Positions 1 through 64,000 of a DNA stretch of 64,000 nt are shown in pieces. Position 1 is the first letter of the stretch. Each line of letters begins with the position of its first letter. Both the position numbers and the translations under genes were made by a program. The stretch is taken from assembly GCA_031277105.1 (NCBI GenBank), contig JAISLW010000268.1, positions 1 to 64,000 on the forward strand, in the 5' to 3' direction. The notes beneath the pieces were generated by a model. It saw only the letters and a program-made list of their open reading frames with translations. It did no database searches and was not told the DNA's origin. This DNA is from Planctomycetaceae bacterium. GTDB taxonomy: Bacteria; Planctomycetota; Planctomycetia; Pirellulales; Thermoguttaceae.

Positions 1-209
1 ATTTTATTGAGTTTTTCGGCGTTGGCTGCTATTCCTTCAAATTCAGCAACAAGTTGTTTTACTTTTGAAACCACTTCAGGCGGGGCTTTACGCGGAGGTA
101 GGACATTATTCCAATTAAACACGCTCATTTGGCTCATACCAGTTTTAGCGTGTTGATCGGCTTGTAGCGATTCGAATACACTAATATCTGCGACATTTTG
201 ATTTTTCAT
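1..209 (-). CDS. Tag-family small protein (partial, runs off left edge)
   Basis: The first 69 residues of a small protein whose end lies beyond the left edge. It opens MKNQNVADISVFESLQADQ and has SQMSVFN from about residue 26. This is the N-terminal tag shared with six other proteins starting at 24688, 44740, 47962, 48231, 48743 and 57474. After the tag comes a short Pro-rich stretch and then a probable helix. A GGAG ribosome site lies 8 bases before the ATG. It has its own promoter with a 5' hairpin, so it is probably transcribed independently of the terminase gene behind it. Function is unknown; the tag looks like a sorting or binding signal (inference). Confidence 0.85.
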   Translation of the reverse strand, partial: MKNQNVADISVFESLQADQHAKTGMSQMSVFNWNNVLPPRKAPPEVVSKVKQLVAEFEGIAANAEKLNK

Positions 210-246
210 AAAATTTCTCCTAGTTTTTTATTTGTTTACTATTTAT

Positions 247-302
247 CCTTTGTCCAAAGGAACGAATTGACATAATACAAAAAAAAAATGGAGTTGTGTC
301 GA
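247..302 (-). promoter_or_regulatory. Sigma70-like promoter and 5' hairpin of the tag gene at 209
   Basis: Read on the minus strand: -35 box TCGACA (302-297), a 19-base spacer ending in ten T and a G, and -10 box TATTAT (277-272). About ten bases past the likely start of transcription is a perfect hairpin, CCTTTG-GA-CAAAGG (260-247). The same layout with almost the same sequence precedes the tag gene at 47962, where the loop reads AA instead of GA. Confidence 0.75.
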
Positions 303-314
303 TTGTGAAAAATT

Positions 315-2162
315 TTACCATCCGCTTGCTACACGTCGTCGCATAGTTGCAATTAAGTTGAAAGCGCCAGCCGATGCGTCAACTTGGTCTTTGTACCTCG
401 ACGACGGGAAGTATTGTAACTCGGCTATGTAATCCGTATTCCATTCGCCTGGCACTAACGTAACATTGTACCCGTTGACTTGAGCGCTGAACGGTTCCGC
501 TCGCGTTTCCTTGTGCGTATCCGCTTTGTCTATTTTAGTTACAAACCCCGCAAGATTACGAACAGTTGAAATCGCCGATTCAAAACCGCCACTGCCAGGC
601 TCTTGCTCAATCCCAATTACAACTGATTTGCCGTCCCTTTCGGCAGTTTGTCTGATCAACCGTTCTCTTGCATCCGAATCCCACCTGCCCCTAATAACAT
701 CAAGCACATAAAACTTACCCGATCTAGTTACGCCCAATTTAGCGCCTACCGTAAAACAAGCCGTCTTTTTGACCGAAATCGCTTTGTCCCAATACCGGAT
801 CGCATACGTAACAGGATCACTCGGATCAACATGACCTACCCGCAAACGGTCAATCAAAAACATACCGCCACTACGCGGTATCGGTTGCTGGTCATATTGA
901 CACGCATAACCGTATTCGCCCATCCACTTTCGACGCTGTTCCAATAAATCCCGCGATAACCGCAACGGATCAAGCAACCCGTCAACATAATTCAATTTGA
1001 CCTCTTCCGGCAAAACCTTTTGACCTTCACTACAATCCGCAGGCAAACAAATATGCTTAAACGAACCCTCTTTTGAATTGTCAATCCAATCACCCGTCGG
1101 ATCATTTTGATGCAACCGCTGCATAATCATAATTATCGGCGTAACAGTCGCATCGACAGTTCTAGTCGTAATCGTTTCATGCAACCACAAACTAGCATTA
1201 CGCAAACCCGCTTCCGAAGCCGCTTCCATCGGGTTAATCGGATCATCTATGACTATACAATTATGAACCAAAAAACCATTAGCAAAAAAATTATGAGCGC
1301 CCTCTACCTCAATGTCATATACAAACTCCGTTTCATTGCTAACTCTTGTAATCGATTCGATCCTTGCTCTTTGTTTTTCCGTGAACGATACGAGGTCGTC
1401 CCCGATTTGTAAATCCTTCGCCTCTTTGTAACCGAATCCATAAACGAAAAATTTATGGTCTGAAGTTGCTCTAACTTTACGTCCGCCAGCTTTAATTTCA
1501 TATAAATTTTTACACTCCCTTTTAATTATTGCTACAACTTTTTTATAAACTAGAACGCCATCTATATCTTGTGATAAAACATTATCGCCTACTTGTATTT
1601 GTTCTATCGGTTTTACGTCTTGAAATACAGTTACTAAAGTTCCAGCGGGCATACAGTGGGCGTGTTTGCCCGTAATCGCTCCCCCTATACCTGCACAATA
1701 TCGCTCGCCCGATTTCGTATTGGTGAAATGCGTAGATTGCCGCAAACCTAAAACGATTTCAGGAAAACAACGCTGAAATAATTCAGATTGAATTACGTTG
1801 AGATTCTTGCGACTAAAATCTTCCGCCAAACCGCCGCTGTACGAACACGCTATTATCCGAGCGCTAGGCATCCGAACCCATGTATAAGCAGGCAAAAAAA
1901 TTGAGAAAATCGTACTTTTGGTCGTACTCGGCGGAATGTTAATTACGAGGTCGTATAATTTTGGCAAACCCTTAAATACGCGTTCAAGCATTATCTGCAC
2001 TTCGTCGCATAAATATTTTATATGCCAATTCCAAATAGGCTTGTCAACAATAATCGTTCCCCAAAACTCTTGAACGAAACGAAAAAAAGAATGCTTCGTT
2101 ATATCCCTGATTAATTCTATCTCCGCATCCTGCGGAATACACACAGATAATTCTTCACCCAT
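315..2162 (-). CDS. Phage terminase large subunit with mini-intein
   Basis: ATPase and nuclease motor that packages phage DNA into the prohead. The ATPase part shows a degenerate Walker A (PPSTTKST, residues 77-84), Walker B IVIDD just after the intein (303-307), and the terminase motif MQRLHQNDPTGDW. The C-terminal RNase-H-like nuclease has acidic residues in RYWDKA (D459), GIEQEP (E519) and KDQVDA (D592/D595). A 132-residue intein (170-301) must be spliced out between His and Cys directly before Walker B. I chose the ATG at 2162; a TTG four codons earlier (2174) is possible, and neither has a clear ribosome site. It follows the ParB-like gene. The probable small subunit is far away at 56.2 kb. 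Confidence 0.93.
   Translation of the reverse strand: MGEELSVCIPQDAEIELIRDITKHSFFRFVQEFWGTIIVDKPIWNWHIKYLCDEVQIMLERVFKGLPKLYDLVINIPPSTTKSTIFSIFLPAYTWVRMPSARIIACSYSGGLAEDFSRKNLNVIQSELFQRCFPEIVLGLRQSTHFTNTKSGERYCAGIGGAITGKHAHCMPAGTLVTVFQDVKPIEQIQVGDNVLSQDIDGVLVYKKVVAIIKRECKNLYEIKAGGRKVRATSDHKFFVYGFGYKEAKDLQIGDDLVSFTEKQRARIESITRVSNETEFVYDIEVEGAHNFFANGFLVHNCIVIDDPINPMEAASEAGLRNASLWLHETITTRTVDATVTPIIMIMQRLHQNDPTGDWIDNSKEGSFKHICLPADCSEGQKVLPEEVKLNYVDGLLDPLRLSRDLLEQRRKWMGEYGYACQYDQQPIPRSGGMFLIDRLRVGHVDPSDPVTYAIRYWDKAISVKKTACFTVGAKLGVTRSGKFYVLDVIRGRWDSDARERLIRQTAERDGKSVVIGIEQEPGSGGFESAISTVRNLAGFVTKIDKADTHKETRAEPFSAQVNGYNVTLVPGEWNTDYIAELQYFPSSRYKDQVDASAGAFNLIATMRRRVASGW
1260..1655 (-). other. Mini-intein in the terminase
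   Basis: A 132-residue insertion with all splicing blocks. It starts with Cys (CMPAGTLV), has a block B TSDH, and ends VHN followed by Cys as the first residue of the C-extein. It lacks room for a homing endonuclease, so it is a mini-intein. It sits directly before the Walker B strand, a conserved site typical for inteins. Splicing should be needed for a working terminase. Confidence 0.92.
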
Positions 2163-2196
2163 ACGTCTAAACAAATTTCTTTAATTTTTAACGCTA

Positions 2197-2955
2197 TTAT
2201 TTCGCTAACGCTGATTCGCAGATTTCACACATTTTTAGTAACGCAGTTGACCTGTTTTTTATTTTGAATTGTTTTTGTACTTTCGACATGATATTTATGA
2301 ACCAATCAGGATCGCCGATAACAATGCTTGTCGATTCAACGTCTAAACCGACTTTTTGTTCTAGCGAGTCCAATAAATGTTCTACCCGTTCCTTATTCGC
2401 TTCGCAAAACATAAACGTCAACGAATATAACTCCAAATCATTTTCTGCTATCGTCGATAAATCTAACGCCTTGCACTCAAACAATAATTTCTCGTCAATT
2501 CCACTATATTGCTTCAAAAATAAATCATTCAAATCAGCGTATAAACTTTTCAAAATAGTCAAATCATCTTGACCTGTAATTGCGTTGTGACTTAACTGAA
2601 TTGCCAATTGGCGTTTTTCATCAAAATCTTTTTCATCGCCGTACAAGATCAATATTTTATCCAAATTGGCTTTTATTGCCGCTTTCACTCTGTGATTACC
2701 GCTGATAATTTTATACTTCCCGTCCTGTCGCTTAATTCCAAACGGTAATTGACTCAAAAAACCGTCATGTTCAATATTATTTGTAAGTTTATCTTGTTGT
2801 TCTTTTGTCATGTACCGTGCGTTTCTGTCAAGCAATACGCAATCGTTTTTAGGCGAAACGTAAGCCAATTGATACGGCGTTATCAATTGATTTATTTCAA
2901 CTAATCTAGCGTTGACATCCAAATTTATTGATCCAAATTTTTCCTGTTCTTCCAT
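2197..2955 (-). CDS. ParB-like nuclease-domain protein
   Basis: 252 residues. The N-terminal third matches the ParB/sulfiredoxin-like fold: GFLSQLPFGI, then a hydrophobic strand and the motif ISGNHRVKAA near residues 84-93. Helical segments follow. Such proteins often sit next to terminase or methyltransferase genes in phages, but their job there is mostly unknown. The start overlaps the preceding gene by 31 bases, so the two are translationally linked. It is one of four ParB-domain proteins in the window (also 49283, 54528, 55638). A role in DNA binding or nicking is inference. Confidence 0.75.
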   Translation of the reverse strand: MEEQEKFGSINLDVNARLVEINQLITPYQLAYVSPKNDCVLLDRNARYMTKEQQDKLTNNIEHDGFLSQLPFGIKRQDGKYKIISGNHRVKAAIKANLDKILILYGDEKDFDEKRQLAIQLSHNAITGQDDLTILKSLYADLNDLFLKQYSGIDEKLLFECKALDLSTIAENDLELYSLTFMFCEANKERVEHLLDSLEQKVGLDVESTSIVIGDPDWFINIMSKVQKQFKIKNRSTALLKMCEICESALAK

Positions 2956-4253
2956 TTTTTATAACATTCCTTAATTGATAAATTCGTAAATTTGGCGGTA
3001 TAAACCAGTTTATTGTTTTCATTACTGCCTTGTTTTTGGAAAATGCCGCGATACTTCATTGAAACAGGTTTATCTGTATAAACTGACGTTTGCAGCCCCT
3101 TGTAATCGAATGCGTAATGCCGTCGCAATAATTTAGATACATCCGCCGATCTCAATAAATACAATAACAATTTCGATAACCTGTCCACCGACGACGGCAC
3201 AACAAAATCACTCAACAAACACATCAATTCAAAAACATCCTGCGTTCCTAAACTCTTTGAAAACGTAGCAAACCCAAATAATTTTTTATCCGCCAAAAAA
3301 CCAATCGCAAAATCACCGCCACAATTGTAATCCACTCTAACAGACATAAATAAATGTTTGTAATGATTGACTAATTTAGTTGGGATTTGTACTACTCTTA
3401 TATCAGTTTCATCTGTAATAATATCGTTAATCGACAATATTTCGGGCGTTTTGTCTAACGTTTTTATTTGCGGTCGTAAATAAAAAGTATCATCAGTAAT
3501 ATTCGTATAAAAATAAACGGAACGTTTACCCGCTTCCTTATCAACTCTGCCCGTAATAAACGGTTTGGTTTCGGGATACAACATATCGCTAAAAACGCAC
3601 GCTCGCTTTGACTCCAATAATTCCCTGTAATATGACCCTGCGTTACCTGAATCGAATAATTCATACGAAGGTCGCTCGTACTCAAAAGAGCGCTCTACAT
3701 AATTGTACAACTTCTCATATCCGCCCTTATAAGTCGGTGCGTACAAAAATACCGTACTATTTTCATTAGCGTTGTTAAGATGCGCCTTAAAATCGCCAAA
3801 AAAGAAATCCGCAATATTAAAATCAAAACACTTACTTTTCTGAAACGAATCAATTGTTTTATCAAAAAATTGTTTCGATTCCTTTTTGTACGTATCGCAC
3901 ATAACCGCTTGATACTCATTTTTTCTGCGGGCAAATTGTCCATATTGCATCGTAAACATCACTTTGACTAACATCGTGTACGGCGTTTCTGACCATGTAT
4001 CAAACACGGCAAGCAATTCGTCATTAACACATTTAACAGAAAACGATTCCTTTTGCACTATCGCCGCAACTAAACGACTGTACAACGAAACGTCATTAGA
4101 ATACACGTTAAAACCATAAAAAGACGCTATTCGGTCAAACGTAAAATTACCAGAACAACCTACATAAATATTCGGGTACTTCACTTTGTTTACCGTACTC
4201 AATATACGTTCAACTGCAATACAACTGTCCTTGTCCAACGAACCCACAAACAT
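2925..4253 (-). CDS. Putative phage DNA adenine methyltransferase-like / antirestriction protein
   Basis: About 442 residues from the ATG at 4253, which follows GAGGGAT and the stop of the DUF488 gene. The N-terminus looks like a D12-type methyltransferase: VGCSGNFTFDR (cofactor loop) and NDVSLYS. The expected DPPY is replaced by APTYKGGYEKLY. This resembles a group of phage proteins annotated as antirestriction adenine methyltransferases. The C-terminal part (LSKLLLYLLRS, VYTDKPVSMKYRG, TNLSIKECYKKW) has the feel of an acetyltransferase or Mom-like domain, suggesting base modification against restriction. The altered catalytic motif means plain methylation is uncertain. Assignment rests on recalled family patterns only. 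Confidence 0.55.
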   Translation of the reverse strand: MFVGSLDKDSCIAVERILSTVNKVKYPNIYVGCSGNFTFDRIASFYGFNVYSNDVSLYSRLVAAIVQKESFSVKCVNDELLAVFDTWSETPYTMLVKVMFTMQYGQFARRKNEYQAVMCDTYKKESKQFFDKTIDSFQKSKCFDFNIADFFFGDFKAHLNNANENSTVFLYAPTYKGGYEKLYNYVERSFEYERPSYELFDSGNAGSYYRELLESKRACVFSDMLYPETKPFITGRVDKEAGKRSVYFYTNITDDTFYLRPQIKTLDKTPEILSINDIITDETDIRVVQIPTKLVNHYKHLFMSVRVDYNCGGDFAIGFLADKKLFGFATFSKSLGTQDVFELMCLLSDFVVPSSVDRLSKLLLYLLRSADVSKLLRRHYAFDYKGLQTSVYTDKPVSMKYRGIFQKQGSNENNKLVYTAKFTNLSIKECYKKWKNRKNLDQ

Positions 4254-4254
4254 A

Positions 4255-4764
4255 TCATCCCTCGTCAAATAAAGATTTTATTTCCGCTTTCGGTTTGTCT
4301 GATAATTCTTCGATGATTTCGCCTGTTTTATTTTCCCACCATTCGGCAAACATACGACGATGACACCATTGACCTACTTTACTCACATCCTCGTAGCACA
4401 ACAAAACTACAGGTTTTAAACAGTTCGTACTTAAAGTTGCATTTACATTCGCCTGCTTATCTATCGGGCGGCAGGTTTTTACGCTTTTGCATTGCTGATT
4501 TTCAAGTACGATTTGTTTATTAGTTTCAAACGCTTCAAACGCCGCCCGTATTTTATTTACGCCTACCGATTCTAATATCTTAAAATACGCCTCACGATAA
4601 ACAGATTGATCCGTCAACTCTTTGACCATCTCCCACGTCGGAGCAATAATAGTCAAATAAGTATCAACCTTGAGAAATCGATACTTACCAACCGAAATCC
4701 CAACCAAATAATAATCGCCGCCACGCAACAAACGATTACCATAATAACTCGTAAATATACGCAT
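4255..4764 (-). CDS. DUF488-family protein with an in-frame palindromic insertion
   Basis: 169 residues. Typical DUF488 features: GGDYYLVGISVGKY near the N-terminus, and VVLLCYE (118-124) followed by WCHRRMFAEWW (133-143) near the C-terminus. Between the helix IRAAFEAFETNK and VVLLCYE the family normally has only a few residues. Here about 34 extra residues (roughly 84-117, Cys- and Lys-rich) are present. They are encoded by a copy of the 95-base palindromic element found in spacers at 13959 and 29043. The reading frame stays open through it. The gene is the first of a run with the methyltransferase-like, ParB-like and terminase genes. Function of phage DUF488 proteins is unknown. Confidence 0.8.
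   Translation of the reverse strand: MRIFTSYYGNRLLRGGDYYLVGISVGKYRFLKVDTYLTIIAPTWEMVKELTDQSVYREAYFKILESVGVNKIRAAFEAFETNKQIVLENQQCKSVKTCRPIDKQANVNATLSTNCLKPVVLLCYEDVSKVGQWCHRRMFAEWWENKTGEIIEELSDKPKAEIKSLFDEG
4417..4511 (-). repeat. Palindromic 95-base element, copy inside the DUF488 gene
   Basis: Aligns without gaps to the copies at 13959-14053 and 29043-29137. Shared parts are the left end (TTTTAAACxGTTCG), a central inverted repeat (CGCCTGC ... GGCAGG), TTTxACGCTTTT, and the right end TTTCAAGTACGA. The outer ends are imperfect inverted repeats of each other. It encodes residues 85-116 of the host gene and keeps the frame. Confidence 0.85.
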
Positions 4765-4771
4765 AATTAAA

Positions 4772-5119
4772 TTACCTGTGATCGATTATAAAATTTCGTC
4801 TTACTTCTCTTTCAGTAAAAGTACCTTTATATACGTCCTTGTCGTTATCTGTTCTTTCAACTACATTGATTTTAAAGTCGGAAAAAAGCAAAATATCTTG
4901 TAAACTTGAATCTAACGCATTCAAAACAGTTTCTATCGCCTTATCTTTAGTACGAAAATAGTCGTCCCTCTTGACCAAGTTGTAACAATCTAAATACCAA
5001 CCTTTTTTACCGCCCAAAAAAACCAACTTGCCAAGTAAACACCGATTGCAAAAAAGATATTTCCAAGCGGGTTTATCCGTATAATCTAAAACAATTAAAT
5101 CAAATTCGATTACGCTCAT
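4772..5119 (-). CDS. Hypothetical protein
   Basis: 115 residues, not recognised. It has a Cys pair (LFCNRC, residues 23-28) and a Gly-Trp rich segment (FLGGKKGWYLDCYN), then charged helical segments. An AAAGGA ribosome site precedes the ATG. It lies 7 bases before the DUF488 gene and so probably heads this leftmost operon. No membrane segment or signal peptide is seen. Confidence 0.65.
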   Translation of the reverse strand: MSVIEFDLIVLDYTDKPAWKYLFCNRCLLGKLVFLGGKKGWYLDCYNLVKRDDYFRTKDKAIETVLNALDSSLQDILLFSDFKINVVERTDNDKDVYKGTFTEREVRRNFIIDHR

Positions 5120-5577
5120 TTGCTAATTTCCTTTTAATTTATTCTTACTTTAATTTGCGTTTATTGTTTGCTTGTCTAGTGGATAATAACGGCTTGCCTC
5201 GTCAACGTACAAGTAGCCAACTTGAACGGACGCGGCGGAATATGAGAGATAAAACCCCGCCGCGTTTCGGCATCCTACCAACAAACAGTAACCATTATAT
5301 TATGCCAAATAATAACTCAAAATTAGAAAAATTTTATCAAAAATCCAAAGATATATTTTTGAACCGTCTGTCAAATTGAGAATTACCAAAAGGCTAATAG
5401 AATATGCCAATTGACAAATAAAAATTAAAAAGAATCCAAAAGAATTATTTGACCAACAGATCAAAAAAAACCACAACACCAAAACATTGCGAAAGCACGG
5501 AGGCTTTCAATTACACTTTATTATAACATTATCAAAATATACAACAATGTAAAATAAATAAAAATAATAAAGAAAAA
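5120..5577. other. 458-base spacer with inverted repeats, no convincing gene
   Basis: Contains a 9-base inverted repeat (ACGCGGCGG at about 5230 and CCGCCGCGT at about 5257), two copies of the octamer TATGCCAA (near 5300 and 5404), and a small hairpin GAAAGC-ACGGAG-GCTTTC (about 5490-5507). TTGACA on the minus strand (5375-5370) could be part of the promoter for the genes starting at 5119. A 74-codon plus-strand frame here has no ribosome site or familiar content and I do not call it. Confidence 0.5.
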
Positions 5578-6210
5578 TTACAATTCTTCATTGTCAATAA
5601 GATTTTTGATTGTGGCAAAAAAGTCTTCATTAATAGAATAACTCTGACGGAATACAGTGGAGGTCATTATTTTATTACGTCTTAATAACTCTACATTCTT
5701 GAAAACAATCTGATAGTCTTGCCCACTATCACAATCCCTCAAATTACGATAATTCCAAACATTATAACGAACCGAGCCATAATAAATCCAAAGATCACGC
5801 CAATCCCATTCTATTTTATTACACGAAACAGCATTGCGTAAAAAATTCTTATGATTTTGAGGTAATTCGTTATATAACTGTTTATGTCGCTCAATTTCTT
5901 TTTTCCGTTCATCCTCTTGGCGTTCTATCTCCTTTTTTCGCTCAATTTCTTGTTGCTTGCTTTTGATTCGTTTTGCAATTAGATGAACAATAATTTGGGA
6001 TGACAAAAAGCAAAAGATCCATAGAGCAATCAAAGGGTATATTTTGCCAAAATCAGATTGAATTATCTGATACCAACGCAATTCCCTAAATATCAAGTAA
6101 AGACAAAAAGTAAAAATTAGAGTAAAAAACAACGCAAAAAGTTGCGTCAAAGGTATTCGTACACGTCCGCACACTATATCTATGATACACTGTAACAATC
6201 TTTCTAGCAC
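5578..6210 (-). CDS. Two-helix membrane protein with coiled coil, SieB-like organisation
   Basis: 210 residues, GTG start behind a strong GGAGG. Two hydrophobic helices (about residues 20-41 and 57-79) anchor it in the inner membrane. They are followed by a highly charged coiled coil (KSKQQEIERKKEIERQEDER region) and a soluble C-terminal domain with WDWRDLWIYYG. This order resembles phage superinfection-exclusion B proteins, and its position as a lone gene between spacers fits a moron. The similarity is of layout, not of clear motifs, so function is tentative. Confidence 0.6.
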   Translation of the reverse strand: MLERLLQCIIDIVCGRVRIPLTQLFALFFTLIFTFCLYLIFRELRWYQIIQSDFGKIYPLIALWIFCFLSSQIIVHLIAKRIKSKQQEIERKKEIERQEDERKKEIERHKQLYNELPQNHKNFLRNAVSCNKIEWDWRDLWIYYGSVRYNVWNYRNLRDCDSGQDYQIVFKNVELLRRNKIMTSTVFRQSYSINEDFFATIKNLIDNEEL

Positions 6211-6381
6211 AGATTAATCCTCCATAAAAACCAACGAGACAAAATTAGTTAAATTTCCGTCATAGAATTAACGAGTATTCATCCTAAATACTTTTTCAGA
6301 TTTTATCCGATGCAATAAGACTTGTCAATGTTTAGTTTCAACAATAAAAAATTATAAAATAAACAAACCGTAAACTTAAGT

Positions 6382-6411
6382 CCTCCGGTGAAGAGCGCTC
6401 TTCACCGGAGG
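6382..6411 (+). terminator. Perfect 30-base palindrome followed by T tract
   Basis: CCTCCGGTGAAGAGC pairs with GCTCTTCACCGGAGG with no mismatch, followed on the plus strand by about nine T. It has terminator form for plus-strand reading, yet the neighbouring genes are on the minus strand and end just before it (6420). On that strand the T tract precedes the hairpin, so it may act as a transcript end or a 3' stabiliser. Confidence 0.7.
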
Positions 6412-6419
6412 CTTTTTTT

Positions 6420-6890
6420 TTAATTTAATTTAACGCCGTGTGGGTTATCTACTGTTGGTATTATTCTCGGTTCTAATTTTTTTGGTTCGGGCGTTGGGAT
6501 ATTTTCGGGCTGTTGTTGAGGCGGGGGCGGGGGGGGTTGCATTGGTCTGGGCGGTTGTGGTCTGCCGTTAAGTTGGAAGTTTATCGCCTGCGCGTTAAAG
6601 AAGGTGTAATCCATGAAGTGGGCTAGCCAGAGGCTGGTAAAACTTGCGATACAACCGCAGCCGAAAAATCTAAAACCCGTCAAGTACAAATCTGGATTGT
6701 ACCATTCGCCGTAAAGGGCGGGTGTGAAAATTACGCCTGCCCAAAAGCCGACGCATTGCGGGCATTGGATAAAGTACCCGTGTAATTTAGACGGGTCGAA
6801 CAGGCTTCGCGGGAATGCGAATAGTCTGCTTTTTGTGATAATCAAAGTCATTCCGGCGCTCGCCAGAATAAAAATAATCAAATCTAACAT
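6420..6890 (-). CDS. DUF1360-like membrane protein with Pro-rich tail
   Basis: 156 residues. Hydrophobic segments at about 1-22, 46-60 and 77-92. The motif FIQCPQCVGFWAGVI (residues 40-54) is typical of small phage/bacterial membrane proteins of the DUF1360 type. The C-terminal third is a Pro/Gln linker (PPPPPPQQQP). It starts at a TAATG overlap with the previous gene behind GGAGC, so it is co-translated with it. Its place after the virion genes hints at lysis or membrane attachment, but nothing shows this directly. Confidence 0.65.
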   Translation of the reverse strand: MLDLIIFILASAGMTLIITKSRLFAFPRSLFDPSKLHGYFIQCPQCVGFWAGVIFTPALYGEWYNPDLYLTGFRFFGCGCIASFTSLWLAHFMDYTFFNAQAINFQLNGRPQPPRPMQPPPPPPQQQPENIPTPEPKKLEPRIIPTVDNPHGVKLN

Positions 6891-7210
6891 TAATAAGTAG
6901 CTCCTGTGCCTATGGAGGTATAGGCGTTAAGGTTATTAGCGGAGTGACCTCCCCCTCCGCAACCGCAGCCGCCGGAAGCGCTCGCGGACGGTTGCCCGTG
7001 CGGACGCGTTCTGATTGCAGGGTTAAGTTGATTTTGTCGCGGTTGAACCGTTTGCGGAATATTATTTGGCGAAAGTTTATTGAGATACGGGCAGGCGCTC
7101 GTGCAATCTTTTAAACACTTCGTAACTGAATATTCGCAAGTTATCTCTCGCGACAGTACTGTTCCGGCGCATGATTTACCGGTTTGTATTTGATTGGTGC
7201 AATGGATCAT
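6890..7210 (-). CDS. Small Cys-rich hypothetical protein
   Basis: About 106 residues from the ATG at 7210, which overlaps the stop of the 1515-residue gene (ATGA). This start is preferred over the TTG at 7222. Eight or more Cys, several in pairs that could bind metal (SCAGTVL, TCEYSVTKCLKDCTSAC), then a Gly/Cys cluster (GGCGCGGGG). Not recognised. It shares Cys richness and coupling with the large upstream protein and may belong to the same virion structure. Confidence 0.65.
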   Translation of the reverse strand: MIHCTNQIQTGKSCAGTVLSREITCEYSVTKCLKDCTSACPYLNKLSPNNIPQTVQPRQNQLNPAIRTRPHGQPSASASGGCGCGGGGHSANNLNAYTSIGTGATY

Positions 7211-10200
7211 GATTCGGGGCAAAATGTTAATGCGTTAAATTTTGACAAACCCGCTTTCTTATCGAAAATCCAGTAAATATTATTAGCGCAAAAGACGAGG
7301 TTTCCGCCGCCGCAGGCGGGGCTGCCGAGTACGAGTTCGGCGGGTAAATCGGTCGGCACCGCAGCGTCGTAACTGTAAGCGGACGACGTATCGTCATAAT
7401 AAACGTAATGCGACTTGAAATCGGCGTCCTTGTCGTTTTCGTTGCAACCGTTGACGGTGAGACATTCGCCCGCGTAAAAAATCATTATCGCCTTTGGTTG
7501 GTTTTCGGCGTCCCATCTGTTAGTCATCCAGCGTCCGACGACGTTATCTTGATGCGGGTTTGGTCTGTATTGTAATTCCTCATAGCCCCATCTTTCGGGG
7601 ATGCAGATATTGTTGTCGGCTTTGTTGCCGACCATGAATTTATCGGAAAATTCCACTACAAAGAAATCCTCAAAAGTGGGTTCGGCATCAGCTTCGGATT
7701 CGAGGTATTCGTTGCCTTCCTCTTCGCAGCACCAAACGTTGATTGGCATCGGGCCGCCGTAACGTCCGAGTTTAGAGGGGTCGCCTACTTCGACTTGTAC
7801 TTTTTCGCCGTCGATTTCTTGCTCTACCCATTTAGTGAAACCGAGTTGTTTAGCGATGTCGGCTTTATCGGGCGTAACAACGTCGCCCATTTTTGTTGTT
7901 GAGAAAATCTCTTCTCCGGCGTAATAAATTTTGGTTGTCGTGTAGTTCTGGTTTGATTGTTTGAATTGGATGAGCATATATTTTTGGCAGCATCGCATTA
8001 GCGGGACAGAGAGCGTAACTTCGTCGTCGTGATTCTGCGTCCATTCAGTAATTTTACCGCCGCCGTAAAATAAAATAGAACGCGTCGATAATGTATAAGG
8101 GCCGCTAGCGGGATCGTTTGAATCATAAGACGGGTTCTTTTGCGATAATTGAATAATAGCGTAATTAACCGCGTTGTTCTTACGTGAAGCGGAACAACAT
8201 TGAGCGCCTGCGCTAGTAGTTCGAGTATCAAATGTGAGTTCCTTATTATCGATTTTAATCGCTCGTCCTTTGTATTTTAGTACGGCTGTATATTGGCTAT
8301 CAATATCATTAGTCTTGCCGTAAATTGTGTAAAAATACATATCGCAAAGTTTAGTTGACCGGACGAAGCGACCGCAATATTTTTCGTGAAACGGGATCCA
8401 AGCGGTACGCATGAATTGCGATGTTTGTACTTCTTTCGGGCAGATTTCTTGTTCGCAATTAGTGTAGGTGTAACATTCGTAATCGCATCCCGACGCTTTA
8501 CCAGGCGCGAATTGCGGTCTATACTGTTGAACCGCGCACCATTCGTCGGGCATAAGCCGCTCGCAATCGCCCTCAAACTCGTCGATTAGTTCGTACTTGC
8601 TAGTTGAATGTTGATAAGTCCCGTTATCTACATGCTTGTCAAAACTTATTTCGTAAACTCTTATCGAATGCGTGCAGAAACTATCGGGCGGATAAATGTA
8701 ATAACCGTCGTCGCTACTTCCGCAAAGAGCGCAATACTCATCTGTATTTTCGTCCGGCTCAATTACGCCGCAAACTGGATGATCTTGTAATTTAGGCGTA
8801 GTGTCGATTACGGCGACTAATTGTTTGTAGCCGTCGCCGTCGTCTGGAATTTCATAATAACCCCAAAGGAACTGCGCAGAGTGAGTTGGAATAGTCGCTG
8901 TTTCGTCAAATATTTTAGCGCCGTCCGAGTCGTAATCTAAAAACCGGACTTTTGACACGTTGCCTGTAATTACTTCGTCAATACTGCTCGTACTAATTGA
9001 TTCGATAAAATGATGCCCGCGTTCATTTCTACAAATAGTGTTACAAATAAAAGCGCCTTCGTAATAAAAGCCGCCCATTTCGTCATTGCCGCATGAATGA
9101 CAATAGGGGCCGTAATTGCCGTGTATTTGGACTAATTCAGTGGTTACGCCGCCTAATTTGGGCATTATTTCAGTTAAGAATTGCGTACAATTGCAACCGT
9201 CCCATTGATCTTTACCGCAACCTTCAGGACGGTTGCCTACGCGCCAGCCGCTATAGCAGGTATAAGATGTAACATAATTCTGGTAATAAACCGGCTTGTA
9301 ATACGGAATTTGTTGAGAAAAATTCATTACGATGTCTTCAATAGAATAATCCTCTGGATAGCAAGTACTTTCACCAATGCCTCCGCCTGGTAAGGATAAA
9401 TCGTAAATATATCCGCGTTCCTCTATTGCCGCTCTGTTTTCTTCGCTACAAGCGCAACCGCTGCAACCGCCGCCGGTCGGAATTACGCCCATTTCTTCAT
9501 AACCGCGCCCGCCTGGATTTTCGTGCCAAATAATAGTCTCGATACCGGACGGCGTTTTAATTTTATATTGTAACTGTTCGCGAACCACTTGACCGGCGAC
9601 AACAAAAAACGCTTTAGAATCTTCAAATGAAATTAAAACTTTATCCGCTATTACTTCCTTACCGACCGATGAGATATAGTGATCTGGATACGCCGGATGC
9701 TGATAAAAAACCCACTTCATATTTTCCCCGTGTCCGCTGTTAGTCTGCATTCCGAAATTACTAGGAGATAGTAAGACCTTCTCATTTAAGCCTGAAATCC
9801 CTAATACGAGTCCGTATTTCAAAACGTCTAAACTGTATCCGTATGACGCGCCTTGATATGACCATTGCACTTCCTGCGAAACAACATAAGAGTCTCGCCA
9901 AAACTGCTCGCCAAAACCCATCTCGACCGTATCGGTAACAACGGCGCAAAGATGGTAGGCGGTATTGGCAGATGGCAAGTATAAAACTTCGGCGCCCGCT
10001 TTGTAGAGTTCGCCGTTTTCATAAACGTCGCCGTATCGTTTACTGTCGCCGGATAGACTGTAACTGACGACGAAGTAATCGGCTGTGTTTGAGTAGCAAT
10101 GAGAATGACAATCGCCGTAGGTTGTGCCGTTACCGGTTCTGACGCGTGCAATTTCACCTTTGGTCTGGTAAATTACAACCATCTGATAAGTGTCGCCGGA

Positions 10201-11754
10201 GCCGGATTTGAGTACCATGTACCCGTTTCCGCTTCCTGCTTGGCAATCGCAAACTTGTAGGATGTCGGGGTCGTCGTTTGGTTTAGTTTCGGAGAAGACT
10301 TCGACGCAACCGCCGCCGCCGGTATAGAAAACTTTGACAATTGTATTGTTATCGTAACCGTAACGAATATAGATATAGTTAAGCGAGTATTTTGCGGAGC
10401 TGCCTACGCCGACCGTTCCCCAGCAGAAGTGGCAATCGCCTCCGGCGGTATTAGGGTTATACGGGCGCTCTTCGGACATTAAGATTTGGTCTTTTTGGAT
10501 AATTGTAATTGGATACCCGCTAGCCGCTCCGCCGCTTACATTTGTATTCATTACCAGAATATCGCGCCCCCCGCAAAACGAATAAGCGTTGCCTCTCCAG
10601 AGTGATTCGTGGCAATTGATACCGTCTGCGGTTAGCGGTTTGACGTTTTTATTTTCGTAAAAAATGCGAAAGGTATCGTAACGTCCAACCATTGCCTGTT
10701 CGGTACAATCGCGTTTACGGCGGGCGGCTTTAAGACAATCTTTGCGTTCCGCTTCCGGTTTGCTATTACATTTTTCGTAATCTTCTGACGGGCAGAATCC
10801 GGCTAACGAGGTCTCCTCTTCCGATTCCATGCAAGCGTTATATTTAATTTGATTGAGTTCCTTATCGTCGGGGTAACCTGTTTTGCCTCTTTTTACGGGT
10901 ACGATTAAATGTATATCGTTGTAATGCCAGGCTCTGAAGCCGCAAGGCATGGGCTTATAATCGCAGACAACGGTGTGTGTAGCGGTCGGGCTTTCAACGC
11001 CGTTACAGATACCTTGATTGTACGATCTCTCATCCCAATACGTAACCATACTTACGCCGCTGCCGTCAATCTCCCAACAAGAAACATCAGTCGCTGAACA
11101 ACTATTAACTTCCTCATGCCTGCAAATCTGCGCCCGTTCTCTCCATCTTGACGGATACATATTACCGTCGTACTCGCCTTCCCAAATCTTGACGTAACTT
11201 GCAAACGAGTTGCCGCAATTACTCGATTTACTTTTCCAATAAATAACGCAACGGTCAACCGCTGTTTGAAAGCCGATGTAATTATTCCAGAACGGATCGA
11301 AGTTATTCCAATCGGGCGATTTTGGATTGCGGGAACGGTTCAAAAATGTATTTGTATCGCAACCGCAGGGGCCCCAGCAAGTCGGATCGTCGGACGGGCA
11401 GCATTCGGCGCTGCACCATTGATACGTGCTGTATTTTGGATTAGAGTGGGCGCGTCGCCAATTGATAAGTTTTTTTATCGTGCCGACGGTTTCGATTCTA
11501 TCGGCGCCGTCCGGCTTGCAACCGAGTACGCCTTGTGCGGTAACGAACCAGATGTCGCCGTTATCGCACATGTAGTATTGCGGAACGATTACGGGGCGGA
11601 TGCCTTTGTAACGCGGGTCGAAACGGCGAGTAGGGGACAATTGGGCTTGACCCGCCGCCTCTTCGCCCGCGTCGTTAAACACTTTCCATTTAGGTATCCA
11701 ATACGATACCGTTTCAGTACAATTTAATTCCCGACCGCATTTTTGGTCTGCCAT
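7207..11754 (-). CDS. Giant Cys-rich protein, probable virion/tail-tip component
   Basis: 1515 residues with dozens of Cys spread along the whole length, often as CC, CxC or CxxC (for example CSAECCPSDDPTC and WGPCGCD near residues 114-132). Aromatic, Gly-rich, beta-type sequence dominates; repeated phrases such as IFYAGE, KVFYTGGG and YYAGEE suggest repeated small domains. No signal peptide. It lies among virion genes, between the HAD-phosphatase gene and small Cys-rich genes. I do not recognise a family. A disulphide- or metal-stabilised distal tail or adhesion protein is inference. Confidence 0.7.
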   Translation of the reverse strand: MADQKCGRELNCTETVSYWIPKWKVFNDAGEEAAGQAQLSPTRRFDPRYKGIRPVIVPQYYMCDNGDIWFVTAQGVLGCKPDGADRIETVGTIKKLINWRRAHSNPKYSTYQWCSAECCPSDDPTCWGPCGCDTNTFLNRSRNPKSPDWNNFDPFWNNYIGFQTAVDRCVIYWKSKSSNCGNSFASYVKIWEGEYDGNMYPSRWRERAQICRHEEVNSCSATDVSCWEIDGSGVSMVTYWDERSYNQGICNGVESPTATHTVVCDYKPMPCGFRAWHYNDIHLIVPVKRGKTGYPDDKELNQIKYNACMESEEETSLAGFCPSEDYEKCNSKPEAERKDCLKAARRKRDCTEQAMVGRYDTFRIFYENKNVKPLTADGINCHESLWRGNAYSFCGGRDILVMNTNVSGGAASGYPITIIQKDQILMSEERPYNPNTAGGDCHFCWGTVGVGSSAKYSLNYIYIRYGYDNNTIVKVFYTGGGGCVEVFSETKPNDDPDILQVCDCQAGSGNGYMVLKSGSGDTYQMVVIYQTKGEIARVRTGNGTTYGDCHSHCYSNTADYFVVSYSLSGDSKRYGDVYENGELYKAGAEVLYLPSANTAYHLCAVVTDTVEMGFGEQFWRDSYVVSQEVQWSYQGASYGYSLDVLKYGLVLGISGLNEKVLLSPSNFGMQTNSGHGENMKWVFYQHPAYPDHYISSVGKEVIADKVLISFEDSKAFFVVAGQVVREQLQYKIKTPSGIETIIWHENPGGRGYEEMGVIPTGGGCSGCACSEENRAAIEERGYIYDLSLPGGGIGESTCYPEDYSIEDIVMNFSQQIPYYKPVYYQNYVTSYTCYSGWRVGNRPEGCGKDQWDGCNCTQFLTEIMPKLGGVTTELVQIHGNYGPYCHSCGNDEMGGFYYEGAFICNTICRNERGHHFIESISTSSIDEVITGNVSKVRFLDYDSDGAKIFDETATIPTHSAQFLWGYYEIPDDGDGYKQLVAVIDTTPKLQDHPVCGVIEPDENTDEYCALCGSSDDGYYIYPPDSFCTHSIRVYEISFDKHVDNGTYQHSTSKYELIDEFEGDCERLMPDEWCAVQQYRPQFAPGKASGCDYECYTYTNCEQEICPKEVQTSQFMRTAWIPFHEKYCGRFVRSTKLCDMYFYTIYGKTNDIDSQYTAVLKYKGRAIKIDNKELTFDTRTTSAGAQCCSASRKNNAVNYAIIQLSQKNPSYDSNDPASGPYTLSTRSILFYGGGKITEWTQNHDDEVTLSVPLMRCCQKYMLIQFKQSNQNYTTTKIYYAGEEIFSTTKMGDVVTPDKADIAKQLGFTKWVEQEIDGEKVQVEVGDPSKLGRYGGPMPINVWCCEEEGNEYLESEADAEPTFEDFFVVEFSDKFMVGNKADNNICIPERWGYEELQYRPNPHQDNVVGRWMTNRWDAENQPKAIMIFYAGECLTVNGCNENDKDADFKSHYVYYDDTSSAYSYDAAVPTDLPAELVLGSPACGGGNLVFCANNIYWIFDKKAGLSKFNALTFCPES

Positions 11755-11758
11755 TTAA

Positions 11759-12331
11759 TTAAACCTCGTAATGAGTAAAATAAGTATCAATAAAATCGTT
11801 CACGTCTAAATAATCTATTCCGTAATTGGCGGCGCAATCTTTGTCGCAACGTATAATTTGCCCTTCAAGTCCGCTAGCGTCGCCTATCATTATCATTTCG
11901 TCTTTGCCGATATTATTCGGATGAGTTCCGGTAGCGAAAAAAACTTCTAACATTCCCGTATGCGGTTTTCGCATTGGGTCGTCTGGATTATTTGTCGGGG
12001 CGAATACGCCGTCGCATTGGATTTTCTTTTGGATAACGTCGCCGTAACGTTCTTTGATCCGCTCGTCATGTTCGCAATAATCCTCGACGGCGGCGCAGAC
12101 AAATTCTAATTTCTTACGAAAATGGATCGCGTCGACAAATCCTTTTTCGATACCGCCTTGATTGGATGTTATCCAAATATAGTAAACGCCTGTTTCGACG
12201 ACGAAATTAGTCAGCGCCGGAAGGAAGCCGTCTTTGAATTTCAGGTCGCCGATCCATCGGGGAAATGTATCGCCTGAAATCGTCTCGATAATTGTATTGT
12301 CGAGATCGAGGTAGAGTAATTTTTTATTCAT
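11759..12331 (-). CDS. HAD-superfamily phosphatase (PNKP 3'-phosphatase / GmhB-like)
   Basis: 190 residues with all four HAD motifs: DLDNT (D9/D11), TSNQGG (T55), RKPHTG (K122) and IGDASG (D151). The TSNQGG motif and lack of a large cap domain place it in the HAD-IIIA group, with polynucleotide 3'-phosphatases and histidinol/heptose-bisphosphate phosphatases. In phages such enzymes usually repair DNA or RNA ends. It starts 16 bases after the 490-residue virion gene and ends 4 bases before the Cys-rich gene. Substrate cannot be told from sequence. Confidence 0.85.
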   Translation of the reverse strand: MNKKLLYLDLDNTIIETISGDTFPRWIGDLKFKDGFLPALTNFVVETGVYYIWITSNQGGIEKGFVDAIHFRKKLEFVCAAVEDYCEHDERIKERYGDVIQKKIQCDGVFAPTNNPDDPMRKPHTGMLEVFFATGTHPNNIGKDEMIMIGDASGLEGQIIRCDKDCAANYGIDYLDVNDFIDTYFTHYEV

Positions 12332-12347
12332 AATTTATCTCCTAATT

Positions 12348-13820
12348 TTAGTCTTTGAGGGCGGCGCATTCGTAAGCGTCGCTGCCTCCGATAATGAGTA
12401 ATCTGTATCTGTTGTTTGTTATTCGTCTTTCGATTTCGTAGCTAATCGGGGTTGAATATCGGCTGCAAACGTAGCTTGATTTATAGCCGAGAAAACAATC
12501 GTTGTCGTCGTATTCAGGAATTTTGTCGCCGTTGTCGTCGAGTTCGTATTGAATTTGCATATAATTCATAGACGCGTTTCGGGTCGCGATTGAGTAGTTA
12601 AGCGGCAGCAAGTCAACGCCTCCGAGCATTGGAAATTTTATGTTGTTAATATCGGTAACGTAAAAGAGGGCGTAAATATCTTGTTCGATTATAGCGCCGT
12701 CTTCGTCGTAAAGCGGGGCTTTGCAAACGCCGTCTGTTTGCCAGTAAGTTGGGGTGTCGTCGGAGTCGATGGCGGGTTCTTGCCCGCGATCGTCGGCGCC
12801 GTCTTTGAGTTTCGGTCTGCCTTCCATCGGGGCGGTATATAGCGCCGGAGGATCGGATATAACGTAGTAGGTCAATGTTTTTGTTTCTAGTATTTGTTCG
12901 TCGTCGTCGTCGAGGGCGGGCGTGCCGTCCGAGTTTTTTTTGGGCGCGGTGTAGGACGCTGTTACTTGTTGTAGGTCGTCAAATTCGAGTCCGGCGACTA
13001 ATACTTCGGCGGGGTCGAGTGTAAGGCAGGCGACGTAATCGTAGTCGTAATCATCGTCGGTTGAGTCTTCGGTTTCGTAGCCGGTTCGATCCGATTTAAG
13101 AACAGCCCATCCTTCGGTTGACGCTTTAATTTTTTTTGCTTTTTTGTAAACTGGTTTCCCGTCCGAGTCAACTTTTGGCGTGCCGTCTGAATTTTTCTCT
13201 TGAGTTTTGTTGTAAGTTTTGCCGGTCAATTTAATTCGTCCCATGCAATTAAAGAAGTCGCGTCTTTTAGAGCGGTTTGAATCTGTAGCGTCGCTGGAGG
13301 AGGAGTCGTCCCAATCGTCTGGTTTAGTGCCGTCTGGTTGAGCGGTAGTATCCAAAGGGCAACGAACCGGCGCGACCAAAACGCCCGACGAAGGCGGCGG
13401 CGCCGCAGCCCCTCCCCCACCAAGAATAACTACCCAGTGTCCCCAGAGGTCTTGGGATAAGATGTATTTTTGATCGGTTGTTAATTCTGTCGTTGAGATG
13501 TTGAAGGCTCTTATTTTTATCTGCTCGCCATCAGTGAATTCCACTTCTTGCAACTCATACTCTATCATCTCCGGCGTTTTAATCGCAAAATCATCTTCCG
13601 TATAAAATCGATGCAAATTAAATTCATACGATTTAATTTGACCGCCACTATACGCAGGAACAGACTCAACCGGAGTCGCTACATAAACCCCATGCGATAA
13701 ATTGACCGATACAGACGATTTCGTCCTCGCATCAATTACCCGATTCCGATCCCGCTCTAATACGCCCTTTATCTTCGATATACTCTCAACCGATAACGTT
13801 TGCAAACGCTGCAACGACAT
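12348..13820 (-). CDS. Asp/Ser-rich probable virion protein
   Basis: 490 residues. The N-terminus (LQRLQTLSVESISKIKGVLERD) may be helical. The middle has a low-complexity hinge (GGGGAAAPPPSSG) followed by an acidic, Ser-rich part (DDSSSSD). Short motifs repeat, such as NSDGTPKVDSDGKPVYKK and KNSDGTPALDDDDEQ, and read like Asp-rich beta-turn repeats. No known family recognised. Position between tail genes and the Cys-rich protein suggests a structural or fibre-related role. Confidence 0.65.
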   Translation of the reverse strand: MSLQRLQTLSVESISKIKGVLERDRNRVIDARTKSSVSVNLSHGVYVATPVESVPAYSGGQIKSYEFNLHRFYTEDDFAIKTPEMIEYELQEVEFTDGEQIKIRAFNISTTELTTDQKYILSQDLWGHWVVILGGGGAAAPPPSSGVLVAPVRCPLDTTAQPDGTKPDDWDDSSSSDATDSNRSKRRDFFNCMGRIKLTGKTYNKTQEKNSDGTPKVDSDGKPVYKKAKKIKASTEGWAVLKSDRTGYETEDSTDDDYDYDYVACLTLDPAEVLVAGLEFDDLQQVTASYTAPKKNSDGTPALDDDDEQILETKTLTYYVISDPPALYTAPMEGRPKLKDGADDRGQEPAIDSDDTPTYWQTDGVCKAPLYDEDGAIIEQDIYALFYVTDINNIKFPMLGGVDLLPLNYSIATRNASMNYMQIQYELDDNGDKIPEYDDNDCFLGYKSSYVCSRYSTPISYEIERRITNNRYRLLIIGGSDAYECAALKD

Positions 13821-13903
13821 TTAATCCCCACACAATACGATTTTTTCTTTGACTAAAACTACAAATTTTTTTGACTACGATTTTTTTTTTGCAGGTTAAG
13901 TGG

Positions 13904-13945
13904 AACAGGAGGGACAAGTGAGACAATTTTTGTACAAAAAATCCG
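13904..13945 (-). repeat. Leader repeat (GGGACAAGTG ... TTTTTGT.ACAAAAA)
   Basis: On the plus strand AGGAGGGACAAGTGAGACA is followed by a small hairpin TTTTTGT-ACAAAAA. Close relatives occur near 15220, 16550, 27392, 29250, 30345, 38325 and 61670. Each lies between minus-strand genes, most 30-110 bases upstream of a start codon. Most are next to a TTTGACTATGATTTTT-like block and a CT-rich or GGGATAG-like stretch. They may be leaders with a shared regulatory role, or spread repeats. Confidence 0.6.
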
Positions 13946-13958
13946 TTCTCTAACTTTC

Positions 13959-14053
13959 TAAACTGTTCGCAATTGAGTTTTCGTTTACCTTCGCCTGCCT
14001 AGCTTTCGGACGGCAGGCTTTGACGCTTTTAAATCGCTGAATTTCAAGTACGA
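13959..14053. repeat. Palindromic 95-base element, spacer copy
   Basis: Full copy with central stem GCCTGCC ... GGCAGGC and imperfect inverted ends (ACTGTTCGCAATTGA against TCAAGTACGAGCAGT). About 95% identical to the copy at 29043 and colinear with the one inside the DUF488 gene at 4417. Confidence 0.85.
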
Positions 14054-14099
14054 GCAGTATAAAAATCTACACCCTACACCCTACGCCCTATTCCTAATT

Positions 14100-14543
14100 T
14101 TATCTGATTGGAAAATACGTTATTCTGATGTTCGCAATTGCTTTCGGGGCGTATAAATATAATTGTTCGCTGCCCGCAGGCTCAAACGCCGCTATACAAC
14201 CCGACCTTACACGCAATACCTCATTACACAACTCCGAACCTATCACTACATCAGCCGCTAACTCCGCCGCCTGTTCCTGATTAGTCAGATAAACAGGTCG
14301 CATCTTGCCCGTGTTGTTTGCAATTACTACCCAAACAGCGCCGCCATTCCAACCTTGCGGCAACAACGGATACTCCTTACTAAAACTTGAAACAGGCAAC
14401 GTAACCGTCCGCGCCGACGACATCACATCACCCTTAAACTCAAACATCCGGTCAACCGCTACCCGCAACGGCGCTTGATTGCCATCGCCATAATTACCCA
14501 CAACAGATAAAACCGTCGTCAACATATTACCAAAACGAACCAT
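14100..14543 (-). CDS. Hypothetical virion-region protein
   Basis: 147 residues, beta-rich, no Cys-rich or coiled regions. Phrases such as LPQGWNGGAVWVVIANN and RVRSGCIAAFEPAGSEQLYLYAP look like a compact jelly-roll or Ig-type domain. Located between fibre-like and structural genes, so probably a virion part. Not assigned to a family. Confidence 0.6.
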   Translation of the reverse strand: MVRFGNMLTTVLSVVGNYGDGNQAPLRVAVDRMFEFKGDVMSSARTVTLPVSSFSKEYPLLPQGWNGGAVWVVIANNTGKMRPVYLTNQEQAAELAADVVIGSELCNEVLRVRSGCIAAFEPAGSEQLYLYAPKAIANIRITYFPIR

Positions 14544-14565
14544 AATTAATCTCCAATTTATTAAA

Positions 14566-14606
14566 GGTTAGGGGATAGGGGATAGGGGGTAGGGGGTAGG
14601 GGATAG
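14566..14606. repeat. Tandem GGGGATA-like repeats
   Basis: The plus strand reads GGGGATAGGGGATAGGG and continues with GGGGTAGGGGGTAGGGG. Related stretches occur near 39217 (plus strand) and, in opposite sense, at 15260-15300. At least four G runs could form a quadruplex; the strand that would be transcribed from the minus-strand genes is the C-rich one here. Confidence 0.6.
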
Positions 14607-14614
14607 TTTTTTTT

Positions 14615-15187
14615 TTAATTTGTAGTGATCCACAAAATTGTGTTTTCGCTTTGGTCGCCTGTTTTTACTTTCAGATAATAACCGTCATACGGCAACGGCG
14701 AATATTCATCGGCAGGATGATAAAACTGACGATTGTCGTCAGCGTCAATTAACGGTATCTGATTCAATTGCAAATCATACAATTCAAACGAATACGTCAT
14801 TTGCGGATCATAAAAACCAAACTCGAAATTGTCCCTGTTGTCAGCAGACAATCTAAACTTCAAATAATATTCGCCGTTTGGATACGTTGTCAAAAATTTA
14901 TTTTCAAACGAGCCGTCGTTAATATCAGGCAACAACTCCGCAGTCGCAAAAGTTTCACCTAATCCTGCTGGCGTCGGCGGTTGCGGCTCTGGCTCTGGCT
15001 CTGGCTCTGGTTCCGGTTCTGGATCTGGTTCTGGCGTTGCTTGTAACCATCCTGTATCAATTAACGCTTGTACCGTATCCGCCTCCGTCATTACGTAATT
15101 ATCAGCACGGTCAATATAACGCTTGACCTCGCGTAATATCGCATCCGCATTTTCCCTATCTATATTTTTTTTTGTAGTTACACTCAT
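14615..15187 (-). CDS. Modular fibre/adhesin-like protein with Pro-Glu hinge
   Basis: 190 residues in three parts. Residues 1-48 (begins MSVTTKKNIDRENADAILRE) are nearly identical to the start of the protein at 30319. Residues about 52-70 form a PEPDPEPEPEP hinge. The rest is a beta-type domain (GEYYLKFRLSADN, YDGYYLKVKT). The shared N-terminus probably docks the protein to one common partner on the virion, while the C-terminal domain varies. No enzyme motif seen. Docking is inferred from the mosaic structure. Confidence 0.7.
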   Translation of the reverse strand: MSVTTKKNIDRENADAILREVKRYIDRADNYVMTEADTVQALIDTGWLQATPEPDPEPEPEPEPEPEPQPPTPAGLGETFATAELLPDINDGSFENKFLTTYPNGEYYLKFRLSADNRDNFEFGFYDPQMTYSFELYDLQLNQIPLIDADDNRQFYHPADEYSPLPYDGYYLKVKTGDQSENTILWITTN

Positions 15188-15270
15188 TTCTGACTATGAT
15201 TTTTAACTGCGATTAGAGACAAATGGGACAAAGAATAATTTTTGTAACAAAAAATCTACACCCTATTCTC
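15047..15270 (-). repeat. 225-base duplication, copy 1
   Basis: Covers the first 48 codons of the gene at 15187 and about 80 bases upstream, including a leader repeat. About 94% identical to 30179-30402. Downstream coding sequences of the two genes are unrelated apart from the Pro-Glu hinge. Confidence 0.9.
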
Positions 15271-15317
15271 TACACTCTACACCCTATTCCTTACGCCCTA
15301 CTATCTTAAATCTTAAA

Positions 15318-16499
15318 TTACAAAATTGCGGGAACGCCTAAAACCCACAAATTAGCCATCGGATACGGTTGTATATTGTGAAAATGCAAATCCGCTGGGT
15401 CAAGAAAATTATTCGTTGCCGTATCCCATTGACTCAATTGTCCCGCTAACGCATGACCTTGACCGTCCAAACAAATATCAATTTCACCCGAACCGTCCGC
15501 AGTCCTTGCTACAAGCAGGTTTTTAATTGACGGCGTTTGACCCTCCGGCAAATACCGCGTTCCGTGATCCAATATCCGCTTGAAAAAACCATAAACAGGT
15601 ACGCCATTACGGTCATAACCCATAATCAATTGCACGTCAAACGTCAACGAAACCTTGAAATACGACATACATACGCCCCAATATTCCCGCGACCACGAAA
15701 AACCCGAATACTTAACACAACCCGCAGGAAATCCCCACATCGGCGAAACATTCAAATGATTCAATAATTGATAAAAACCAGATAAATCAACATCGCCAGG
15801 CAAATTAAACGAAATCGAAATCTGCAATTTACTAGAATCTTTGTCAACTTCCGTCATTTCTATCCCGTTTGACATCCGCAACGTCGTCGCATAATTGTAA
15901 AGCGTATAAACGTCAACCCACTGGTTCGCCGCATCATCCCAATAACCGCCCGTTAGCGAATTGTACGTAACATAATTGAACCTTGCCGTTTCTTGATACG
16001 ATTGCGAAGTTACGCTGATTACAGGCGGCTGCATTAACGGATTTTCAATTGAATTTTCAAAACATAACTTGACAGGTTTATTCGTAAATTCACAAGTTAC
16101 AACCCAATATTCGCCCTTTTCATTTTCAGAATGTTTGCGTTTTACGGCGCTCTTTACCGCCCTGCATTCAGGATCAAACGGACACGGCGACAACGGACGC
16201 GGCAACCCCGCAGCCTCCAATACCGATCTAGGCGTATCGCCATAAATCGGATCAACAGCCGCCGCCGAATTCGCCACATCATCATAATCATATTGACTAC
16301 GCACCTCAAAATCTATCGTGTAACTCTTGACCATCATCAACGTATTATTGACCTCTTCCAAGTTAGCCAACCCCGACCAACTCTGTATCCCAGACACGAC
16401 AGCGTTACCGTCCGATACATGAGAAAAACCAACAGAATACGGCGGAAATTGCTTCGCCGGTAAAACAGGATCAGGATTAGGTAAATCTAATTCACTCAT
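15318..16499 (-). CDS. Probable tail-associated structural protein
   Basis: 393 residues directly downstream of the tape measure gene. The sequence is beta-rich with aromatic residues (FPAGCVKYSGFSWSREYWG) and has SYTIDFEVRSQYDYDD and SVTFDVQL-type strands. The position next to the tape measure is that of distal tail or baseplate hub proteins in siphoviruses, but no diagnostic motif is visible, so only a structural role is proposed. Confidence 0.6.
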   Translation of the reverse strand: MSELDLPNPDPVLPAKQFPPYSVGFSHVSDGNAVVSGIQSWSGLANLEEVNNTLMMVKSYTIDFEVRSQYDYDDVANSAAAVDPIYGDTPRSVLEAAGLPRPLSPCPFDPECRAVKSAVKRKHSENEKGEYWVVTCEFTNKPVKLCFENSIENPLMQPPVISVTSQSYQETARFNYVTYNSLTGGYWDDAANQWVDVYTLYNYATTLRMSNGIEMTEVDKDSSKLQISISFNLPGDVDLSGFYQLLNHLNVSPMWGFPAGCVKYSGFSWSREYWGVCMSYFKVSLTFDVQLIMGYDRNGVPVYGFFKRILDHGTRYLPEGQTPSIKNLLVARTADGSGEIDICLDGQGHALAGQLSQWDTATNNFLDPADLHFHNIQPYPMANLWVLGVPAIL

Positions 16500-16617
16500 A
16501 CTTGACTATAATTTTTTTTTTTAACAAGCAGTTTTTTGACTGTAATTTTTGAGGGACAAATGGGACAGAATAGACTATTTTTCATTAAAAAAACTATTCC
16601 CTATCCTCTATTCTCTA

Positions 16618-19600
16618 TCATATTGTTACCGTATCTACTGTGAAATTATTTGCCGTGTTTTTGGCGATGATTTTTAATTGTTCTAAAAGTTGCGTATCAA
16701 TTTTATTATTTGATTCATCCCTGTTTGTCGCTAAATTTAATGTTGCAACATTTGACTGCGGCGCTGGGTACATTGGTTGCGGTACTGGCGTTACAGGTAA
16801 CATCGGAGCAATATTCACAGGATTAAAATCAGGCAATAAAGGATACGAATAAACATTCGGCGCTGAAACATTCGTATCCAAAAAATCACGAGGCGCTGAA
16901 ATATTCGTCGAAGGAATATTTGTAACCGGAATATTTGTCGTTAAAAAATCACGTGTCGCAGGAACATTTACCGCTGGAATATTCGGCGTTAAAAAATCAC
17001 GTGTCGCAGGAACGTTTACCGCTGGAGTATTTGTCGTTAAAAAATCACGTGTCGCAGGAACATTTACCGCTGGAATATTCGGCGTTACGGGTAAAGTAAC
17101 ATTTGGAATTGTATTAGCAGGAACGGCAACGTTTGCAGGAATATTCGCGGGAACGGGAATGTTTGCGGGAATTGCGGCGTTTGACGTTGTAGCGCCTGTT
17201 GGTATTTTAATTGACGGGGGCTGAATTGTTGCCGGCGAATATCCTGTAAAAACATCAGGCACGGCTGCAACAGCATTTGACCGTGCGGCAGTCGCTGAAG
17301 CGATTGTACTTTCCGCTGAAGTCGCCCGATTAAGTATATCAATTGGTACGGCTGATTTAGCGGTTTCGGCTGCTTTTTTGGCTTCTTCCGCTTTGGCGAT
17401 AGCAGCGTCGCGTATTTTTTTCGCTTCCGCCGCTTTCGCTTCCGCTTCGTCTAACGTTTTCTTTGCCGCTATCGCTTCCGGCGTAACAGCCGCGCCCGAT
17501 TTTAACGCTTCTTTGGCTTGTATCGCTTTATCCAAACCTGCTTGTTTTTCAAATACGTTCACGGCATTTGTACCGTTTGCGAATAATTTACGGTCAAACA
17601 TATTATTGAATCGGGCTTTATTGCCTGCGCCGCCGATACGGTCTTGAAAAAAAGCGTTCCAAGCGTAAGCCTCATCTAAACTAGCGGCTTCGCGACCGTT
17701 ATCTTTTTTGAATTGCGTCATCCGCAATTTATCTTCATCAGCGACAATTTGCTCGTCAGTTCTAGTATCAAACATGCCGCGATTCTTTATTGCGGCTTGT
17801 CTCATTTTTTGTTTATGCTGTTCCGCTTGTGCAAAAACGTCGGCGTTTTCGGCTTGCCGTTTTTCGTGCGCCGCTTTCATACTTGCCAATTCTTTTTCAT
17901 CTTTTGCCGTGAAAGCGCCGCGTGATTTGTCAACTTGCGCCTTCGCTTCGTCAACTCTTTTTTGGGCTTCGTCAAGTTTGTTTTGCGTTTCTTTTACAAT
18001 ATTTTCCGCTTTTTTCTGTTCCGATTCAGCAATTTTGAATTGATTGTATTGCGGCGAATTTAACATGATATAAGATAATTCCCGCGTAGCCGCTTCTAAT
18101 TCTTCTTGCGATTTGACTACTGCCGTAATATTGTCCGCATACGCGTCAAGCGTTTTAATTAACGGTTTCATTGCAGCGTCGTCAAAACGTTTAATATATT
18201 CGTCTTCCCGCAACGGCGCCGCTTGCATCGACAACGCAGTTGCGTTACCTGTATTAGCCCAAGTATTCAACGATGAATCCATCGTCGTTTTCGCCGCCGC
18301 TTCACGCCGCTTTTGATCCGCTAACAATTTTTCCTGTTCCGCTATCTTGACTTTCAATTCGGTCAATTCGGACTCCGGCGTACCCGCAACTTGCATTTTC
18401 GCATCGTACTCCGCTTTCAAATTTTGTACGTTAGCTGCATACGTAGCGCCTTCGTCTCTGACAGTCGTATAATTCGCAACCGATTCCTGATACTTCTTTT
18501 GCGCCGCATAACCGGGTATAGTTTGCATCCGTATCGATTCTTCTTGCTTGAGTCGGTCTTCCGGCGACAACAGAATTGACGTAGATTTGGCGGCGTTTGC
18601 TGAATTAACAGCGGCAGTCCTTGACCGTAGCGCTGCCGCCGTAGCGCTGTCAACACGCTTAATTTCATCCGCCGTTTTAGGAACCGCTATCTTAATATTG
18701 CCCCTCGCCGACATTTCAGAAATCCGCTTCATAAATTTCATCGAAGTCGCATCAAAATCGTCCAAACCTTCCAACGTAACCTTGACATGCAATTCTTCCT
18801 GTATTTTTCCGTAAGCGTCCGCCGTCGCCCTCGCATACGTTTGAGCGTCAATCATTCCCGCCGCCAACATATCTTCATATTTTTTCAATTGTTGTCCGTA
18901 TTTTTGGACTTTGCGGTCGTCGTTTAATTGGTCAATTAAATCGTTTGCTTCTTTGGCGTATTCGTCTAAAGCGTTAAAATGTAAATTCAACGCTTGCAAT
19001 TTATGAACTTGTTCAACAGTCGCCGCCGAAGCGCCTTGCATTTCTAACTTGAACCGTTTCGCCATTTCAGCGCCCATTTCTATCGCGACAATTTGATCCC
19101 GCAACCCTTTGACCTCTTCACGTCCTGATTTTTCGCCTTCCATCGATTTCGCCAAATCTAACGCTTGCAACCTCGCAAGTCTAGTCGCTTCGTTCACGCC
19201 TTGCATCCGCATTTGTAAATCTAGCGCCGCCCGATCCGAAACAGTCAACGCATACGCTTGCTTTTGAGTTTCTAAAACCGCTTCTTTCATTTCTTGCGCC
19301 GCCGTCGCCGCTTGCAACATTACCCACGAAACCCGCAACTTGTCTATCGCCAATCTGTTTTCTTGCGTCCGCTCCGTCAAAGCGCTAATCGTATTTTCCG
19401 TTATCTTGATCGCCTCGTTCAAATTAGCCAACGTTTTACGTTCCGCTTCCGTCGCTTTCGACATATCGCGTCCTGCAAATTTATCTTTCGCTTTTTGCAA
19501 ATCTTGCAACCGCTGGTTGTAACCTTTCAACCGCATTTCCGTATCGCCGATCAATTTATACTCTAATTCCCAAATAGAAGCCTGTTCACTCGCCATCCCT

Positions 19601-22506
19601 AACGTTCTGCGTTGTATCAGATACGCTTCCGTTTTTTCGTAAACTTTGGCAGCCGCTTCCGCTTGCAAAGTTACTTCGTCGTCAACCGCTTTTTTTACGC
19701 CGTCTAATAACGATTTCGATTGTTCCAAAGCTTGATTTTGCAATTTAGCCGCATCAGCGCCCGCAATTAAACGATTACCCAACTCATTAGCGCCGCCGAT
19801 TAACGCCGTCAACGTTTTCGATACTTTGCCAAACTCCGGCGCTAAACCGCCCGAAACCTGATACGCCAACCAATCAAAACCATAAACTACAGCGTCAATA
19901 AACTTGAACAACGCCGAATAATAAACCTTCAAAAACGACGTAAAACTTTCACCCAACGAAATAAACGTATCTTGAATATACTCGATAAATTCGCCTATCT
20001 TGCCATGCGAAACTTCGTCAAGATACGAATAAATAATTTTCATCGAACCGCTAAAATTAGAAGCGATTGCTTTAGTTACCGCTACAATTTTATCGAAGCC
20101 TGCCGCAAAATCTTTCAAATTGCCGTTCTTGCCTAGAAATTGCGCCATTTTCGCAACTCTTGCCAAACCCACAAAAACCAGACCTAGACCTGCAACAATT
20201 AACGCTATTGGCCACAAAGTAGCAGCCCAACTTGTCGCCGCCGCTACACGCAACGCCTTAAAACCCGAAACCAATAAACTTATCCCCTTCGTCAACGGCG
20301 CTACCGTCAACAACGATAATAAACGCAACGGCAATAAAACCGCACGCGTAGTCAAACCCAACAATCGCAACTCGCCTATCAACCATTTCGTACTCATTCG
20401 CATTGCCGTCAAACCGCCAACAGCCGCCGCCAAACCGCCAACCAATAAAGCAAAACCCGTCGCCGCATAACGAACTGGTTTAGGTAAATCCGTAAATACA
20501 GTTACAACTCCACGTACTATTTTCGCCGCAGCCGTAACATACGGCAATAAATCATTGCCCAACGCTACCGCACACGCTTGCAACGCCGACGTTATTTTAT
20601 TCAATTCGTTGTACAAACCGCCGCCAATCTCATCCGAAAAAGCGCCTATCGCATCCTTGCCAGACATCAATTGCAACCTGTACTCTTGCAACATTTCTAC
20701 GTTTTGTAACAACGGCGCTAAAGCCCGCGAAGTTGCAACCGATAAACCAACTTGAGCCAACGCCAATTTCAAAGCCTCGCCCCGCAAATGACCAAAACGA
20801 TTCGATAACGCGACAACTATCGACGCTAAATCCTTGTAAGAACCCGTCATGTCGTCAATCGGATTAAAACCAATTATATTCAACCACGATTCACGATGTT
20901 CGTTGATCGATTTTGTCAACTCTTTAATAGCGCCGTTAAACAATTCGCCCGCTTTTTGACCTTTGGCAAAACCTGTTTGCGAATATACCGCTAGCGCCGC
21001 CATCGTATCATTGACCGCGCTTTGTAAATTACCGGCAGCGCCAACCAATATCCTAGTCGCATCGCCTGCGCCTGCCGAAACCGCTTGCACGAAACTTTGG
21101 ACGCTGCCCGCCGCTAGTTTAGCCGCTACCGCATACTGATTCGCCATATACGCAAAATTCTCCGATAAACGCTCCGACGTATCCTCAAACGTCAACCCTA
21201 ACGAAGTATAAGCATTCGATAAAATTTCAGCGGCGCTTTCAGCAGAAATAGCGCCAACTACCGAAACTTGCATTACAGAATTTAACACAGATAAAGATTG
21301 AGCCGCCGACATACCAGATTCGCCCAACTTTTTAACGCCGTCGACAACATCGTCCATATCAGCGCCAAATTGAACCGCAAGCGTACTAGCAGCAGCCGTC
21401 AACGCCGAAAAACCCGTTACATCCGAACCCGCCGCCAAACTACCAGATAAATTATTAAACGTAGCATGAACCGATTTCAACGCCTTCTCAAAATCAGCAG
21501 CCGCATAAACATTGCCAATCAAAAAACCTAACAACGGCACAGAAACTAACGCCGAAATCTTGACCGTCGTTTCATCTATCGAACCGCTCGCCGCTTCAAC
21601 AGCGTCGTTAAATTCACGCTGCGAAATATTGCCCTGCCGTAACGCCTCTTCCAATTGAGCAACCATGTTACGATACGTCTCCGCTTCCGTCGTAACTAAA
21701 CCCAAACCGCGTCTAGCTTCAATTAAACGCGAATTATATTCAGATTGACTTATCGCGCCTGCGGTATATTGTTCATTTATTTCTTGTACTTTTACCGCAT
21801 AATCCGCAGCCGCAGAATACGAACCCGCGTAAGATTTACGAGCCGCTTCCAACATCGACGTATATTCATCAGCGCTCATATTGGCAACAGCTTCGTTGAT
21901 CGCCAACAACTTAACACGATACTCTTCACTAGCGCTTACAGATAAACCCAACGATTGATGCACGTTTGACAATTGTTCTTCGTACCTAGCCAACGATATA
22001 ATGCCGCTGTCATATTGACCGCGTAACGCAGTTAATTGTGCAACCGAAGCAGCCCACTTTTGCGCCAAAGTTGTTACAGGTTGAATAACCTTTTTAGTAG
22101 AATCCGCAACGTTGTCCAACGCCGACGTTACGCCTTCAATAGAATCGTCCAAATCATCCGAACCGTCATTCAAATCGCCAACTGAATCCCGCAATGCGTC
22201 AAAATCCTTGACTGTTTTTTTTGTTGTTTCGGAAGTCCGCCTGACGGTTTTTTCCGTATCAGATAAAATTTGTTGATGTTTTTCTATCGCTTTGGTACTT
22301 TCGCCGACAATAACGCCCCACGCTTCAACAGCCTTTGTCGTTTGAGATATTACGGAGTCTATCGCCTTAAAAGTTACTAGCAATTCATTCGCACGATCTA
22401 CTGCAACTTGTATCGCAGCCTCCGCCGATTTCAAACTCGACTCTAACACAGAAACATCAACGCTAATCGAAAAATTCAATTCAGATATATTACCGTCAAC
22501 AGCCAT
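16618..22506 (-). CDS. Tail tape measure protein
   Basis: About 1962 residues from ATG 22506 (MAVDGNISELNFS); an upstream in-frame start at 22539 is less likely. Contains the TP901-type tape measure core (FEKALKSVHATFNNL, then AAEILSNAYTSLGLTFEDTSE and FVQAVSAGAGDA), long Ala/Glu/Lys coiled coils, and hydrophobic segments near the middle (FALLVGGLAAAVGGL, LIVAGLGLVFVGLA). N-terminal repeats (NEQYTAGAISQSEYNSRL and relatives) and C-terminal tandem repeats of 16 residues (PAVNVPATRDFL) are seen. It sets tail length during assembly and is ejected before DNA. At roughly 0.15 nm per residue the tail would be near 290 nm. Confidence 0.95.
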   Translation of the reverse strand: MAVDGNISELNFSISVDVSVLESSLKSAEAAIQVAVDRANELLVTFKAIDSVISQTTKAVEAWGVIVGESTKAIEKHQQILSDTEKTVRRTSETTKKTVKDFDALRDSVGDLNDGSDDLDDSIEGVTSALDNVADSTKKVIQPVTTLAQKWAASVAQLTALRGQYDSGIISLARYEEQLSNVHQSLGLSVSASEEYRVKLLAINEAVANMSADEYTSMLEAARKSYAGSYSAAADYAVKVQEINEQYTAGAISQSEYNSRLIEARRGLGLVTTEAETYRNMVAQLEEALRQGNISQREFNDAVEAASGSIDETTVKISALVSVPLLGFLIGNVYAAADFEKALKSVHATFNNLSGSLAAGSDVTGFSALTAAASTLAVQFGADMDDVVDGVKKLGESGMSAAQSLSVLNSVMQVSVVGAISAESAAEILSNAYTSLGLTFEDTSERLSENFAYMANQYAVAAKLAAGSVQSFVQAVSAGAGDATRILVGAAGNLQSAVNDTMAALAVYSQTGFAKGQKAGELFNGAIKELTKSINEHRESWLNIIGFNPIDDMTGSYKDLASIVVALSNRFGHLRGEALKLALAQVGLSVATSRALAPLLQNVEMLQEYRLQLMSGKDAIGAFSDEIGGGLYNELNKITSALQACAVALGNDLLPYVTAAAKIVRGVVTVFTDLPKPVRYAATGFALLVGGLAAAVGGLTAMRMSTKWLIGELRLLGLTTRAVLLPLRLLSLLTVAPLTKGISLLVSGFKALRVAAATSWAATLWPIALIVAGLGLVFVGLARVAKMAQFLGKNGNLKDFAAGFDKIVAVTKAIASNFSGSMKIIYSYLDEVSHGKIGEFIEYIQDTFISLGESFTSFLKVYYSALFKFIDAVVYGFDWLAYQVSGGLAPEFGKVSKTLTALIGGANELGNRLIAGADAAKLQNQALEQSKSLLDGVKKAVDDEVTLQAEAAAKVYEKTEAYLIQRRTLGMASEQASIWELEYKLIGDTEMRLKGYNQRLQDLQKAKDKFAGRDMSKATEAERKTLANLNEAIKITENTISALTERTQENRLAIDKLRVSWVMLQAATAAQEMKEAVLETQKQAYALTVSDRAALDLQMRMQGVNEATRLARLQALDLAKSMEGEKSGREEVKGLRDQIVAIEMGAEMAKRFKLEMQGASAATVEQVHKLQALNLHFNALDEYAKEANDLIDQLNDDRKVQKYGQQLKKYEDMLAAGMIDAQTYARATADAYGKIQEELHVKVTLEGLDDFDATSMKFMKRISEMSARGNIKIAVPKTADEIKRVDSATAAALRSRTAAVNSANAAKSTSILLSPEDRLKQEESIRMQTIPGYAAQKKYQESVANYTTVRDEGATYAANVQNLKAEYDAKMQVAGTPESELTELKVKIAEQEKLLADQKRREAAAKTTMDSSLNTWANTGNATALSMQAAPLREDEYIKRFDDAAMKPLIKTLDAYADNITAVVKSQEELEAATRELSYIMLNSPQYNQFKIAESEQKKAENIVKETQNKLDEAQKRVDEAKAQVDKSRGAFTAKDEKELASMKAAHEKRQAENADVFAQAEQHKQKMRQAAIKNRGMFDTRTDEQIVADEDKLRMTQFKKDNGREAASLDEAYAWNAFFQDRIGGAGNKARFNNMFDRKLFANGTNAVNVFEKQAGLDKAIQAKEALKSGAAVTPEAIAAKKTLDEAEAKAAEAKKIRDAAIAKAEEAKKAAETAKSAVPIDILNRATSAESTIASATAARSNAVAAVPDVFTGYSPATIQPPSIKIPTGATTSNAAIPANIPVPANIPANVAVPANTIPNVTLPVTPNIPAVNVPATRDFLTTNTPAVNVPATRDFLTPNIPAVNVPATRDFLTTNIPVTNIPSTNISAPRDFLDTNVSAPNVYSYPLLPDFNPVNIAPMLPVTPVPQPMYPAPQSNVATLNLATNRDESNNKIDTQLLEQLKIIAKNTANNFTVDTVTI
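16871..17090 (-). repeat. 48-base tandem repeats in the tape measure gene
   Basis: Three nearly perfect units plus degenerate ones, each encoding 16 residues of the type NIPAVNVPATRDFLTT. They lie in a Pro/Asn-rich C-terminal part and could change copy number by slippage, which would alter protein length. Confidence 0.85.
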
Positions 22507-22737
22507 AATAAATTTAAGGGTTAAGGAATTAGGAAACAAGGAATAGGGTTTTTAATTCGGACAACGGAATGCGAAATTTGGAATTGTAGGATTTTTATTT
22601 CAAAATTATGAAATACTTTTGCTTACCCCACTTGCCCAAAAAAACCTACCAAAAAGAAAAAACACACCCAGAAAACAAAACAAAAAAACATAACAGAATT
22701 AAATAAACTTGTGCAAAACAAAAAACAAAAAGAACTA

Positions 22738-22765
22738 TTGACTACAAACGCCAAACGGATATAAC
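22738..22765 (+). promoter_or_regulatory. Plus-strand promoter for the GIY-YIG stub and DUF262 gene
   Basis: TTGACT and TATAAC separated by 16 bases, about 50 bases upstream of the ATG at 22817. It is the only good sigma70-like pair in the 310-base spacer after the tape measure start. The rest of that spacer is A-rich with no gene. Confidence 0.55.
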
Positions 22766-22816
22766 TAAAACCCTTCTAAACCTAACCGCAATCTTTTACA
22801 AAAATAAAATTATAAA

Positions 22817-22942
22817 ATGAAACTTTACGCTTTCATTACGCATGGCATCCCCGAAAATAACGGCTACCTAAAAATCGGCGAAACCCGCGGCGATGTTGAT
22901 AAACGAATTAAAAACAATTCAACAACAAACAATACTAATTAA
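22817..22942 (+). CDS. Short GIY-YIG/T5orf172-like N-terminal stub
   Basis: 41 residues starting MKLYAFITHGIPENNGYLKI and followed by GETRGDVDKRIK. This is the pattern GxLKIGxTxxxVxxRI seen at the start of GIY-YIG-type domains in phage and restriction proteins. It stops after about 40 residues, so it is either a truncated remnant or a minimal protein. It ends two bases before the DUF262 start, forming one plus-strand operon. Confidence 0.5.
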   Translation: MKLYAFITHGIPENNGYLKIGETRGDVDKRIKNNSTTNNTN

Positions 22943-22944
22943 AA

Positions 22945-24066
22945 ATGTTTAATCACGAATTTATCAAGAATCAAGAGACTTTGACCGTTTGTCAATTACT
23001 CAACAGTAATACTTTTATAATCCCAATTTACAAACGACCCTACGTTTGGCATAAACCACAATGCGAAACGTTGTGGAACGATCTGTACAATTTATTTGAA
23101 ACCGAAAAACAAAACAACAATAAACCTAACAAATCACATTGTTTTCCTGCCTGTTCTGACGAAAGTATTGACGATCAAGTTTACTCGCTTGGTTCTGTAT
23201 TTTTATCGATTCCAAATTTACACACTGACGAAGCGTTTAAATTAACTTTACCTAACGCCAGCGACCGACCGTATTGTATAGTTGACGGTCAACAACGTTT
23301 AATCACGATTTCATTACTCTTGCGGGCGTTGTGGCATGACGACTTGCAACAATACGTCGAATTTATACGCTGCTTTCAACGCTGCAATAAATACAACTTC
23401 AATGAATCGTTAGGTTCGCGTTTCTTGTTTAGCAATTTGGACTTGCGTTACGATTTAGATGAAACTTTGCAAACAGTCAAAGAACCCGAACTAACCCATA
23501 CGCTATATTACAAGAATTACAGTTACTTCAAAAATAAAATTGACTCGCTTTTTGATAAATTGGAAAATCGCAAAAAATTTATCAATACTATTTTGCACAA
23601 AACGTACTTTTCTAAAAATATTTACCCAAACGAAATTAGAGCAATGACGTTTTTTGAAACGCCAAAACATAAAGGTCTTGTCCAAACCGACGGCGATAAA
23701 CTTAAAATAAAACTCGCTAAACTTGCGTTAGAAGGGTCAATGACTACTTTTGCTAGTTTCGATAATTTTAGTTCAGCGTGGTGGCTTTTAGAATCAAAAA
23801 TTGACGCGTTACGTAATGCGTCAAATAGAAAAATAACGCTTAATAAATTGTTTCAGCGTTATATGATCGCATTACGCAAAAAACACAACGATACAACGCC
23901 GCTAGTCAAAATCAAAGATTTCTTTGAAGGTAACGTAAAAGATACGCAAAATAATAAAAGAAAAACAAACAAATACACATTTGAAAAAATCGGATGGTCA
24001 AACGTAATCACATCACTAGAACAAATAATAAACGAAATGACCTCACAATCACAACAACAAAAATAA
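22945..24066 (+). CDS. DUF262 (GmrSD N-terminal-like) protein
   Basis: 373 residues with DUF262 hallmarks: PIYKRPYVW (27-35) and VDGQQRLIT (113-121), the conserved nucleotide-handling motif of this ParB-related fold. Family members occur in type IV restriction systems (GmrS/GmrD) and other anti-phage proteins. The usual C-terminal DUF1524 HNH nuclease motif is not visible, so it may be a regulator or need a partner. Plus-strand orientation against the surrounding minus-strand genes marks it as an acquired cargo gene. Confidence 0.8.
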   Translation: MFNHEFIKNQETLTVCQLLNSNTFIIPIYKRPYVWHKPQCETLWNDLYNLFETEKQNNNKPNKSHCFPACSDESIDDQVYSLGSVFLSIPNLHTDEAFKLTLPNASDRPYCIVDGQQRLITISLLLRALWHDDLQQYVEFIRCFQRCNKYNFNESLGSRFLFSNLDLRYDLDETLQTVKEPELTHTLYYKNYSYFKNKIDSLFDKLENRKKFINTILHKTYFSKNIYPNEIRAMTFFETPKHKGLVQTDGDKLKIKLAKLALEGSMTTFASFDNFSSAWWLLESKIDALRNASNRKITLNKLFQRYMIALRKKHNDTTPLVKIKDFFEGNVKDTQNNKRKTNKYTFEKIGWSNVITSLEQIINEMTSQSQQQK

Positions 24067-24082
24067 ATACATATCTTACTAT

Positions 24083-24688
24083 TTACATTTTACGTAATAC
24101 TTCAAGTCGCTTTGAGAGTTGTTGTAATTGCGCCGATTCTGTAACTCTATCTGATAATTGAATTATTTCGTCTATTTCGGCAAAGTCTGCACTTTTATTG
24201 TTTTTTGACAACGCAGCATATTCAACTTTCATTGCTAATTCTAACGTTTTTAATTTTTTAGCAAGAACGCCTTTTTCAATCATTATATTTTCATCTATCG
24301 CTCTTACTTTTATATAATCGTCGTCTAACAAATTCAATTGTTTGTAATAGAACGCATCAACTTCATTATATTTTTTTGCTATTTCGTCTTTTTGTTTCGT
24401 TAACATATTTGCTTGTTTTTGCAATTCTAATAATTCTTTGGTTCTTTGGCTTTTAATGGTCAATATTTGTTTTTGTAGATTATCTTTATCGATTGGCAAT
24501 TTTCTACGTTGCTCTTGCAATTCATTAAGTTTTTGTTTGCTTATTTCGTAATCTGCCATCGCAACCCGAAACCTAGCCAACTCTGCTGTTCCGTTAAACA
24601 CGCCTATTTGACTTATCCCCATACGTTCATGTTGATTTGCTTGTAAGCTTTCAAACATAGATATATCCGCAATATTTTGATTTCCCAT
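24083..24688 (-). CDS. Tag-family protein with coiled coil
   Basis: 201 residues from the ATG at 24688 (an in-frame ATG lies six codons earlier at 24706). Starts MGNQNIADISMFESLQANQ with SQIGVFN after it, the shared tag. The remainder is almost wholly coiled coil (about 45-195, Lys/Glu/Gln/Leu heptads). It converges on the DUF262 gene with a 16-base gap. No catalytic motif. It is the longest tag protein and may be a scaffold-like or rod-shaped cargo (inference). Confidence 0.8.
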   Translation of the reverse strand: MGNQNIADISMFESLQANQHERMGISQIGVFNGTAELARFRVAMADYEISKQKLNELQEQRRKLPIDKDNLQKQILTIKSQRTKELLELQKQANMLTKQKDEIAKKYNEVDAFYYKQLNLLDDDYIKVRAIDENIMIEKGVLAKKLKTLELAMKVEYAALSKNNKSADFAEIDEIIQLSDRVTESAQLQQLSKRLEVLRKM

Positions 24689-24766
24689 ATAACCGTAATC
24701 TTTCATAAATTAAAAGTATTGAAAATAAAAGCAAAATTTAACAACAATCAATATATTAACAGATAA

Positions 24767-24825
24767 ACGCCTAATCATGCGTATAGAAAAAACTGAAAAT
24801 AATCCAGATTAGATAATTTGACCAA
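24767..24825 (-). promoter_or_regulatory. Promoter and short 5' hairpin of the tag gene at 24688
   Basis: On the minus strand TTGGTC (24825-24820) and TATTTT (24801-24796) with an 18-base spacer, then a weak ACGC/GCGT hairpin (24782-24767). It fits the pattern of the other tag-gene promoters, but less well. Confidence 0.45.
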
Positions 24826-24838
24826 TAGAAAAAAACAG

Positions 24839-25828
24839 TCAACTAGATTTACACAACCTGTTTGTAAAACGTTCCTTGCTCTTACGTAATTCGTCCAAGT
24901 TATAGATAGAAACACGATCTACGCCAATATCCGCAATAACCATATCACAACAAACGCCAATAACAGACGATAAACCTTTAACACATTCTTTATTTGATTG
25001 CGTACAAAAAACTTCAGCGTCGATACTAACAAACGATCTAATTACTTCCGGTTCAGGATGATCATAACGATTGCCATAACCAACCGAAACAATCGCATAA
25101 TCCGTCTTGATATTATCAAAAAACCATTCGCGATCTCCTTTATTAGACCAAAAATTACCACCATGATGCGGAACAGTTAAAATCTGCACACGTTGCACGC
25201 CGTTATTATTGACAACTCTACGCCACGCTTTAACAGGAGCATCCCCAGAAAAAATAACCTTCTGCGTCTTAACCGTCAAAGCAATTACACCACACGTAGC
25301 ATTACTTACAGTCGTACTACTCGCAACATTTGTAGAATTACTCGTCAATTCAAGATTTCGTATAAAATACGGATGTAAGACAGAAACGCAAATATTTTTT
25401 TCATTATTTTTCCAAATATCGCCAGTATCGTGTACTTCTAAACGTTCAACTAATCTTTCCAAGTCAGAATTATCAGAAATAGCCTCTTTTATATCGGCAT
25501 ACACGGCAATATCTTCCAATTTACGATCTATCAATAAATAAATTTTATCAATACAACCACAAAAACAATCAAGAACATTTTTTACATCGCCTACATGATC
25601 AGCGTCATTATGAGACAAAATTAACGCTTCTATATGTTGTATATTGTGTTCTTTTAATAGAAGGATCAAAGGACTAACATCTTTAACTTCGCCTTTATCT
25701 TTTTCTTTAGGTCTATATCGTCCTGTGTCTATTACAATAGCACGAAAATCGCCCAAAAGAATAACTTGAGACGTACCCTGACCAACATTGACAAAACAAC
25801 ACGTAGCAACAATATCTGTATTACACAT
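24839..25828 (-). CDS. ComEC/Rec2-type metallo-beta-lactamase-fold hydrolase
   Basis: 329 residues, soluble. Metal-binding motifs: SHNDADHVGD (72-81), FSGDAP, and VPHHGGNFWSN, as in the C-terminal hydrolase domain of ComEC. No membrane part. Stand-alone proteins of this type often occur in defence or accessory clusters next to uncharacterised partners. It ends the three-gene run with the genes at 26545 and 27287 (gaps of 3-4 bases). Substrate (nucleic acid or nucleotide) is unknown. Confidence 0.85.
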   Translation of the reverse strand: MCNTDIVATCCFVNVGQGTSQVILLGDFRAIVIDTGRYRPKEKDKGEVKDVSPLILLLKEHNIQHIEALILSHNDADHVGDVKNVLDCFCGCIDKIYLLIDRKLEDIAVYADIKEAISDNSDLERLVERLEVHDTGDIWKNNEKNICVSVLHPYFIRNLELTSNSTNVASSTTVSNATCGVIALTVKTQKVIFSGDAPVKAWRRVVNNNGVQRVQILTVPHHGGNFWSNKGDREWFFDNIKTDYAIVSVGYGNRYDHPEPEVIRSFVSIDAEVFCTQSNKECVKGLSSVIGVCCDMVIADIGVDRVSIYNLDELRKSKERFTNRLCKSS

Positions 25829-25831
25829 AAT

Positions 25832-26545
25832 CTATTTCCAATATTCAGATTGCGTTATTTTAACAACGGGTATAGACTGAATGAACTTGTCAACATCCTC
25901 TTTCGAATACACTTTATGATTTGAACGTTTAACCTCAATTATTTTGACAAGTTTAGCCGTTTTACGCTTACACATTTTTTTTGCGCGAAAATACTCGCCA
26001 ATATCATAAGCAGATAATTCTTGCGGACAATTTGACAAATCAACTATATTTACATGACCATCCAACCACTCAATTTCAAATTTATCATCGTACTTCTTAA
26101 TCACTTTTCCTGTTTGCTCAAAGCACAAAAGAGTTTCAGGAATATCTACAAGTTTAACAAAAAATTCATACAACCTTTTTTCTCGCTCATCCCGTTCCCA
26201 ATGAAGTTTAGAATAAATTACCTGGAAATTGAGATGAAAAGATTCTTGCCATTTGTCTAACGCTTCTTTTCTAGTCTCGCCTACTCCTTGAATATCAGGT
26301 AGCACAAGAGGAGAACAAAAGCAAGAAAAATAATTTTCAGACTTCTGTTCTATAACAACACGTATTGCATTATAAAAGGAATAAGTATAATGATCGTGCT
26401 GAAACCCTTTTATCCATTTACTGTTAGTTTCTGGGATTAAAGGATATTCTTGTTTTGCATAACGAATATTTTCACATTCTATATTACAAAGATAGGGATT
26501 AGAATACAATTCGTATTCATTCTGATTTATTACTATTGTTGACAT
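25832..26545 (-). CDS. Hypothetical protein with HicB-like segment
   Basis: 237 residues. The part around residues 70-105 (FSCFCSPLVLPDIQGVGETR then KEALDKWQESFH) resembles the HicB partial RNase-H fold used by antitoxins. The C-terminal part (about 135-215) has an SH3-like beta segment (FEIEWLDGHVNIVDLS) and a basic stretch. It is flanked within a few bases by the TIGR04255 and metallo-beta-lactamase genes, so the three are co-expressed. A sensing or antitoxin-like role is only a suggestion. Confidence 0.6.
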   Translation of the reverse strand: MSTIVINQNEYELYSNPYLCNIECENIRYAKQEYPLIPETNSKWIKGFQHDHYTYSFYNAIRVVIEQKSENYFSCFCSPLVLPDIQGVGETRKEALDKWQESFHLNFQVIYSKLHWERDEREKRLYEFFVKLVDIPETLLCFEQTGKVIKKYDDKFEIEWLDGHVNIVDLSNCPQELSAYDIGEYFRAKKMCKRKTAKLVKIIEVKRSNHKVYSKEDVDKFIQSIPVVKITQSEYWK

Positions 26546-26549
26546 CGTT

Positions 26550-27287
26550 TTAATTAAATAGTTTTTTACATTTATCTGTTAAATTATTTTCAAACATATC
26601 AAGTAAAAATGTATGAACATCATCCAACTCTACAATATAATTAGATGTATCACGTATGTTTTTCATACAAAACCAATTAAGTTGCAAAGTATTTGAAGTT
26701 TCATTAGCGCCTTTAGGCAATTGGCTAATTCGCAAATTAAGATCAATCCCATACTCTTCTTTAGAATTGAAATCTAAACCAATGTAAAAATTACTCAATC
26801 TTTCATGTACTCCTTTATCATAATAAAACCCGAACTGAAAATACTCATTAAACTTAAAATCTACGGTAGGTATAGAAATTACATCTAAATACAACAAACC
26901 AACACTCTTAATTATGTCTGCTTTCAGATATTTTTGATATTCAGCGACATATTGACAAACCATTTCTCGCACATCGGAATAACGCGGATAAATATGTCTG
27001 TCACGTGATCTATGACACCTTACATAATTTTTAGCGACTGTCAAAGAACGACTCATATCATCACTCCTACCCCATACTTCGCCTATTTGTTCTGCTGTAT
27101 AATCATCCCGTATTTGTCCCATTCTATTACCGTAATTACGTATTTTAAATTCTGGAAACTGCTCAATAAATTTATCGCCTAATTCTTTATTCCATTGTGG
27201 ACTCTCATTTGACAAATTAAAGCCGCAAATAGAGGCTACCTCCACAACAGGCGGATTCTTATATTTAACTTTATTTTGTTCACTCAT
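26550..27287 (-). CDS. TIGR04255-family protein
   Basis: 245 residues. The opening YKNPPVVEVASICGF, a central RDR/RYSDVREMV segment and the GLLYLDVISIP stretch match the sporadically distributed TIGR04255 family. These proteins occur in scattered bacterial accessory loci and have no settled function. It is the first gene of the three-gene run. The spacer upstream holds a leader repeat and the fragment of primase sequence described below. Confidence 0.7.
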   Translation of the reverse strand: MSEQNKVKYKNPPVVEVASICGFNLSNESPQWNKELGDKFIEQFPEFKIRNYGNRMGQIRDDYTAEQIGEVWGRSDDMSRSLTVAKNYVRCHRSRDRHIYPRYSDVREMVCQYVAEYQKYLKADIIKSVGLLYLDVISIPTVDFKFNEYFQFGFYYDKGVHERLSNFYIGLDFNSKEEYGIDLNLRISQLPKGANETSNTLQLNWFCMKNIRDTSNYIVELDDVHTFLLDMFENNLTDKCKKLFN

Positions 27288-27442
27288 TTCTATTTCCTAT
27301 CAAAAATAAATTCTTATTCGCAAAATACTCAAATAGTTAGTTTCTACTATGAATTATATCAATTACACGAAACCAGTCAACGGCAACTTTTTTTGAGGGA
27401 TAAATAGGACAATTTTTTGTAACAAAAAACTACGCCCTATTC

Positions 27443-27475
27443 TTATTTTAAGAATACGTTTCTTAATCTTTTTAT
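27443..27475 (-). pseudogene. Remnant of a second primase 3' end
   Basis: 33 bases that differ at two positions from 30418-30450, the last codons of the primase gene. They still encode IKRLRNVFLK and a stop (primase: IKRLRNIFLK). It lies just past the stop of the cyclase-like gene (27479). It looks like a scar left when the cyclase/ImmA module or its neighbours were swapped in by recombination. Confidence 0.75.
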
Positions 27476-27478
27476 AGT

Positions 27479-28453
27479 CTAATCTGCATCTGATTGGATT
27501 TCATTCATGCAATACCCTTTTATAATATTACGTTGTTGTTCAAATTCAATCGGTATGTATTGGAAATTTTCTGCTTTGTTGCCCGCTATAAACGGTTTAA
27601 TGAAATCAGATTTTGTACTACTTGCAATCTCATCGCAAAACTTTAGTATAGAATCACAATCACAAAACGTAGCATTTTCCCATTTACCTTCAATTGTATT
27701 ATCAGAAAACATACTAATCCAGAAAACAGGATACGGCTTTCCAGAAAAAACGCCTTTTAATTCAGAACGTCCAGCATATCTTATTTTTGATCTAATAAAA
27801 GCAAAGTGTGTAATTGACCGTTCACTTACTAGCGAATCAGCCAACATCCATAACAAATCCAAAGAGACAACAAGTTTGCCCGATGTAGCAAATTTTGTCA
27901 ATCTAAAACCGCAGTCTATCGATATACCCACAAAATCAACAGAATAATCGTCAGGTTTAATTGCATTTGACGCATAATTTGGAATTAAGATAATACGATT
28001 ATTTACTGGAAAACCTGCAACCCACACAGTACCTTTACAACGCGGTTTTATGTCCTGTTTGGAAAGGACGATGTTGTAATCTGCGATTGTTTGATAGAAC
28101 GCTCGTATATGTTCCAACGTTTGTCTTGAATCGGTCAACGGAGCATAAAACAATATCTCATCGCCTACAAATTTCCACAAAGCAGGATGTAACGGTTTGT
28201 AAGTAAACGGATGACCGTCCAATATGTCATATTGTTGCAAAAATTGTAACGGAAAATTGATATAAAACGACTTAAACGTACTACACCAATCATCATCGCC
28301 TTGCGTTTGCCTTGCTTCAACTTTATACGCTGTCGACCCCTCAAAATCTACCGAAAAGAAAATACACAAACACCAACTATTTTCTTTTTCCGCTTTTCTG
28401 ACAAAGTCTTCCGATTCTTTTGTGTAATCGTTAGTTATTATTTTACAATCCAT
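27479..28453 (-). CDS. Class III nucleotide-cyclase-like protein
   Basis: 324 residues. Contains FFSVDFEGSTAYK (33-44) and WKFVGDEILFYAP (93-105). These match the two metal-binding Asp motifs (D36 and D98) of class III adenylate/guanylate cyclases, including the Pycsar defence cyclases. A second half (about 170-320) is not recognised. It overlaps the ImmA/IrrE-type peptidase gene by 11 bases and follows it in the operon. A signalling role in defence is likely but inferred. Class and product (cAMP, cGMP, cCMP, cUMP or none) cannot be told. Confidence 0.65.
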   Translation of the reverse strand: MDCKIITNDYTKESEDFVRKAEKENSWCLCIFFSVDFEGSTAYKVEARQTQGDDDWCSTFKSFYINFPLQFLQQYDILDGHPFTYKPLHPALWKFVGDEILFYAPLTDSRQTLEHIRAFYQTIADYNIVLSKQDIKPRCKGTVWVAGFPVNNRIILIPNYASNAIKPDDYSVDFVGISIDCGFRLTKFATSGKLVVSLDLLWMLADSLVSERSITHFAFIRSKIRYAGRSELKGVFSGKPYPVFWISMFSDNTIEGKWENATFCDCDSILKFCDEIASSTKSDFIKPFIAGNKAENFQYIPIEFEQQRNIIKGYCMNEIQSDAD

Positions 28454-28994
28454 ATTTTTCTTGTAGCGTTATTCGGTCTTTTATAATTTCAGGCGGTACT
28501 AGAAAAGCAATTACCAACGAGTTGATATTATTGTTATATTTTTTTTGTTTCGCTTCAAATAATTTCGCAGGCATTAAAAAACCAAGAGCAAACGTATTCG
28601 CTTCCTTTTCTATATCGTTATTTCCACGATGACACGCATAACACATGCCCTTATCAGAATGCAAAACGTAATGGGCGTACTCGTGAATCATCTTATACCG
28701 CTGCGTAATAAAAATCGCATGCAACGGAATAATAACATCAAACGTTTTGTCTTGATGGACATAAATTGTAGTATCAAAAATATCTTGATGCTCTTTGTAT
28801 TGCTGCATATCTATATAATGAATTGTACCGTTTTGCCCGCCAATAAAATCATGTAAAGCGCCCACGCCTAAAACAGAACTTGCATCAATACGACTTTTTT
28901 CCTCGCCCAATTTATAAATATCCTTTAAGTCGCAACCGCATTCGACCATCGGTTTATAACCCGATTTAATTTCCAAAAGTTCCGTTAATTTCAT
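28443..28994 (-). CDS. ImmA/IrrE-family metallopeptidase
   Basis: 183 residues with zinc motif HEYAH (104-108) within MIHEYAHYVLH and the downstream family motif EKEANTFALGFLMPAKLF. ImmA/IrrE proteases cleave repressors or regulators, for example phage repressors in ICEBs1 and DdrO in Deinococcus. No HTH domain is attached, as expected for a protease that acts on a separate partner. Translationally coupled to the cyclase-like gene, which suggests a two-protein switch. Confidence 0.85.
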   Translation of the reverse strand: MKLTELLEIKSGYKPMVECGCDLKDIYKLGEEKSRIDASSVLGVGALHDFIGGQNGTIHYIDMQQYKEHQDIFDTTIYVHQDKTFDVIIPLHAIFITQRYKMIHEYAHYVLHSDKGMCYACHRGNNDIEKEANTFALGFLMPAKLFEAKQKKYNNNINSLVIAFLVPPEIIKDRITLQEKYGL

Positions 28995-29042
28995 TTTACA
29001 ACTCCTCTAACAAAATAAATAATACGCTTACATTACTAATTT

Positions 29043-29137
29043 TAAACTGTTCGCAATTGAGTTTTCGTTTATCTTCGCCTGCCTAGCTTTCGGACGGCAG
29101 GCTTTGACGCTTTTAAATCAATGAATTTCAAGGACGA
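29043..29137. repeat. Palindromic 95-base element, spacer copy
   Basis: Same length and structure as 13959-14053, with only a few base differences. It lies between the ImmA gene start (28994) and the end of the gene at 29291, in a 296-base spacer that also holds a leader repeat near 29250. Confidence 0.85.
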
Positions 29138-29290
29138 GCTGTTTACACACAATACACGCATTGATTTACAACAACCTTGAATATGTTTTTCCATTTCTGC
29201 ATAATTCTACCAATTACACGAAACCAGTCAACGGCAATTTTTTTTTTTGAGGGACAAGTGAGACAATTTTTTGTAACGATATATTGTTTT

Positions 29291-30319
29291 TTAATCGCTT
29301 AAAATGGTGATTGAGTGATCGAGTCTTAAGTCTGACGTTCCTCCTTCTGGCGTTGCTAATTGTAACTGGTGCGTTGTTTTTGTTCCGCTTGCGTTAATTG
29401 ATTCTGTTGCAATTAGACATCTGAATTTATACCGTCCAGCGGGCATCGTCGAAACGCCTATAGCGTTAATTATAACATTTAATGTTGTTGGGTTTATTCC
29501 TACAGTTGCGATTCCGGCAATTGTATTATCTGAATCTTTCTTGAACGTAACCGTATTTGACGTTGTGATTGGCGTTGTTTCAGCGATGTCAAAATAATAT
29601 AGTTCTGAATTCGCAATAGTTGTCTCCGATTGTATAGTAACGTCTGCAAGTTTTATATAAACATTTGCTATCATCGGATAATACAAGTTGGCTGTTGCTG
29701 TTTTGTATTGTGGCGGTTCTGGCTCAGGTTCTGGCTCTGGATCTGGTTCAGGCTCTGGTTCTGGCTCTGGTTCAGGTTCTGGCGTTATCGCTGCATCGAT
29801 AGCGAGTTCAAAAGTAGCGCCGCCAACAATTTGTAAAACTATTTTATGGACTTCTTTATTTTCATCAGCGACCGATATTGTATTGACCGCCTCTTTGATC
29901 TGATACCTGTGTTTGCCTATCGCAAAATTCGTACATGCGAATAGTGATAAATCAGTCAAATGAATATTAGCCGTCCCCGCCAATTCATTCGTATCTTCAA
30001 CGAGCATACCTATAAATAAATTTTCCGCAATTGGAACGGGCGCGTCTTGTACTTCAAAATAATAAACTGAATTATTCGCAACCGCCGCTGATGAATTAAT
30101 CGTAACATCGCCAATATTATACCAAACGCTTTCCTTCCTATAGTATAACGCTGTAAGAGCGGTCGCCATTCCTGAAAGCCATCTTGTATCAATTAACGCT
30201 TGTACCGTATCCGCATCCGACATTACATAATTATCAGCACGGTCAATATAACGCTTGACCTCGCGCAATATCACATCCGCATTTTCCCTATCTATATTTT
30301 TTTTTGTAGTTACACTCAT
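29291..30319 (-). CDS. Modular fibre/adhesin-like protein with Pro-Glu hinge
   Basis: 342 residues. Residues 1-48 nearly copy the start of the protein at 15187. Then comes a beta domain (about 55-185, YYRKESVWYNIGDVTINSSA), a PEPEPEPEPEPDPEPEPEPEP hinge split around 190, and a second related beta domain (YYPMIANVYIKLADVTIQSE). The two beta domains resemble each other, so this is an internal duplication. Probable virion surface protein. It sits next to the primase gene, away from the other fibre genes. Confidence 0.7.
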   Translation of the reverse strand: MSVTTKKNIDRENADVILREVKRYIDRADNYVMSDADTVQALIDTRWLSGMATALTALYYRKESVWYNIGDVTINSSAAVANNSVYYFEVQDAPVPIAENLFIGMLVEDTNELAGTANIHLTDLSLFACTNFAIGKHRYQIKEAVNTISVADENKEVHKIVLQIVGGATFELAIDAAITPEPEPEPEPEPEPDPEPEPEPEPPQYKTATANLYYPMIANVYIKLADVTIQSETTIANSELYYFDIAETTPITTSNTVTFKKDSDNTIAGIATVGINPTTLNVIINAIGVSTMPAGRYKFRCLIATESINASGTKTTHQLQLATPEGGTSDLRLDHSITILSD

Positions 30320-30402
30320 TTTTGACTATGATTTTTAACTGCGATTAGAGACAAATGGGACAAAGAATAATTTTTGTAACGAAAAATCTACACCCTATCC
30401 CT
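30179..30402 (-). repeat. 225-base duplication, copy 2
   Basis: Matches 15047-15270 through 48 codons and the upstream leader, then diverges at codon 49 (TGWL against TRWL) on one side and in the CT-rich stretch on the other. Confidence 0.9.
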
Positions 30403-30417
30403 TACCCTCTACACATT

Positions 30418-31296
30418 TTATTTTAAGAATATGTTTCTTAACCTTTTTATTTCGTTGTCTGTAGCGTCTGCTGGATCGGGCGCATCTAGGCATACGTTTA
30501 CAGTTGTACCAGGAAATAAACTCAACTCTTTACACAATTTTTTTGCTTGTTCTTGCGTATCAGGTTCGTTGTCAAAACAAATTATTCGTTTTGCGTAACG
30601 GGCTATTTTGCGTTTCTGTTCTACCGTAACTGATTTGCCAAAAGTCGCTAACGCTTGCGATCCTATACGCCAAGCGTCAAATACGCCTTCCACAATAAAC
30701 ACGACATCATAATAAGTGACCAAATGCTCGCCGTATAACATCGATTTGATCGAAACTAATTCTTGCTCTTTCGACGCAGATAAATACGCAGGTATCGATT
30801 TACCTACCGCCCGCGTCGTCCACGTTACAATATTACCCCGAACATCATAAACAGGAATAAATAAACGCCATTGCATATAAGGTCGAACCGGATCATGACC
30901 TATCCCGCCCACGCCATACCGTAACACAAATTCAATATCTATCGACCTGCTAGTCAAATAATCACAATGTGCCGGCAACAAACCGCCAACGCCTTCAGGT
31001 ATGACCAACCGCTTATCAATCGCCGCCGCACGCTGCAACCGAATTACACCCAACTGCGATAACAACAAACGAATATCATCACACGGAAATAATTCACGCA
31101 ATACATCATACGCCGAATGCCAACCACACGCATAACAATTAAAATAATTCAACGACTCATTATAACCCAAATGCCACTTACCCGTCCCACAAAAAGGACA
31201 TTGCAATTGCAACCAACCCGCACGAACATGCTTGTCCCTAGAAGACGTATCCAAAAACAAAACGCCACGACTACGCAATAACTCGCGAAATAACAT
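30418..31296 (-). CDS. DNA primase (CHC2 zinc finger plus TOPRIM)
   Basis: 292 residues. Zinc-binding Cys at 33/36 and 54/57 (CPFCGTG ... CYACGW), and a TOPRIM domain with IVEGVFDAWR (E203) and CFDNEP (D242). It makes RNA primers for phage replication. Shorter than cellular DnaG because the helicase-binding tail is missing. It lies in the same run as the helicase (34460) with one unknown gene between. A fragment of its 3' end recurs at 27443. Confidence 0.9.
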   Translation of the reverse strand: MLFRELLRSRGVLFLDTSSRDKHVRAGWLQLQCPFCGTGKWHLGYNESLNYFNCYACGWHSAYDVLRELFPCDDIRLLLSQLGVIRLQRAAAIDKRLVIPEGVGGLLPAHCDYLTSRSIDIEFVLRYGVGGIGHDPVRPYMQWRLFIPVYDVRGNIVTWTTRAVGKSIPAYLSASKEQELVSIKSMLYGEHLVTYYDVVFIVEGVFDAWRIGSQALATFGKSVTVEQKRKIARYAKRIICFDNEPDTQEQAKKLCKELSLFPGTTVNVCLDAPDPADATDNEIKRLRNIFLK

Positions 31297-31323
31297 TTAA
31301 GGATTAAGGAATAGTTTTTTAAT

Positions 31324-32103
31324 TCAGTCAATTGCGTTATCCGCTTCTACATTCGCTTTCACTTTTGCCCGCAATTCTTCAGGTAAATTGAAAACATACG
31401 GAATTAACATTGATTTCAATTCCGGTTGTTGCATTGCATTGTTCAATTGCAACGCCGCCATCGTCGCATAATATAACCGCTCAACATCCAACTCAACCTT
31501 AAACGATAACTCCGCATCCAACTCGCTAACACCATCATCATAATATTGTCCAGACGCAATACGCCGCGACTCTACTTGACCGTCAACAGCATCACGTTTG
31601 ACTAGCACAAACGAATACAATCTGTCTTGCATACCGTCAATAAAATCTTGACGATCCCGTAAATAACCCGACCGCAATTCAATAAAATTACTACGCAACT
31701 CATAATCGCCGCCGTCTATCATACGCACAAATTCATCGCAAACGTTAAACACATTCACGTCAACCGTCATCAAATGCGACGCTTGCAGCGACGTCTTTAA
31801 TTTAATATCCAACGTTTTTTCAGGGTCAGTCGCAAATTGCAATTCAGTTATTCCCCGCTTCAACAAACCCGCACGCTTGAACGCCGCATAACCATACTGA
31901 TTACGCAAACGCACACTCAAATCCGAATCCGCCAACCGCTCAACTTCACTCAACGAAACAAACGGAACTTTGTCCGAATAATACATCACACGCATTACGT
32001 CGTTATAACCATAACGCACTACGCAACGCCCGCCGCCAACATCATCCCACGACAACCACGAACCAAACAAATCCGACTTAATAAGCAAATCATAATTCAA
32101 CAT
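31324..32103 (-). CDS. Hypothetical protein between helicase and primase
   Basis: 259 residues, not recognised. Acidic, with segments CVVRYGYNDVMRVMYYSD and SQYYDDGVSELDAEL-like helices. By position (helicase - this gene - primase) it may be a helicase loader or replication accessory factor, but no ATPase or DNA-binding motif is visible. Confidence 0.65.
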   Translation of the reverse strand: MLNYDLLIKSDLFGSWLSWDDVGGGRCVVRYGYNDVMRVMYYSDKVPFVSLSEVERLADSDLSVRLRNQYGYAAFKRAGLLKRGITELQFATDPEKTLDIKLKTSLQASHLMTVDVNVFNVCDEFVRMIDGGDYELRSNFIELRSGYLRDRQDFIDGMQDRLYSFVLVKRDAVDGQVESRRIASGQYYDDGVSELDAELSFKVELDVERLYYATMAALQLNNAMQQPELKSMLIPYVFNLPEELRAKVKANVEADNAID

Positions 32104-32348
32104 TTTTTTATATCCCCTTAATTTTCGACTGTAATTTTTTTAGATGACAATTCACCTTGAAGATCAAATAGAACAATTTTTGTTTAAAAACTACTCCTAC
32201 ATTATTGCATCCCAATTTTGTGAACGGTCATTTCAAAGAAACGTAATCTTTGATACTAATATGCCAACTTTTCGGTCAAAATTAAAATAAAACGTCAAAA
32301 GTACGCAATTAAATTGACATAAGTAGTCAAATTACATGGATATAAAAT

Positions 32349-32552
32349 TTATTGTTTTTTGTTGTTTTGTTGCGGTTCAAATAACGGACAAACCAACGGC
32401 GAACAATCCATAACACTCCGTCGCAACAATTGACCGCTCTTGCCCGTAACCGTCGGCTCACTGCACAAAACCGCTTCCCGCTTGCACGGTCGCAATTCGT
32501 GATACAACTCACTCGGCTCTACCGCTACCCTAAACTTACAAACGTCCTTCAT
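32349..32552 (-). CDS. Small hypothetical protein
   Basis: 67 residues, MKDVCKFRVAVEPSELYHEL onward, Cys-rich (five Cys). No good ribosome site. It lies between the helicase end and the gene at 32103, next to a decayed palindromic element. It could be a real small gene or chance. Confidence 0.4.
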   Translation of the reverse strand: MKDVCKFRVAVEPSELYHELRPCKREAVLCSEPTVTGKSGQLLRRSVMDCSPLVCPLFEPQQNNKKQ

Positions 32553-32568
32553 TGAATTGATAATTTTT

Positions 32569-32632
32569 TAACTGCTTTCACTTGAATTTTCATACAGACA
32601 CAATACATTGCGTCTCTACTTTATAAGATTCT
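32569..32632. repeat. Degenerate palindromic element
   Basis: Contains a left arm like the 95-base element (TAACTGCTTTCACTTGAAT) and the core CAATACATTGCGTCTCTAC. That core matches the variant stem of the copy at 57178 rather than the GCCTGCC stem of other copies. Confidence 0.6.
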
Positions 32633-32636
32633 TGTA

Positions 32637-34460
32637 TTATCCTAACTTGCTAAATTGCATCGGACACGCTACCGCCAAACTGCCCGCAATATACAACATG
32701 TCCAACTCATTATACGAACCTTCCCTACGCACTATCCAATTCAACCTGCGTACAGATTGATCCCGCTCTTGCGGCGTAGCGTTAATACCAATAATACCCG
32801 TAGCATGAGCCAACTTCGTCTTCGATTCAGAAAAATTAGATTTGTCCAAAACTTTCGTCTTGTAACTAGCGGCGTCCGCTTGCGTCGCCGTAATAATTAA
32901 ACAATGTCTGACTTGCGATAATCCCCGCAAACGCCGCCACGTTTCGTCAACTTGATGCCGCTTTTCCAACCGACTGTCAACCGGAATCAATAAATCCGCA
33001 TAATCAATCACAATCACATCCGGCGTCCAACCCACACGCTCCCACGAATCCAATACCGACTCCAACGTCAACACCGATACCGTACTATTCGCATGAACCG
33101 ATAAACGCAACAAACCACGATCTATCGCCAACTCATTACAAGCCGACAACGCATCTTCCACATCCAAACCAAACTCAAAATATTCCTGAACCGGATCCGT
33201 TATAACATTACGCTTCCGGTCAACTTCCAAACAAGTCGGAAAACTATAATAACCCCGACGACGAGGACGCTTCGTTACACGCTGCATTAAACGCAACATA
33301 ATCTGATTCTGCGACATATCCCCTATCTCAAAAAACGCAACACGACGACGCTGCAAAACCGCACGCCACGCTACATCCAATAACATAAAAGTATTATGCA
33401 CCACAACGCCATCAGCAACAAAATTATGATGCGTTTTAATAGTCAAATCATACGTATCAAATACGCCAACCGACTCAATCAAAACAACCTCATCCCACAA
33501 AATATTGGAAGCGCCAAAGAAGTCTAATTTTTTTGGTACTGCAATAAAATCGCCTACCTCCAAAGAATCCAATTGTTTCCAACCGTCAGGCGTTAAATAC
33601 TTGTGATTCGCCGTTGTTGTAACTTTACGCCCCGATTTAGTCGTAACTTGAATACACTGTTTATCCCCATTATCCCAATACTCGTCAATATCAGCCTCAA
33701 CAAAATTTTGCGTAATCTCATTGTACGAAATCACCTTTTTATTGATGCGTTGACGAACTACTTCACGTACCGGATACATTGAACCGTCGGCAAAATATAC
33801 CAACGCGTCGCCTTTTACGCATTTTCCCATTTTTTCAGGCGCTAGAAACGCTACCAAGTTATCACGGCTAAATATATCGCCAAAAAATAACGACGCATCT
33901 TCCATGTTGACATTTTTCGATCCAAATTTTATCAATTGTTCGCTTGTTGCCGAAAACGCCAACCGAATCGCAGACTCGTCCTTTAACGGATCAATTCCGT
34001 AATTCACGCCTAACTCAATTTGACGGAATTTGTGCAAGTCCAATATCGCCGAACTCACGTCGCCGCCGCTCAATTTCGTTACTACACGGTCAACAGATCG
34101 CCGTAATTGCTGCGAATTAAAAAAATCATTCGCTACCTTAAACAAATAAACGTCGTCACCCCGAATACGTTGAGACTCCAATTCCAACGAAACTAATAAC
34201 GATTGCAATAAATCAATTTGACCTTGATTCAATTGCCGCCGTTCTACTTCCGCCGACAACGCCACTTGTATATCATCGCCAACAGGACGCTTGTACAAAA
34301 CATAAAAATTTATACAAACATCCGCTATAATATTCGCCTCAACCGTATCAAATAAACCAGACAAACCCGAAGCGGCAACAGACGAAACAAACGATAAATC
34401 CACCATCAAACCCGCCAATATACGACGCACCACTCCCGAATCAAAATCTTGTATCTCCAT
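32637..34460 (-). CDS. DnaB-type replicative helicase with mini-intein
   Basis: 607 residues including a 143-residue intein (214-356) inserted inside the Walker A P-loop: APEKMGK before it and TFMLLD after it. The mature protein of about 464 residues has Walker B (VIVIDYADLL), the H4-like segment ITATQADAASYK, and an arginine-finger-like RREGSYNE. It unwinds DNA at the phage fork and works with the primase two genes downstream. Splicing is needed to rebuild the ATP site. Confidence 0.9.
   Translation of the reverse strand: MEIQDFDSGVVRRILAGLMVDLSFVSSVAASGLSGLFDTVEANIIADVCINFYVLYKRPVGDDIQVALSAEVERRQLNQGQIDLLQSLLVSLELESQRIRGDDVYLFKVANDFFNSQQLRRSVDRVVTKLSGGDVSSAILDLHKFRQIELGVNYGIDPLKDESAIRLAFSATSEQLIKFGSKNVNMEDASLFFGDIFSRDNLVAFLAPEKMGKCVKGDALVYFADGSMYPVREVVRQRINKKVISYNEITQNFVEADIDEYWDNGDKQCIQVTTKSGRKVTTTANHKYLTPDGWKQLDSLEVGDFIAVPKKLDFFGASNILWDEVVLIESVGVFDTYDLTIKTHHNFVADGVVVHNTFMLLDVAWRAVLQRRRVAFFEIGDMSQNQIMLRLMQRVTKRPRRRGYYSFPTCLEVDRKRNVITDPVQEYFEFGLDVEDALSACNELAIDRGLLRLSVHANSTVSVLTLESVLDSWERVGWTPDVIVIDYADLLIPVDSRLEKRHQVDETWRRLRGLSQVRHCLIITATQADAASYKTKVLDKSNFSESKTKLAHATGIIGINATPQERDQSVRRLNWIVRREGSYNELDMLYIAGSLAVACPMQFSKLG
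33393..33821 (-). other. Mini-intein in the helicase
   Basis: 143 residues from Cys (CVKGDALVYF) to the penultimate-His/Asn end (VVVHN), with Thr as the +1 residue. Block B reads TTTANHKYLT and block F VFDTYDLTIKTHHNFVADG. No endonuclease domain. Its sequence differs enough from the terminase intein to suggest independent arrival. Confidence 0.92.
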
Positions 34461-34720
34461 AATAAAACTTATGCCAACAAAAAAACAAAAATTAAAAGAA
34501 AAAACAATAAAACAATTAAGACCATAATTACAACAAATAATATATCAGAATAAATATAAACAATTTTCATAATAATAAAGAAAATTAAATAAGATTTGAC
34601 CAACACTCACAATCAGTCAATACCATCTTACAGACAAAAACAAAAAACAACCAGACCGCTTTTGTCAGAAAATTACACAAATTAAAAAGATTTTTAAGAG
34701 AAACGGGACATCATATATTA

Positions 34721-35689
34721 TCATTCCTCTACAGTACACATCGCATAATCAGCAGTAAATTGTTTTGTTGTAGTTGTTTGTTTTACTTGATTTAGATATA
34801 TTAGTTCTTGCTCAGCTGCTTTAAGAATAGGAATAACTTTTTTAGGCGACAATATTACCGGTTCAAATAAGGAATATGTACTATTTAATCTGCTTATAGG
34901 CGACCACTTAAAAGAATATTCCACTTCTAAATTATTAAATTCTGAATCTGTATCTGATTTGGCTATTTCCATTATAGATTCCATTATAGAAATCAATGAT
35001 CTGCACAAATCGGCATTAAATCCATTTCGATAATTTTTAACAATTATCGACCGTTCGCCATGTAACGTAGCATCAACGACGTCTTTTATACCAATAGCAA
35101 TACGTTCTGTTACTCTTCTTACCTGATTAGGTATATCTACTGATATACCAAAACTCCCTCTAAACGTATGCCCAAAAAGACAATTTTCAGCAATTTTTTT
35201 ACTGTACTTTACTGCATGATCCGATGGCATAAGAACATAATTTGTATTATTTGGTTCAACTTGATCTTTTACCATAAAATCCATTTGAACCGTTTTTTGT
35301 ATCATATCATACGTACTATTTAAAAAAGAGGTCATAAAATTCAAAGGAATACCATACATTCGACTTTTTTTATTAGTCGTAATAAATCGTTGTTGTAAAA
35401 TATCATAATCGTACAAAAACACTTCATTAAGAATATCAGTCTCGTCTACGCTTCTGACATTCGCTATACGTTGAATCGCACGTAACACAGCAAAATTTGA
35501 ATCAGAAAAAGAATCATCGACAGGCACATCAATAAGTAAACCTTTCTTATTGTATTGTAATGTCCCATAAGTAACAATATTCGGATTATCCTGTTCTATC
35601 TTTTTCCAGCCTGTGTTGGAAAGATATTTAGTAAACAGAGAAACGTCAGGCAATGATTCTGGCAAAATTTTAGTATTAAATTCAAACAT
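34721..35689 (-). CDS. Partner protein of the DUF4365 gene, unknown
   Basis: 322 residues, not recognised. Mixed alpha/beta with no obvious catalytic motif or membrane segment (begins MFEFNTKILPESLPDV). It follows the DUF4365 gene by 14 bases, so the two form a pair. In my recollection DUF4365 genes are often paired with an uncharacterised protein of about this size. A preceding 260-base spacer at its 3' side is AT-rich and empty. Confidence 0.55.
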   Translation of the reverse strand: MFEFNTKILPESLPDVSLFTKYLSNTGWKKIEQDNPNIVTYGTLQYNKKGLLIDVPVDDSFSDSNFAVLRAIQRIANVRSVDETDILNEVFLYDYDILQQRFITTNKKSRMYGIPLNFMTSFLNSTYDMIQKTVQMDFMVKDQVEPNNTNYVLMPSDHAVKYSKKIAENCLFGHTFRGSFGISVDIPNQVRRVTERIAIGIKDVVDATLHGERSIIVKNYRNGFNADLCRSLISIMESIMEIAKSDTDSEFNNLEVEYSFKWSPISRLNSTYSLFEPVILSPKKVIPILKAAEQELIYLNQVKQTTTTKQFTADYAMCTVEE

Positions 35690-35703
35690 AAATTATCAAC
35701 TCC

Positions 35704-36267
35704 CTATAAATTTTCCGTTTTTTCTCTTTCAACTTGTCTCAATTTTTCAATCTCTTCAATTATTACTTCAGGGGTAAGAATCTTTTCAAAATATACTGTA
35801 ACATTTGACTTGTTACTCGTTTTTGGCGTTTTATATGAAAAATATTTCCAATAACAACATTTACGTAAAATTAAACTTCCAGTAGAAATTGTTACCCATT
35901 CCGATTCATTACGAGGCAGTACAAGCAAAATTAACATAATTGGTTTATAACGCATACATAATTTATTATAGACATCAGCGTCAATAGTACAAGAAGCGCC
36001 TCCTTCACATTCTTTAGCATTTTTTGATGCTTTTAGTTGAAAGGGAATTTCTATGCCATCATCATAGAGTTTACCAGTATCATTATCCTTTGACACACTG
36101 AAAAAACGTCCGTCTGTACCATAATCAAATTCAGATTCATTAATAGTAATATTAACGCTCGCTTTTGCAGCTAAAGCCGACATGTAGGAACGATGAATCA
36201 ATTCTTCACGATGTTGTAATAGCAACATGATAAGATTATTACAGTTTATATCAAAATACGAAATCAC
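35704..36267 (-). CDS. DUF4365-family protein (PD-(D/E)xK-like fold)
   Basis: 187 residues. Matches the DUF4365 pattern: LIHRSYMSALAAKASVNI, then YGTDGRFF, DDGIEIPFQLKAS (an IxQxK-like nuclease core) and LVLPRNESEWVTIS ... CCYWKYFS. The D/Q/K arrangement suggests a restriction-endonuclease-like fold. Such proteins occur in prophages and defence islands. Paired with the 322-residue gene downstream. Confidence 0.75.
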   Translation of the reverse strand: MISYFDINCNNLIMLLLQHREELIHRSYMSALAAKASVNITINESEFDYGTDGRFFSVSKDNDTGKLYDDGIEIPFQLKASKNAKECEGGASCTIDADVYNKLCMRYKPIMLILLVLPRNESEWVTISTGSLILRKCCYWKYFSYKTPKTSNKSNVTVYFEKILTPEVIIEEIEKLRQVEREKTENL

Positions 36268-36389
36268 AAATTAAATATTAGTGAAAACAAAGAGCATTTA
36301 TTGACTATCGACTTAACAAAACAAAAACTTGAATAAAGATAGAAATATTTTGTACATGACCGTTTTACGTCTAAACGTCCCTAATACAT

Positions 36390-37448
36390 TTATGCATAAA
36401 ATTTAATTTTACTCCAACTGCCTGGTAACGAAACAGTAGACCAATTAACCGCATTAGACGAATATGCAATTTTATCAGTTGCAACCGCAACAAATGTACC
36501 AGAACCATAAGCCACACTACGCCAATCGCCAGGCAAATCAATAATCACCCAATCCAGAGACGAATAGTCTGAAAAAGACGCGTATGCAATCACGTTAGAC
36601 CCAACGCCAACAAATTTATTAGAATCACAAGTCACACCCTGAAGAGACGACATACCGCTTGGATACGACTTTATTACTCCATTGGACAAAAATGAAAAAT
36701 CTGATGGACTAGAACTAAAATACACATAACCATGCGAACCGACAATTACACCCCGTCCCTCCTTGTATATTATATCCGTCCACTTATAACTACGAGCAGA
36801 TGTACCCCCAATAGTACCAAATTGCCACCACGTGCCGTAAGATGACCAATTTGACGTGAAGCAAAAATTACACACATCATCCATTTTCGTACTAGAATCC
36901 GCATCAGGTCTTTGACCAACTACAACACACACGGCATCCGTGATTGCCATTGCATTCCAATAACCAGCCACAGCCATTACAGCACCATCTATTTCAGGAA
37001 TAATTGATTCGAGTATATACTCAGGTCTTGTCCAACTCCAGTCGAAAACGCCTAATGACATTATTCCACTCACAAGATAAACGCCTGCCGTTGCCCTATA
37101 TAAACTGCCTTTGCACTCGATATTAGTTAATTCTCTTGTCAACCCCTTCCAAGTTACTTTATCTTTTGCATATACAGAGGATGCCCCAGCGCCTGCAATA
37201 ACAACATTATCGTTATGGTTAAATGCCACACCGCGTAATTGACCGGACTTAATCGCTTCTGTAATAGTCCAATTCAATACATCTGAACCAATTGTATATG
37301 CCACATTTTTACCGCCTGTCATTATAAAACCGTCTGCAAAGAACGGTATCATATTTCCCCATACTTTTTTCCCGTTGTAGATAGCGTTGACGTGGTGTCC
37401 GTTCCAGATTGGTTTTGCAATGTGTATTCCGTTGTAAATAGCGCCCAT
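36390..37448 (-). CDS. Tail-fibre/propeller-like protein
   Basis: 352 residues. N-terminus has a repeated phage-type phrase (YNGIHIAKPIWNG, AIYNGKKVWG). The rest contains repeats of the type W..VAYGSGTFVAVATDKIAYS and DSNKFVGVGSNVIAYASFS, as in bacterial neuraminidase-like beta propellers. Probable receptor-binding or fibre protein. It is the last of a cluster of fibre-like genes reaching from 41.0 kb. Confidence 0.7.
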   Translation of the reverse strand: MGAIYNGIHIAKPIWNGHHVNAIYNGKKVWGNMIPFFADGFIMTGGKNVAYTIGSDVLNWTITEAIKSGQLRGVAFNHNDNVVIAGAGASSVYAKDKVTWKGLTRELTNIECKGSLYRATAGVYLVSGIMSLGVFDWSWTRPEYILESIIPEIDGAVMAVAGYWNAMAITDAVCVVVGQRPDADSSTKMDDVCNFCFTSNWSSYGTWWQFGTIGGTSARSYKWTDIIYKEGRGVIVGSHGYVYFSSSPSDFSFLSNGVIKSYPSGMSSLQGVTCDSNKFVGVGSNVIAYASFSDYSSLDWVIIDLPGDWRSVAYGSGTFVAVATDKIAYSSNAVNWSTVSLPGSWSKIKFYA

Positions 37449-37531
37449 GATCTTTAAAAGTTAGGTGGTTAATTGTTTGGACTATGATTTTTTTGGTTTT
37501 TATGAGGTTTTTGAGAGACAATAATTGTTTT

Positions 37532-38221
37532 TTAATCCTCCAAGTAATAGCAAAGAATATTGTTGTTTCCTGCCGCTGTTGTTGCTGCGGATTCGGACGC
37601 GAACATTGTTTCGTGCGTTTTCATGCCTCTGTGTACATGGTCTTCTTTTGCGTACTTTACACTTGTACCAACAGCAGCAGTCCCCAACGGTTGCGGCGCT
37701 GCCGTCGCTGGTTGAATTGCAGCCGGTATTGTCGGTTTATTTAATATTTGCGCAACGCCACTCGTTGCAGCCCAATCCGCATTCACTTGAGCAGATGCAA
37801 CATCAGGCTTGTCAGTCAAATCGTTGTAACTGATTTTTTTAGAATTTACGCCGTTATGATCGTGTCCACTTGTTGCGTTAAATCTATCAGTCAAATCTGG
37901 AGGAATCGTCGGCGTGTTGAGAATGTTTTCATATTCAATTTTTTTAGAATTTTCACCATCGTGATCGTGTCCACTTGTTGCGTTAAATTGACCAGTTAAA
38001 TCCGGAGGAATCGTCGGCGTGTTGAGAATGTTTTCATATTCAATTTTTTTAGAATTTTCACCATCGTGATCATGCCCAACATCGGGATCGGTTGTTTGAC
38101 CTACAGTTGTATCAATTGCGTCTAACCTCGCAATAAGATCGTCAAACTCGTCTCTTATCACTTCCAACGCTTGCCGTAAATTTGACTCCGTTACCTTCTT
38201 GACCACTTTGCTATCCCACAA
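37532..38221 (-). CDS. Tail-fibre protein with His-rich repeats
   Basis: 229 residues. A helical start (NLRQALEVIRDEFDDLIARL) is followed by three repeats of about 35 residues with GHDHDGENSKKIEYENIL and LNTPTIPPDL, then a DWAATSGVAQILNKPTIP fibre motif and YAKEDHVHRG. HxH clusters could bind metal ions in a trimeric fibre, as known for T4 gp37. The repeats are near-identical at DNA level (105-base units) and could vary in number. Confidence 0.8.
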   Translation of the reverse strand: MWDSKVVKKVTESNLRQALEVIRDEFDDLIARLDAIDTTVGQTTDPDVGHDHDGENSKKIEYENILNTPTIPPDLTGQFNATSGHDHDGENSKKIEYENILNTPTIPPDLTDRFNATSGHDHNGVNSKKISYNDLTDKPDVASAQVNADWAATSGVAQILNKPTIPAAIQPATAAPQPLGTAAVGTSVKYAKEDHVHRGMKTHETMFASESAATTAAGNNNILCYYLED

Positions 38222-38274
38222 TTAAAAAAATTTTAAACTGTCCTTACTTGAAATTGAATTTACATTCTCACGCC

Positions 38275-38461
38275 GTAACCGTTCACTGAAAATTTGTTTA
38301 GTAATTACGTTTTGGCTGTTTTTTGAGGGACAAGTGGGACAGGAGGAACAAATGGGACAATTTTTGTTGCAAAAAACCTTTCTCATAATTCCGAATTCCG
38401 AATTTCCTCCCCTACACTCTATTCTCTAAAACTTGTCGCTTAAATTTCCGTGAACGTTTAC
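38275..38461. repeat. TIR-bounded element, copy 1
   Basis: Bounded by inverted ends GTAACCGTTCACTGAAAATT and, in reverse, AATTTCCGTGAACGTTTAC. Inside are two GGGACAA-type units and TTTTTGTTGCAAAAA. A second copy with the same internal order lies at 61629-61786. No coding capacity. Confidence 0.65.
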
Positions 38462-38468
38462 ACAATAT

Positions 38469-39209
38469 TTATCGCAAAATATTCAACGTAAAATTAGCCG
38501 CAACATATTTACCTTGACTGTCAACAGCAAAAATCGCCGCGTAATAATCGCCACTCGATAGCGAACCCGATGTAACGCCCGTTTCACCCGCCGCAACTAC
38601 TACATCACGAACATACACAAAATTAACATCATATATTCTAGCCGTAACTACAGGCAAAACATCAACGTTGACCATGTTAAAATGAGCAGCATTGTCAGAA
38701 TAAAATTTGTACAACGCAAACGTTACGCCTTGAACATTGGGATACTCGCCGTCCTCCGGTATAAGCGTCGTCGCAACACCGTCAACATACGCCGCCGTCC
38801 CCACGCCTACGTTGATCAACAACATTTGCAATACCTCTTCTTCCGACAAGCCTTCGCCAAATTTCTCCTTAACAGAATTAGCCAATTCAGACAAATCAAT
38901 CGGATTAGTTGTAAAATTACGCGGCAAACCCTCTATCTTCGTCGTGTAACTCCACGCAAAAACACCTTCCGATACTTCCGCATAATCATACCTTGAAATA
39001 TCGCCCTCATGCGGCGCCGCATCCGATTGGACATACGCATAATCGCCTACACGCGGATTAGATATTGCCGATAACGCCGTTACATTCGCCACACTGTTGC
39101 GAAACCTACTGCCTGCCGCCAAAACCGCAACCTTGCCGTCAACATAACTCTTCACTCCCGACAACGATTGCTCCAAATTTTCCGGATAAACTACTTTTTG
39201 AACCGCCAT
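38469..39209 (-). CDS. Modular fibre-like protein
   Basis: 246 residues. N-terminal helix (MAVQKVVYPENLEQSLSGVK), a domain ending FTTNPIDLSELANSVKEKFG that is also present in the next gene (FTTNPITIDELDTAL), and a C-terminal Ig/fibronectin-like beta domain. Member of a set of four neighbouring proteins built from shared N-terminal docking parts and different ends. Probably virion surface. Confidence 0.65.
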   Translation of the reverse strand: MAVQKVVYPENLEQSLSGVKSYVDGKVAVLAAGSRFRNSVANVTALSAISNPRVGDYAYVQSDAAPHEGDISRYDYAEVSEGVFAWSYTTKIEGLPRNFTTNPIDLSELANSVKEKFGEGLSEEEVLQMLLINVGVGTAAYVDGVATTLIPEDGEYPNVQGVTFALYKFYSDNAAHFNMVNVDVLPVVTARIYDVNFVYVRDVVVAAGETGVTSGSLSSGDYYAAIFAVDSQGKYVAANFTLNILR

Positions 39210-39319
39210 AATATTTTAGGGGTTAGGGTTTAGGGGGTAGGGAATAGTTTTTTACATTCCCTACACCCCGACCACTAACGTCAATGAATTATTGTCAAAA
39301 ATTAAATTTTGATTATGAA

Positions 39320-40054
39320 TTAAATTCCGCTTACAAACTTGAACGTTGCCGCCGAAATCTCGCCCGTCGCAGTCAACACCGATGATACTTTAACATAATA
39401 AATCCCGTCATACGCAGTCGTATCAAGATAAGTAGTCGTATCTGTTCCCGCAAACGAAATCGACGTTACTTCCGCAAACGCCGCATCATAAACCGTAACC
39501 GTATAAGTATGAACCGCCGCCTTGTCCGATAACGACCAACGAATATCGCCAGGCGTAGATTCAACCTTGAAAAATTGCGTAGTCGTATAAATCTCCGACG
39601 TAAACAAACTGCTACTAAACGTACCCAAATCGACAGCGCCCTCAAACGGATTAAGAAAACCAGTATCAATCAATAATTCCATAACCTCATTAGAATTTAA
39701 CGCCGCCGTCGCCAACGAATCTAACAACGTTTGCAACGCCGTATCCAATTCATCTATCGTAATCGGATTAGTTGTAAAATCACGATTGTCAATTTCTATC
39801 GCCGTAATATATTCCCAACCTTCGCCGTCATACTTGTAAATCGATGATTGACCGTCGTTGCTCTCATCATTCAATACTATCGCCAAATCACGAACCAACG
39901 GATCAACAATCGAACTTAAACCCGCAACAGATTCAACAAAATCCCGCACTCGAAAACTATTCGCTGCATTCGGCGTTGACCGCTCATCAATATAAATTTT
40001 AATCGACGTTAAAAACGCTTCCTGATTAGCAGCGTCTATAAATTTTTTCGCCAT
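39320..40054 (-). CDS. Modular fibre-like protein
   Basis: 244 residues. N-terminal helix (FIDAANQEAFLTSIKIYIDE), shared FTTNPITIDEL segment, a helix VMELLIDTGFLNP similar to VQALIDTGWL of the Pro-Glu hinge proteins, and a beta-type C-terminal domain (TYTVTVYDAAFAEVTSISF). This links the two groups of modular proteins. A good GGAG-type site precedes the ATG. Confidence 0.65.
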   Translation of the reverse strand: MAKKFIDAANQEAFLTSIKIYIDERSTPNAANSFRVRDFVESVAGLSSIVDPLVRDLAIVLNDESNDGQSSIYKYDGEGWEYITAIEIDNRDFTTNPITIDELDTALQTLLDSLATAALNSNEVMELLIDTGFLNPFEGAVDLGTFSSSLFTSEIYTTTQFFKVESTPGDIRWSLSDKAAVHTYTVTVYDAAFAEVTSISFAGTDTTTYLDTTAYDGIYYVKVSSVLTATGEISAATFKFVSGI

Positions 40055-40077
40055 AAATTACTCCATGTTATAATTAA

Positions 40078-40104
40078 AGCGACATCCCGTTTAAGGATGT
40101 CGCT
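40078..40104 (-). terminator. 10-bp stem hairpin between fibre genes
   Basis: AGCGACATCC and GGATGTCGCT pair perfectly around a 7-base loop, followed on the minus strand by TTTAATT. It lies just past the stop of the gene at 40116. The short T tract makes termination possible but not certain. Confidence 0.6.
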
Positions 40105-40115
40105 CCCCCTGTTTT

Positions 40116-40772
40116 TTACTCACCGCCAAAAATACTTGCTATCAACGCGTCAACTTCCGCATTCGTCATCGCAACGACAGTATCACCGTCAATCACACTG
40201 ATACTTTCCACTTTCAAATCCGTGTAAGCGTGCGAAGCCATAACAGACGATTCAATTATGCCGCCTAACAATTCATAAACATGAATTAAATCAAGTACGC
40301 CGTGATTTGTTATCGCTATATTTGTCGCTTTGGCAAAACCAGTCAATACAGGCGCGTCAAACGTTTCAGTCCAAGCGCCGTCAAAACCATACTTCGTAAC
40401 ATACGTAGCGCTAATCCAACCGTTAGTCGAATTGTATATGTCTTGAACGGAAACATATTCGCTGTCGTCGGCGCTCGATCTGAATAATCCCAAATGCGTA
40501 GTTTCGCCGCCGTCATTAGTCCAAAAACCAAAAAATAAATCAGGTTGACCATTGACCAACGCATAATCAGCAGCAACATCACCCGAAAACGGAGTCAACA
40601 CAGGCTCCGTTGAAGTTTCAAACGCCAACGTTACGCCGCGCGGAACTGCCAAACTCGGAGTCCACGTATAATTCGACGCTTCTATTTTATTCGCCTTGCG
40701 TGCGTCTATAATACCCCACGCATTACTTAAAGCCCGCTGCAAATTAGCAGGATTGACAATTGTTACAGCCAT
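40116..40772 (-). CDS. Modular fibre-like protein
   Basis: 218 residues. N-terminal helix (VNPANLQRALSNAWGIIDAR), a beta-rich central domain (about 50-165, FFGFWTNDGGETTHLGLF), and a C-terminal helix VVAMTNAEVDALIASIFGG. That helix is like the end of the next gene product (ALTNDEVDLITNLIF). Same family logic as its neighbours. Confidence 0.65.
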   Translation of the reverse strand: MAVTIVNPANLQRALSNAWGIIDARKANKIEASNYTWTPSLAVPRGVTLAFETSTEPVLTPFSGDVAADYALVNGQPDLFFGFWTNDGGETTHLGLFRSSADDSEYVSVQDIYNSTNGWISATYVTKYGFDGAWTETFDAPVLTGFAKATNIAITNHGVLDLIHVYELLGGIIESSVMASHAYTDLKVESISVIDGDTVVAMTNAEVDALIASIFGGE

Positions 40773-40783
40773 AATAATTCCTT

Positions 40784-41023
40784 TTAAACTGAATTAAAAA
40801 TTAAATTAGTTATTAAATCAACTTCATCATTCGTCAACGCAACAACATCGATTTCGCCGTTGCCGCCGCCGTCGCCTTGAGTTACCCAATATTCTGTATC
40901 CGTTACAAGAATATTAGGCGGCACATCCCTAATCGCCTGATACAAATATTTGCCAGACGTTACTTTAGCGCCAGCGCCATACGGTATTGCCGGATTATGT
41001 TCAATAAACAATGAAACTGTCAT
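40784..41023 (-). CDS. Small fibre-like protein with carbohydrate-binding-like segment
   Basis: 79 residues from ATG 41023. The segment YGAGAKVTSGKYLYQAIRD followed by YWVTQGDGGG resembles small chitin-binding (CBM5/12-type) modules, where aromatic residues contact sugar. It ends with the EVDLITNLIF helix shared with the neighbour. Possibly a tail-associated sugar binder. Confidence 0.55.
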   Translation of the reverse strand: MTVSLFIEHNPAIPYGAGAKVTSGKYLYQAIRDVPPNILVTDTEYWVTQGDGGGNGEIDVVALTNDEVDLITNLIFNSV

Positions 41024-41079
41024 AAATAACAACAAAACAAAAAAACACTATAACAAATTACCACTTTCCTGTGTCAAAT

Positions 41080-42336
41080 TTACCAATACGCTTTTATGCC
41101 TAATTGTTTGAATTGTTTTATTGCTAAACGCCACGTAAATAAACTGTCTAAACCGTTGTACAACAATAATTGCTCGATTGGGATTTCATGCAACTTGTTC
41201 AATTTGTCCACACTGGAAATATACGGTTTGACCGGATCGTCATAACCACTTACGCCAAAATTAACCAACGTCTGAAACTTCAAACCACATACCCCCCGCC
41301 TGCAATCCAATATATGCGAATTCAAAAACGTATCCGCGTACCAATTATTGACCGAAACGCCAAACCAAACATTACTCCATCTATCCTCAAACTTCAAATT
41401 ATGCGCTATCTTGGGAATCCCCGATTGCAAAAAAGTACGCCAAACCGGAATAATATCCGGCGTCATCGGAAACGCTACCGTCTCAAAAACCTTCTTATAA
41501 CCGCCTAAACAAACCGAAGCCGATAACACTCGCGAATTAGATACTTCAGGCTTCAAACAATTCGTCTCATAATCGAAAGCCGCATAACCCTTGTCAAAAT
41601 TGCCGATATATTGCAATATTTCAGATATTTCATTTTTAGCGTATAACAATTTGACTTGATTTTGCGGCTCGATTTCACACGTTCCAAACGGGCGCTTGTC
41701 AATTACCCGCTTAATATTTTCGATATGTTTGTTAAACCACAAAGCGGCAACTACACCCGAACCCCGCATCGCCGATATATCGCCGCCGCCATATTCCACT
41801 ACCGAATCATAATCATACGTCGGACATATCCACGCATTCCAACGTTTCGACGGAATTTGACAACCGTAATAACGAACCGCATCGCCAACTTCCAAACCAC
41901 TAAAAGCGCCAGATAATACAGATTGAACCGCAACAATACCAAGCGGAATTATTACAACAGGATTTAACTCCTTGACCGTTTTGTGTAAATTGTACAAACA
42001 AGACGTTGCCGCTACGTCAATATTAGACGCACCGTAACAAGCAACAGCGCCAGTCAACCAACAATCATTACGCAAATCAAAATCAATATTATTAAACGCC
42101 TCCCGCAACAATACATCCGTATCGCCAAACCACGAACCCGACGCATTGTTCATAGACGTAGGCGATCCCATTACAATCAGAATTTTTGATTTACCGTTAC
42201 CGCTCGGTTGTAACGGATTGATACATTTTTTTGACGATTGCGAATTATTTTGCGATTTACGCCCGCAAGTCCCGCAACGCGCCGCTACCGGTTGTTGCAA
42301 TAACTTCGATTTAATTTCACGACTAAATAACGCCAT
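41080..42336 (-). CDS. Uracil-DNA-glycosylase-like domain fused to 3'-5' exonuclease
   Basis: 418 residues. The first half resembles family 4/5 uracil-DNA glycosylases (CGTCGRKS and a later Cys that could hold a cluster; ILIVMGSPTSMNNASGSWFG). The second half is a DEDDy exonuclease as in Pol I: FDYET (D255/E257), AHNLKFEDRW (D318) and YNGLDSLF (Y393, D397). The polymerase domain itself is missing and not elsewhere in the window. Phages commonly encode such a split proofreading unit. Confidence 0.8.
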   Translation of the reverse strand: MALFSREIKSKLLQQPVAARCGTCGRKSQNNSQSSKKCINPLQPSGNGKSKILIVMGSPTSMNNASGSWFGDTDVLLREAFNNIDFDLRNDCWLTGAVACYGASNIDVAATSCLYNLHKTVKELNPVVIIPLGIVAVQSVLSGAFSGLEVGDAVRYYGCQIPSKRWNAWICPTYDYDSVVEYGGGDISAMRGSGVVAALWFNKHIENIKRVIDKRPFGTCEIEPQNQVKLLYAKNEISEILQYIGNFDKGYAAFDYETNCLKPEVSNSRVLSASVCLGGYKKVFETVAFPMTPDIIPVWRTFLQSGIPKIAHNLKFEDRWSNVWFGVSVNNWYADTFLNSHILDCRRGVCGLKFQTLVNFGVSGYDDPVKPYISSVDKLNKLHEIPIEQLLLYNGLDSLFTWRLAIKQFKQLGIKAYW

Positions 42337-42431
42337 AATAAATTTAGAAAATAATAAAGAAAAATTCGGAATGCAGAATTAGAGACGTTAGTCTTTGTAA
42401 ATTGGTTTTGTCCAATTGTTTTTATATCCTG

Positions 42432-42467
42432 ATCTACGATAGTAGAAATTAAGTAATACTTCTAAAA
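42432..42467 (-). repeat. Solitary Cas12a-type CRISPR repeat (site 1)
   Basis: On the minus strand the core AATTTCTACTATCGTAGAT has the Cas12a crRNA handle form: TCTAC and GTAGA stem, 4-base loop, and the AATT lead. It differs from known AATTTCTACTATTGTAGAT handles by one base. It lies in the spacer between the sliding clamp stop (42524) and the start at 42336, with no second repeat nearby. No cas gene is present. Confidence 0.7.
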
Positions 42468-42523
42468 AAAACAAATGACCCAAGAATACAAACATAATTC
42501 CGCATCCCAAATTCCAAAAATTT

Positions 42524-43555
42524 TTACGCTTTTTTCACTTCCGTAATATACGTCATTACGCCGTCGTCGATCAAAATACAATCTTCACAAACTGTACAAA
42601 TATCGAACTTACCCAATAAATCTAATAACAATTTCGGATGTACTTTGAAAGTTACGCTGGCGCCGGAATATGCTACTGGATATTTTGATTTGAACCAACC
42701 GTACAAGCCTTCGCCTTTCATTTCAATTTGACTGCGTTCAGGGTTAAACGTAACAGTTATTTCATCCGAACCTCGCATATTTTCTTTGCTAAAAACAAAA
42801 GCGGTTTCAATTGAATCCCGCAACCCGTCTGGAAAAGTAACATCAACGCCGCTGCGTTTCTTGTTAATTATCGGGTCAACAGGAACGTCATACGAAACAT
42901 TATGCCGCCTGCAATCTATATGCAAACCGTGAATATTTCTGAAATGTAACCAATTGCTTGTTACCGAATATTCAGTTACGCCCATTTTTAGTATTGAACG
43001 TAAATGACCATGCCGTACCAGACACGAACCGTCTATACCAAAATCCCAACGCACTCTACACAATTGGTGCAGCGTCGCCGACTCAATATAATTGTCCGTA
43101 ATATGAATTGACGATAATTGGAAGTCGTCGTTGCTTTGCGAAACGCAATCCTCGACTATTACGACGGCAGTTGCGAATTTATCCGGCAACGGTCGCCAAA
43201 CGGCGCTCGCAGAACGTTCTAATATGTCTATCGGCAACATCAAATTCGGATCGCACTTTATACCCGCTTCAACTTTATCGCCCCTTATAATCAATTCCGA
43301 TTCACGCTGTTCTAACGTAACCGTCGCATCTGTTAATTTTGATAAAACTTTGAAAAACGGCTCGGCGACAACAGCGCCCGTTATACCCAAATCCAACGGC
43401 ACAAAACAAGCGATATTTTCGTTAAACGTATAAGCCCATTTGCTAGCGCCGTCAAACGCTATACAATCCGATTGTTCTATTACTTCCTTGTCAGTCAGAC
43501 CCGGCTTCAACAATTCCAAATCCGCCAACAATTGACTACGATCAACATTTTCCAT
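42524..43555 (-). CDS. DNA polymerase sliding clamp (DnaN-like)
   Basis: 343 residues with three-domain clamp rhythm. Recognisable parts are ELIIRGDKVEAGIKC in domain one, FQLSSIHITDNYIESATLHQ in the middle, and GEGLYGWFKSKYPVAYSG with VHPKLLLDLLGKF in the last domain. It tethers the replicative polymerase to DNA. It overlaps the preceding unknown gene by 14 bases. Confidence 0.8.
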   Translation of the reverse strand: MENVDRSQLLADLELLKPGLTDKEVIEQSDCIAFDGASKWAYTFNENIACFVPLDLGITGAVVAEPFFKVLSKLTDATVTLEQRESELIIRGDKVEAGIKCDPNLMLPIDILERSASAVWRPLPDKFATAVVIVEDCVSQSNDDFQLSSIHITDNYIESATLHQLCRVRWDFGIDGSCLVRHGHLRSILKMGVTEYSVTSNWLHFRNIHGLHIDCRRHNVSYDVPVDPIINKKRSGVDVTFPDGLRDSIETAFVFSKENMRGSDEITVTFNPERSQIEMKGEGLYGWFKSKYPVAYSGASVTFKVHPKLLLDLLGKFDICTVCEDCILIDDGVMTYITEVKKA

Positions 43556-44210
43556 AAATAAACCTCAATAATTTTTCAGGCGAAACGCCATACTGATTTG
43601 ACCACTTCACTAAATATTTACGCATTTCCAATTGCGTTATTTCAAGACGTTTAACAGACAAACCAAAACCAGACTCAAAATGAAATTGTACAAACGATTC
43701 ACTAGCGCCTATTTGACCTAGTACGTACTTCGTCAATCCTGTATCCAATTCAACGCCGCAACCCAACAATTTCGATTGCACGTCGTTGACTACGTACAAA
43801 CTGCGACCTACCGCTAATTCCAATTCAGCAAAATCACAATCCCAAATAAAACGTTGCAAATAATTCATAACCGGTCGCAACCGCTCGCTAGAATACGGAT
43901 TGACCGATAATTTATACTCATGCAAAATAACGCGAAACCATTCAATAAATTGCTGCGGCGAATTGTGTACGCGTTTGTTATTCAATTTGTACCAATCTAT
44001 AACTTGCCGCACAACTGTTTCGCCGTACTTGTCCGATAACGCTTGCAATTGTTTACGCCAACGCTTAACTTGCTGCGAAGTACGCCACGTGCATTCCGTA
44101 ACCGTTAATAATTCATTTAACATACGATTAACATTAGAACGCACGCCCGCAACAGGATTACCGCAAGAAATACCGCCAGCCAATCTATTACCACGCGAAA
44201 CCAAAACCAT
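43542..44210 (-). CDS. Hypothetical protein upstream of the clamp gene
   Basis: About 222 residues from ATG 44210; a TTG at 44267 would add a hydrophobic lead of 19 residues and seems less likely. Basic helical N-terminal half (WRTSQQVKRWRKQLQALSDK), then mixed. Its overlap with the clamp gene suggests a replication role. Not recognised. The octamer TTGGCATA lies 110 bases upstream. Confidence 0.6.
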   Translation of the reverse strand: MVLVSRGNRLAGGISCGNPVAGVRSNVNRMLNELLTVTECTWRTSQQVKRWRKQLQALSDKYGETVVRQVIDWYKLNNKRVHNSPQQFIEWFRVILHEYKLSVNPYSSERLRPVMNYLQRFIWDCDFAELELAVGRSLYVVNDVQSKLLGCGVELDTGLTKYVLGQIGASESFVQFHFESGFGLSVKRLEITQLEMRKYLVKWSNQYGVSPEKLLRFIYGKC

Positions 44211-44403
44211 AAACAATTCAGCAAAAAAGATAATTGAAAACAAAAAGGAAAAACTTAAACAAGTCAAATACGACCAATTAAATATATCCCCAACGTATAA
44301 ACAACCGCTAATATATTATGCCAATTGAAACAGAATAATTATTAAAATTAAATTTGACCGCGCAAGAAAAAACGGCACACTCAATTTTACTCGAATGTAC
44401 CGC

Positions 44404-44439
44404 ATCTACGATAGTAAAAATTTTAACGTTCAAGAAATT
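44404..44439 (-). repeat. Degenerate solitary Cas12a-type repeat (site 2)
   Basis: Minus-strand core AATTTTTACTATCGTAGAT matches site 1 except one base, which turns a C-G pair into U-G but keeps the stem. It begins at the stop codon of the tag gene at 44740, so it would be transcribed in that mRNA's 3' end. Confidence 0.5.
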
Positions 44440-44740
44440 ATCGCCGTCTGTTTTTCACGGGAATTTTCTTTTCCTCTTCCTCATCGTTTTCGACTTTGTC
44501 TTTATCTTTGGAATTTTTGACTTTGTCGTCTTCTTCGTCTTCATCTTCGTTTTCAACGTCCTCGTCTTCATCTTCGTTTTTTACGTCTTCGTCTTCGTCG
44601 TCATTTTCAACATCTTTGTCTTTATCTTTGGAATTTTTGACTTTTTTGTTGAAAACGGACATTGAGCTGAATCCGAGCGAAGTATTAGCATCGCCTTGCA
44701 ACGCCTCAAAAGCGCTAATATCGGCTAATTCTATAGACAT
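44438..44740 (-). CDS. Tag-family protein with acidic repeats
   Basis: 100 residues. Tag variant at the start: MSIELADISAFEALQGDAN with SSMSVFN from about residue 25. The rest is a highly charged Lys-then-Asp/Glu repeat (VKNSKDKDKDVENDDEDEDV type) ending in basic KNRRR. This could mimic DNA or be an unfolded, easily ejected chain. Own promoter with hairpin. Good GGAG site. Confidence 0.8.
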   Translation of the reverse strand: MSIELADISAFEALQGDANTSLGFSSMSVFNKKVKNSKDKDKDVENDDEDEDVKNEDEDEDVENEDEDEEDDKVKNSKDKDKVENDEEEEKKIPVKNRRR

Positions 44741-44778
44741 ATCTTACTTCTCCATTACTTTGTTAAATTAACAACCAC

Positions 44779-44830
44779 GCCATAAATGGCACTGCTATCA
44801 ATATAACCCAAAACAAAAATCATGTGTCAA
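44779..44830 (-). promoter_or_regulatory. Promoter and 5' hairpin of the tag gene at 44740
   Basis: Minus strand: TTGACA (44830-44825), 19-base spacer, TATATT (44805-44800), then hairpin GCCAT-TT-ATGGC (44790-44779). Same design as the other tag genes. Confidence 0.75.
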
Positions 44831-44896
44831 CAAAAAAACAAAACAATAAACATTTAAAATAAGATTACACAAAGTCTGACTACGCCAAACAATAAT

Positions 44897-45169
44897 TTAT
44901 CCTAAATCGGTTATTTCGGTTGCTTGTGCATTGTTAGGCGGTTCATCTAACATTTCAAAACAACACATCAAACCGCTAATAAACGCACAATCCCAAATAT
45001 GAACAACCATCGACACTACATCAGGCGTAAATACTTCTATACGCTCAATCTGCTTGCGAACCTCTGGATACTCCGCTAAAAAATTTTCATATTCAACCTT
45101 GCCCAAATCATGCAACGATTCAAACATCTTCGCCAATTTACCCTCTACATCTTTTTCGTTTTCTGACAT
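44897..45169 (-). CDS. Hypothetical protein
   Basis: 90 residues from ATG 45169 (MSENEKDVEGKLAKMFESL). An upstream TTG start at 45268 would overlap the decayed gene behind it. Acidic and helical, with two Cys near the end. It does not carry the tag. Not recognised. Confidence 0.5.
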   Translation of the reverse strand: MSENEKDVEGKLAKMFESLHDLGKVEYENFLAEYPEVRKQIERIEVFTPDVVSMVVHIWDCAFISGLMCCFEMLDEPPNNAQATEITDLG

Positions 45170-45241
45170 ACCAAAAATAAATAAATTTGTTAAACCAAAA
45201 TCGACCGCTAAAAAATACTCACAATTTGACCAACACTTTAT

Positions 45242-45626
45242 ATCAAGGATTATCCGCTGTTGATTCAATTTTTCTTGTCAATTGACTAGCCTAATAAACG
45301 CCATCCCAAAGCAACGCAGACGCCGTCGTATCTGTAATTCCGTGCGTATTACCATCAGGATCGATTCCTTACAATTCCCCCGCAGCGCCAATTTGTCTAG
45401 CTATTGCCCGTCTGATTACACATTTATAATCAGCATCCCACCGAGCATAAACTTGATACGTTTTTAACATTTCGTTTATAACATTTGCAACTTCAACACA
45501 CTCGTCAACCGTTACTTCACCCTATCAATAATCTTGCATTACGTAATTAGTCGCATATTTCTCATGATCTGCTGTAGTGTCCGTTATGGAATCCGTATCA
45601 AGTACAAAAATCGGTTTAACTGACAT
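45242..45626 (-). pseudogene. Decayed gene with in-frame stops
   Basis: Starts MSVKPIFVLDTDSITDTTAD after a GGAG site and stays in one frame for about 125 codons, but is broken by TGA-TAG after VMQDY, TAA after IGAAGEL and TAG after LLWDGVY. The reading between the stops is protein-like (DECVEVANVINEMLKTYQ; RWDADYKCVIRRAIARQIG; IDPDGNTHGI). No frameshift is needed. Each stop could come from CAA, CAG or TGG by one C-to-T or G-to-A change. Original product not recognised. Confidence 0.75.
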
Positions 45627-45641
45627 ACTTATTTCTCCAAT

Positions 45642-45800
45642 TTAATTTTTAATTTTACAATTTTTAGCCTTTGCCTCTTCTTTAACCCTTTTAGCTATCA
45701 ATTTGTCAACTGCTCTATCCACAGCCTTATCGATAGCGGCAAACAACTTTTTAGTACCGGGTTCTAACTCCGGTTTCTTTATAAATTTTTCGTTTTTCAT
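45642..45800 (-). CDS. Small basic helical protein
   Basis: 52 residues, MKNEKFIKKPELEPGTKKLF onward, then AIDKAVDRAVDKLIAKRVKE, an amphipathic helix. Start behind GGAAAAG. It lies 15 bases before the decayed gene and just after the CAP-domain gene. Function unknown; could be a minor capsid-binding or regulatory peptide. Confidence 0.6.
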   Translation of the reverse strand: MKNEKFIKKPELEPGTKKLFAAIDKAVDRAVDKLIAKRVKEEAKAKNCKIKN

Positions 45801-45802
45801 TT

Positions 45803-46243
45803 TTACTTTTCCTTTCTAACTCTTAATGTCCAATATCCTCCAGAGCGTCCTACGCCGATCCGGTTGATATTTCTTTTCATCATCACGTTCCAATGCGGCG
45901 GCGAATTACGCCATTGGTTGAATGCGTTGCGGCTAATGTTGTTGTTAAACGCAACGCATTCGGCGCAACCTTTCCGCTCGCTTGCGGAGGCGTGCCAAAT
46001 ACGCGTTACGCTATAAACAAAAAAGCCCCGCACTACGCGAGGCTTGCTACTCCGCAAAGTATCCGACCACCGGCGGCAGTCTTGCACCAATTCGTCGTCA
46101 ACCTCCAACTTGCACAACCCCGCTTTAACACGGGTAGCGTTCAACTTAACAATCACCTCCCGCTCGCCCGTTTCCAATTCAACGCCAAAACAAATTACGC
46201 CAAACATCGCAAAAATCACAAACGCCAAAAAAATCCTTTTCAT
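45803..46243 (-). CDS. Secreted CAP/SCP-superfamily protein
   Basis: 146 residues from ATG 46243, which has AGGAG 7 bases upstream. Signal peptide MKRIFLAFVIFAMFGVICFG, then a short CAP domain: LNATRVKAGLCKLEVDDELV, RIWHASASERKGCAECVAFN, and the C-terminal NQWRNSPPHWNVMMKRNINRIGVG, which matches the family motif of W.NSP.H..nm.......iGv. Likely exported to the periplasm or outside. CAP proteins have varied roles; in a phage it may alter the host surface. About 14 residues (KPRVVRGFFVYSVT) look like an insertion. Confidence 0.8.
   Translation of the reverse strand: MKRIFLAFVIFAMFGVICFGVELETGEREVIVKLNATRVKAGLCKLEVDDELVQDCRRWSDTLRSSKPRVVRGFFVYSVTRIWHASASERKGCAECVAFNNNISRNAFNQWRNSPPHWNVMMKRNINRIGVGRSGGYWTLRVRKEK
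46019..46044 (-). terminator. Terminator-like hairpin inside the CAP gene
   Basis: Minus strand AGCCTCGC-GTAGT-GCGGGGCT followed by six T: an 8-bp stem with one G-U pair and a T tract, the shape of an intrinsic terminator, yet read in frame as KPRVVRGFF. It may be an inserted palindrome or an attenuator. Confidence 0.6.
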
Positions 46244-46487
46244 AAAATCTCCTTTGTCAAAAAAAACCAATACGTTAAACTTGCTCTTAAAATTTGTGTA
46301 ATACTGTATGCCAATTTATCTATCAGAATTAGAATAAAAAAATGAAAAACAAGCCTAAAGAAAATAATTGACTGTTTTTTTCAGTTACGAGGCTTTTCTG
46401 TTCGATATTAAATTGTAGAATAATAACAATAATAACACTTGACTACACAAACCAAACAAAACCAAAAATAAATAGGATGTAAACCAA

Positions 46488-46613
46488 ATGATCAATAGCG
46501 TAGAATTTGCAAAATTCATTTTGCTACGTGCAAAAGAATTAGACATCGAAACGGAAGAAACAAATAAAGTCATGAACAACAAGCATTGTCTGTATCAATT
46601 TCGTTTTGTTTAA
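46488..46613 (+). CDS. Short plus-strand ORF, possible Panacea/SocA-like remnant
   Basis: 41 residues, MINSVEFAKFILLRAKELDI onward, behind AGGATG. The opening resembles the start of Panacea (DUF4065) antitoxin-type proteins, but it stops after 41 residues. Could be a truncated remnant. Low certainty. Confidence 0.35.
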   Translation: MINSVEFAKFILLRAKELDIETEETNKVMNNKHCLYQFRFV

Positions 46614-46698
46614 CGCAACCGCAAAATGCATTCGGCTTGTCCAACACTTCCCACAATTTTTAAGGACTTTATTAAAATTCTCTTATAATAGATTACGC

Positions 46699-46802
46699 CT
46701 ATAACTTGATCAAAATATCAGCAGGTATTTTTACCTTCACACCGTTCAACTCCACATCGACAAATACGTTCAATCCGCATCTATTACGTTAAAATTCAAC
46801 AT
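46699..46802 (-). pseudogene. Frameshifted small gene
   Basis: Directly after the gene at 46807, behind AGGATA, the frame reads MLNFNVIDAD and stops. One base shift continues LNVFVDVELNGVKVKIPADI followed by LIKL and stop. A one-base deletion would explain it. About 35 residues originally; product unknown. Confidence 0.45.
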
Positions 46803-46806
46803 TATC

Positions 46807-47355
46807 CTATTCTTCGTCCGGTTCGTATTCTGACCGTTTTGATTTCTTTTTTTGGTCTTGGTCAACTTCCGGCAGACCGTTTTCAATCACGTCCAACCAA
46901 TCTAGGTCACGATGATCAATCCACCAATGAGCATATTGCACAGATTGCAATTGCTTAAATATTTTCTTACACAACGATCTGTTTTGTACCGCTTGCATAT
47001 TGTCAGACTCGTTACAATATTTGACCGCTACGTCGTCAAACGCTTTCAACATTTTTTCTCGCAACGTTGCAGCCCAAGCAACTTGCTTTTCCGTTCCACG
47101 CAATTCAGGCAAACTAGATAAAAATTCCAAATCCGCAACCAACCCCTCAACCGTAAAACCACGACGCTCAATAAACCAACTAGCCGAACTAATACGCCAC
47201 AATTGAGCAATACACGCTTCCTTACTGTCGCCGTCTATACCCGAATTATAAATACAGTTATGAAACTTGTCCCGAATACTTTCCGCCCACTCAACCTGCT
47301 TGTCCGTACCTATCAAAGCAACTTCAACAACCTCTATCTCATTTTCGCAAGACAT
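46807..47355 (-). CDS. Protein with two GT(E/D)KQVxWA repeats
   Basis: 182 residues made of two related halves: GTDKQVEWAESIRDK (16-30) with SASWFIERR, and GTEKQVAWAATLREK (87-101) with YAHWWIDHRD. The motif recurs in phage and plasmid proteins of unknown function. A charged tail ends the protein. GGAG site present; the octamer TTGGCATA lies about 100 bases upstream with a TATAAA further on. Confidence 0.7.
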   Translation of the reverse strand: MSCENEIEVVEVALIGTDKQVEWAESIRDKFHNCIYNSGIDGDSKEACIAQLWRISSASWFIERRGFTVEGLVADLEFLSSLPELRGTEKQVAWAATLREKMLKAFDDVAVKYCNESDNMQAVQNRSLCKKIFKQLQSVQYAHWWIDHRDLDWLDVIENGLPEVDQDQKKKSKRSEYEPDEE

Positions 47356-47481
47356 AAAAATCTCCTTTCACCCACTTCATCACACATATCTACAATTCAC
47401 CAAAAAATAAGTCAAATTAGACCAAACAAAAATTTATACTGACAATCAGAGTATGCCAACAAAAAAAGAAAAATTAATGGC

Positions 47482-47518
47482 AAAAAATAGCCGTCTGACA
47501 AGTAGAACCAAACGGCTA
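47482..47518 (-). terminator. Intrinsic terminator after the tag gene at 47962
   Basis: Minus strand TAGCCGT ... ACGGCTA pair across a 17-base loop and are followed by TTTTTTG. It lies about 30 bases past the stop at 47549 and would make the tag gene a one-gene transcript. Confidence 0.7.
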
Positions 47519-47548
47519 ATCTACGATAAAACCAAAAATTTAATTTAC

Positions 47549-47962
47549 CTAAAATGATTGTTCTTCAGTCTCCTTTGAAAGCGGAAGGTAATATGATTTA
47601 TACGAACCTGTAACGCCTAGTTTATTTAACCTGTCAAAAGTAGGTTTAAGTTTGCTTATAACGCTAGTTTTTTCATCCGTGTATTGATCGTTAAGTTTAT
47701 TTTCGTTTTCATCCATTAAGTGTCTATAATGCGTAGCCATACGGTAAATATCATTTTCTAGTTTTTTTACTTCGTCAATGAGTTTAGATATTTCTTTCAC
47801 ATCCTTGCGAGATATTGTACTTTGTTGTCTCTGTACTTTCCAAGTAACATTATTGACCGCTCGACCATTCTGAAAAGCGCCCATTTGACTACAAAACGAA
47901 TCATTAGCCTGATTCTGTAACGATTCAAATATCGCTATATCCGCAACATTTTGATTACTCAT
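47549..47962 (-). CDS. Tag-family small protein
   Basis: 137 residues from ATG 47962, chosen because it has GGAG 8 bases upstream and matches the starts of other members. Opens MSNQNVADIAIFESLQNQ, then CSQMGAFQNG. The body is basic and helical (KEISKLIDEVKKLENDIYRM). Own promoter and terminator. It is divergent from the tag pair starting at 48231. Confidence 0.8.
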   Translation of the reverse strand: MSNQNVADIAIFESLQNQANDSFCSQMGAFQNGRAVNNVTWKVQRQQSTISRKDVKEISKLIDEVKKLENDIYRMATHYRHLMDENENKLNDQYTDEKTSVISKLKPTFDRLNKLGVTGSYKSYYLPLSKETEEQSF

Positions 47963-48006
47963 AAAATTTCTCCTACATTTTTTGTTTATTTGTTTACTAT
48001 TTATCC

Positions 48007-48061
48007 TTTGTTCAAAGGAACGAATTGACATAGTACAAAAAAAAATAAAATTGTGTCACAC
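48007..48061 (-). promoter_or_regulatory. Promoter and 5' hairpin of the tag gene at 47962
   Basis: Minus strand: GTGACA (48061-48056), 18-base spacer with nine T, TACTAT (48037-48032), then hairpin CCTTTG-AA-CAAAGG (48020-48007). Almost the same as 247-302. Confidence 0.75.
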
Positions 48062-48142
48062 ACAAAATAATCCCCAAAATAATCCCCAAAGTGATCATTT
48101 TATTATGTCTACACAAATTATCAAAATAAGTCAAACTATGTT

Positions 48143-48200
48143 TTGACACAAACCTAGTTTTTTTTTGTATTATGCCAATTCGTTTCTCTTACAGTAAGAG
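48143..48200 (+). promoter_or_regulatory. Promoter and 5' hairpin of the tag pair at 48231
   Basis: TTGACA (48143-48148), 19-base spacer with nine T, TATTAT (48168-48173), the shared ATGCCAATTCGTTTC start region, then hairpin CTCTTAC-A-GTAAGAG (48186-48200). The stem sequence differs from the other copies but the pairing is kept. Confidence 0.8.
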
Positions 48201-48230
48201 GTAAATGTTAAACAAAATTGGAGAATAATT

Positions 48231-48677
48231 ATGAAAAACCAAAACATCGCAGATATTAGCGTATTCGAATCAATACAAACAGATCAACATACTAAAACTG
48301 GTATGAGTCAAATGAACGTATTTAACAACAATTGTTCGATTAAAAATAGCGCTCTTTTGGATAAAGCCGCTATGGACGTTAAAAAATATCGTGCAAAAGT
48401 AGATGCGTTTATCAAATTAGGCAATGAAGTAGCAAAACGACGTGAAAAATTCGTGTCAAAAGAACGCGACGCTATTTTTAAGTATGAAACGTCTGACGAA
48501 TACATTAAAGAACGCATACGAGTTTTTGGCGTGCTTGGCGCAAACCCTAACGATCCTGAAGCATTAGCCGACGAAAAACAAAGTAACGAAATAGCAACAG
48601 CCAGATACGAAGCAGAACAGAAACTTGCCGCTTTGGTAAAAAGCGATCACGCATTATTTTGGAGATATTCTTATTAA
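48231..48677 (+). CDS. Tag-family small protein
   Basis: 148 residues. Tag MKNQNIADISVFESIQTDQ, then MSQMNVFNNNCSIKNSALLD. The body is helical and ends with NPNDPEALADEKQ and a short aromatic tail (FWRYSY). Body and tag are related to the next gene, so the two are a tandem duplication that has diverged. Start behind GGAG. Confidence 0.85.
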   Translation: MKNQNIADISVFESIQTDQHTKTGMSQMNVFNNNCSIKNSALLDKAAMDVKKYRAKVDAFIKLGNEVAKRREKFVSKERDAIFKYETSDEYIKERIRVFGVLGANPNDPEALADEKQSNEIATARYEAEQKLAALVKSDHALFWRYSY

Positions 48678-48742
48678 AAACACCACCTATAATTTAATCT
48701 ATTTTAACAAAAAACAACTCAAATAAAAAAGGAAACAAATAT

Positions 48743-49201
48743 ATGAAAAATCAAAACGTTGCCGATATTTCGGTATTTGAAAATTTACAAAACAACACTA
48801 ACAATTCTTTTGCCAGTCAAATGAACGTATTTAACGGCAATTGTTCAATTGAAAATAGCGCTATCTTTGACAAAGCCGAATCGTTAGTTAAAAAATTTGT
48901 CGCAGACATTGACTTACTTGTAAAAGAAGGTACAGAATTGGTAAAACTCCGAAATTCAGTCATAAGAATGCGACCTAAACGCAAAGATCAACGAGCAATC
49001 GGAGACATATTAGATAAGGAACAAAAACGAATTACACAAGCGTTAAAAGAAAACCCTAACGACCCTGAAGCGTTAGCCGACCAAAAACAAGCCCTATCTA
49101 TACAAAAGGAATTTAACGCCAGCGACAGGGATATGTTTAATTTTATAACAACTAAACCTAATAAAGAAGTATTTCTGGACTCCATTTATCAATATTTTTA
49201 A
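48743..49201 (+). CDS. Tag-family small protein (tandem partner)
   Basis: 152 residues. Tag MKNQNVADISVFENLQNN, then SQMNVFNGNCSIENSAIFDK, with NPNDPEALADQKQ later. No own promoter; shares the transcript of the gene at 48231. Ends at a strong terminator. Lys/Arg-rich helix in the middle (RMRPKRKDQR). Confidence 0.85.
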   Translation: MKNQNVADISVFENLQNNTNNSFASQMNVFNGNCSIENSAIFDKAESLVKKFVADIDLLVKEGTELVKLRNSVIRMRPKRKDQRAIGDILDKEQKRITQALKENPNDPEALADQKQALSIQKEFNASDRDMFNFITTKPNKEVFLDSIYQYF

Positions 49202-49240
49202 TTAGTACATTAGGTCGTTAGTAAAAGATATTAAAACAAG

Positions 49241-49282
49241 AACAACGAAAATAAACCATAACATGATTTTATTTTCGTTGTT
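49241..49282. terminator. Bidirectional terminator between convergent genes
   Basis: AACAACGAAAATAAA (49241-49255) and TTTATTTTCGTTGTT (49268-49282) form a perfect 15-bp stem with 12-base loop. T-rich on one side and A-rich on the other, it serves the tag pair and the ParB-like gene ending at 49283. Confidence 0.85.
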
Positions 49283-49939
49283 TTATTTATCTTTTTTGAC
49301 TTTTGCTCTTGATGTTCCTTTTGGCACAGCCCACGCTCTGCCGTATTCCGCATCTTTATACAATTTAGAGTAACCTGTAATATGTTTCAACTTTATTAAT
49401 TCTTCCGGCTGCATTCCTAATTCGTTACAAATATCAGCGTCTGATTTGCCGTTTTTCAACATTTCAAAAACCATATTCGACATACCTTTGACCGAATGCG
49501 TTCCTCTCGCTCTGTTATGTCTTACAGTTGCAGCCATCCGCTCGTTTATATTCTTGTCCAACACGACTACAGGCAATAATCCAGCAGAAATATCCTTAAT
49601 ATCTTCCCGCGTTTTCATTGTAAAATAACGATGGAAACCATCTATTATTACAAATTTATTCGTTTTATCATCGTAAACTGACACCGTTGGTTGCGTATAA
49701 CCGTCGGCTTTAATCGACGTGTACAACAAACCCATCTCAATCGGCGCTACCGCATTCGGATTGTAATCATTCGCTTGAACCCGATCCACAGGCACATATT
49801 GAACACAACCTACCGGATGCGGAATCCCACTTACTTCATGGACTACTTTACGCACGTCATTTAATTTCAAATTCCGTTCAACCGTATCCAAACCCTCGAC
49901 AAATTTTTCAATAACCGATTTGACATCATCAATAGTCAT
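49283..49939 (-). CDS. ParB-domain protein (IbrB-like)
   Basis: 218 residues. ParB fold: VDRVQANDYNPNAVAP, then SIKADGYTQPTVSV, IIDGFHRYF and VRHNRARGTH. This is the pattern of IbrB-type proteins, which pair with a PAPS-reductase-like IbrA. The IbrA-like gene is two genes upstream in the same run (50650), with a methyltransferase between. It may bind DNA or act as a nucleotide-using switch; role in phages is unsettled. Confidence 0.8.
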   Translation of the reverse strand: MTIDDVKSVIEKFVEGLDTVERNLKLNDVRKVVHEVSGIPHPVGCVQYVPVDRVQANDYNPNAVAPIEMGLLYTSIKADGYTQPTVSVYDDKTNKFVIIDGFHRYFTMKTREDIKDISAGLLPVVVLDKNINERMAATVRHNRARGTHSVKGMSNMVFEMLKNGKSDADICNELGMQPEELIKLKHITGYSKLYKDAEYGRAWAVPKGTSRAKVKKDK

Positions 49940-49961
49940 ACGTTAATCTCCTCAAAAATAA

Positions 49962-50648
49962 TTATTTTTTTGCTTTATTACGCGTAGATTTACAAATAAC
50001 ATCCCACCCTTTAGCGTACAATAAATCATGTTCGCCTATGGCGTTAAAGAACGCTCGCTTGCAACCTTTACGAATCCTGTCATGCAACTCGACAATAAAA
50101 TAATTGACCGAATTAACCCAACTCGCTGAATTTTCAAACACCTCTATTTCCGATCCTTCTATATCACATTTCAGAATATCAACACGTTGCATGTTAAATT
50201 GTTCCTTAACAGCATCAATCGTAATGCCAACAACATCAAAATCATCGTCAATCGCTTCTGTTACTTGAAAGGCGTACTTGTTCTTATTGTCATCCAAAGG
50301 CGCTATTTTTAATTTAACATCAGATTTCCACAAGCCGCATTGAATACAACATATATTTGGATACATTGCCGTATTTATTTTTAGCACGTTGTAATTCGAC
50401 GTTTCAGGTTCAATTGCTACTATTTTTGCATTAGGAAATCGATTAGCAAACCAGAGCGTCCTTATCCCGATATTAGCGCCAGCGTCGATTATCGTTTCAA
50501 CGCTATCAAATTGAACCGACCCCATTTTATTTTGTGTTACATCTGCGTTAACATAAACGTCAGACGTATTCGGTCGGACGTAATAAGGGTATCGAAACAA
50601 AGCGTGCGTCTTGCGTTTCAAGACTGTACCGATTGATTTTTCCATCAC
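49962..50648 (-). CDS. FkbM-family methyltransferase
   Basis: 228 residues. SAM site TIIDAGANIGIRTLWFA and VAIEPETSNYNVL, then KCDIEGSEIEVFE, the FkbM-type signature. Members usually O-methylate sugars or nucleosides. One base separates it from the IbrA-like gene, so it belongs to the same modification cluster. Confidence 0.85.
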   Translation of the reverse strand: MMEKSIGTVLKRKTHALFRYPYYVRPNTSDVYVNADVTQNKMGSVQFDSVETIIDAGANIGIRTLWFANRFPNAKIVAIEPETSNYNVLKINTAMYPNICCIQCGLWKSDVKLKIAPLDDNKNKYAFQVTEAIDDDFDVVGITIDAVKEQFNMQRVDILKCDIEGSEIEVFENSASWVNSVNYFIVELHDRIRKGCKRAFFNAIGEHDLLYAKGWDVICKSTRNKAKK

Positions 50649-50649
50649 G

Positions 50650-51762
50650 TTACGTTTTTGTTTGTTGCTCCTTCTTTTTTAAGATCATACTATGCGTTGC
50701 GTGAAACATGTCAACTTTTACACCCCAAACGTCAACTAAAATAACAGATTTAATCTGCGTCTTAATTGCGTCTAATTCTGCTTCCGTTCCATAATATCTA
50801 TCCAATTTAGCACACGTTTTACGCATTGCTTCTCTATCTTGCGGCTCTACCAAATTATCAATTAAATAATCTTTGTATTCTACCCAACTGCTGAACATAT
50901 ACGGCAATTTATCAGGACAACACATAGAATCTTCTTTTAGTACGCGACATGTATTAGCGCCAGATAACCTGCTAGTCAACCTTGCCCACGTATCAGGCTC
51001 AATTTCGGCTACTTTCAATAACGTAGATAACGCACAATCATGACACACCGATGAAACGCGCATAGCACGCGTACTAAAACCAACAGAATAAAAATAATCA
51101 TATAACGGATTGTACTCAATATTATTGTCGTAAATATATTTCCATACGTCGGTCGTTTTCCAATCATATATTGGGTAAAATCTATAAACTTCTTTGTCTT
51201 TTTTATCGACTAGTATAGTTCCGTTTTTGCCTTTATACGCTACGCTGTTGCAAACCATTTTGTACCTTGTAGGCGATTCGTCCGCTCGCACGCCTGCAAA
51301 CACTACGCCCCGTTGTCCCATACACCGCAAAATACACGTATCCATCGCCGCATAAAAATTATCAAGTTCAATCGAACCTATATCCTTGATACTAATCGGG
51401 TCTTTCGGATGAACCCATTCGTTTTCTATCGCTGGATCCCAACAATAAATATAACGGTCAAACGTCGATGAATTATTTGACAAATGAAACGGTACTTGAT
51501 GCCAACACGGTTTAACGTCGGGATGATACATAACTTTGCGTATATGGTTAATCGTACTATCCCATTCGGCTTCTTGATCTAGAAAAAATGTTTTTAACGG
51601 TAATCTATTTCGCCGCTTCGCTTCTTGCATGACCAAGTGATGAACTACCGATGAATCCTTGCCCCCCGAAACGTTCACCATTACATCGTCAAAATCATCG
51701 AAAGCGTCCGAAATCCGCTTTTGCGCCGCTTCCAACACATTTTGTTTCAAATATAATTTCAT
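50650..51762 (-). CDS. PAPS-reductase-family protein (IbrA-like)
   Basis: 370 residues. PP-loop NVSGGKDSSVVHHLV (residues 30-44), FLDQEAEW, and a later Cys-containing HDCALSTLLKV segment. The N-type PP-loop ATPase plus the ParB-type partner point to the IbrA/IbrB type rather than assimilatory sulfate reduction. DNA-modification enzymes such as DndC share this fold. Overlaps the methyltransferase gene at 51759 by 4 bases. Confidence 0.85.
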   Translation of the reverse strand: MKLYLKQNVLEAAQKRISDAFDDFDDVMVNVSGGKDSSVVHHLVMQEAKRRNRLPLKTFFLDQEAEWDSTINHIRKVMYHPDVKPCWHQVPFHLSNNSSTFDRYIYCWDPAIENEWVHPKDPISIKDIGSIELDNFYAAMDTCILRCMGQRGVVFAGVRADESPTRYKMVCNSVAYKGKNGTILVDKKDKEVYRFYPIYDWKTTDVWKYIYDNNIEYNPLYDYFYSVGFSTRAMRVSSVCHDCALSTLLKVAEIEPDTWARLTSRLSGANTCRVLKEDSMCCPDKLPYMFSSWVEYKDYLIDNLVEPQDREAMRKTCAKLDRYYGTEAELDAIKTQIKSVILVDVWGVKVDMFHATHSMILKKKEQQTKT

Positions 51763-52538
51763 AGCGCTTTTTGACCCCGTTCAACTGAATAATTCCCAAA
51801 TTTAATATATGAATCTTTTCTGCACACAACTAATTCAGGACTAATCGTTCCCAAATGAACCGCTGGAAAATAACCATGCGTGTAATACATCAAAAAATAT
51901 TTACCACCAGGCTTCAATAAATCCATCAATTTTGAATTCGACATTTCCAAATAACCAGGCGTAATATACGACGGCGTACCGTAATCTGCAAAAATAAAAT
52001 CAAATTGCTTGTCCGTATAAAACGATTCAAACGACGCAACACAAAATTCCTTGTCAGGATATAAACGTTTTGCCTCTTTTACCATCGCAGCCGACGGATC
52101 AATTCCGATATAATTGTTGAATAATTGCGAAAACCTGCCTGTCGCACATCCAACTTCCAACACAAAACCATCACCCGAGTACATCTCTTTCATAACAGTC
52201 CCGACTAACTCGTCTTCCTGTAAATATTGCGGGTAACAATAAACGCCGTCATAACAATTTGTAATCTCGTCATAAGCCGACACGTCATTCAACGATCTGC
52301 ACAACCCGTCTATATCGTCAAACCAATACCGATACTCGTTGACATCAAAACAACGCGAAATATCCCCGTTAGGATAACCGTGTTTTTCCAAAAGCGATTT
52401 TAAGTTTTCTTCTACATGCGATTGTACCCGTCGCGTACAATCTACACGTTCTACGTTATTAACTGAATCGCCCCATTTAAGCGACAATAACGATGTTGCC
52501 AAATACTTAAAAGTTGACCAACCCGTATAACGATTCAT
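51759..52538 (-). CDS. Class I SAM-dependent methyltransferase
   Basis: 259 residues. Motif I VLEVGCATGRFSQLF with IGIDPSAAMVKEA, motif post-I, and FDFIFADYGTPSY; LKPGGKYFLMYY later. Typical small-molecule methyltransferase. Embedded in the cluster between the IbrA-like and glycosyltransferase-like genes, so it may modify the same product. Confidence 0.85.
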   Translation of the reverse strand: MNRYTGWSTFKYLATSLLSLKWGDSVNNVERVDCTRRVQSHVEENLKSLLEKHGYPNGDISRCFDVNEYRYWFDDIDGLCRSLNDVSAYDEITNCYDGVYCYPQYLQEDELVGTVMKEMYSGDGFVLEVGCATGRFSQLFNNYIGIDPSAAMVKEAKRLYPDKEFCVASFESFYTDKQFDFIFADYGTPSYITPGYLEMSNSKLMDLLKPGGKYFLMYYTHGYFPAVHLGTISPELVVCRKDSYIKFGNYSVERGQKAL

Positions 52539-52547
52539 TTTTAACTC

Positions 52548-53543
52548 CTATCTGTAAATTTTATTTTCATCGCCTATCAAAGAACGATTTATAAGATTTA
52601 ACGAGTAATACGTCCAATACCTGTGATCGCCCGCTCTGCAATACACAAACGGCGCCGTATAATACAACTCAATATAACCGTTAAGCAACGTCCACTTCGC
52701 AGCCCGAAATAAATCAGTCTTGTATTGACTCTCTTCCGCATCTTCTTTTACTACCGCGTACTCATGCGGCGCTGTTTTCGCATACGTCCTAGCAAAACGC
52801 CACTTCGCATTTTCAACAAATTCCAAAAACTCTGCCTGCGTCATCATCGGTTGCAACGGTTGCGGCAACTCAAACGGATCGTCAAATATACCAAACCAAC
52901 CTTTACTAGCATACTCGCGACGTATCGCTTCAAATCCAATCTTATTACTTATAATCAACCGCTTCTCATCTACAAAATCAGGACAAATTAAATCACTGTC
53001 CCTGTAATCCGCTACGCCGCGTCTGCCGGCAGTTTTGGCAATTGATCCCGTATCAACACAATTTTTCCAACCGTACTTCAACACTTCCGCAGCAAACGCT
53101 ACATCGTCTAATTTATATCGCGGCTCATACGGCATCCTGCCAATCATCCGCTGAACTAACGGATTCAATACAAAACCGCCGCCAATTCGCATTACGCCTG
53201 ACTTGACTATTCCGTCCTTGTCCGTTAAATTGTCTGCCTTGTCCGCTACTGCAACTATGCCAACGCCAGGTTCAGCGCTACGCAACAACGCAGAATCAAA
53301 ATCAAAATCATCCGTAAATTGCAAGTTATCAGGAACAAGTACAATAGTCCGCTTGTCGTCATAATATTGACGAATAGACTCCAGCCGCTGTACATAATGC
53401 GGCTCCTGACTATGCACAATCGCAAGTTTATACTTGTCCTTATGCTTCCAATGATAAAACGTATACAAAAAACGACGTATCACCGAACACCGCGAAGCAG
53501 ACCAATTCGTATGCAAAACCAATAATTGTTTCTCATTACTCAT
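52548..53543 (-). CDS. Glycosyltransferase-like protein
   Basis: 331 residues. Segment GIVAVADKADNL, then MRIGGGFVLNPLVQRMIGRM and YKLDDVAFAAEVLKYGWKN, as in phage GT-A-type enzymes that read DxA/DD motifs. Not a clear match to one GT family. Placed in the modification cluster. Confidence 0.5.
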   Translation of the reverse strand: MSNEKQLLVLHTNWSASRCSVIRRFLYTFYHWKHKDKYKLAIVHSQEPHYVQRLESIRQYYDDKRTIVLVPDNLQFTDDFDFDSALLRSAEPGVGIVAVADKADNLTDKDGIVKSGVMRIGGGFVLNPLVQRMIGRMPYEPRYKLDDVAFAAEVLKYGWKNCVDTGSIAKTAGRRGVADYRDSDLICPDFVDEKRLIISNKIGFEAIRREYASKGWFGIFDDPFELPQPLQPMMTQAEFLEFVENAKWRFARTYAKTAPHEYAVVKEDAEESQYKTDLFRAAKWTLLNGYIELYYTAPFVYCRAGDHRYWTYYSLNLINRSLIGDENKIYR

Positions 53544-53661
53544 ATACTATTTTTCTACCTAAATATGTTAAATTGTTTTAGACCTAGCCACAAAACACAT
53601 ATTTTGTAACTTTTCAATAATAATAGTATGCCTTCTAAAAAACGAAAATTAAAGACAATTT

Positions 53662-54453
53662 CTATTTTTTTTGCTCTAAATACAATTTCATCAACATTTG
53701 ACTGCGCGCTTTACGATGCATTTCTTTGGCAAGCGGTTTAACATCTGCATCAAGCGGAATATGCGTTTCACCTTTAACCGTTTTACGATAATTCAAATAA
53801 TCAGCGTACAATAACCCCAATGAATTTATATTGACCGATTTATACCAATCGTGCATCCCGCCTTTGGATAACGTATGATGCACCGATAAACTGCCGCTGT
53901 AACGATAATTCGTATAACCTTGCAAATAAGAAGTCAAACTCCAACCTTCGTCAAAAACAGTTTCGACCAACGGCAACTTCCGCATCAATTCGGCTACCGT
54001 ATCGTTATACAACATACCGCCGCCTTGATACAACAAAATCTGCGGATCAAATCTATGAACCATATTCGCCGATTTTTGAACTACTTGCTCATACGTCCGC
54101 GCCCAATTAGTCAATACAAAACCAACCCCATAATTCTGGACAATCATTGCAACAACAGGATCAAACCGCGTCCATTGCGTCAACTCTATATCATCGTCCA
54201 AATTACAATACACGTCATAAGACTTGACCTTTTGCAATAGCATTATCCGCGCCTTATTGCAACCCAACCGAATCGGCTCAACAAAAAATTCATCAACTAA
54301 ATCTTTACGAACTTGATCAACATTATTCAAATAATCTTGATACAACAACGCTATCGACCAATCTTTGTATTGCGATTCCCGTATCTGATTAAGTAACGCG
54401 TTAAGATACTCAAACCTATCACTTACCGAAATAATAATAAAACATTTACGCAT
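53662..54453 (-). CDS. GT2-like glycosyltransferase
   Basis: 263 residues. Starts FIIISVSDRFEYLNALLNQI, has CNLDDDIEL (about residues 88-96, DxD metal site), YQGGGMLYNDTVAEL and FDEGWSLTSYLQG. The layout is that of a small GT-A enzyme transferring a sugar from a nucleotide donor. May decorate modified DNA bases or a virion protein. Confidence 0.75.
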   Translation of the reverse strand: MRKCFIIISVSDRFEYLNALLNQIRESQYKDWSIALLYQDYLNNVDQVRKDLVDEFFVEPIRLGCNKARIMLLQKVKSYDVYCNLDDDIELTQWTRFDPVVAMIVQNYGVGFVLTNWARTYEQVVQKSANMVHRFDPQILLYQGGGMLYNDTVAELMRKLPLVETVFDEGWSLTSYLQGYTNYRYSGSLSVHHTLSKGGMHDWYKSVNINSLGLLYADYLNYRKTVKGETHIPLDADVKPLAKEMHRKARSQMLMKLYLEQKK

Positions 54454-54527
54454 TATTCAACTATTTTCGTTTGATTTTACTTTTATAGATTTACAACAAA
54501 ACGTCACAACAAAATCCTACGATTCAG

Positions 54528-55637
54528 TCAAACGTCCTTAACTGCAATACTGAATTCGCACGTACATTTTGGGCAAATGAAATCTCGGTATTGTTCGGAA
54601 TTATTTCTGTTTTTTGTCATTGTAGCGATGTCGTCTTGTATGCCTTGCGACGCTTTATTTACATCGTCGTCTGTTACTTGTTGCACGTCAAACGTAGGAT
54701 CGTATTTCACTTTAAACATACTTTCAATATCGCTTAAATCTATGCCAGGCAACGCCAATTCGCCATAATCTATATCCAAGTCCTTGATAAAATCCAATAA
54801 ACCCTGTTTAGAAAATGTACCATTCACACTGTTTATTTCGATCAATTTTTTACGGGCTTCCTTTTCATTGTCAGCCTCGACTATAACTACAGGTAAATCT
54901 GGAATAACATATCCCCGCCGCTCCAACTCTTTCAACGCCAATATACGACCATGACCATCCAAACAATTATTCACCCCGCCGTTTTTCCACACAAATAACG
55001 GAAACGAAAAACCATTCAACAATATACTAGATACCAAGTGATCAACTTGTTTCTGATTACGCTTTTTCAAACCGCGTTGAAACGACTCTATATCAGCCAA
55101 CGCCAAAACCGTATCAGTTTGACAAGTAATTGTTACACGTTGCCGCTGCTTGCCAAACGTTACACTGTTGCCATGCAAATCAACTAGATTAGGACAAACG
55201 TTAAAATATTTGATGTTAGATTTCGCCAAAAATTTGCCTGCCCATTGCGAAGCCGTACCTGAACCTTTAACAGCGCTACTGTTGCCCCTAATATATTGGA
55301 TCAATTTCGCAATGACCAAATTAGGCATATAAAAACAAACGCCATTCCAATCTATACCACTACGCACCCATTGCGAACCTAACCGTAAATCAGAATCATT
55401 CTCACTGTAAAATTGGATTACAGACTCTTTGTTGCGTTCTATAATCCATTCAATTTCTTGACAAAATTGATCGCATAACGAAACGTCCGACCACAAAAAA
55501 ACGCAATCATCACGCCCCGCCAAAATCAAACAATCCAATAAAACCTCAACGTCCGTTACACACTCTATACCGCCAAATTCAACAGACGGTATCGATTTAC
55601 GCAAATATTCCGACTCGCCCTGAACTATATATCGCAT
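54528..55637 (-). CDS. Glycosyltransferase-like / ParB-domain fusion
   Basis: 369 residues. The first half resembles phage glycosyltransferases (VFLWSDVSLCDQF, VIQFYSENDSDL, GTASQWAGKFLAK, NLVDLHGNSVTFGKQRQR). The second half is a ParB fold almost parallel to the next upstream gene (GFSFPLFVWKNGGVNNCLDG then HGRILALKELERRGY). It ends in a single CPKC zinc-ribbon-like segment. The TAG of the upstream gene directly abuts its ATG behind GGAGG. Confidence 0.7.
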   Translation of the reverse strand: MRYIVQGESEYLRKSIPSVEFGGIECVTDVEVLLDCLILAGRDDCVFLWSDVSLCDQFCQEIEWIIERNKESVIQFYSENDSDLRLGSQWVRSGIDWNGVCFYMPNLVIAKLIQYIRGNSSAVKGSGTASQWAGKFLAKSNIKYFNVCPNLVDLHGNSVTFGKQRQRVTITCQTDTVLALADIESFQRGLKKRNQKQVDHLVSSILLNGFSFPLFVWKNGGVNNCLDGHGRILALKELERRGYVIPDLPVVIVEADNEKEARKKLIEINSVNGTFSKQGLLDFIKDLDIDYGELALPGIDLSDIESMFKVKYDPTFDVQQVTDDDVNKASQGIQDDIATMTKNRNNSEQYRDFICPKCTCEFSIAVKDV

Positions 55638-56177
55638 CTAAACCTCCACTTCAAATGAATATTGACACTCTGGACAAACAACCGTTACTTTATTATCGCT
55701 TTGTTCCTCGTTTTTTTCCGGCTCTTCCAACCCGATTTGACCGCGTAATTTAGCGTCAATCTTTTCCAAATCTAAACCAGGTATGTTGAAATCCAATAAA
55801 TTCAAATCTAGATCAACTACAAATTGCGAAAAAATCTCTTCGACAAAATCGCCGTTGAGATTATTTACTTCAATTAGTTTCCTTCGCGCGTCCTGTTCAG
55901 TTTCAGCGTCAATATAAACTACAGGAATTTTGGGTATCGTATAACCCCGCCGCTCCATCAATTGCAAAGCTTGCAACCGACCATGACCGTCAAGACAATT
56001 ATTTTCGCCTTTATGTTTCCATATAAAAATCGGAAACGAAAAACCATGCTGATTTATACTCGTAATAATATGTTCAATATTACGCTCGTCATGCGATTTA
56101 ACATCACCCTGAAAATCAACAATTTTCCGATAATCTAATACGTCTTTCACCGCACACGTTATTTTTATTGTTTCCAT
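55638..56177 (-). CDS. ParB-domain protein with C-terminal CPEC
   Basis: 179 residues. GFSFPIFIWKHKGENNCLDG and HGRLQALQLMERRGYTIP closely match the C-terminal half of the next gene product. Ends VVCPECQYSFEVEV. The pair looks like a gene duplication followed by fusion to a glycosyltransferase. Such proteins often sit near methyltransferases in phages. Confidence 0.75.
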   Translation of the reverse strand: METIKITCAVKDVLDYRKIVDFQGDVKSHDERNIEHIITSINQHGFSFPIFIWKHKGENNCLDGHGRLQALQLMERRGYTIPKIPVVYIDAETEQDARRKLIEVNNLNGDFVEEIFSQFVVDLDLNLLDFNIPGLDLEKIDAKLRGQIGLEEPEKNEEQSDNKVTVVCPECQYSFEVEV

Positions 56178-56198
56178 TTATTCCCTCTATTTGTAACA

Positions 56199-57005
56199 TT
56201 AAACATCTATTACATTATTATCTGACCCTTTACTTTTTGATTTGCGTAACAATTGAAGCAATTGGTCTTTTTCTTCTATCGATAACCCAGTCATATCAAA
56301 ATCAGATTGATTTCCGACGTTGATGTTGACCATCGGCTGCTTTTCATCAAAACCTAACGATCTGCCTAACGTCTTGCAAATAAAAATCTGGGCGCTCGTA
56401 TCGCCTTCGTGCATCGCTTTGGCAATTAACGCTAACCCTACGCGTTCAGCCGTATGCGATTGGACTTCTCGTACCCTTTCGGCGAATTCAGGATCGGAAG
56501 CCATCCAACGTTTTACTCTGCGCTCGTTCAAACCCAAATGTTGCGCCGTTATACCGATAAACGCCGATTTTTCCAACGTCGCCAAAAACTTTTCTTTCAA
56601 TTCCGCTATGTCTTCCAACGTAACATCCGACATTACCCACCTCTTATCCTTGTGCATATTCGCATCATATTCCCGATATACTTTGCCCAACCGTTCAATA
56701 CGCCGCCTGTTACGCACACGCTTTTTTGCCAAATAAGCTTTATAACGTACAGGATCATTTTGTTTCATTTTGGCTTTGTTTTGGCGATCCCATTCCAATT
56801 TCGCTTTATGATACTCTTGGTATTTTTTGGGATTCGCTTTAAGATTGGCGTATTCTTTTTTGCGTTGTTTTTTTCGCAATTCTTGATACGCAGCCCATCG
56901 AACCGGATCATTCCGCAACCGTTCCCGATACAACCGCATCTTGTTCCGGCTCGCTTCCCGCTTCAATTGCTGATCTGTCAATTTCAATTCGCCCGACTTT
57001 TCCAT
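56199..57005 (-). CDS. Probable terminase small subunit / HTH protein
   Basis: 268 residues. A very basic N-terminal half (RKKQRKKEYANLKANPKKYQ, repeated ND/N-PxRxxAY units), then a helix-turn-helix (ITAQHLGLNERRVKRWMASD, about 163-182) and a helical C-terminus. The HTH with DPEFAERVRE is like phage small terminases that recognise the packaging site. The N-terminus overlaps the previous gene by 98 bases; a start at 56939 would shorten this. Confidence 0.65.
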   Translation of the reverse strand: MEKSGELKLTDQQLKREASRNKMRLYRERLRNDPVRWAAYQELRKKQRKKEYANLKANPKKYQEYHKAKLEWDRQNKAKMKQNDPVRYKAYLAKKRVRNRRRIERLGKVYREYDANMHKDKRWVMSDVTLEDIAELKEKFLATLEKSAFIGITAQHLGLNERRVKRWMASDPEFAERVREVQSHTAERVGLALIAKAMHEGDTSAQIFICKTLGRSLGFDEKQPMVNINVGNQSDFDMTGLSIEEKDQLLQLLRKSKSKGSDNNVIDV

Positions 57006-57150
57006 TCAATATATCTAACGATTGTGCAGTGTACTGTTCAATTATCGCCATTGACTGCTCAACAGAAGGTAACGCAGACAGATCAAATTGATTCGCTATA
57101 CGCAATAAACGCTGCTTACCCCGACTCAACCGACCTTCAAACTTGACCAT
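56908..57150 (-). CDS. Hypothetical protein overlapping the terminase-like gene
   Basis: 80 residues from ATG 57150 (MVKFEGRLSRGKQRLLRIAN). Basic start and acidic end. A longer form reaching back to 57231 would read into the palindromic element. The long overlap with the next gene makes one of the two starts doubtful. Confidence 0.5.
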   Translation of the reverse strand: MVKFEGRLSRGKQRLLRIANQFDLSALPSVEQSMAIIEQYTAQSLDILNGKVGRIEIDRSAIEAGSEPEQDAVVSGTVAE

Positions 57151-57177
57151 ACCACAAAGAATATAAAAAGAATTATT

Positions 57178-57273
57178 TAAACTGTTCGTAATTGAATTTA
57201 CGTTTACATTCGCTTGCCCGTAGAGATACAATGCATTGCGTCTCTACTTTAAATCAATGAATTTCAAATACGA
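57178..57273. repeat. Palindromic element, variant stem
   Basis: Left and right ends match the 95-base element (TAAACTGTTCG, TTTAAATCAATGAATTTCAA). The centre is replaced by GTAGAGA ... CAATGCATTG ... TCTCTAC, a different perfect stem. A decayed relative with the same core is at 32569. Confidence 0.8.
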
Positions 57274-57365
57274 GTCGTATAGCGCTTTACCTCCCATTTC
57301 GCCAACCAATAACAGCCAACGAAACCAAAAACACAATTTACCACAATAAAAAAATCACGTGTCAA

Positions 57366-57427
57366 TTTACACTAATTAAAAGTTATATGGTAATATGCCG
57401 ACTTGTCGCAAATAATTATTTTTGCGA
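57366..57427 (+). promoter_or_regulatory. Promoter and 5' hairpin of the tag gene at 57474
   Basis: TTTACA (57366-57371), 19-base spacer, TAATAT (57391-57396), then hairpin TCGCAAA ... TTTGCGA (57406-57427). Confidence 0.7.
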
Positions 57428-57473
57428 GTAATTAACCAAAAACATTTATTTAATTTTGTACGGAAGGATAAAA

Positions 57474-57830
57474 ATGAAAAATCAAAACATAGCGGATATT
57501 TCCGCATTCGAATCAATCCAAACAAACGGTCAAACCCAAAATACTACAAATTCAATGGCGATTTTCAACGATATTGCAGACGCTAAAAAAGCAGCAGAAC
57601 GCGTTACAAAAATCGCACAACAAGAAATTAACATACAAACAGAAGCCGACAACGCAATACAAGCGCTAACAGACGTATTACGCAAAGAACACAAAAGAAT
57701 TTACGAAATCCAAGATAACGCAGAACGCGAAAAAGAAAAACAACAACTCAAATCCATCATCGCCACAATGAAAACGCCAAAAATCTACGATAAATCACTG
57801 TTCATAAAAGGAATCGAAACGATACGATAA
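57474..57830 (+). CDS. Tag-family small protein
   Basis: 118 residues from ATG 57474 behind GGAAGGA. Tag MKNQNIADISAFESIQTNG, then NSMAIFND. The rest is a charged helix (KAAERVTKIAQQEIN, AEREKEKQQLKSIIA). Plus strand, with own promoter, 5' hairpin and terminator, so a self-contained unit. Confidence 0.85.
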   Translation: MKNQNIADISAFESIQTNGQTQNTTNSMAIFNDIADAKKAAERVTKIAQQEINIQTEADNAIQALTDVLRKEHKRIYEIQDNAEREKEKQQLKSIIATMKTPKIYDKSLFIKGIETIR

Positions 57831-57846
57831 AATATTTGAATAAACG

Positions 57847-57893
57847 CTAAAAAATAGTTGTCAGATCATAGCGTTTTGACAACTATTTTTTAG
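57847..57893. terminator. Bidirectional terminator
   Basis: CTAAAAAATAGTTGTCA and TGACAACTATTTTTTAG form a perfect 17-bp stem between the tag gene (ends 57830) and the convergent RelA-domain gene (ends 57924). Confidence 0.85.
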
Positions 57894-57923
57894 ACACAAG
57901 TACAACTCTACAAATTGATTACG

Positions 57924-58961
57924 TTAAAGCAACGACAAAAACTCCTTGATGTCTAAAAAGTAACTCGGATACGCCTCGCATATATACTGTACGTCTTTGA
58001 CCGAGACCAGAACAATATCAACATCACCACTGACATAATCTGGATTCTGTTCACGTGATTTATAAAACGCCAACGCCAAATCTAACGTGTCAGAATTAAC
58101 GCCAAAAATATGAATTGTATGACGCTTAAAATCAACTTCCAAAATACAATAATCATAATTTGTACCAGACGATTCACGAACCGTTATAGGCAACGAAGAC
58201 AACTTTGCAATAAATGAATCTTTATTTAAGGCTGTCAATTTATTGTTTATTGTAGTTTCATCGTCGTTTGCGTAAATTTCTACAACAGGCATATTTTCCT
58301 TGACAGCAAACAGAGCGCTAACACACTTGAAAAAATCTGACCAGCCGTCAGCGTCATCCGTTTTACTTACCTTTAATCTCTTGCCGTAAACCTTATCAAC
58401 CGTTTCGATAGCCATCGCCCATAAATGTTGATAACGAGTCCGAATCTGTAACTCAAACCGCAAACCGTCAAATTCGGGTCGTTCCGAATTAACATTTTTC
58501 AAAACAAAATGAACAGAACGATAACCCGTTTTACACGGATGCATAACTAAATCACGAACCCGCTCAATGACAAAACAATCTGATAAAAATTCTTTTTGAC
58601 GCTCAATAAAATCAGTAAACAACCGATTATTGTCTGATTGCGAATTCGTAGGCGTAAGAACATAACGCATTCCGACTATATCTTGTATTTGCGATAATTT
58701 TAAGCGGGGAATTCGTTTTAATTTATCAATAATGGCTATTGCACGTTTTGCTCTGGAAGACACGGTTATATCAAAACCGCAACCGTTAGAATTAACTATA
58801 TCAGCAGGATTACACGACGTTTGGGGAATAAAATCAAACAAAAAATGAGTATGCAATTCCCGCCAAGAGTTCAATACGGTCAAAGCGTCCTCATTTTTTG
58901 GATCACTAATAAGCGTATCGCCCGCATCATCTATTTCTTTTAGATTGTATTCATTAATCAT
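57924..58961 (-). CDS. RelA/SpoT-domain nucleotide pyrophosphokinase
   Basis: 345 residues. SWRELHTHFL at the start, RAKRAIAIIDKLKRIPRL, QDIVGMRYVL (91-102), GYRSVHFVLK (146-155) and FELQIRTRYQHLWAMAIE (169-186), the ppGpp-synthetase core. No HD hydrolase domain. Small alarmone synthetases of this type include toxic ones (toxSAS/CapRel) in phages and defence. Last gene of the operon with the RloB- and RloA-like genes, 16 bases behind the former. It may make (p)ppGpp or ppApp or modify tRNA. Confidence 0.85.
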   Translation of the reverse strand: MINEYNLKEIDDAGDTLISDPKNEDALTVLNSWRELHTHFLFDFIPQTSCNPADIVNSNGCGFDITVSSRAKRAIAIIDKLKRIPRLKLSQIQDIVGMRYVLTPTNSQSDNNRLFTDFIERQKEFLSDCFVIERVRDLVMHPCKTGYRSVHFVLKNVNSERPEFDGLRFELQIRTRYQHLWAMAIETVDKVYGKRLKVSKTDDADGWSDFFKCVSALFAVKENMPVVEIYANDDETTINNKLTALNKDSFIAKLSSLPITVRESSGTNYDYCILEVDFKRHTIHIFGVNSDTLDLALAFYKSREQNPDYVSGDVDIVLVSVKDVQYICEAYPSYFLDIKEFLSLL

Positions 58962-58977
58962 TAAATATATCTCCTAA

Positions 58978-59781
58978 CTAATCCCGTATCTTTAATTTAT
59001 TTATAATTTTTTTGTATGATTTGTTTTTTATTTTATTTTTTGCACTCATTTTGTCCAATTCATCTTTAATGAAAGGCAACAGTTGTTCTGCTAATCGAAA
59101 CATATTGGTAGAAAATAGCTTTGGTATGCCGTTGTTGTCTTCTTCGTAGTTAGATTTAGAATTGACGATTGCGGTTTCAATATCGAAAATGGCGTATCGC
59201 GGATCAATACCGCCTTTGACTTTACGGTTAAGATAGGTCTTAAACTCTTGGCTTATTTTAAGAGCATTTTCAGGAATGCTAAAGTCTTTGGGCTTCTGAT
59301 TGAATTTTCCGTAATAAAGCCAAATTTCCAAACAAGAATTACTAACTATCAAAGAGATATTTAACTCTTCGCATTTCGGTTTAATTCTCAACAAATCATT
59401 CATAAAATGATCTACGTCAGACACGATGAAAATATTATCCGGTTCGTCGTCTTGACTTGATTGGTATCGTCTTTGTTCGTCTTCGGCTTTTTGTAACAAG
59501 CCGTCTGGATGCAATTGATTGGGATCAGCGACAAAACTAATTTTTATTCTGCGGAATTCGTCCTGTCTTTCAATAATTTTGAAATACTTCTTTTCGCGTA
59601 CTTCACCGCCGGAAATAATTACAAAAAAAGTTTTAGGCGATTTCACGCCAGATACTTTTTTGTGATTTACGTCCACAACATTAACGGGCATAACCGAAAG
59701 TTCTGAAACGACAACATCCGTTTTTTGTGCTTCCTGCCCTAATACAAGTTTTTCAGAAATTGGTTTTGTGTAACTTCTCAT
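58978..59781 (-). CDS. RloB-like TOPRIM protein
   Basis: 267 residues. TFFVIISGGEVREKKYFKII (about 52-71), IFIVSDVDHFMNDLL, and ISLIVSNSCLEIWLYYG give the RloB/AbiLii TOPRIM pattern. Glu after GG takes the place of the usual EGxxE. Partner of the AAA ATPase with a 4-base overlap (ATGA). RloB-type proteins act as nuclease effectors in abortive defence. Confidence 0.8.
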   Translation of the reverse strand: MRSYTKPISEKLVLGQEAQKTDVVVSELSVMPVNVVDVNHKKVSGVKSPKTFFVIISGGEVREKKYFKIIERQDEFRRIKISFVADPNQLHPDGLLQKAEDEQRRYQSSQDDEPDNIFIVSDVDHFMNDLLRIKPKCEELNISLIVSNSCLEIWLYYGKFNQKPKDFSIPENALKISQEFKTYLNRKVKGGIDPRYAIFDIETAIVNSKSNYEEDNNGIPKLFSTNMFRLAEQLLPFIKDELDKMSAKNKIKNKSYKKIINKLKIRD

Positions 59782-61094
59782 TCTTTAATACAGTCTATAC
59801 TGATTTCGTCAATTACAGGCGTAGCGCCATAACGACCTTCTAAATAACCATTTTCGATATTCGACGTATTATGCAACTTAAAATCGTTCAACGAGTACAA
59901 CTTCGTGTTTCCTTCAAATTTTTCTGTAAACCAAATTTCATCCGGTCGAACTAATTCATGACGATTTAACAAATGCGTTACATGCGTAGTGAAAATAAGT
60001 TGTCCCCTAGCATTGTTGTTAGCGTAAAAACGCAAGAGTTCAAACATTAAACGAGGATGTAGACTACTTTCAATTTCGTCAATAAAAATAACTTTCCCTT
60101 CCTGTATTACACTCCATAACGCAGGAATTAGAGTTAAAAGTCGCACAGTTCCATCCGATTGAGCGGATATTTTCATTGCTTTATGATAACCACATTGTCC
60201 TACTTGGTCGAACAATAATTCCTGTACCGTTTTTTTACCTTCATGAATTGTAACATTCAATACGTTACGATTATTTTGAAGTTGTGCAATATCACTATTT
60301 TCCGACAATGGATTACTATTGATGATTTGATTTAACTCTGTTGCATTTGTAGATTCCGTAATTAATTTTTCAAAAGGAATATCGTGGATTTTAATCTCAT
60401 CAATACCAATTCCGATATTTCTAAAAAAATTATTTGCGAAACTTAAAATTTGCGGTTTTTGCGACAACAATTTTATAAGCATTGGAATAGTACTGTTTGC
60501 TAATATGACTTCAATTTTTTTGGAAAACCAATCGTAAACATGTTTGACTTTTTCACTCGCAAGAACAGGAAATTGTAAATTCAAGGGGATCAATGAAGAT
60601 CGGGAATTCATGGAAAGTAATTTTTTAACAAGAGGTTCATTTTGAATTGACGGAGCAACAATACTTGTTCCTTTTCTTTCAAATATTAGTTCATCATCTG
60701 TTTTTCCTACGCCTGATTTTGATAATTTTTCAAAAACTTCTTTTTTGCTGATTTCAACGTTATAAATGTAATATTCTTCTCGATGAAAAAATTCTATCTC
60801 AAAAGATATTGTCTGCGATTTTTCTTTTGTAAGTTGGAAAATATAATCATTCCAAGTAATTGATTTCAAGAAATTTTTGCGTGTTACAAATTCACGCAAA
60901 AAGATAACAGCTTTGATAAAATTTGATTTGCCTGATCCATTAGCGCCGTAAATTGCGGTTTGTTTCAATACAGGTATTTCCATATTGTCATGTATATGGA
61001 GTTGAAAACTTTTGTGTTCAATATTCGGAAACATATCAAACACAGTTTCTCCGTTAAACGATAGGAAGTTTTTTATCTTTAACCTTAGTAACAT
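59778..61094 (-). CDS. AAA ATPase (RloA-like)
   Basis: 438 residues. Walker A GANGSGKS (50-57), Walker B VIFIDEIESSLHP (D339/E340), and H-loop FTTH (near 371). This is the ABC/OLD-type ATPase family (AAA_15/21) that pairs with RloB-type TOPRIM proteins, as in RloAB, AbiL and PARIS-like systems. Only AAATT and no real ribosome site lies before the ATG; the Cas12a-like repeat sits there instead. Confidence 0.85.
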   Translation of the reverse strand: MLLRLKIKNFLSFNGETVFDMFPNIEHKSFQLHIHDNMEIPVLKQTAIYGANGSGKSNFIKAVIFLREFVTRKNFLKSITWNDYIFQLTKEKSQTISFEIEFFHREEYYIYNVEISKKEVFEKLSKSGVGKTDDELIFERKGTSIVAPSIQNEPLVKKLLSMNSRSSLIPLNLQFPVLASEKVKHVYDWFSKKIEVILANSTIPMLIKLLSQKPQILSFANNFFRNIGIGIDEIKIHDIPFEKLITESTNATELNQIINSNPLSENSDIAQLQNNRNVLNVTIHEGKKTVQELLFDQVGQCGYHKAMKISAQSDGTVRLLTLIPALWSVIQEGKVIFIDEIESSLHPRLMFELLRFYANNNARGQLIFTTHVTHLLNRHELVRPDEIWFTEKFEGNTKLYSLNDFKLHNTSNIENGYLEGRYGATPVIDEISIDCIKE

Positions 61095-61103
61095 AATTTT
61101 TTA

Positions 61104-61138
61104 ATCTACAATAGTAGAAGTATATGTGGTCTTATCAC
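61104..61138 (-). repeat. Solitary Cas12a-type CRISPR repeat before the RloA-like gene (site 3)
   Basis: Minus-strand core ACTTCTACTATTGTAGAT keeps the TCTAC/GTAGA stem and TATT loop of Cas12a handles. Bases before the core (GATAAGACC) also resemble the 5' part of full-length Cas12a repeats such as the Acidaminococcus one (AAAAGACC). It ends 9 bases before the ATG at 61094. A possible -10 box TATAAC (61153-61148) would start the RNA almost at the repeat; no clear -35 is seen. Confidence 0.75.
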
Positions 61139-61332
61139 AATATGTCTGTTATACTTCGCACACTTTAAATTTCGGTTTTTGCTTTTTGATTTAATTACAA
61201 TACACTGAAAATTCAAGTACAAAAAGTATAAAGTAGTAACATGCCAATAATACGTTTACTTACATATCGCAATTGCTAGATTGCGGTCAAATGGACAATA
61301 GGGAATGGCGTCAAAGGTGGCGCTAATTATTT

Positions 61333-61590
61333 TTATCTTACTACTTCAGCCGTTGACCCGCAAGTAGCGTAAAGGTCAAGGAATTTTTTATAACCGTTTA
61401 TTTTTGCGTTTCGCCATTCGGAACTATGCGGTTGACGGCGGGGCGCTATTGCAGACGGAGCGCTGTACTTTTGATCAATAATCACCCCCTGAAAGGCATC
61501 AAACAAGTCTTCACTATCCCGCTCCTGTTCCATTAACAATTGACCATAATCAACTCCCCACAAAAATATTTCCCATAAATCTATTTTCAT
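61333..61590 (-). CDS. Hypothetical protein
   Basis: 85 residues from ATG 61590 (MKIDLWEIFLWGVDYGQLLM). An upstream extension to 61752 would read into the leader repeat and is unlikely. Acidic, helical, with a basic end. Similar short proteins are common in phage early regions; not recognised. Confidence 0.6.
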   Translation of the reverse strand: MKIDLWEIFLWGVDYGQLLMEQERDSEDLFDAFQGVIIDQKYSAPSAIAPRRQPHSSEWRNAKINGYKKFLDLYATCGSTAEVVR

Positions 61591-61628
61591 CGCAGCGCTC
61601 TTTGACCTTTTCGTGTTTAATCGTTTTT

Positions 61629-61786
61629 TAACGGTTATTTGTTTAACAAAATACACATTGACAATTTTTTGAGAGACAAGTGGGACATGAGGGACAAATG
61701 GGACAAATTTTGTAACAATAAACCTATTCTCTATCCCATACACTCTAACCACTAAAATCTATCGCTTAAATTTCCGTGAACGGTTA
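61629..61786. repeat. TIR-bounded element, copy 2
   Basis: Same order as 38275-38461: TAACGGTTATTTG start, GAGAGACAAGTGGGACA, GAGGGACAAATGGGACA, TTTTGTAACAATAAACC, then CGCTTAAATTTCCGTGAACG. Shorter left part than copy 1. Confidence 0.6.
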
Positions 61787-61910
61787 TATACTCATCACAC
61801 TTGAAAATGCGTTTTTTGTTTTCGGTGCAATTATAAAATATGCTTATTTTTTAAGGACAAACACGTTTCTCATATTTTCAAAAAACGCAAATTCAAGTGT
61901 AAAAAGTATA
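61787..61910. repeat. 124-base inverted-repeat element
   Basis: Ends are 32-base inverted repeats matching at 27 positions (TATACT..T.ACACTTGAA..TGCG then TTTTTTG). The centre has no gene. A half-copy of one end lies near 61195-61225 (TTCAAGTACAAAAAGTATA). Confidence 0.65.
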
Positions 61911-61935
61911 AAACTAAATTGTTATAACGTCGCCT

Positions 61936-62529
61936 TTATTTTCTCAATTTTTGTAAATGATTTCGTTTGATTTTTATTATTTTTCGATATGTTGCAGGTT
62001 TGCCGATATAAACGCCGTTGCGGGTACAAACTTTGGAAACCCAACTGAAACTAACGCCGTATTTTTTTGCTAGACAGCGAATTGTTTTTCCCGCTCTGCG
62101 TTCTTCGATCATAAGTTGTCGCTGTTCATCAGTCAAAACGCGTTTACGTCCAAAATTACCTGTTCGTTTTTCTTGCGTTAAATCGAAAGGCGGATACAAC
62201 GCTTCGTACTGTCTGATAAAATTACCCCACAACGTACGTTCACGTTCAAATTCGGCGTACTCATCGGACGCTTGCGATATGTTGTTTTTTAGTTCTTTAA
62301 TTGTATTTATTGCATTATCCTGTTCCGTTTTTATGTCTTTAATAGAATTTAGAAGTCGTCCCAATTCGCGTTTGACTGCTACAAGCAATGCATCTTTTTC
62401 TTTAACTCTCTTGATGTACGTTTCAACGTCGTTTTGGCATTTTTCCATTCGTGATTGCAGCGATTGCATATTGATTGTCAACGTGTCGCGTTTTTCTTTG
62501 GCGTAATCATAAGTTCCATTTAAGTCCAT
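61936..62529 (-). CDS. Coiled-coil protein with C-terminal HTH
   Basis: 197 residues. Long N-terminal coiled coil (about 15-105), then a helix-turn-helix like that of resolvases: LTDEQRQLMIEERRAGKTIR, with CLAKKYGVSFSWVSKVC (about 155-171). Basic tail. No catalytic recombinase domain. Probably binds DNA. Strong GGAGAGG before the ATG. Confidence 0.7.
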   Translation of the reverse strand: MDLNGTYDYAKEKRDTLTINMQSLQSRMEKCQNDVETYIKRVKEKDALLVAVKRELGRLLNSIKDIKTEQDNAINTIKELKNNISQASDEYAEFERERTLWGNFIRQYEALYPPFDLTQEKRTGNFGRKRVLTDEQRQLMIEERRAGKTIRCLAKKYGVSFSWVSKVCTRNGVYIGKPATYRKIIKIKRNHLQKLRK

Positions 62530-62551
62530 AAATTTACCCTCTCCATTTTAA

Positions 62552-63127
62552 CTAAATTGTTATAACGTCGCCGATTTCTAATTCTCGTATGTGTGTAACG
62601 ATAATGAATTGGAAATCTAATTCTTTTGCTAACGTTTCTAATAATAACCGTATTTTTGGGCGATACTCTACGCTCAAAAATCTAAACGGTTCGTCTAATA
62701 ATAAAACTCTGCGGGATTGACTTGATTGTCGTAGCAGCAGCGCCGATAACCTTGCGCCAAACGCTGCGACATCCAAAACGCCGCCGCCTACTTGCGTCAT
62801 CGGATCGTATATTTGACCGTTACGAATAAATTGCATTTCTGCTTCTATCTTATTCCGTTTCTGTTCAAAAGCGATCCGAAATTCATACGCTTCCTCGCCG
62901 AATACCGCTTGCAAACAACGGCTGACTAAATCAGAAACCGTATTGTGTATCGTACGTTGAACGTGTTGACTTACATCCCGTATTACAATATTAGCTTTAT
63001 CTTGTATGCCTAATTTCGTTTTAATATTAATGTAATTTTCTAATTCGCTTTGTAACGCTAATTTGTAAGCGGAATATTCAGTTTTTTTTCGGTTCAACTT
63101 GTCCCTTAATTCAATAAGTTTGACCAT
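62552..63127 (-). CDS. SbcC/SMC-type ATPase C-terminal fragment
   Basis: 191 residues. Coiled-coil N-terminus, ABC signature-like VGGGVLDVAAFGARLSALLL, Walker B VLLLDEPFRFLS, and FIIVTHIRELE (H-loop). The Walker A half is absent from this protein and the visible neighbours. Either a split ATPase or a dominant partner. The start overlaps the next gene by 22 bases. Confidence 0.75.
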   Translation of the reverse strand: MVKLIELRDKLNRKKTEYSAYKLALQSELENYINIKTKLGIQDKANIVIRDVSQHVQRTIHNTVSDLVSRCLQAVFGEEAYEFRIAFEQKRNKIEAEMQFIRNGQIYDPMTQVGGGVLDVAAFGARLSALLLRQSSQSRRVLLLDEPFRFLSVEYRPKIRLLLETLAKELDFQFIIVTHIRELEIGDVITI

Positions 63128-63360
63128 TTTTCGGTGAACGAATCGTAATTCGTTTTAAATTTTGTTTCGGCTTGTTCGTATTGTTTTTGCAATTGCGTTT
63201 GTAACTCTTTGGCTTCTTCTAACGTATCAACGTCGAATTCCTCTTTTAGGCGGCATTTGATTTCGTTCAATTGACCTTGCAACGTAGCCGATTTAGCCGA
63301 CCACGTATCTACCTTTTTACGCAACGCAATAAACTCTTCACTTGATAATTTCGTTTCCAT
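63106..63360 (-). CDS. Small coiled-coil protein
   Basis: 84 residues, coiled coil throughout (KKVDTWSAKSATLQGQLNEI). Overlaps genes on both sides. By position it may be a separated coiled-coil arm of the SbcC-like ATPase. Confidence 0.65.
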   Translation of the reverse strand: METKLSSEEFIALRKKVDTWSAKSATLQGQLNEIKCRLKEEFDVDTLEEAKELQTQLQKQYEQAETKFKTNYDSFTEKWSNLLN

Positions 63361-63655
63361 AACTTTTAACCTTTACGTTTGATTTATGTTTTTTGTAAAA
63401 AAATTTGTAAACGCGTCTCCGTATTTCGGCGGCGCTGTAACCCGACGCTAACCAATACTGCACTACCGCAACATGCAAATAATCGTACATTACAACATAC
63501 GTCAACCAATGACCAATATGTTTAAGCGACAACCATCTGATTTTGTCAACCCGCTGCTGATAAACTTGATCCGTCGTAATAGCCCACAAATCAAACGATT
63601 CGCCCGACTCTTGTTGCGATAAAAACGGAAATAAACTGTTATCCTTGTTCTCCAT
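63338..63655 (-). CDS. Hypothetical protein
   Basis: 105 residues from ATG 63655, which has GGAG 9 bases upstream; the TTG at 63670 is less likely. Hydrophobic helix GHWLTYVVMYDYLHVAVVQY in the middle, basic C-terminus. In an operon with SbcCD-type genes. Not recognised. Confidence 0.6.
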   Translation of the reverse strand: MENKDNSLFPFLSQQESGESFDLWAITTDQVYQQRVDKIRWLSLKHIGHWLTYVVMYDYLHVAVVQYWLASGYSAAEIRRRVYKFFYKKHKSNVKVKSYGNEIIK

Positions 63656-63673
63656 AACTATGATCTCCAAACG

Positions 63674-64000
63674 TTAAATAGACGTTACGTTTAGCAATCG
63701 ATTAACTTCCGTTTTGATTGTTTCTTCTGTTTTGTTGCGTTCCATATATTCCGCAAAAATATTCGGTATATCCATTCCGTTAATCGTTGCCGCCGATAAA
63801 TATGTTACGAAATCAGAAACGCTTGCGTCTTCCAATACTTGCTCTTTGACTGTTACTTTATCCGAAATAATATCGTCCGAAACAGGTACAAATTCTTGAA
63901 TAACTTGACCCGACGCTGTAATTAAACCTACAAACGGGTTATACAACCGTTCCGAAATAGAACGTCTGTAAAAAGTACCGCAATTGATTATTGTTTGTTT
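63674..64000 (-). CDS. SbcD/Mre11-like nuclease, C-terminal part (runs off right edge)
   Basis: The frame stays open to the right edge. The visible 108 residues start with IINCGTFYRRSISERLYNPF, then VGLITASGQVIQEFVPVSDD. This matches the end of SbcD/gp47 phosphoesterases (GSP.RRS.GE, kG...l...G). The next genes are SbcC-like, which fits. The catalytic part lies outside the window. Confidence 0.55.
   Translation of the reverse strand, partial: KQTIINCGTFYRRSISERLYNPFVGLITASGQVIQEFVPVSDDIISDKVTVKEQVLEDASVSDFVTYLSAATINGMDIPNIFAEYMERNKTEETIKTEVNRLLNVTSI

Follow-up and report, generated by a model that had tools for sequence, protein, structure and literature searches.

A Host-Derived Palindromic Mobile Element Inserted in Frame in a DUF488-Type Phage Gene

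The DUF488-Type Gene and Its Phage Context

The window analysed here is a stretch of 64,000 nucleotides corresponding to bases 1-64000 of a contig of 171,649 bp (C529), which is binned in a draft bacterial genome (G000) of 5.19 Mb distributed over 553 contigs. The contig is assigned to a phage because of its PHROG matches, among them a large terminase, a DNA primase, a DnaB-like helicase, a head maturation protease, head/portal proteins, a DNA polymerase and a helicase; 151 of its 161 predicted genes lie on one strand. The source of the bacterial genome is probably a termite-gut member of the Planctomycetota, since the DUF488 gene of a same-genus genome (G006) is identical to that of "Planctomycetaceae bacterium Th196P3bin110", Th196 being presumably a termite-gut sample. 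Two other genes of the window deserve mention. The large terminase gene (315-2174, minus strand) carries a short (mini-)intein, with an Intein_splicing domain at residues 189-305 of the 619-aa ORF, and a GmrSD-type gene with a type IV restriction N-terminal domain (22945-24066, plus strand), which lies on the strand that most phage genes do not use, is possibly a defence gene carried by the phage.

The gene under study (Table 1) is open throughout, as originally claimed, and its 3' end shares 14 bp with the next gene, which is DAM-like/GNAT (2925-4268). The encoded protein itself scores below the Pfam cut-off; its naming as a DUF488-N3 protein holds because the uninterrupted same-genus homologue of G006 matches PF22751 (DUF488-N3a, E 6e-7). 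The conserved DUF488-N3 motifs VLLCYED and WCHR..FAEWW are kept (V120, C123, W133, C134, H135 and R136 are present), both sides of the insert being intact. The gene is apparently part of a phage cassette that is conserved, since its neighbourhood of ParB-like, DAM-like/GNAT and DUF488 genes (window 2197-4764) recurs in an IMG/VR phage (L033) and partly in G006 (L022), where the neighbours were identified by eye from their translations. This cassette is possibly a DNA-modification module. A fold search of the PDB with the predicted DUF488 structure gave no significant match.

Table 1. Coordinates of the interrupted gene, of the inserted element and of further element copies in the window
Feature	Position	Strand	Basis or remark
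DUF488-N3-type gene, 169 aa	4255..4764	-	ORF and translation, homologues, Pfam; interrupted in frame by the element
TTTTA target pentanucleotide, left (5') border of element	4414..4418	+	sequence
Palindromic mobile element, 101 bp, antisense to the DUF488 gene	4419..4519	+	translation in the gene: KQIVLENQQCKSVKTCRPIDKQANVNATLSTNC
Left arm of terminal inverted repeat	4417..4432	+	fold of window:4413-4519, z -4.4 (RNA parameters)
Right arm of terminal inverted repeat	4503..4519	+	fold
Central hairpin (CCTGC...GCAGG)	4451..4476	+	fold
Intergenic copy	13961..14061	+	99% to a host copy
Intergenic copy	29045..29145	+	96% to a host copy
Diverged intergenic copy	57177..57274	+	83% to nearest host copy
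Possible left-end fragment (weak)	38233..38274	+	profile E 0.023

The In-Frame Insert

The linker leading from a helix to the VLLCYED strand has 48 aa only in the window protein, compared with 12-26 aa in 146 DUF488 homologues drawn from GTDB genomes and IMG/VR. The closest homologue, that of G006, can be aligned with residues 2-75 and 113-154 of the window protein and is devoid of the 34 residues, and the DUF488 protein of phage FP_Brigit is also uninterrupted. The original prediction, an addition of about 34 residues separating a helix from the VVLLCYE strand, was thus borne out; its coordinates, 4417-4511, located the element correctly and fell about 3 bp short on the left, the TTTTA target being counted in, and 8 bp short on the right. 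An origin without any insertion, that is, an ancient linker extension resembling the repeat, or recombination or gene conversion between repeats, is extremely unlikely. The DUF488 copy is indeed fairly diverged (84% to the nearest host copy), but it aligns to the element over its full length, both ends and the TTTTA border included, the segment is absent from every one of the 146 homologues, so that distant DUF488 proteins carrying it independently of the DNA element were not found among them, and nested empty sites show that real insertion took place elsewhere.

As a conserved GKP in relatives suggests, the ancestral site may have been CAGGTTTATTAG, encoding NKP. The gene would then have gained 34 codons (102 bp); as the modal gain per element is 101 bp, keeping the DUF488 frame took one extra base. 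The gene would have stayed open because this net change is a multiple of three and because no stop codon interrupts the element in that antisense frame. The DUF488 copy differs from the element consensus at 21 of 101 positions and, of the three antisense frames, only the one read in DUF488 is open. Yet 21 random substitutions left the frame open with P about 0.53 in a neutral simulation, and the openness of the frame is therefore neither significant nor proof of anything by itself.

In an AlphaFold model built on a 45-sequence alignment, the DUF488 protein has a mean pLDDT of 83 and a core at 90+, with low values (49-66) confined to the insert region (about residues 81-110). The insert is accordingly modelled as a floppy or disordered loop beside a well-predicted core. 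In the model proposed below, the protein would still be made and working.

Structure and Copy Number of the Element Family

The element begins after TTTTA as AACTGTTCGCACTTGA..., ends with ...TCAAGTACGAGCAGTATA and is modally 101 bp long. Its imperfect terminal inverted repeats (AACTGTTCGCACTTGA / TACTGCTCGTACTTGA) are symmetric at 12 of 16 positions on average, and a GCCTGCC/GGCAGGC hairpin occupies its centre. When the 95-bp segment first delimited was used in blastn, the two spacer repeats claimed at 13959 and 29043 were confirmed (13959-14053, 80%, E 1.8e-15; 29043-29137, 76%, E 8e-9), along with a partial match at 57178. An iterated profile search retrieved 13 copies on the whole phage contig and, in an unbiased 687-kb sample of other contigs, 211 copies, from which about 1,540 copies (about 0.3 per kb) are estimated for the host; the reversed sequence of the same host sample, used as a control, gave 0 matches. 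The original reading of the element within its phage setting was incomplete, given that it is not a feature of the phage but a mobile repeat which is spread over the host genome and has repeatedly entered the phage. At one host locus (C369:10311-10609) three copies stand in tandem with a spacing of exactly 102 bp. The element is a new family of a known kind, that of small mobile, MITE-like repeats.

A stable hairpin (RNA z -3.6 to -4.7) and a mostly intergenic location are also what would be expected from a functional RNA, a terminator or a regulatory hairpin amplified for its function. This explanation is nevertheless very unlikely: no Rfam match was obtained in the window, RNAalifold produced no consensus structure from the element copies, and covariation of the two arms is slight to the point of being negligible (symmetry z 3.2, with a tiny effect). 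Moreover, intergenic copies are under-represented in convergent gaps (8.6% vs 15% expected) and over-represented in divergent ones (36% vs 28%), and the nested insertions described below do not fit it either.

Insertion Behaviour and Target Choice

The sampled host DNA has at least 10 full copies that are nested in an older one, all at the same internal point, CGCTTTTA^AATCG, and followed by the right half of that older copy (e.g., C531:34012, L309:2249, C452:6733 and C364:1309). All nested copies have the same orientation, and double nestings occur. Insertion is real, since these "Russian doll" copies show the empty site directly. The flank profile of 241 copies revealed TTT before the left TA in 63% and AAA after the right TA in 6%; with a TTTTA-like 5' flank and an unlike 3' flank, the target is asymmetric, meaning that insertion is orientation-specific. 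A scan for target duplications showed no enriched duplicated k-mer beyond a possible TA.

These data bear on whether the element is a classical MITE of an IS630/Tc1-mariner-type transposon that duplicates a TA target. Such an origin would account for the terminal inverted repeats and the TA at both junctions, and DDE_3 (IS630-type) genes do exist in the genome. It is, however, unlikely, because neither the flank asymmetry nor same-orientation nesting is expected from a symmetric TA target, which requires random orientation at re-used sites, a pattern that was not seen; in addition, the IS630-type loci examined lack the two element ends. More generally, no transposase flanked by the ends of the element was found among the Y1 and DDE_3 loci examined in this genome, which is 86% complete. 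Neither of its two Y1 transposases is flanked by the element, no TnpB was detected, and a search for long elements with matching ends around an ORF returned only weak, unconvincing pairs. The preferred, although unproven, mechanism is mobilisation in trans by a single-strand (HUH/Y1-like) enzyme, by analogy with IS200/IS605-type transposition, of which one-sided targeting is typical. As a separate observation, one of the two Y1 transposase genes (C168:8187-8522, L296) is flanked by copies of a different palindrome, ACCGCAGGTCTCTGACCTGCGGTT, and resembles a RAYT with its own REP family.

Copies Within Genes

Of 378 host copies, only 15 (4%) overlap a predicted ORF; for positions taken at random the figure would be 71%. 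Just two lie well inside long genes, both in frame. In a YfhO-type gene the element is read in the same antisense frame as in DUF488, and the same-genus homologues of G004 and G007 are without the segment. In a PMT_2-type glycosyltransferase gene it has the sense orientation and an internal indel; a G012 homologue has an element in the same region. A further YfhO-type homologue (L317, in contig C334 of G009) contains another, different insert at the position that the element occupies in the G000 gene. In-frame insertion is therefore rare and not confined to the phage, and such copies are best read as survivors of selection.

The parallel initially drawn with the Rickettsia palindromic elements (RPEs) stands as regards in-frame fusion and fails as regards frequency. 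That the element is a true RPE analogue, shaped for coding insertion and with the peptide as selected product, is quite improbable. Among the frames read in DUF488 and in the YfhO-type gene, a single one of the consensus is open from end to end, but one open frame in six over about 33 codons is what chance alone gives. Besides the scarcity of copies in ORFs, the frame is lost in diverged intergenic copies (27% open at 75-90 bits), the PMT_2 case is read in a different frame and the modal element, with its net length of 101 bp, causes a frameshift. The related notion of an element coding by design was rejected on account of this net length and of the single open frame expected by chance.

Transfer Between Host and Phage

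Most of the well-conserved copies in the phage each have a different host copy as their closest match, with identities of 100% (the copy at 167381), 99% (13959), 96% (29042), 92%, 92% and 84% (the DUF488 copy). For the copy at 167381 the identity extends over 106 bp, and its flanks differ from those of the host copy. These comparisons indicate repeated transfer into the phage, which links the phage to this host. A further group is older and more diverged, its members being about 78-89% identical to each other or to the host; it includes the copies at 122276-135894 of the phage contig (L038, L039) and is more characteristic of the phage than of the sampled host DNA.

Within the genus, the genomes G004, G012 and G009 contain diverged relatives of the element and G007 gives a weak match; 11 genomes from other genera of the order yielded none. 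The element was not found when phage and plasmid collections were searched by blastn, and exact-pattern scans of IMG/VR with three element parts retrieved nothing, a looser 18-mer giving two chance matches.

Proposed Model and Significance

Taken together, the data favour, with a probability of about 0.87, a non-autonomous palindromic transposable element native to the host that has entered the phage several times, once in frame in DUF488, where it is tolerated as a disordered loop. In the corresponding model, this small element of the phage's bacterial host would insert directly after the 3' end of a TTTTA-like pentanucleotide in one strand, in a fixed orientation relative to the target, each insertion adding about 101 bp and at most a 2-bp TA duplication. 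Copies from the host chromosome would have entered the phage genome several times, one of them landing in a non-essential surface linker of the DUF488-N3-type protein, and its fixation there would have been near-neutral.

A bolder version can be put forward only tentatively, and is rather doubtful as a whole: a host-specific, self-targeting repeat in very high copy number would move by a new type of mechanism (orientation-specific TTTTA insertion), shuttle repeatedly between host and phage and remodel the proteins of both by in-frame insertion, thereby marking the host of the phage and supplying it with new protein segments.

The element family is unusually dense (about 0.3 per kb), with an orientation-specific target, and its filled and empty sites form a natural series for the study of repeat movement. 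In addition, near-identical host-derived sequence ties an uncultured phage of 172 kb to its bacterial host independently of CRISPR evidence. A limited literature search found no case of an in-frame palindromic repeat in a phage gene.

Comparison with Known Systems

Palindromic repeats inserted in frame are already known from Rickettsia, and there are reports of them for other bacterial MITEs. RPEs are palindromes of 105-146 bp with an open frame that fuse in frame into host proteins (PMC2229807, PMC10969869), about half of the first ones described being in ORFs (PMC10969869). The present element shares with them, by description, a palindrome whose open frame fuses in frame into proteins, and it is set apart, again by description, by its mostly intergenic location (4% in ORFs), its TTTTA target and a host other than Rickettsia. 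As for the MITEs ERIC, Correia and RUP, in-frame fusions were reported for several (PMC2229807); size, terminal inverted repeats, TA at the ends and the absence of own coding capacity are common features, whereas the asymmetric target is not, and no parental transposon was found. REP sequences are palindromes of 20-40 bp that are mobilised by the RAYT they flank, unlike the element of about 101 bp described here; the Y1 gene of C168 is flanked by a different repeat.

PATEs derived from IS200/IS605, mobilised by Y1 (HUH) transposition, use a short target that lies on the 5' side alone, show no clear duplication and take their orientation from the target (PMC3119063). The element resembles them in its 5' target oligonucleotide, in the lack of clear duplication and in the orientation set by the target, and differs in having terminal inverted repeats that span the whole element instead of separate near-terminal palindromes, with no cognate TnpA found. 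Finally, SMR-A of Haloquadratum walsbyi is about 110 bp long and occurs in up to 54 copies, and its inverted terminal repeats bear no relation to known transposons; it makes no target duplication, has no transposase gene and prefers other mobile elements as insertion sites (PMC3119063). Compared by description, the two are alike in size, terminal inverted repeats, lack of clear target duplication and of a detected transposase, and also in targeting mobile elements, at least 10 copies being nested here at one internal site of another copy. The present repeat is distinguished by being a planctomycete element of about 1,540 copies that targets its own internal TTTTA site, found also in a phage and in frame in genes.
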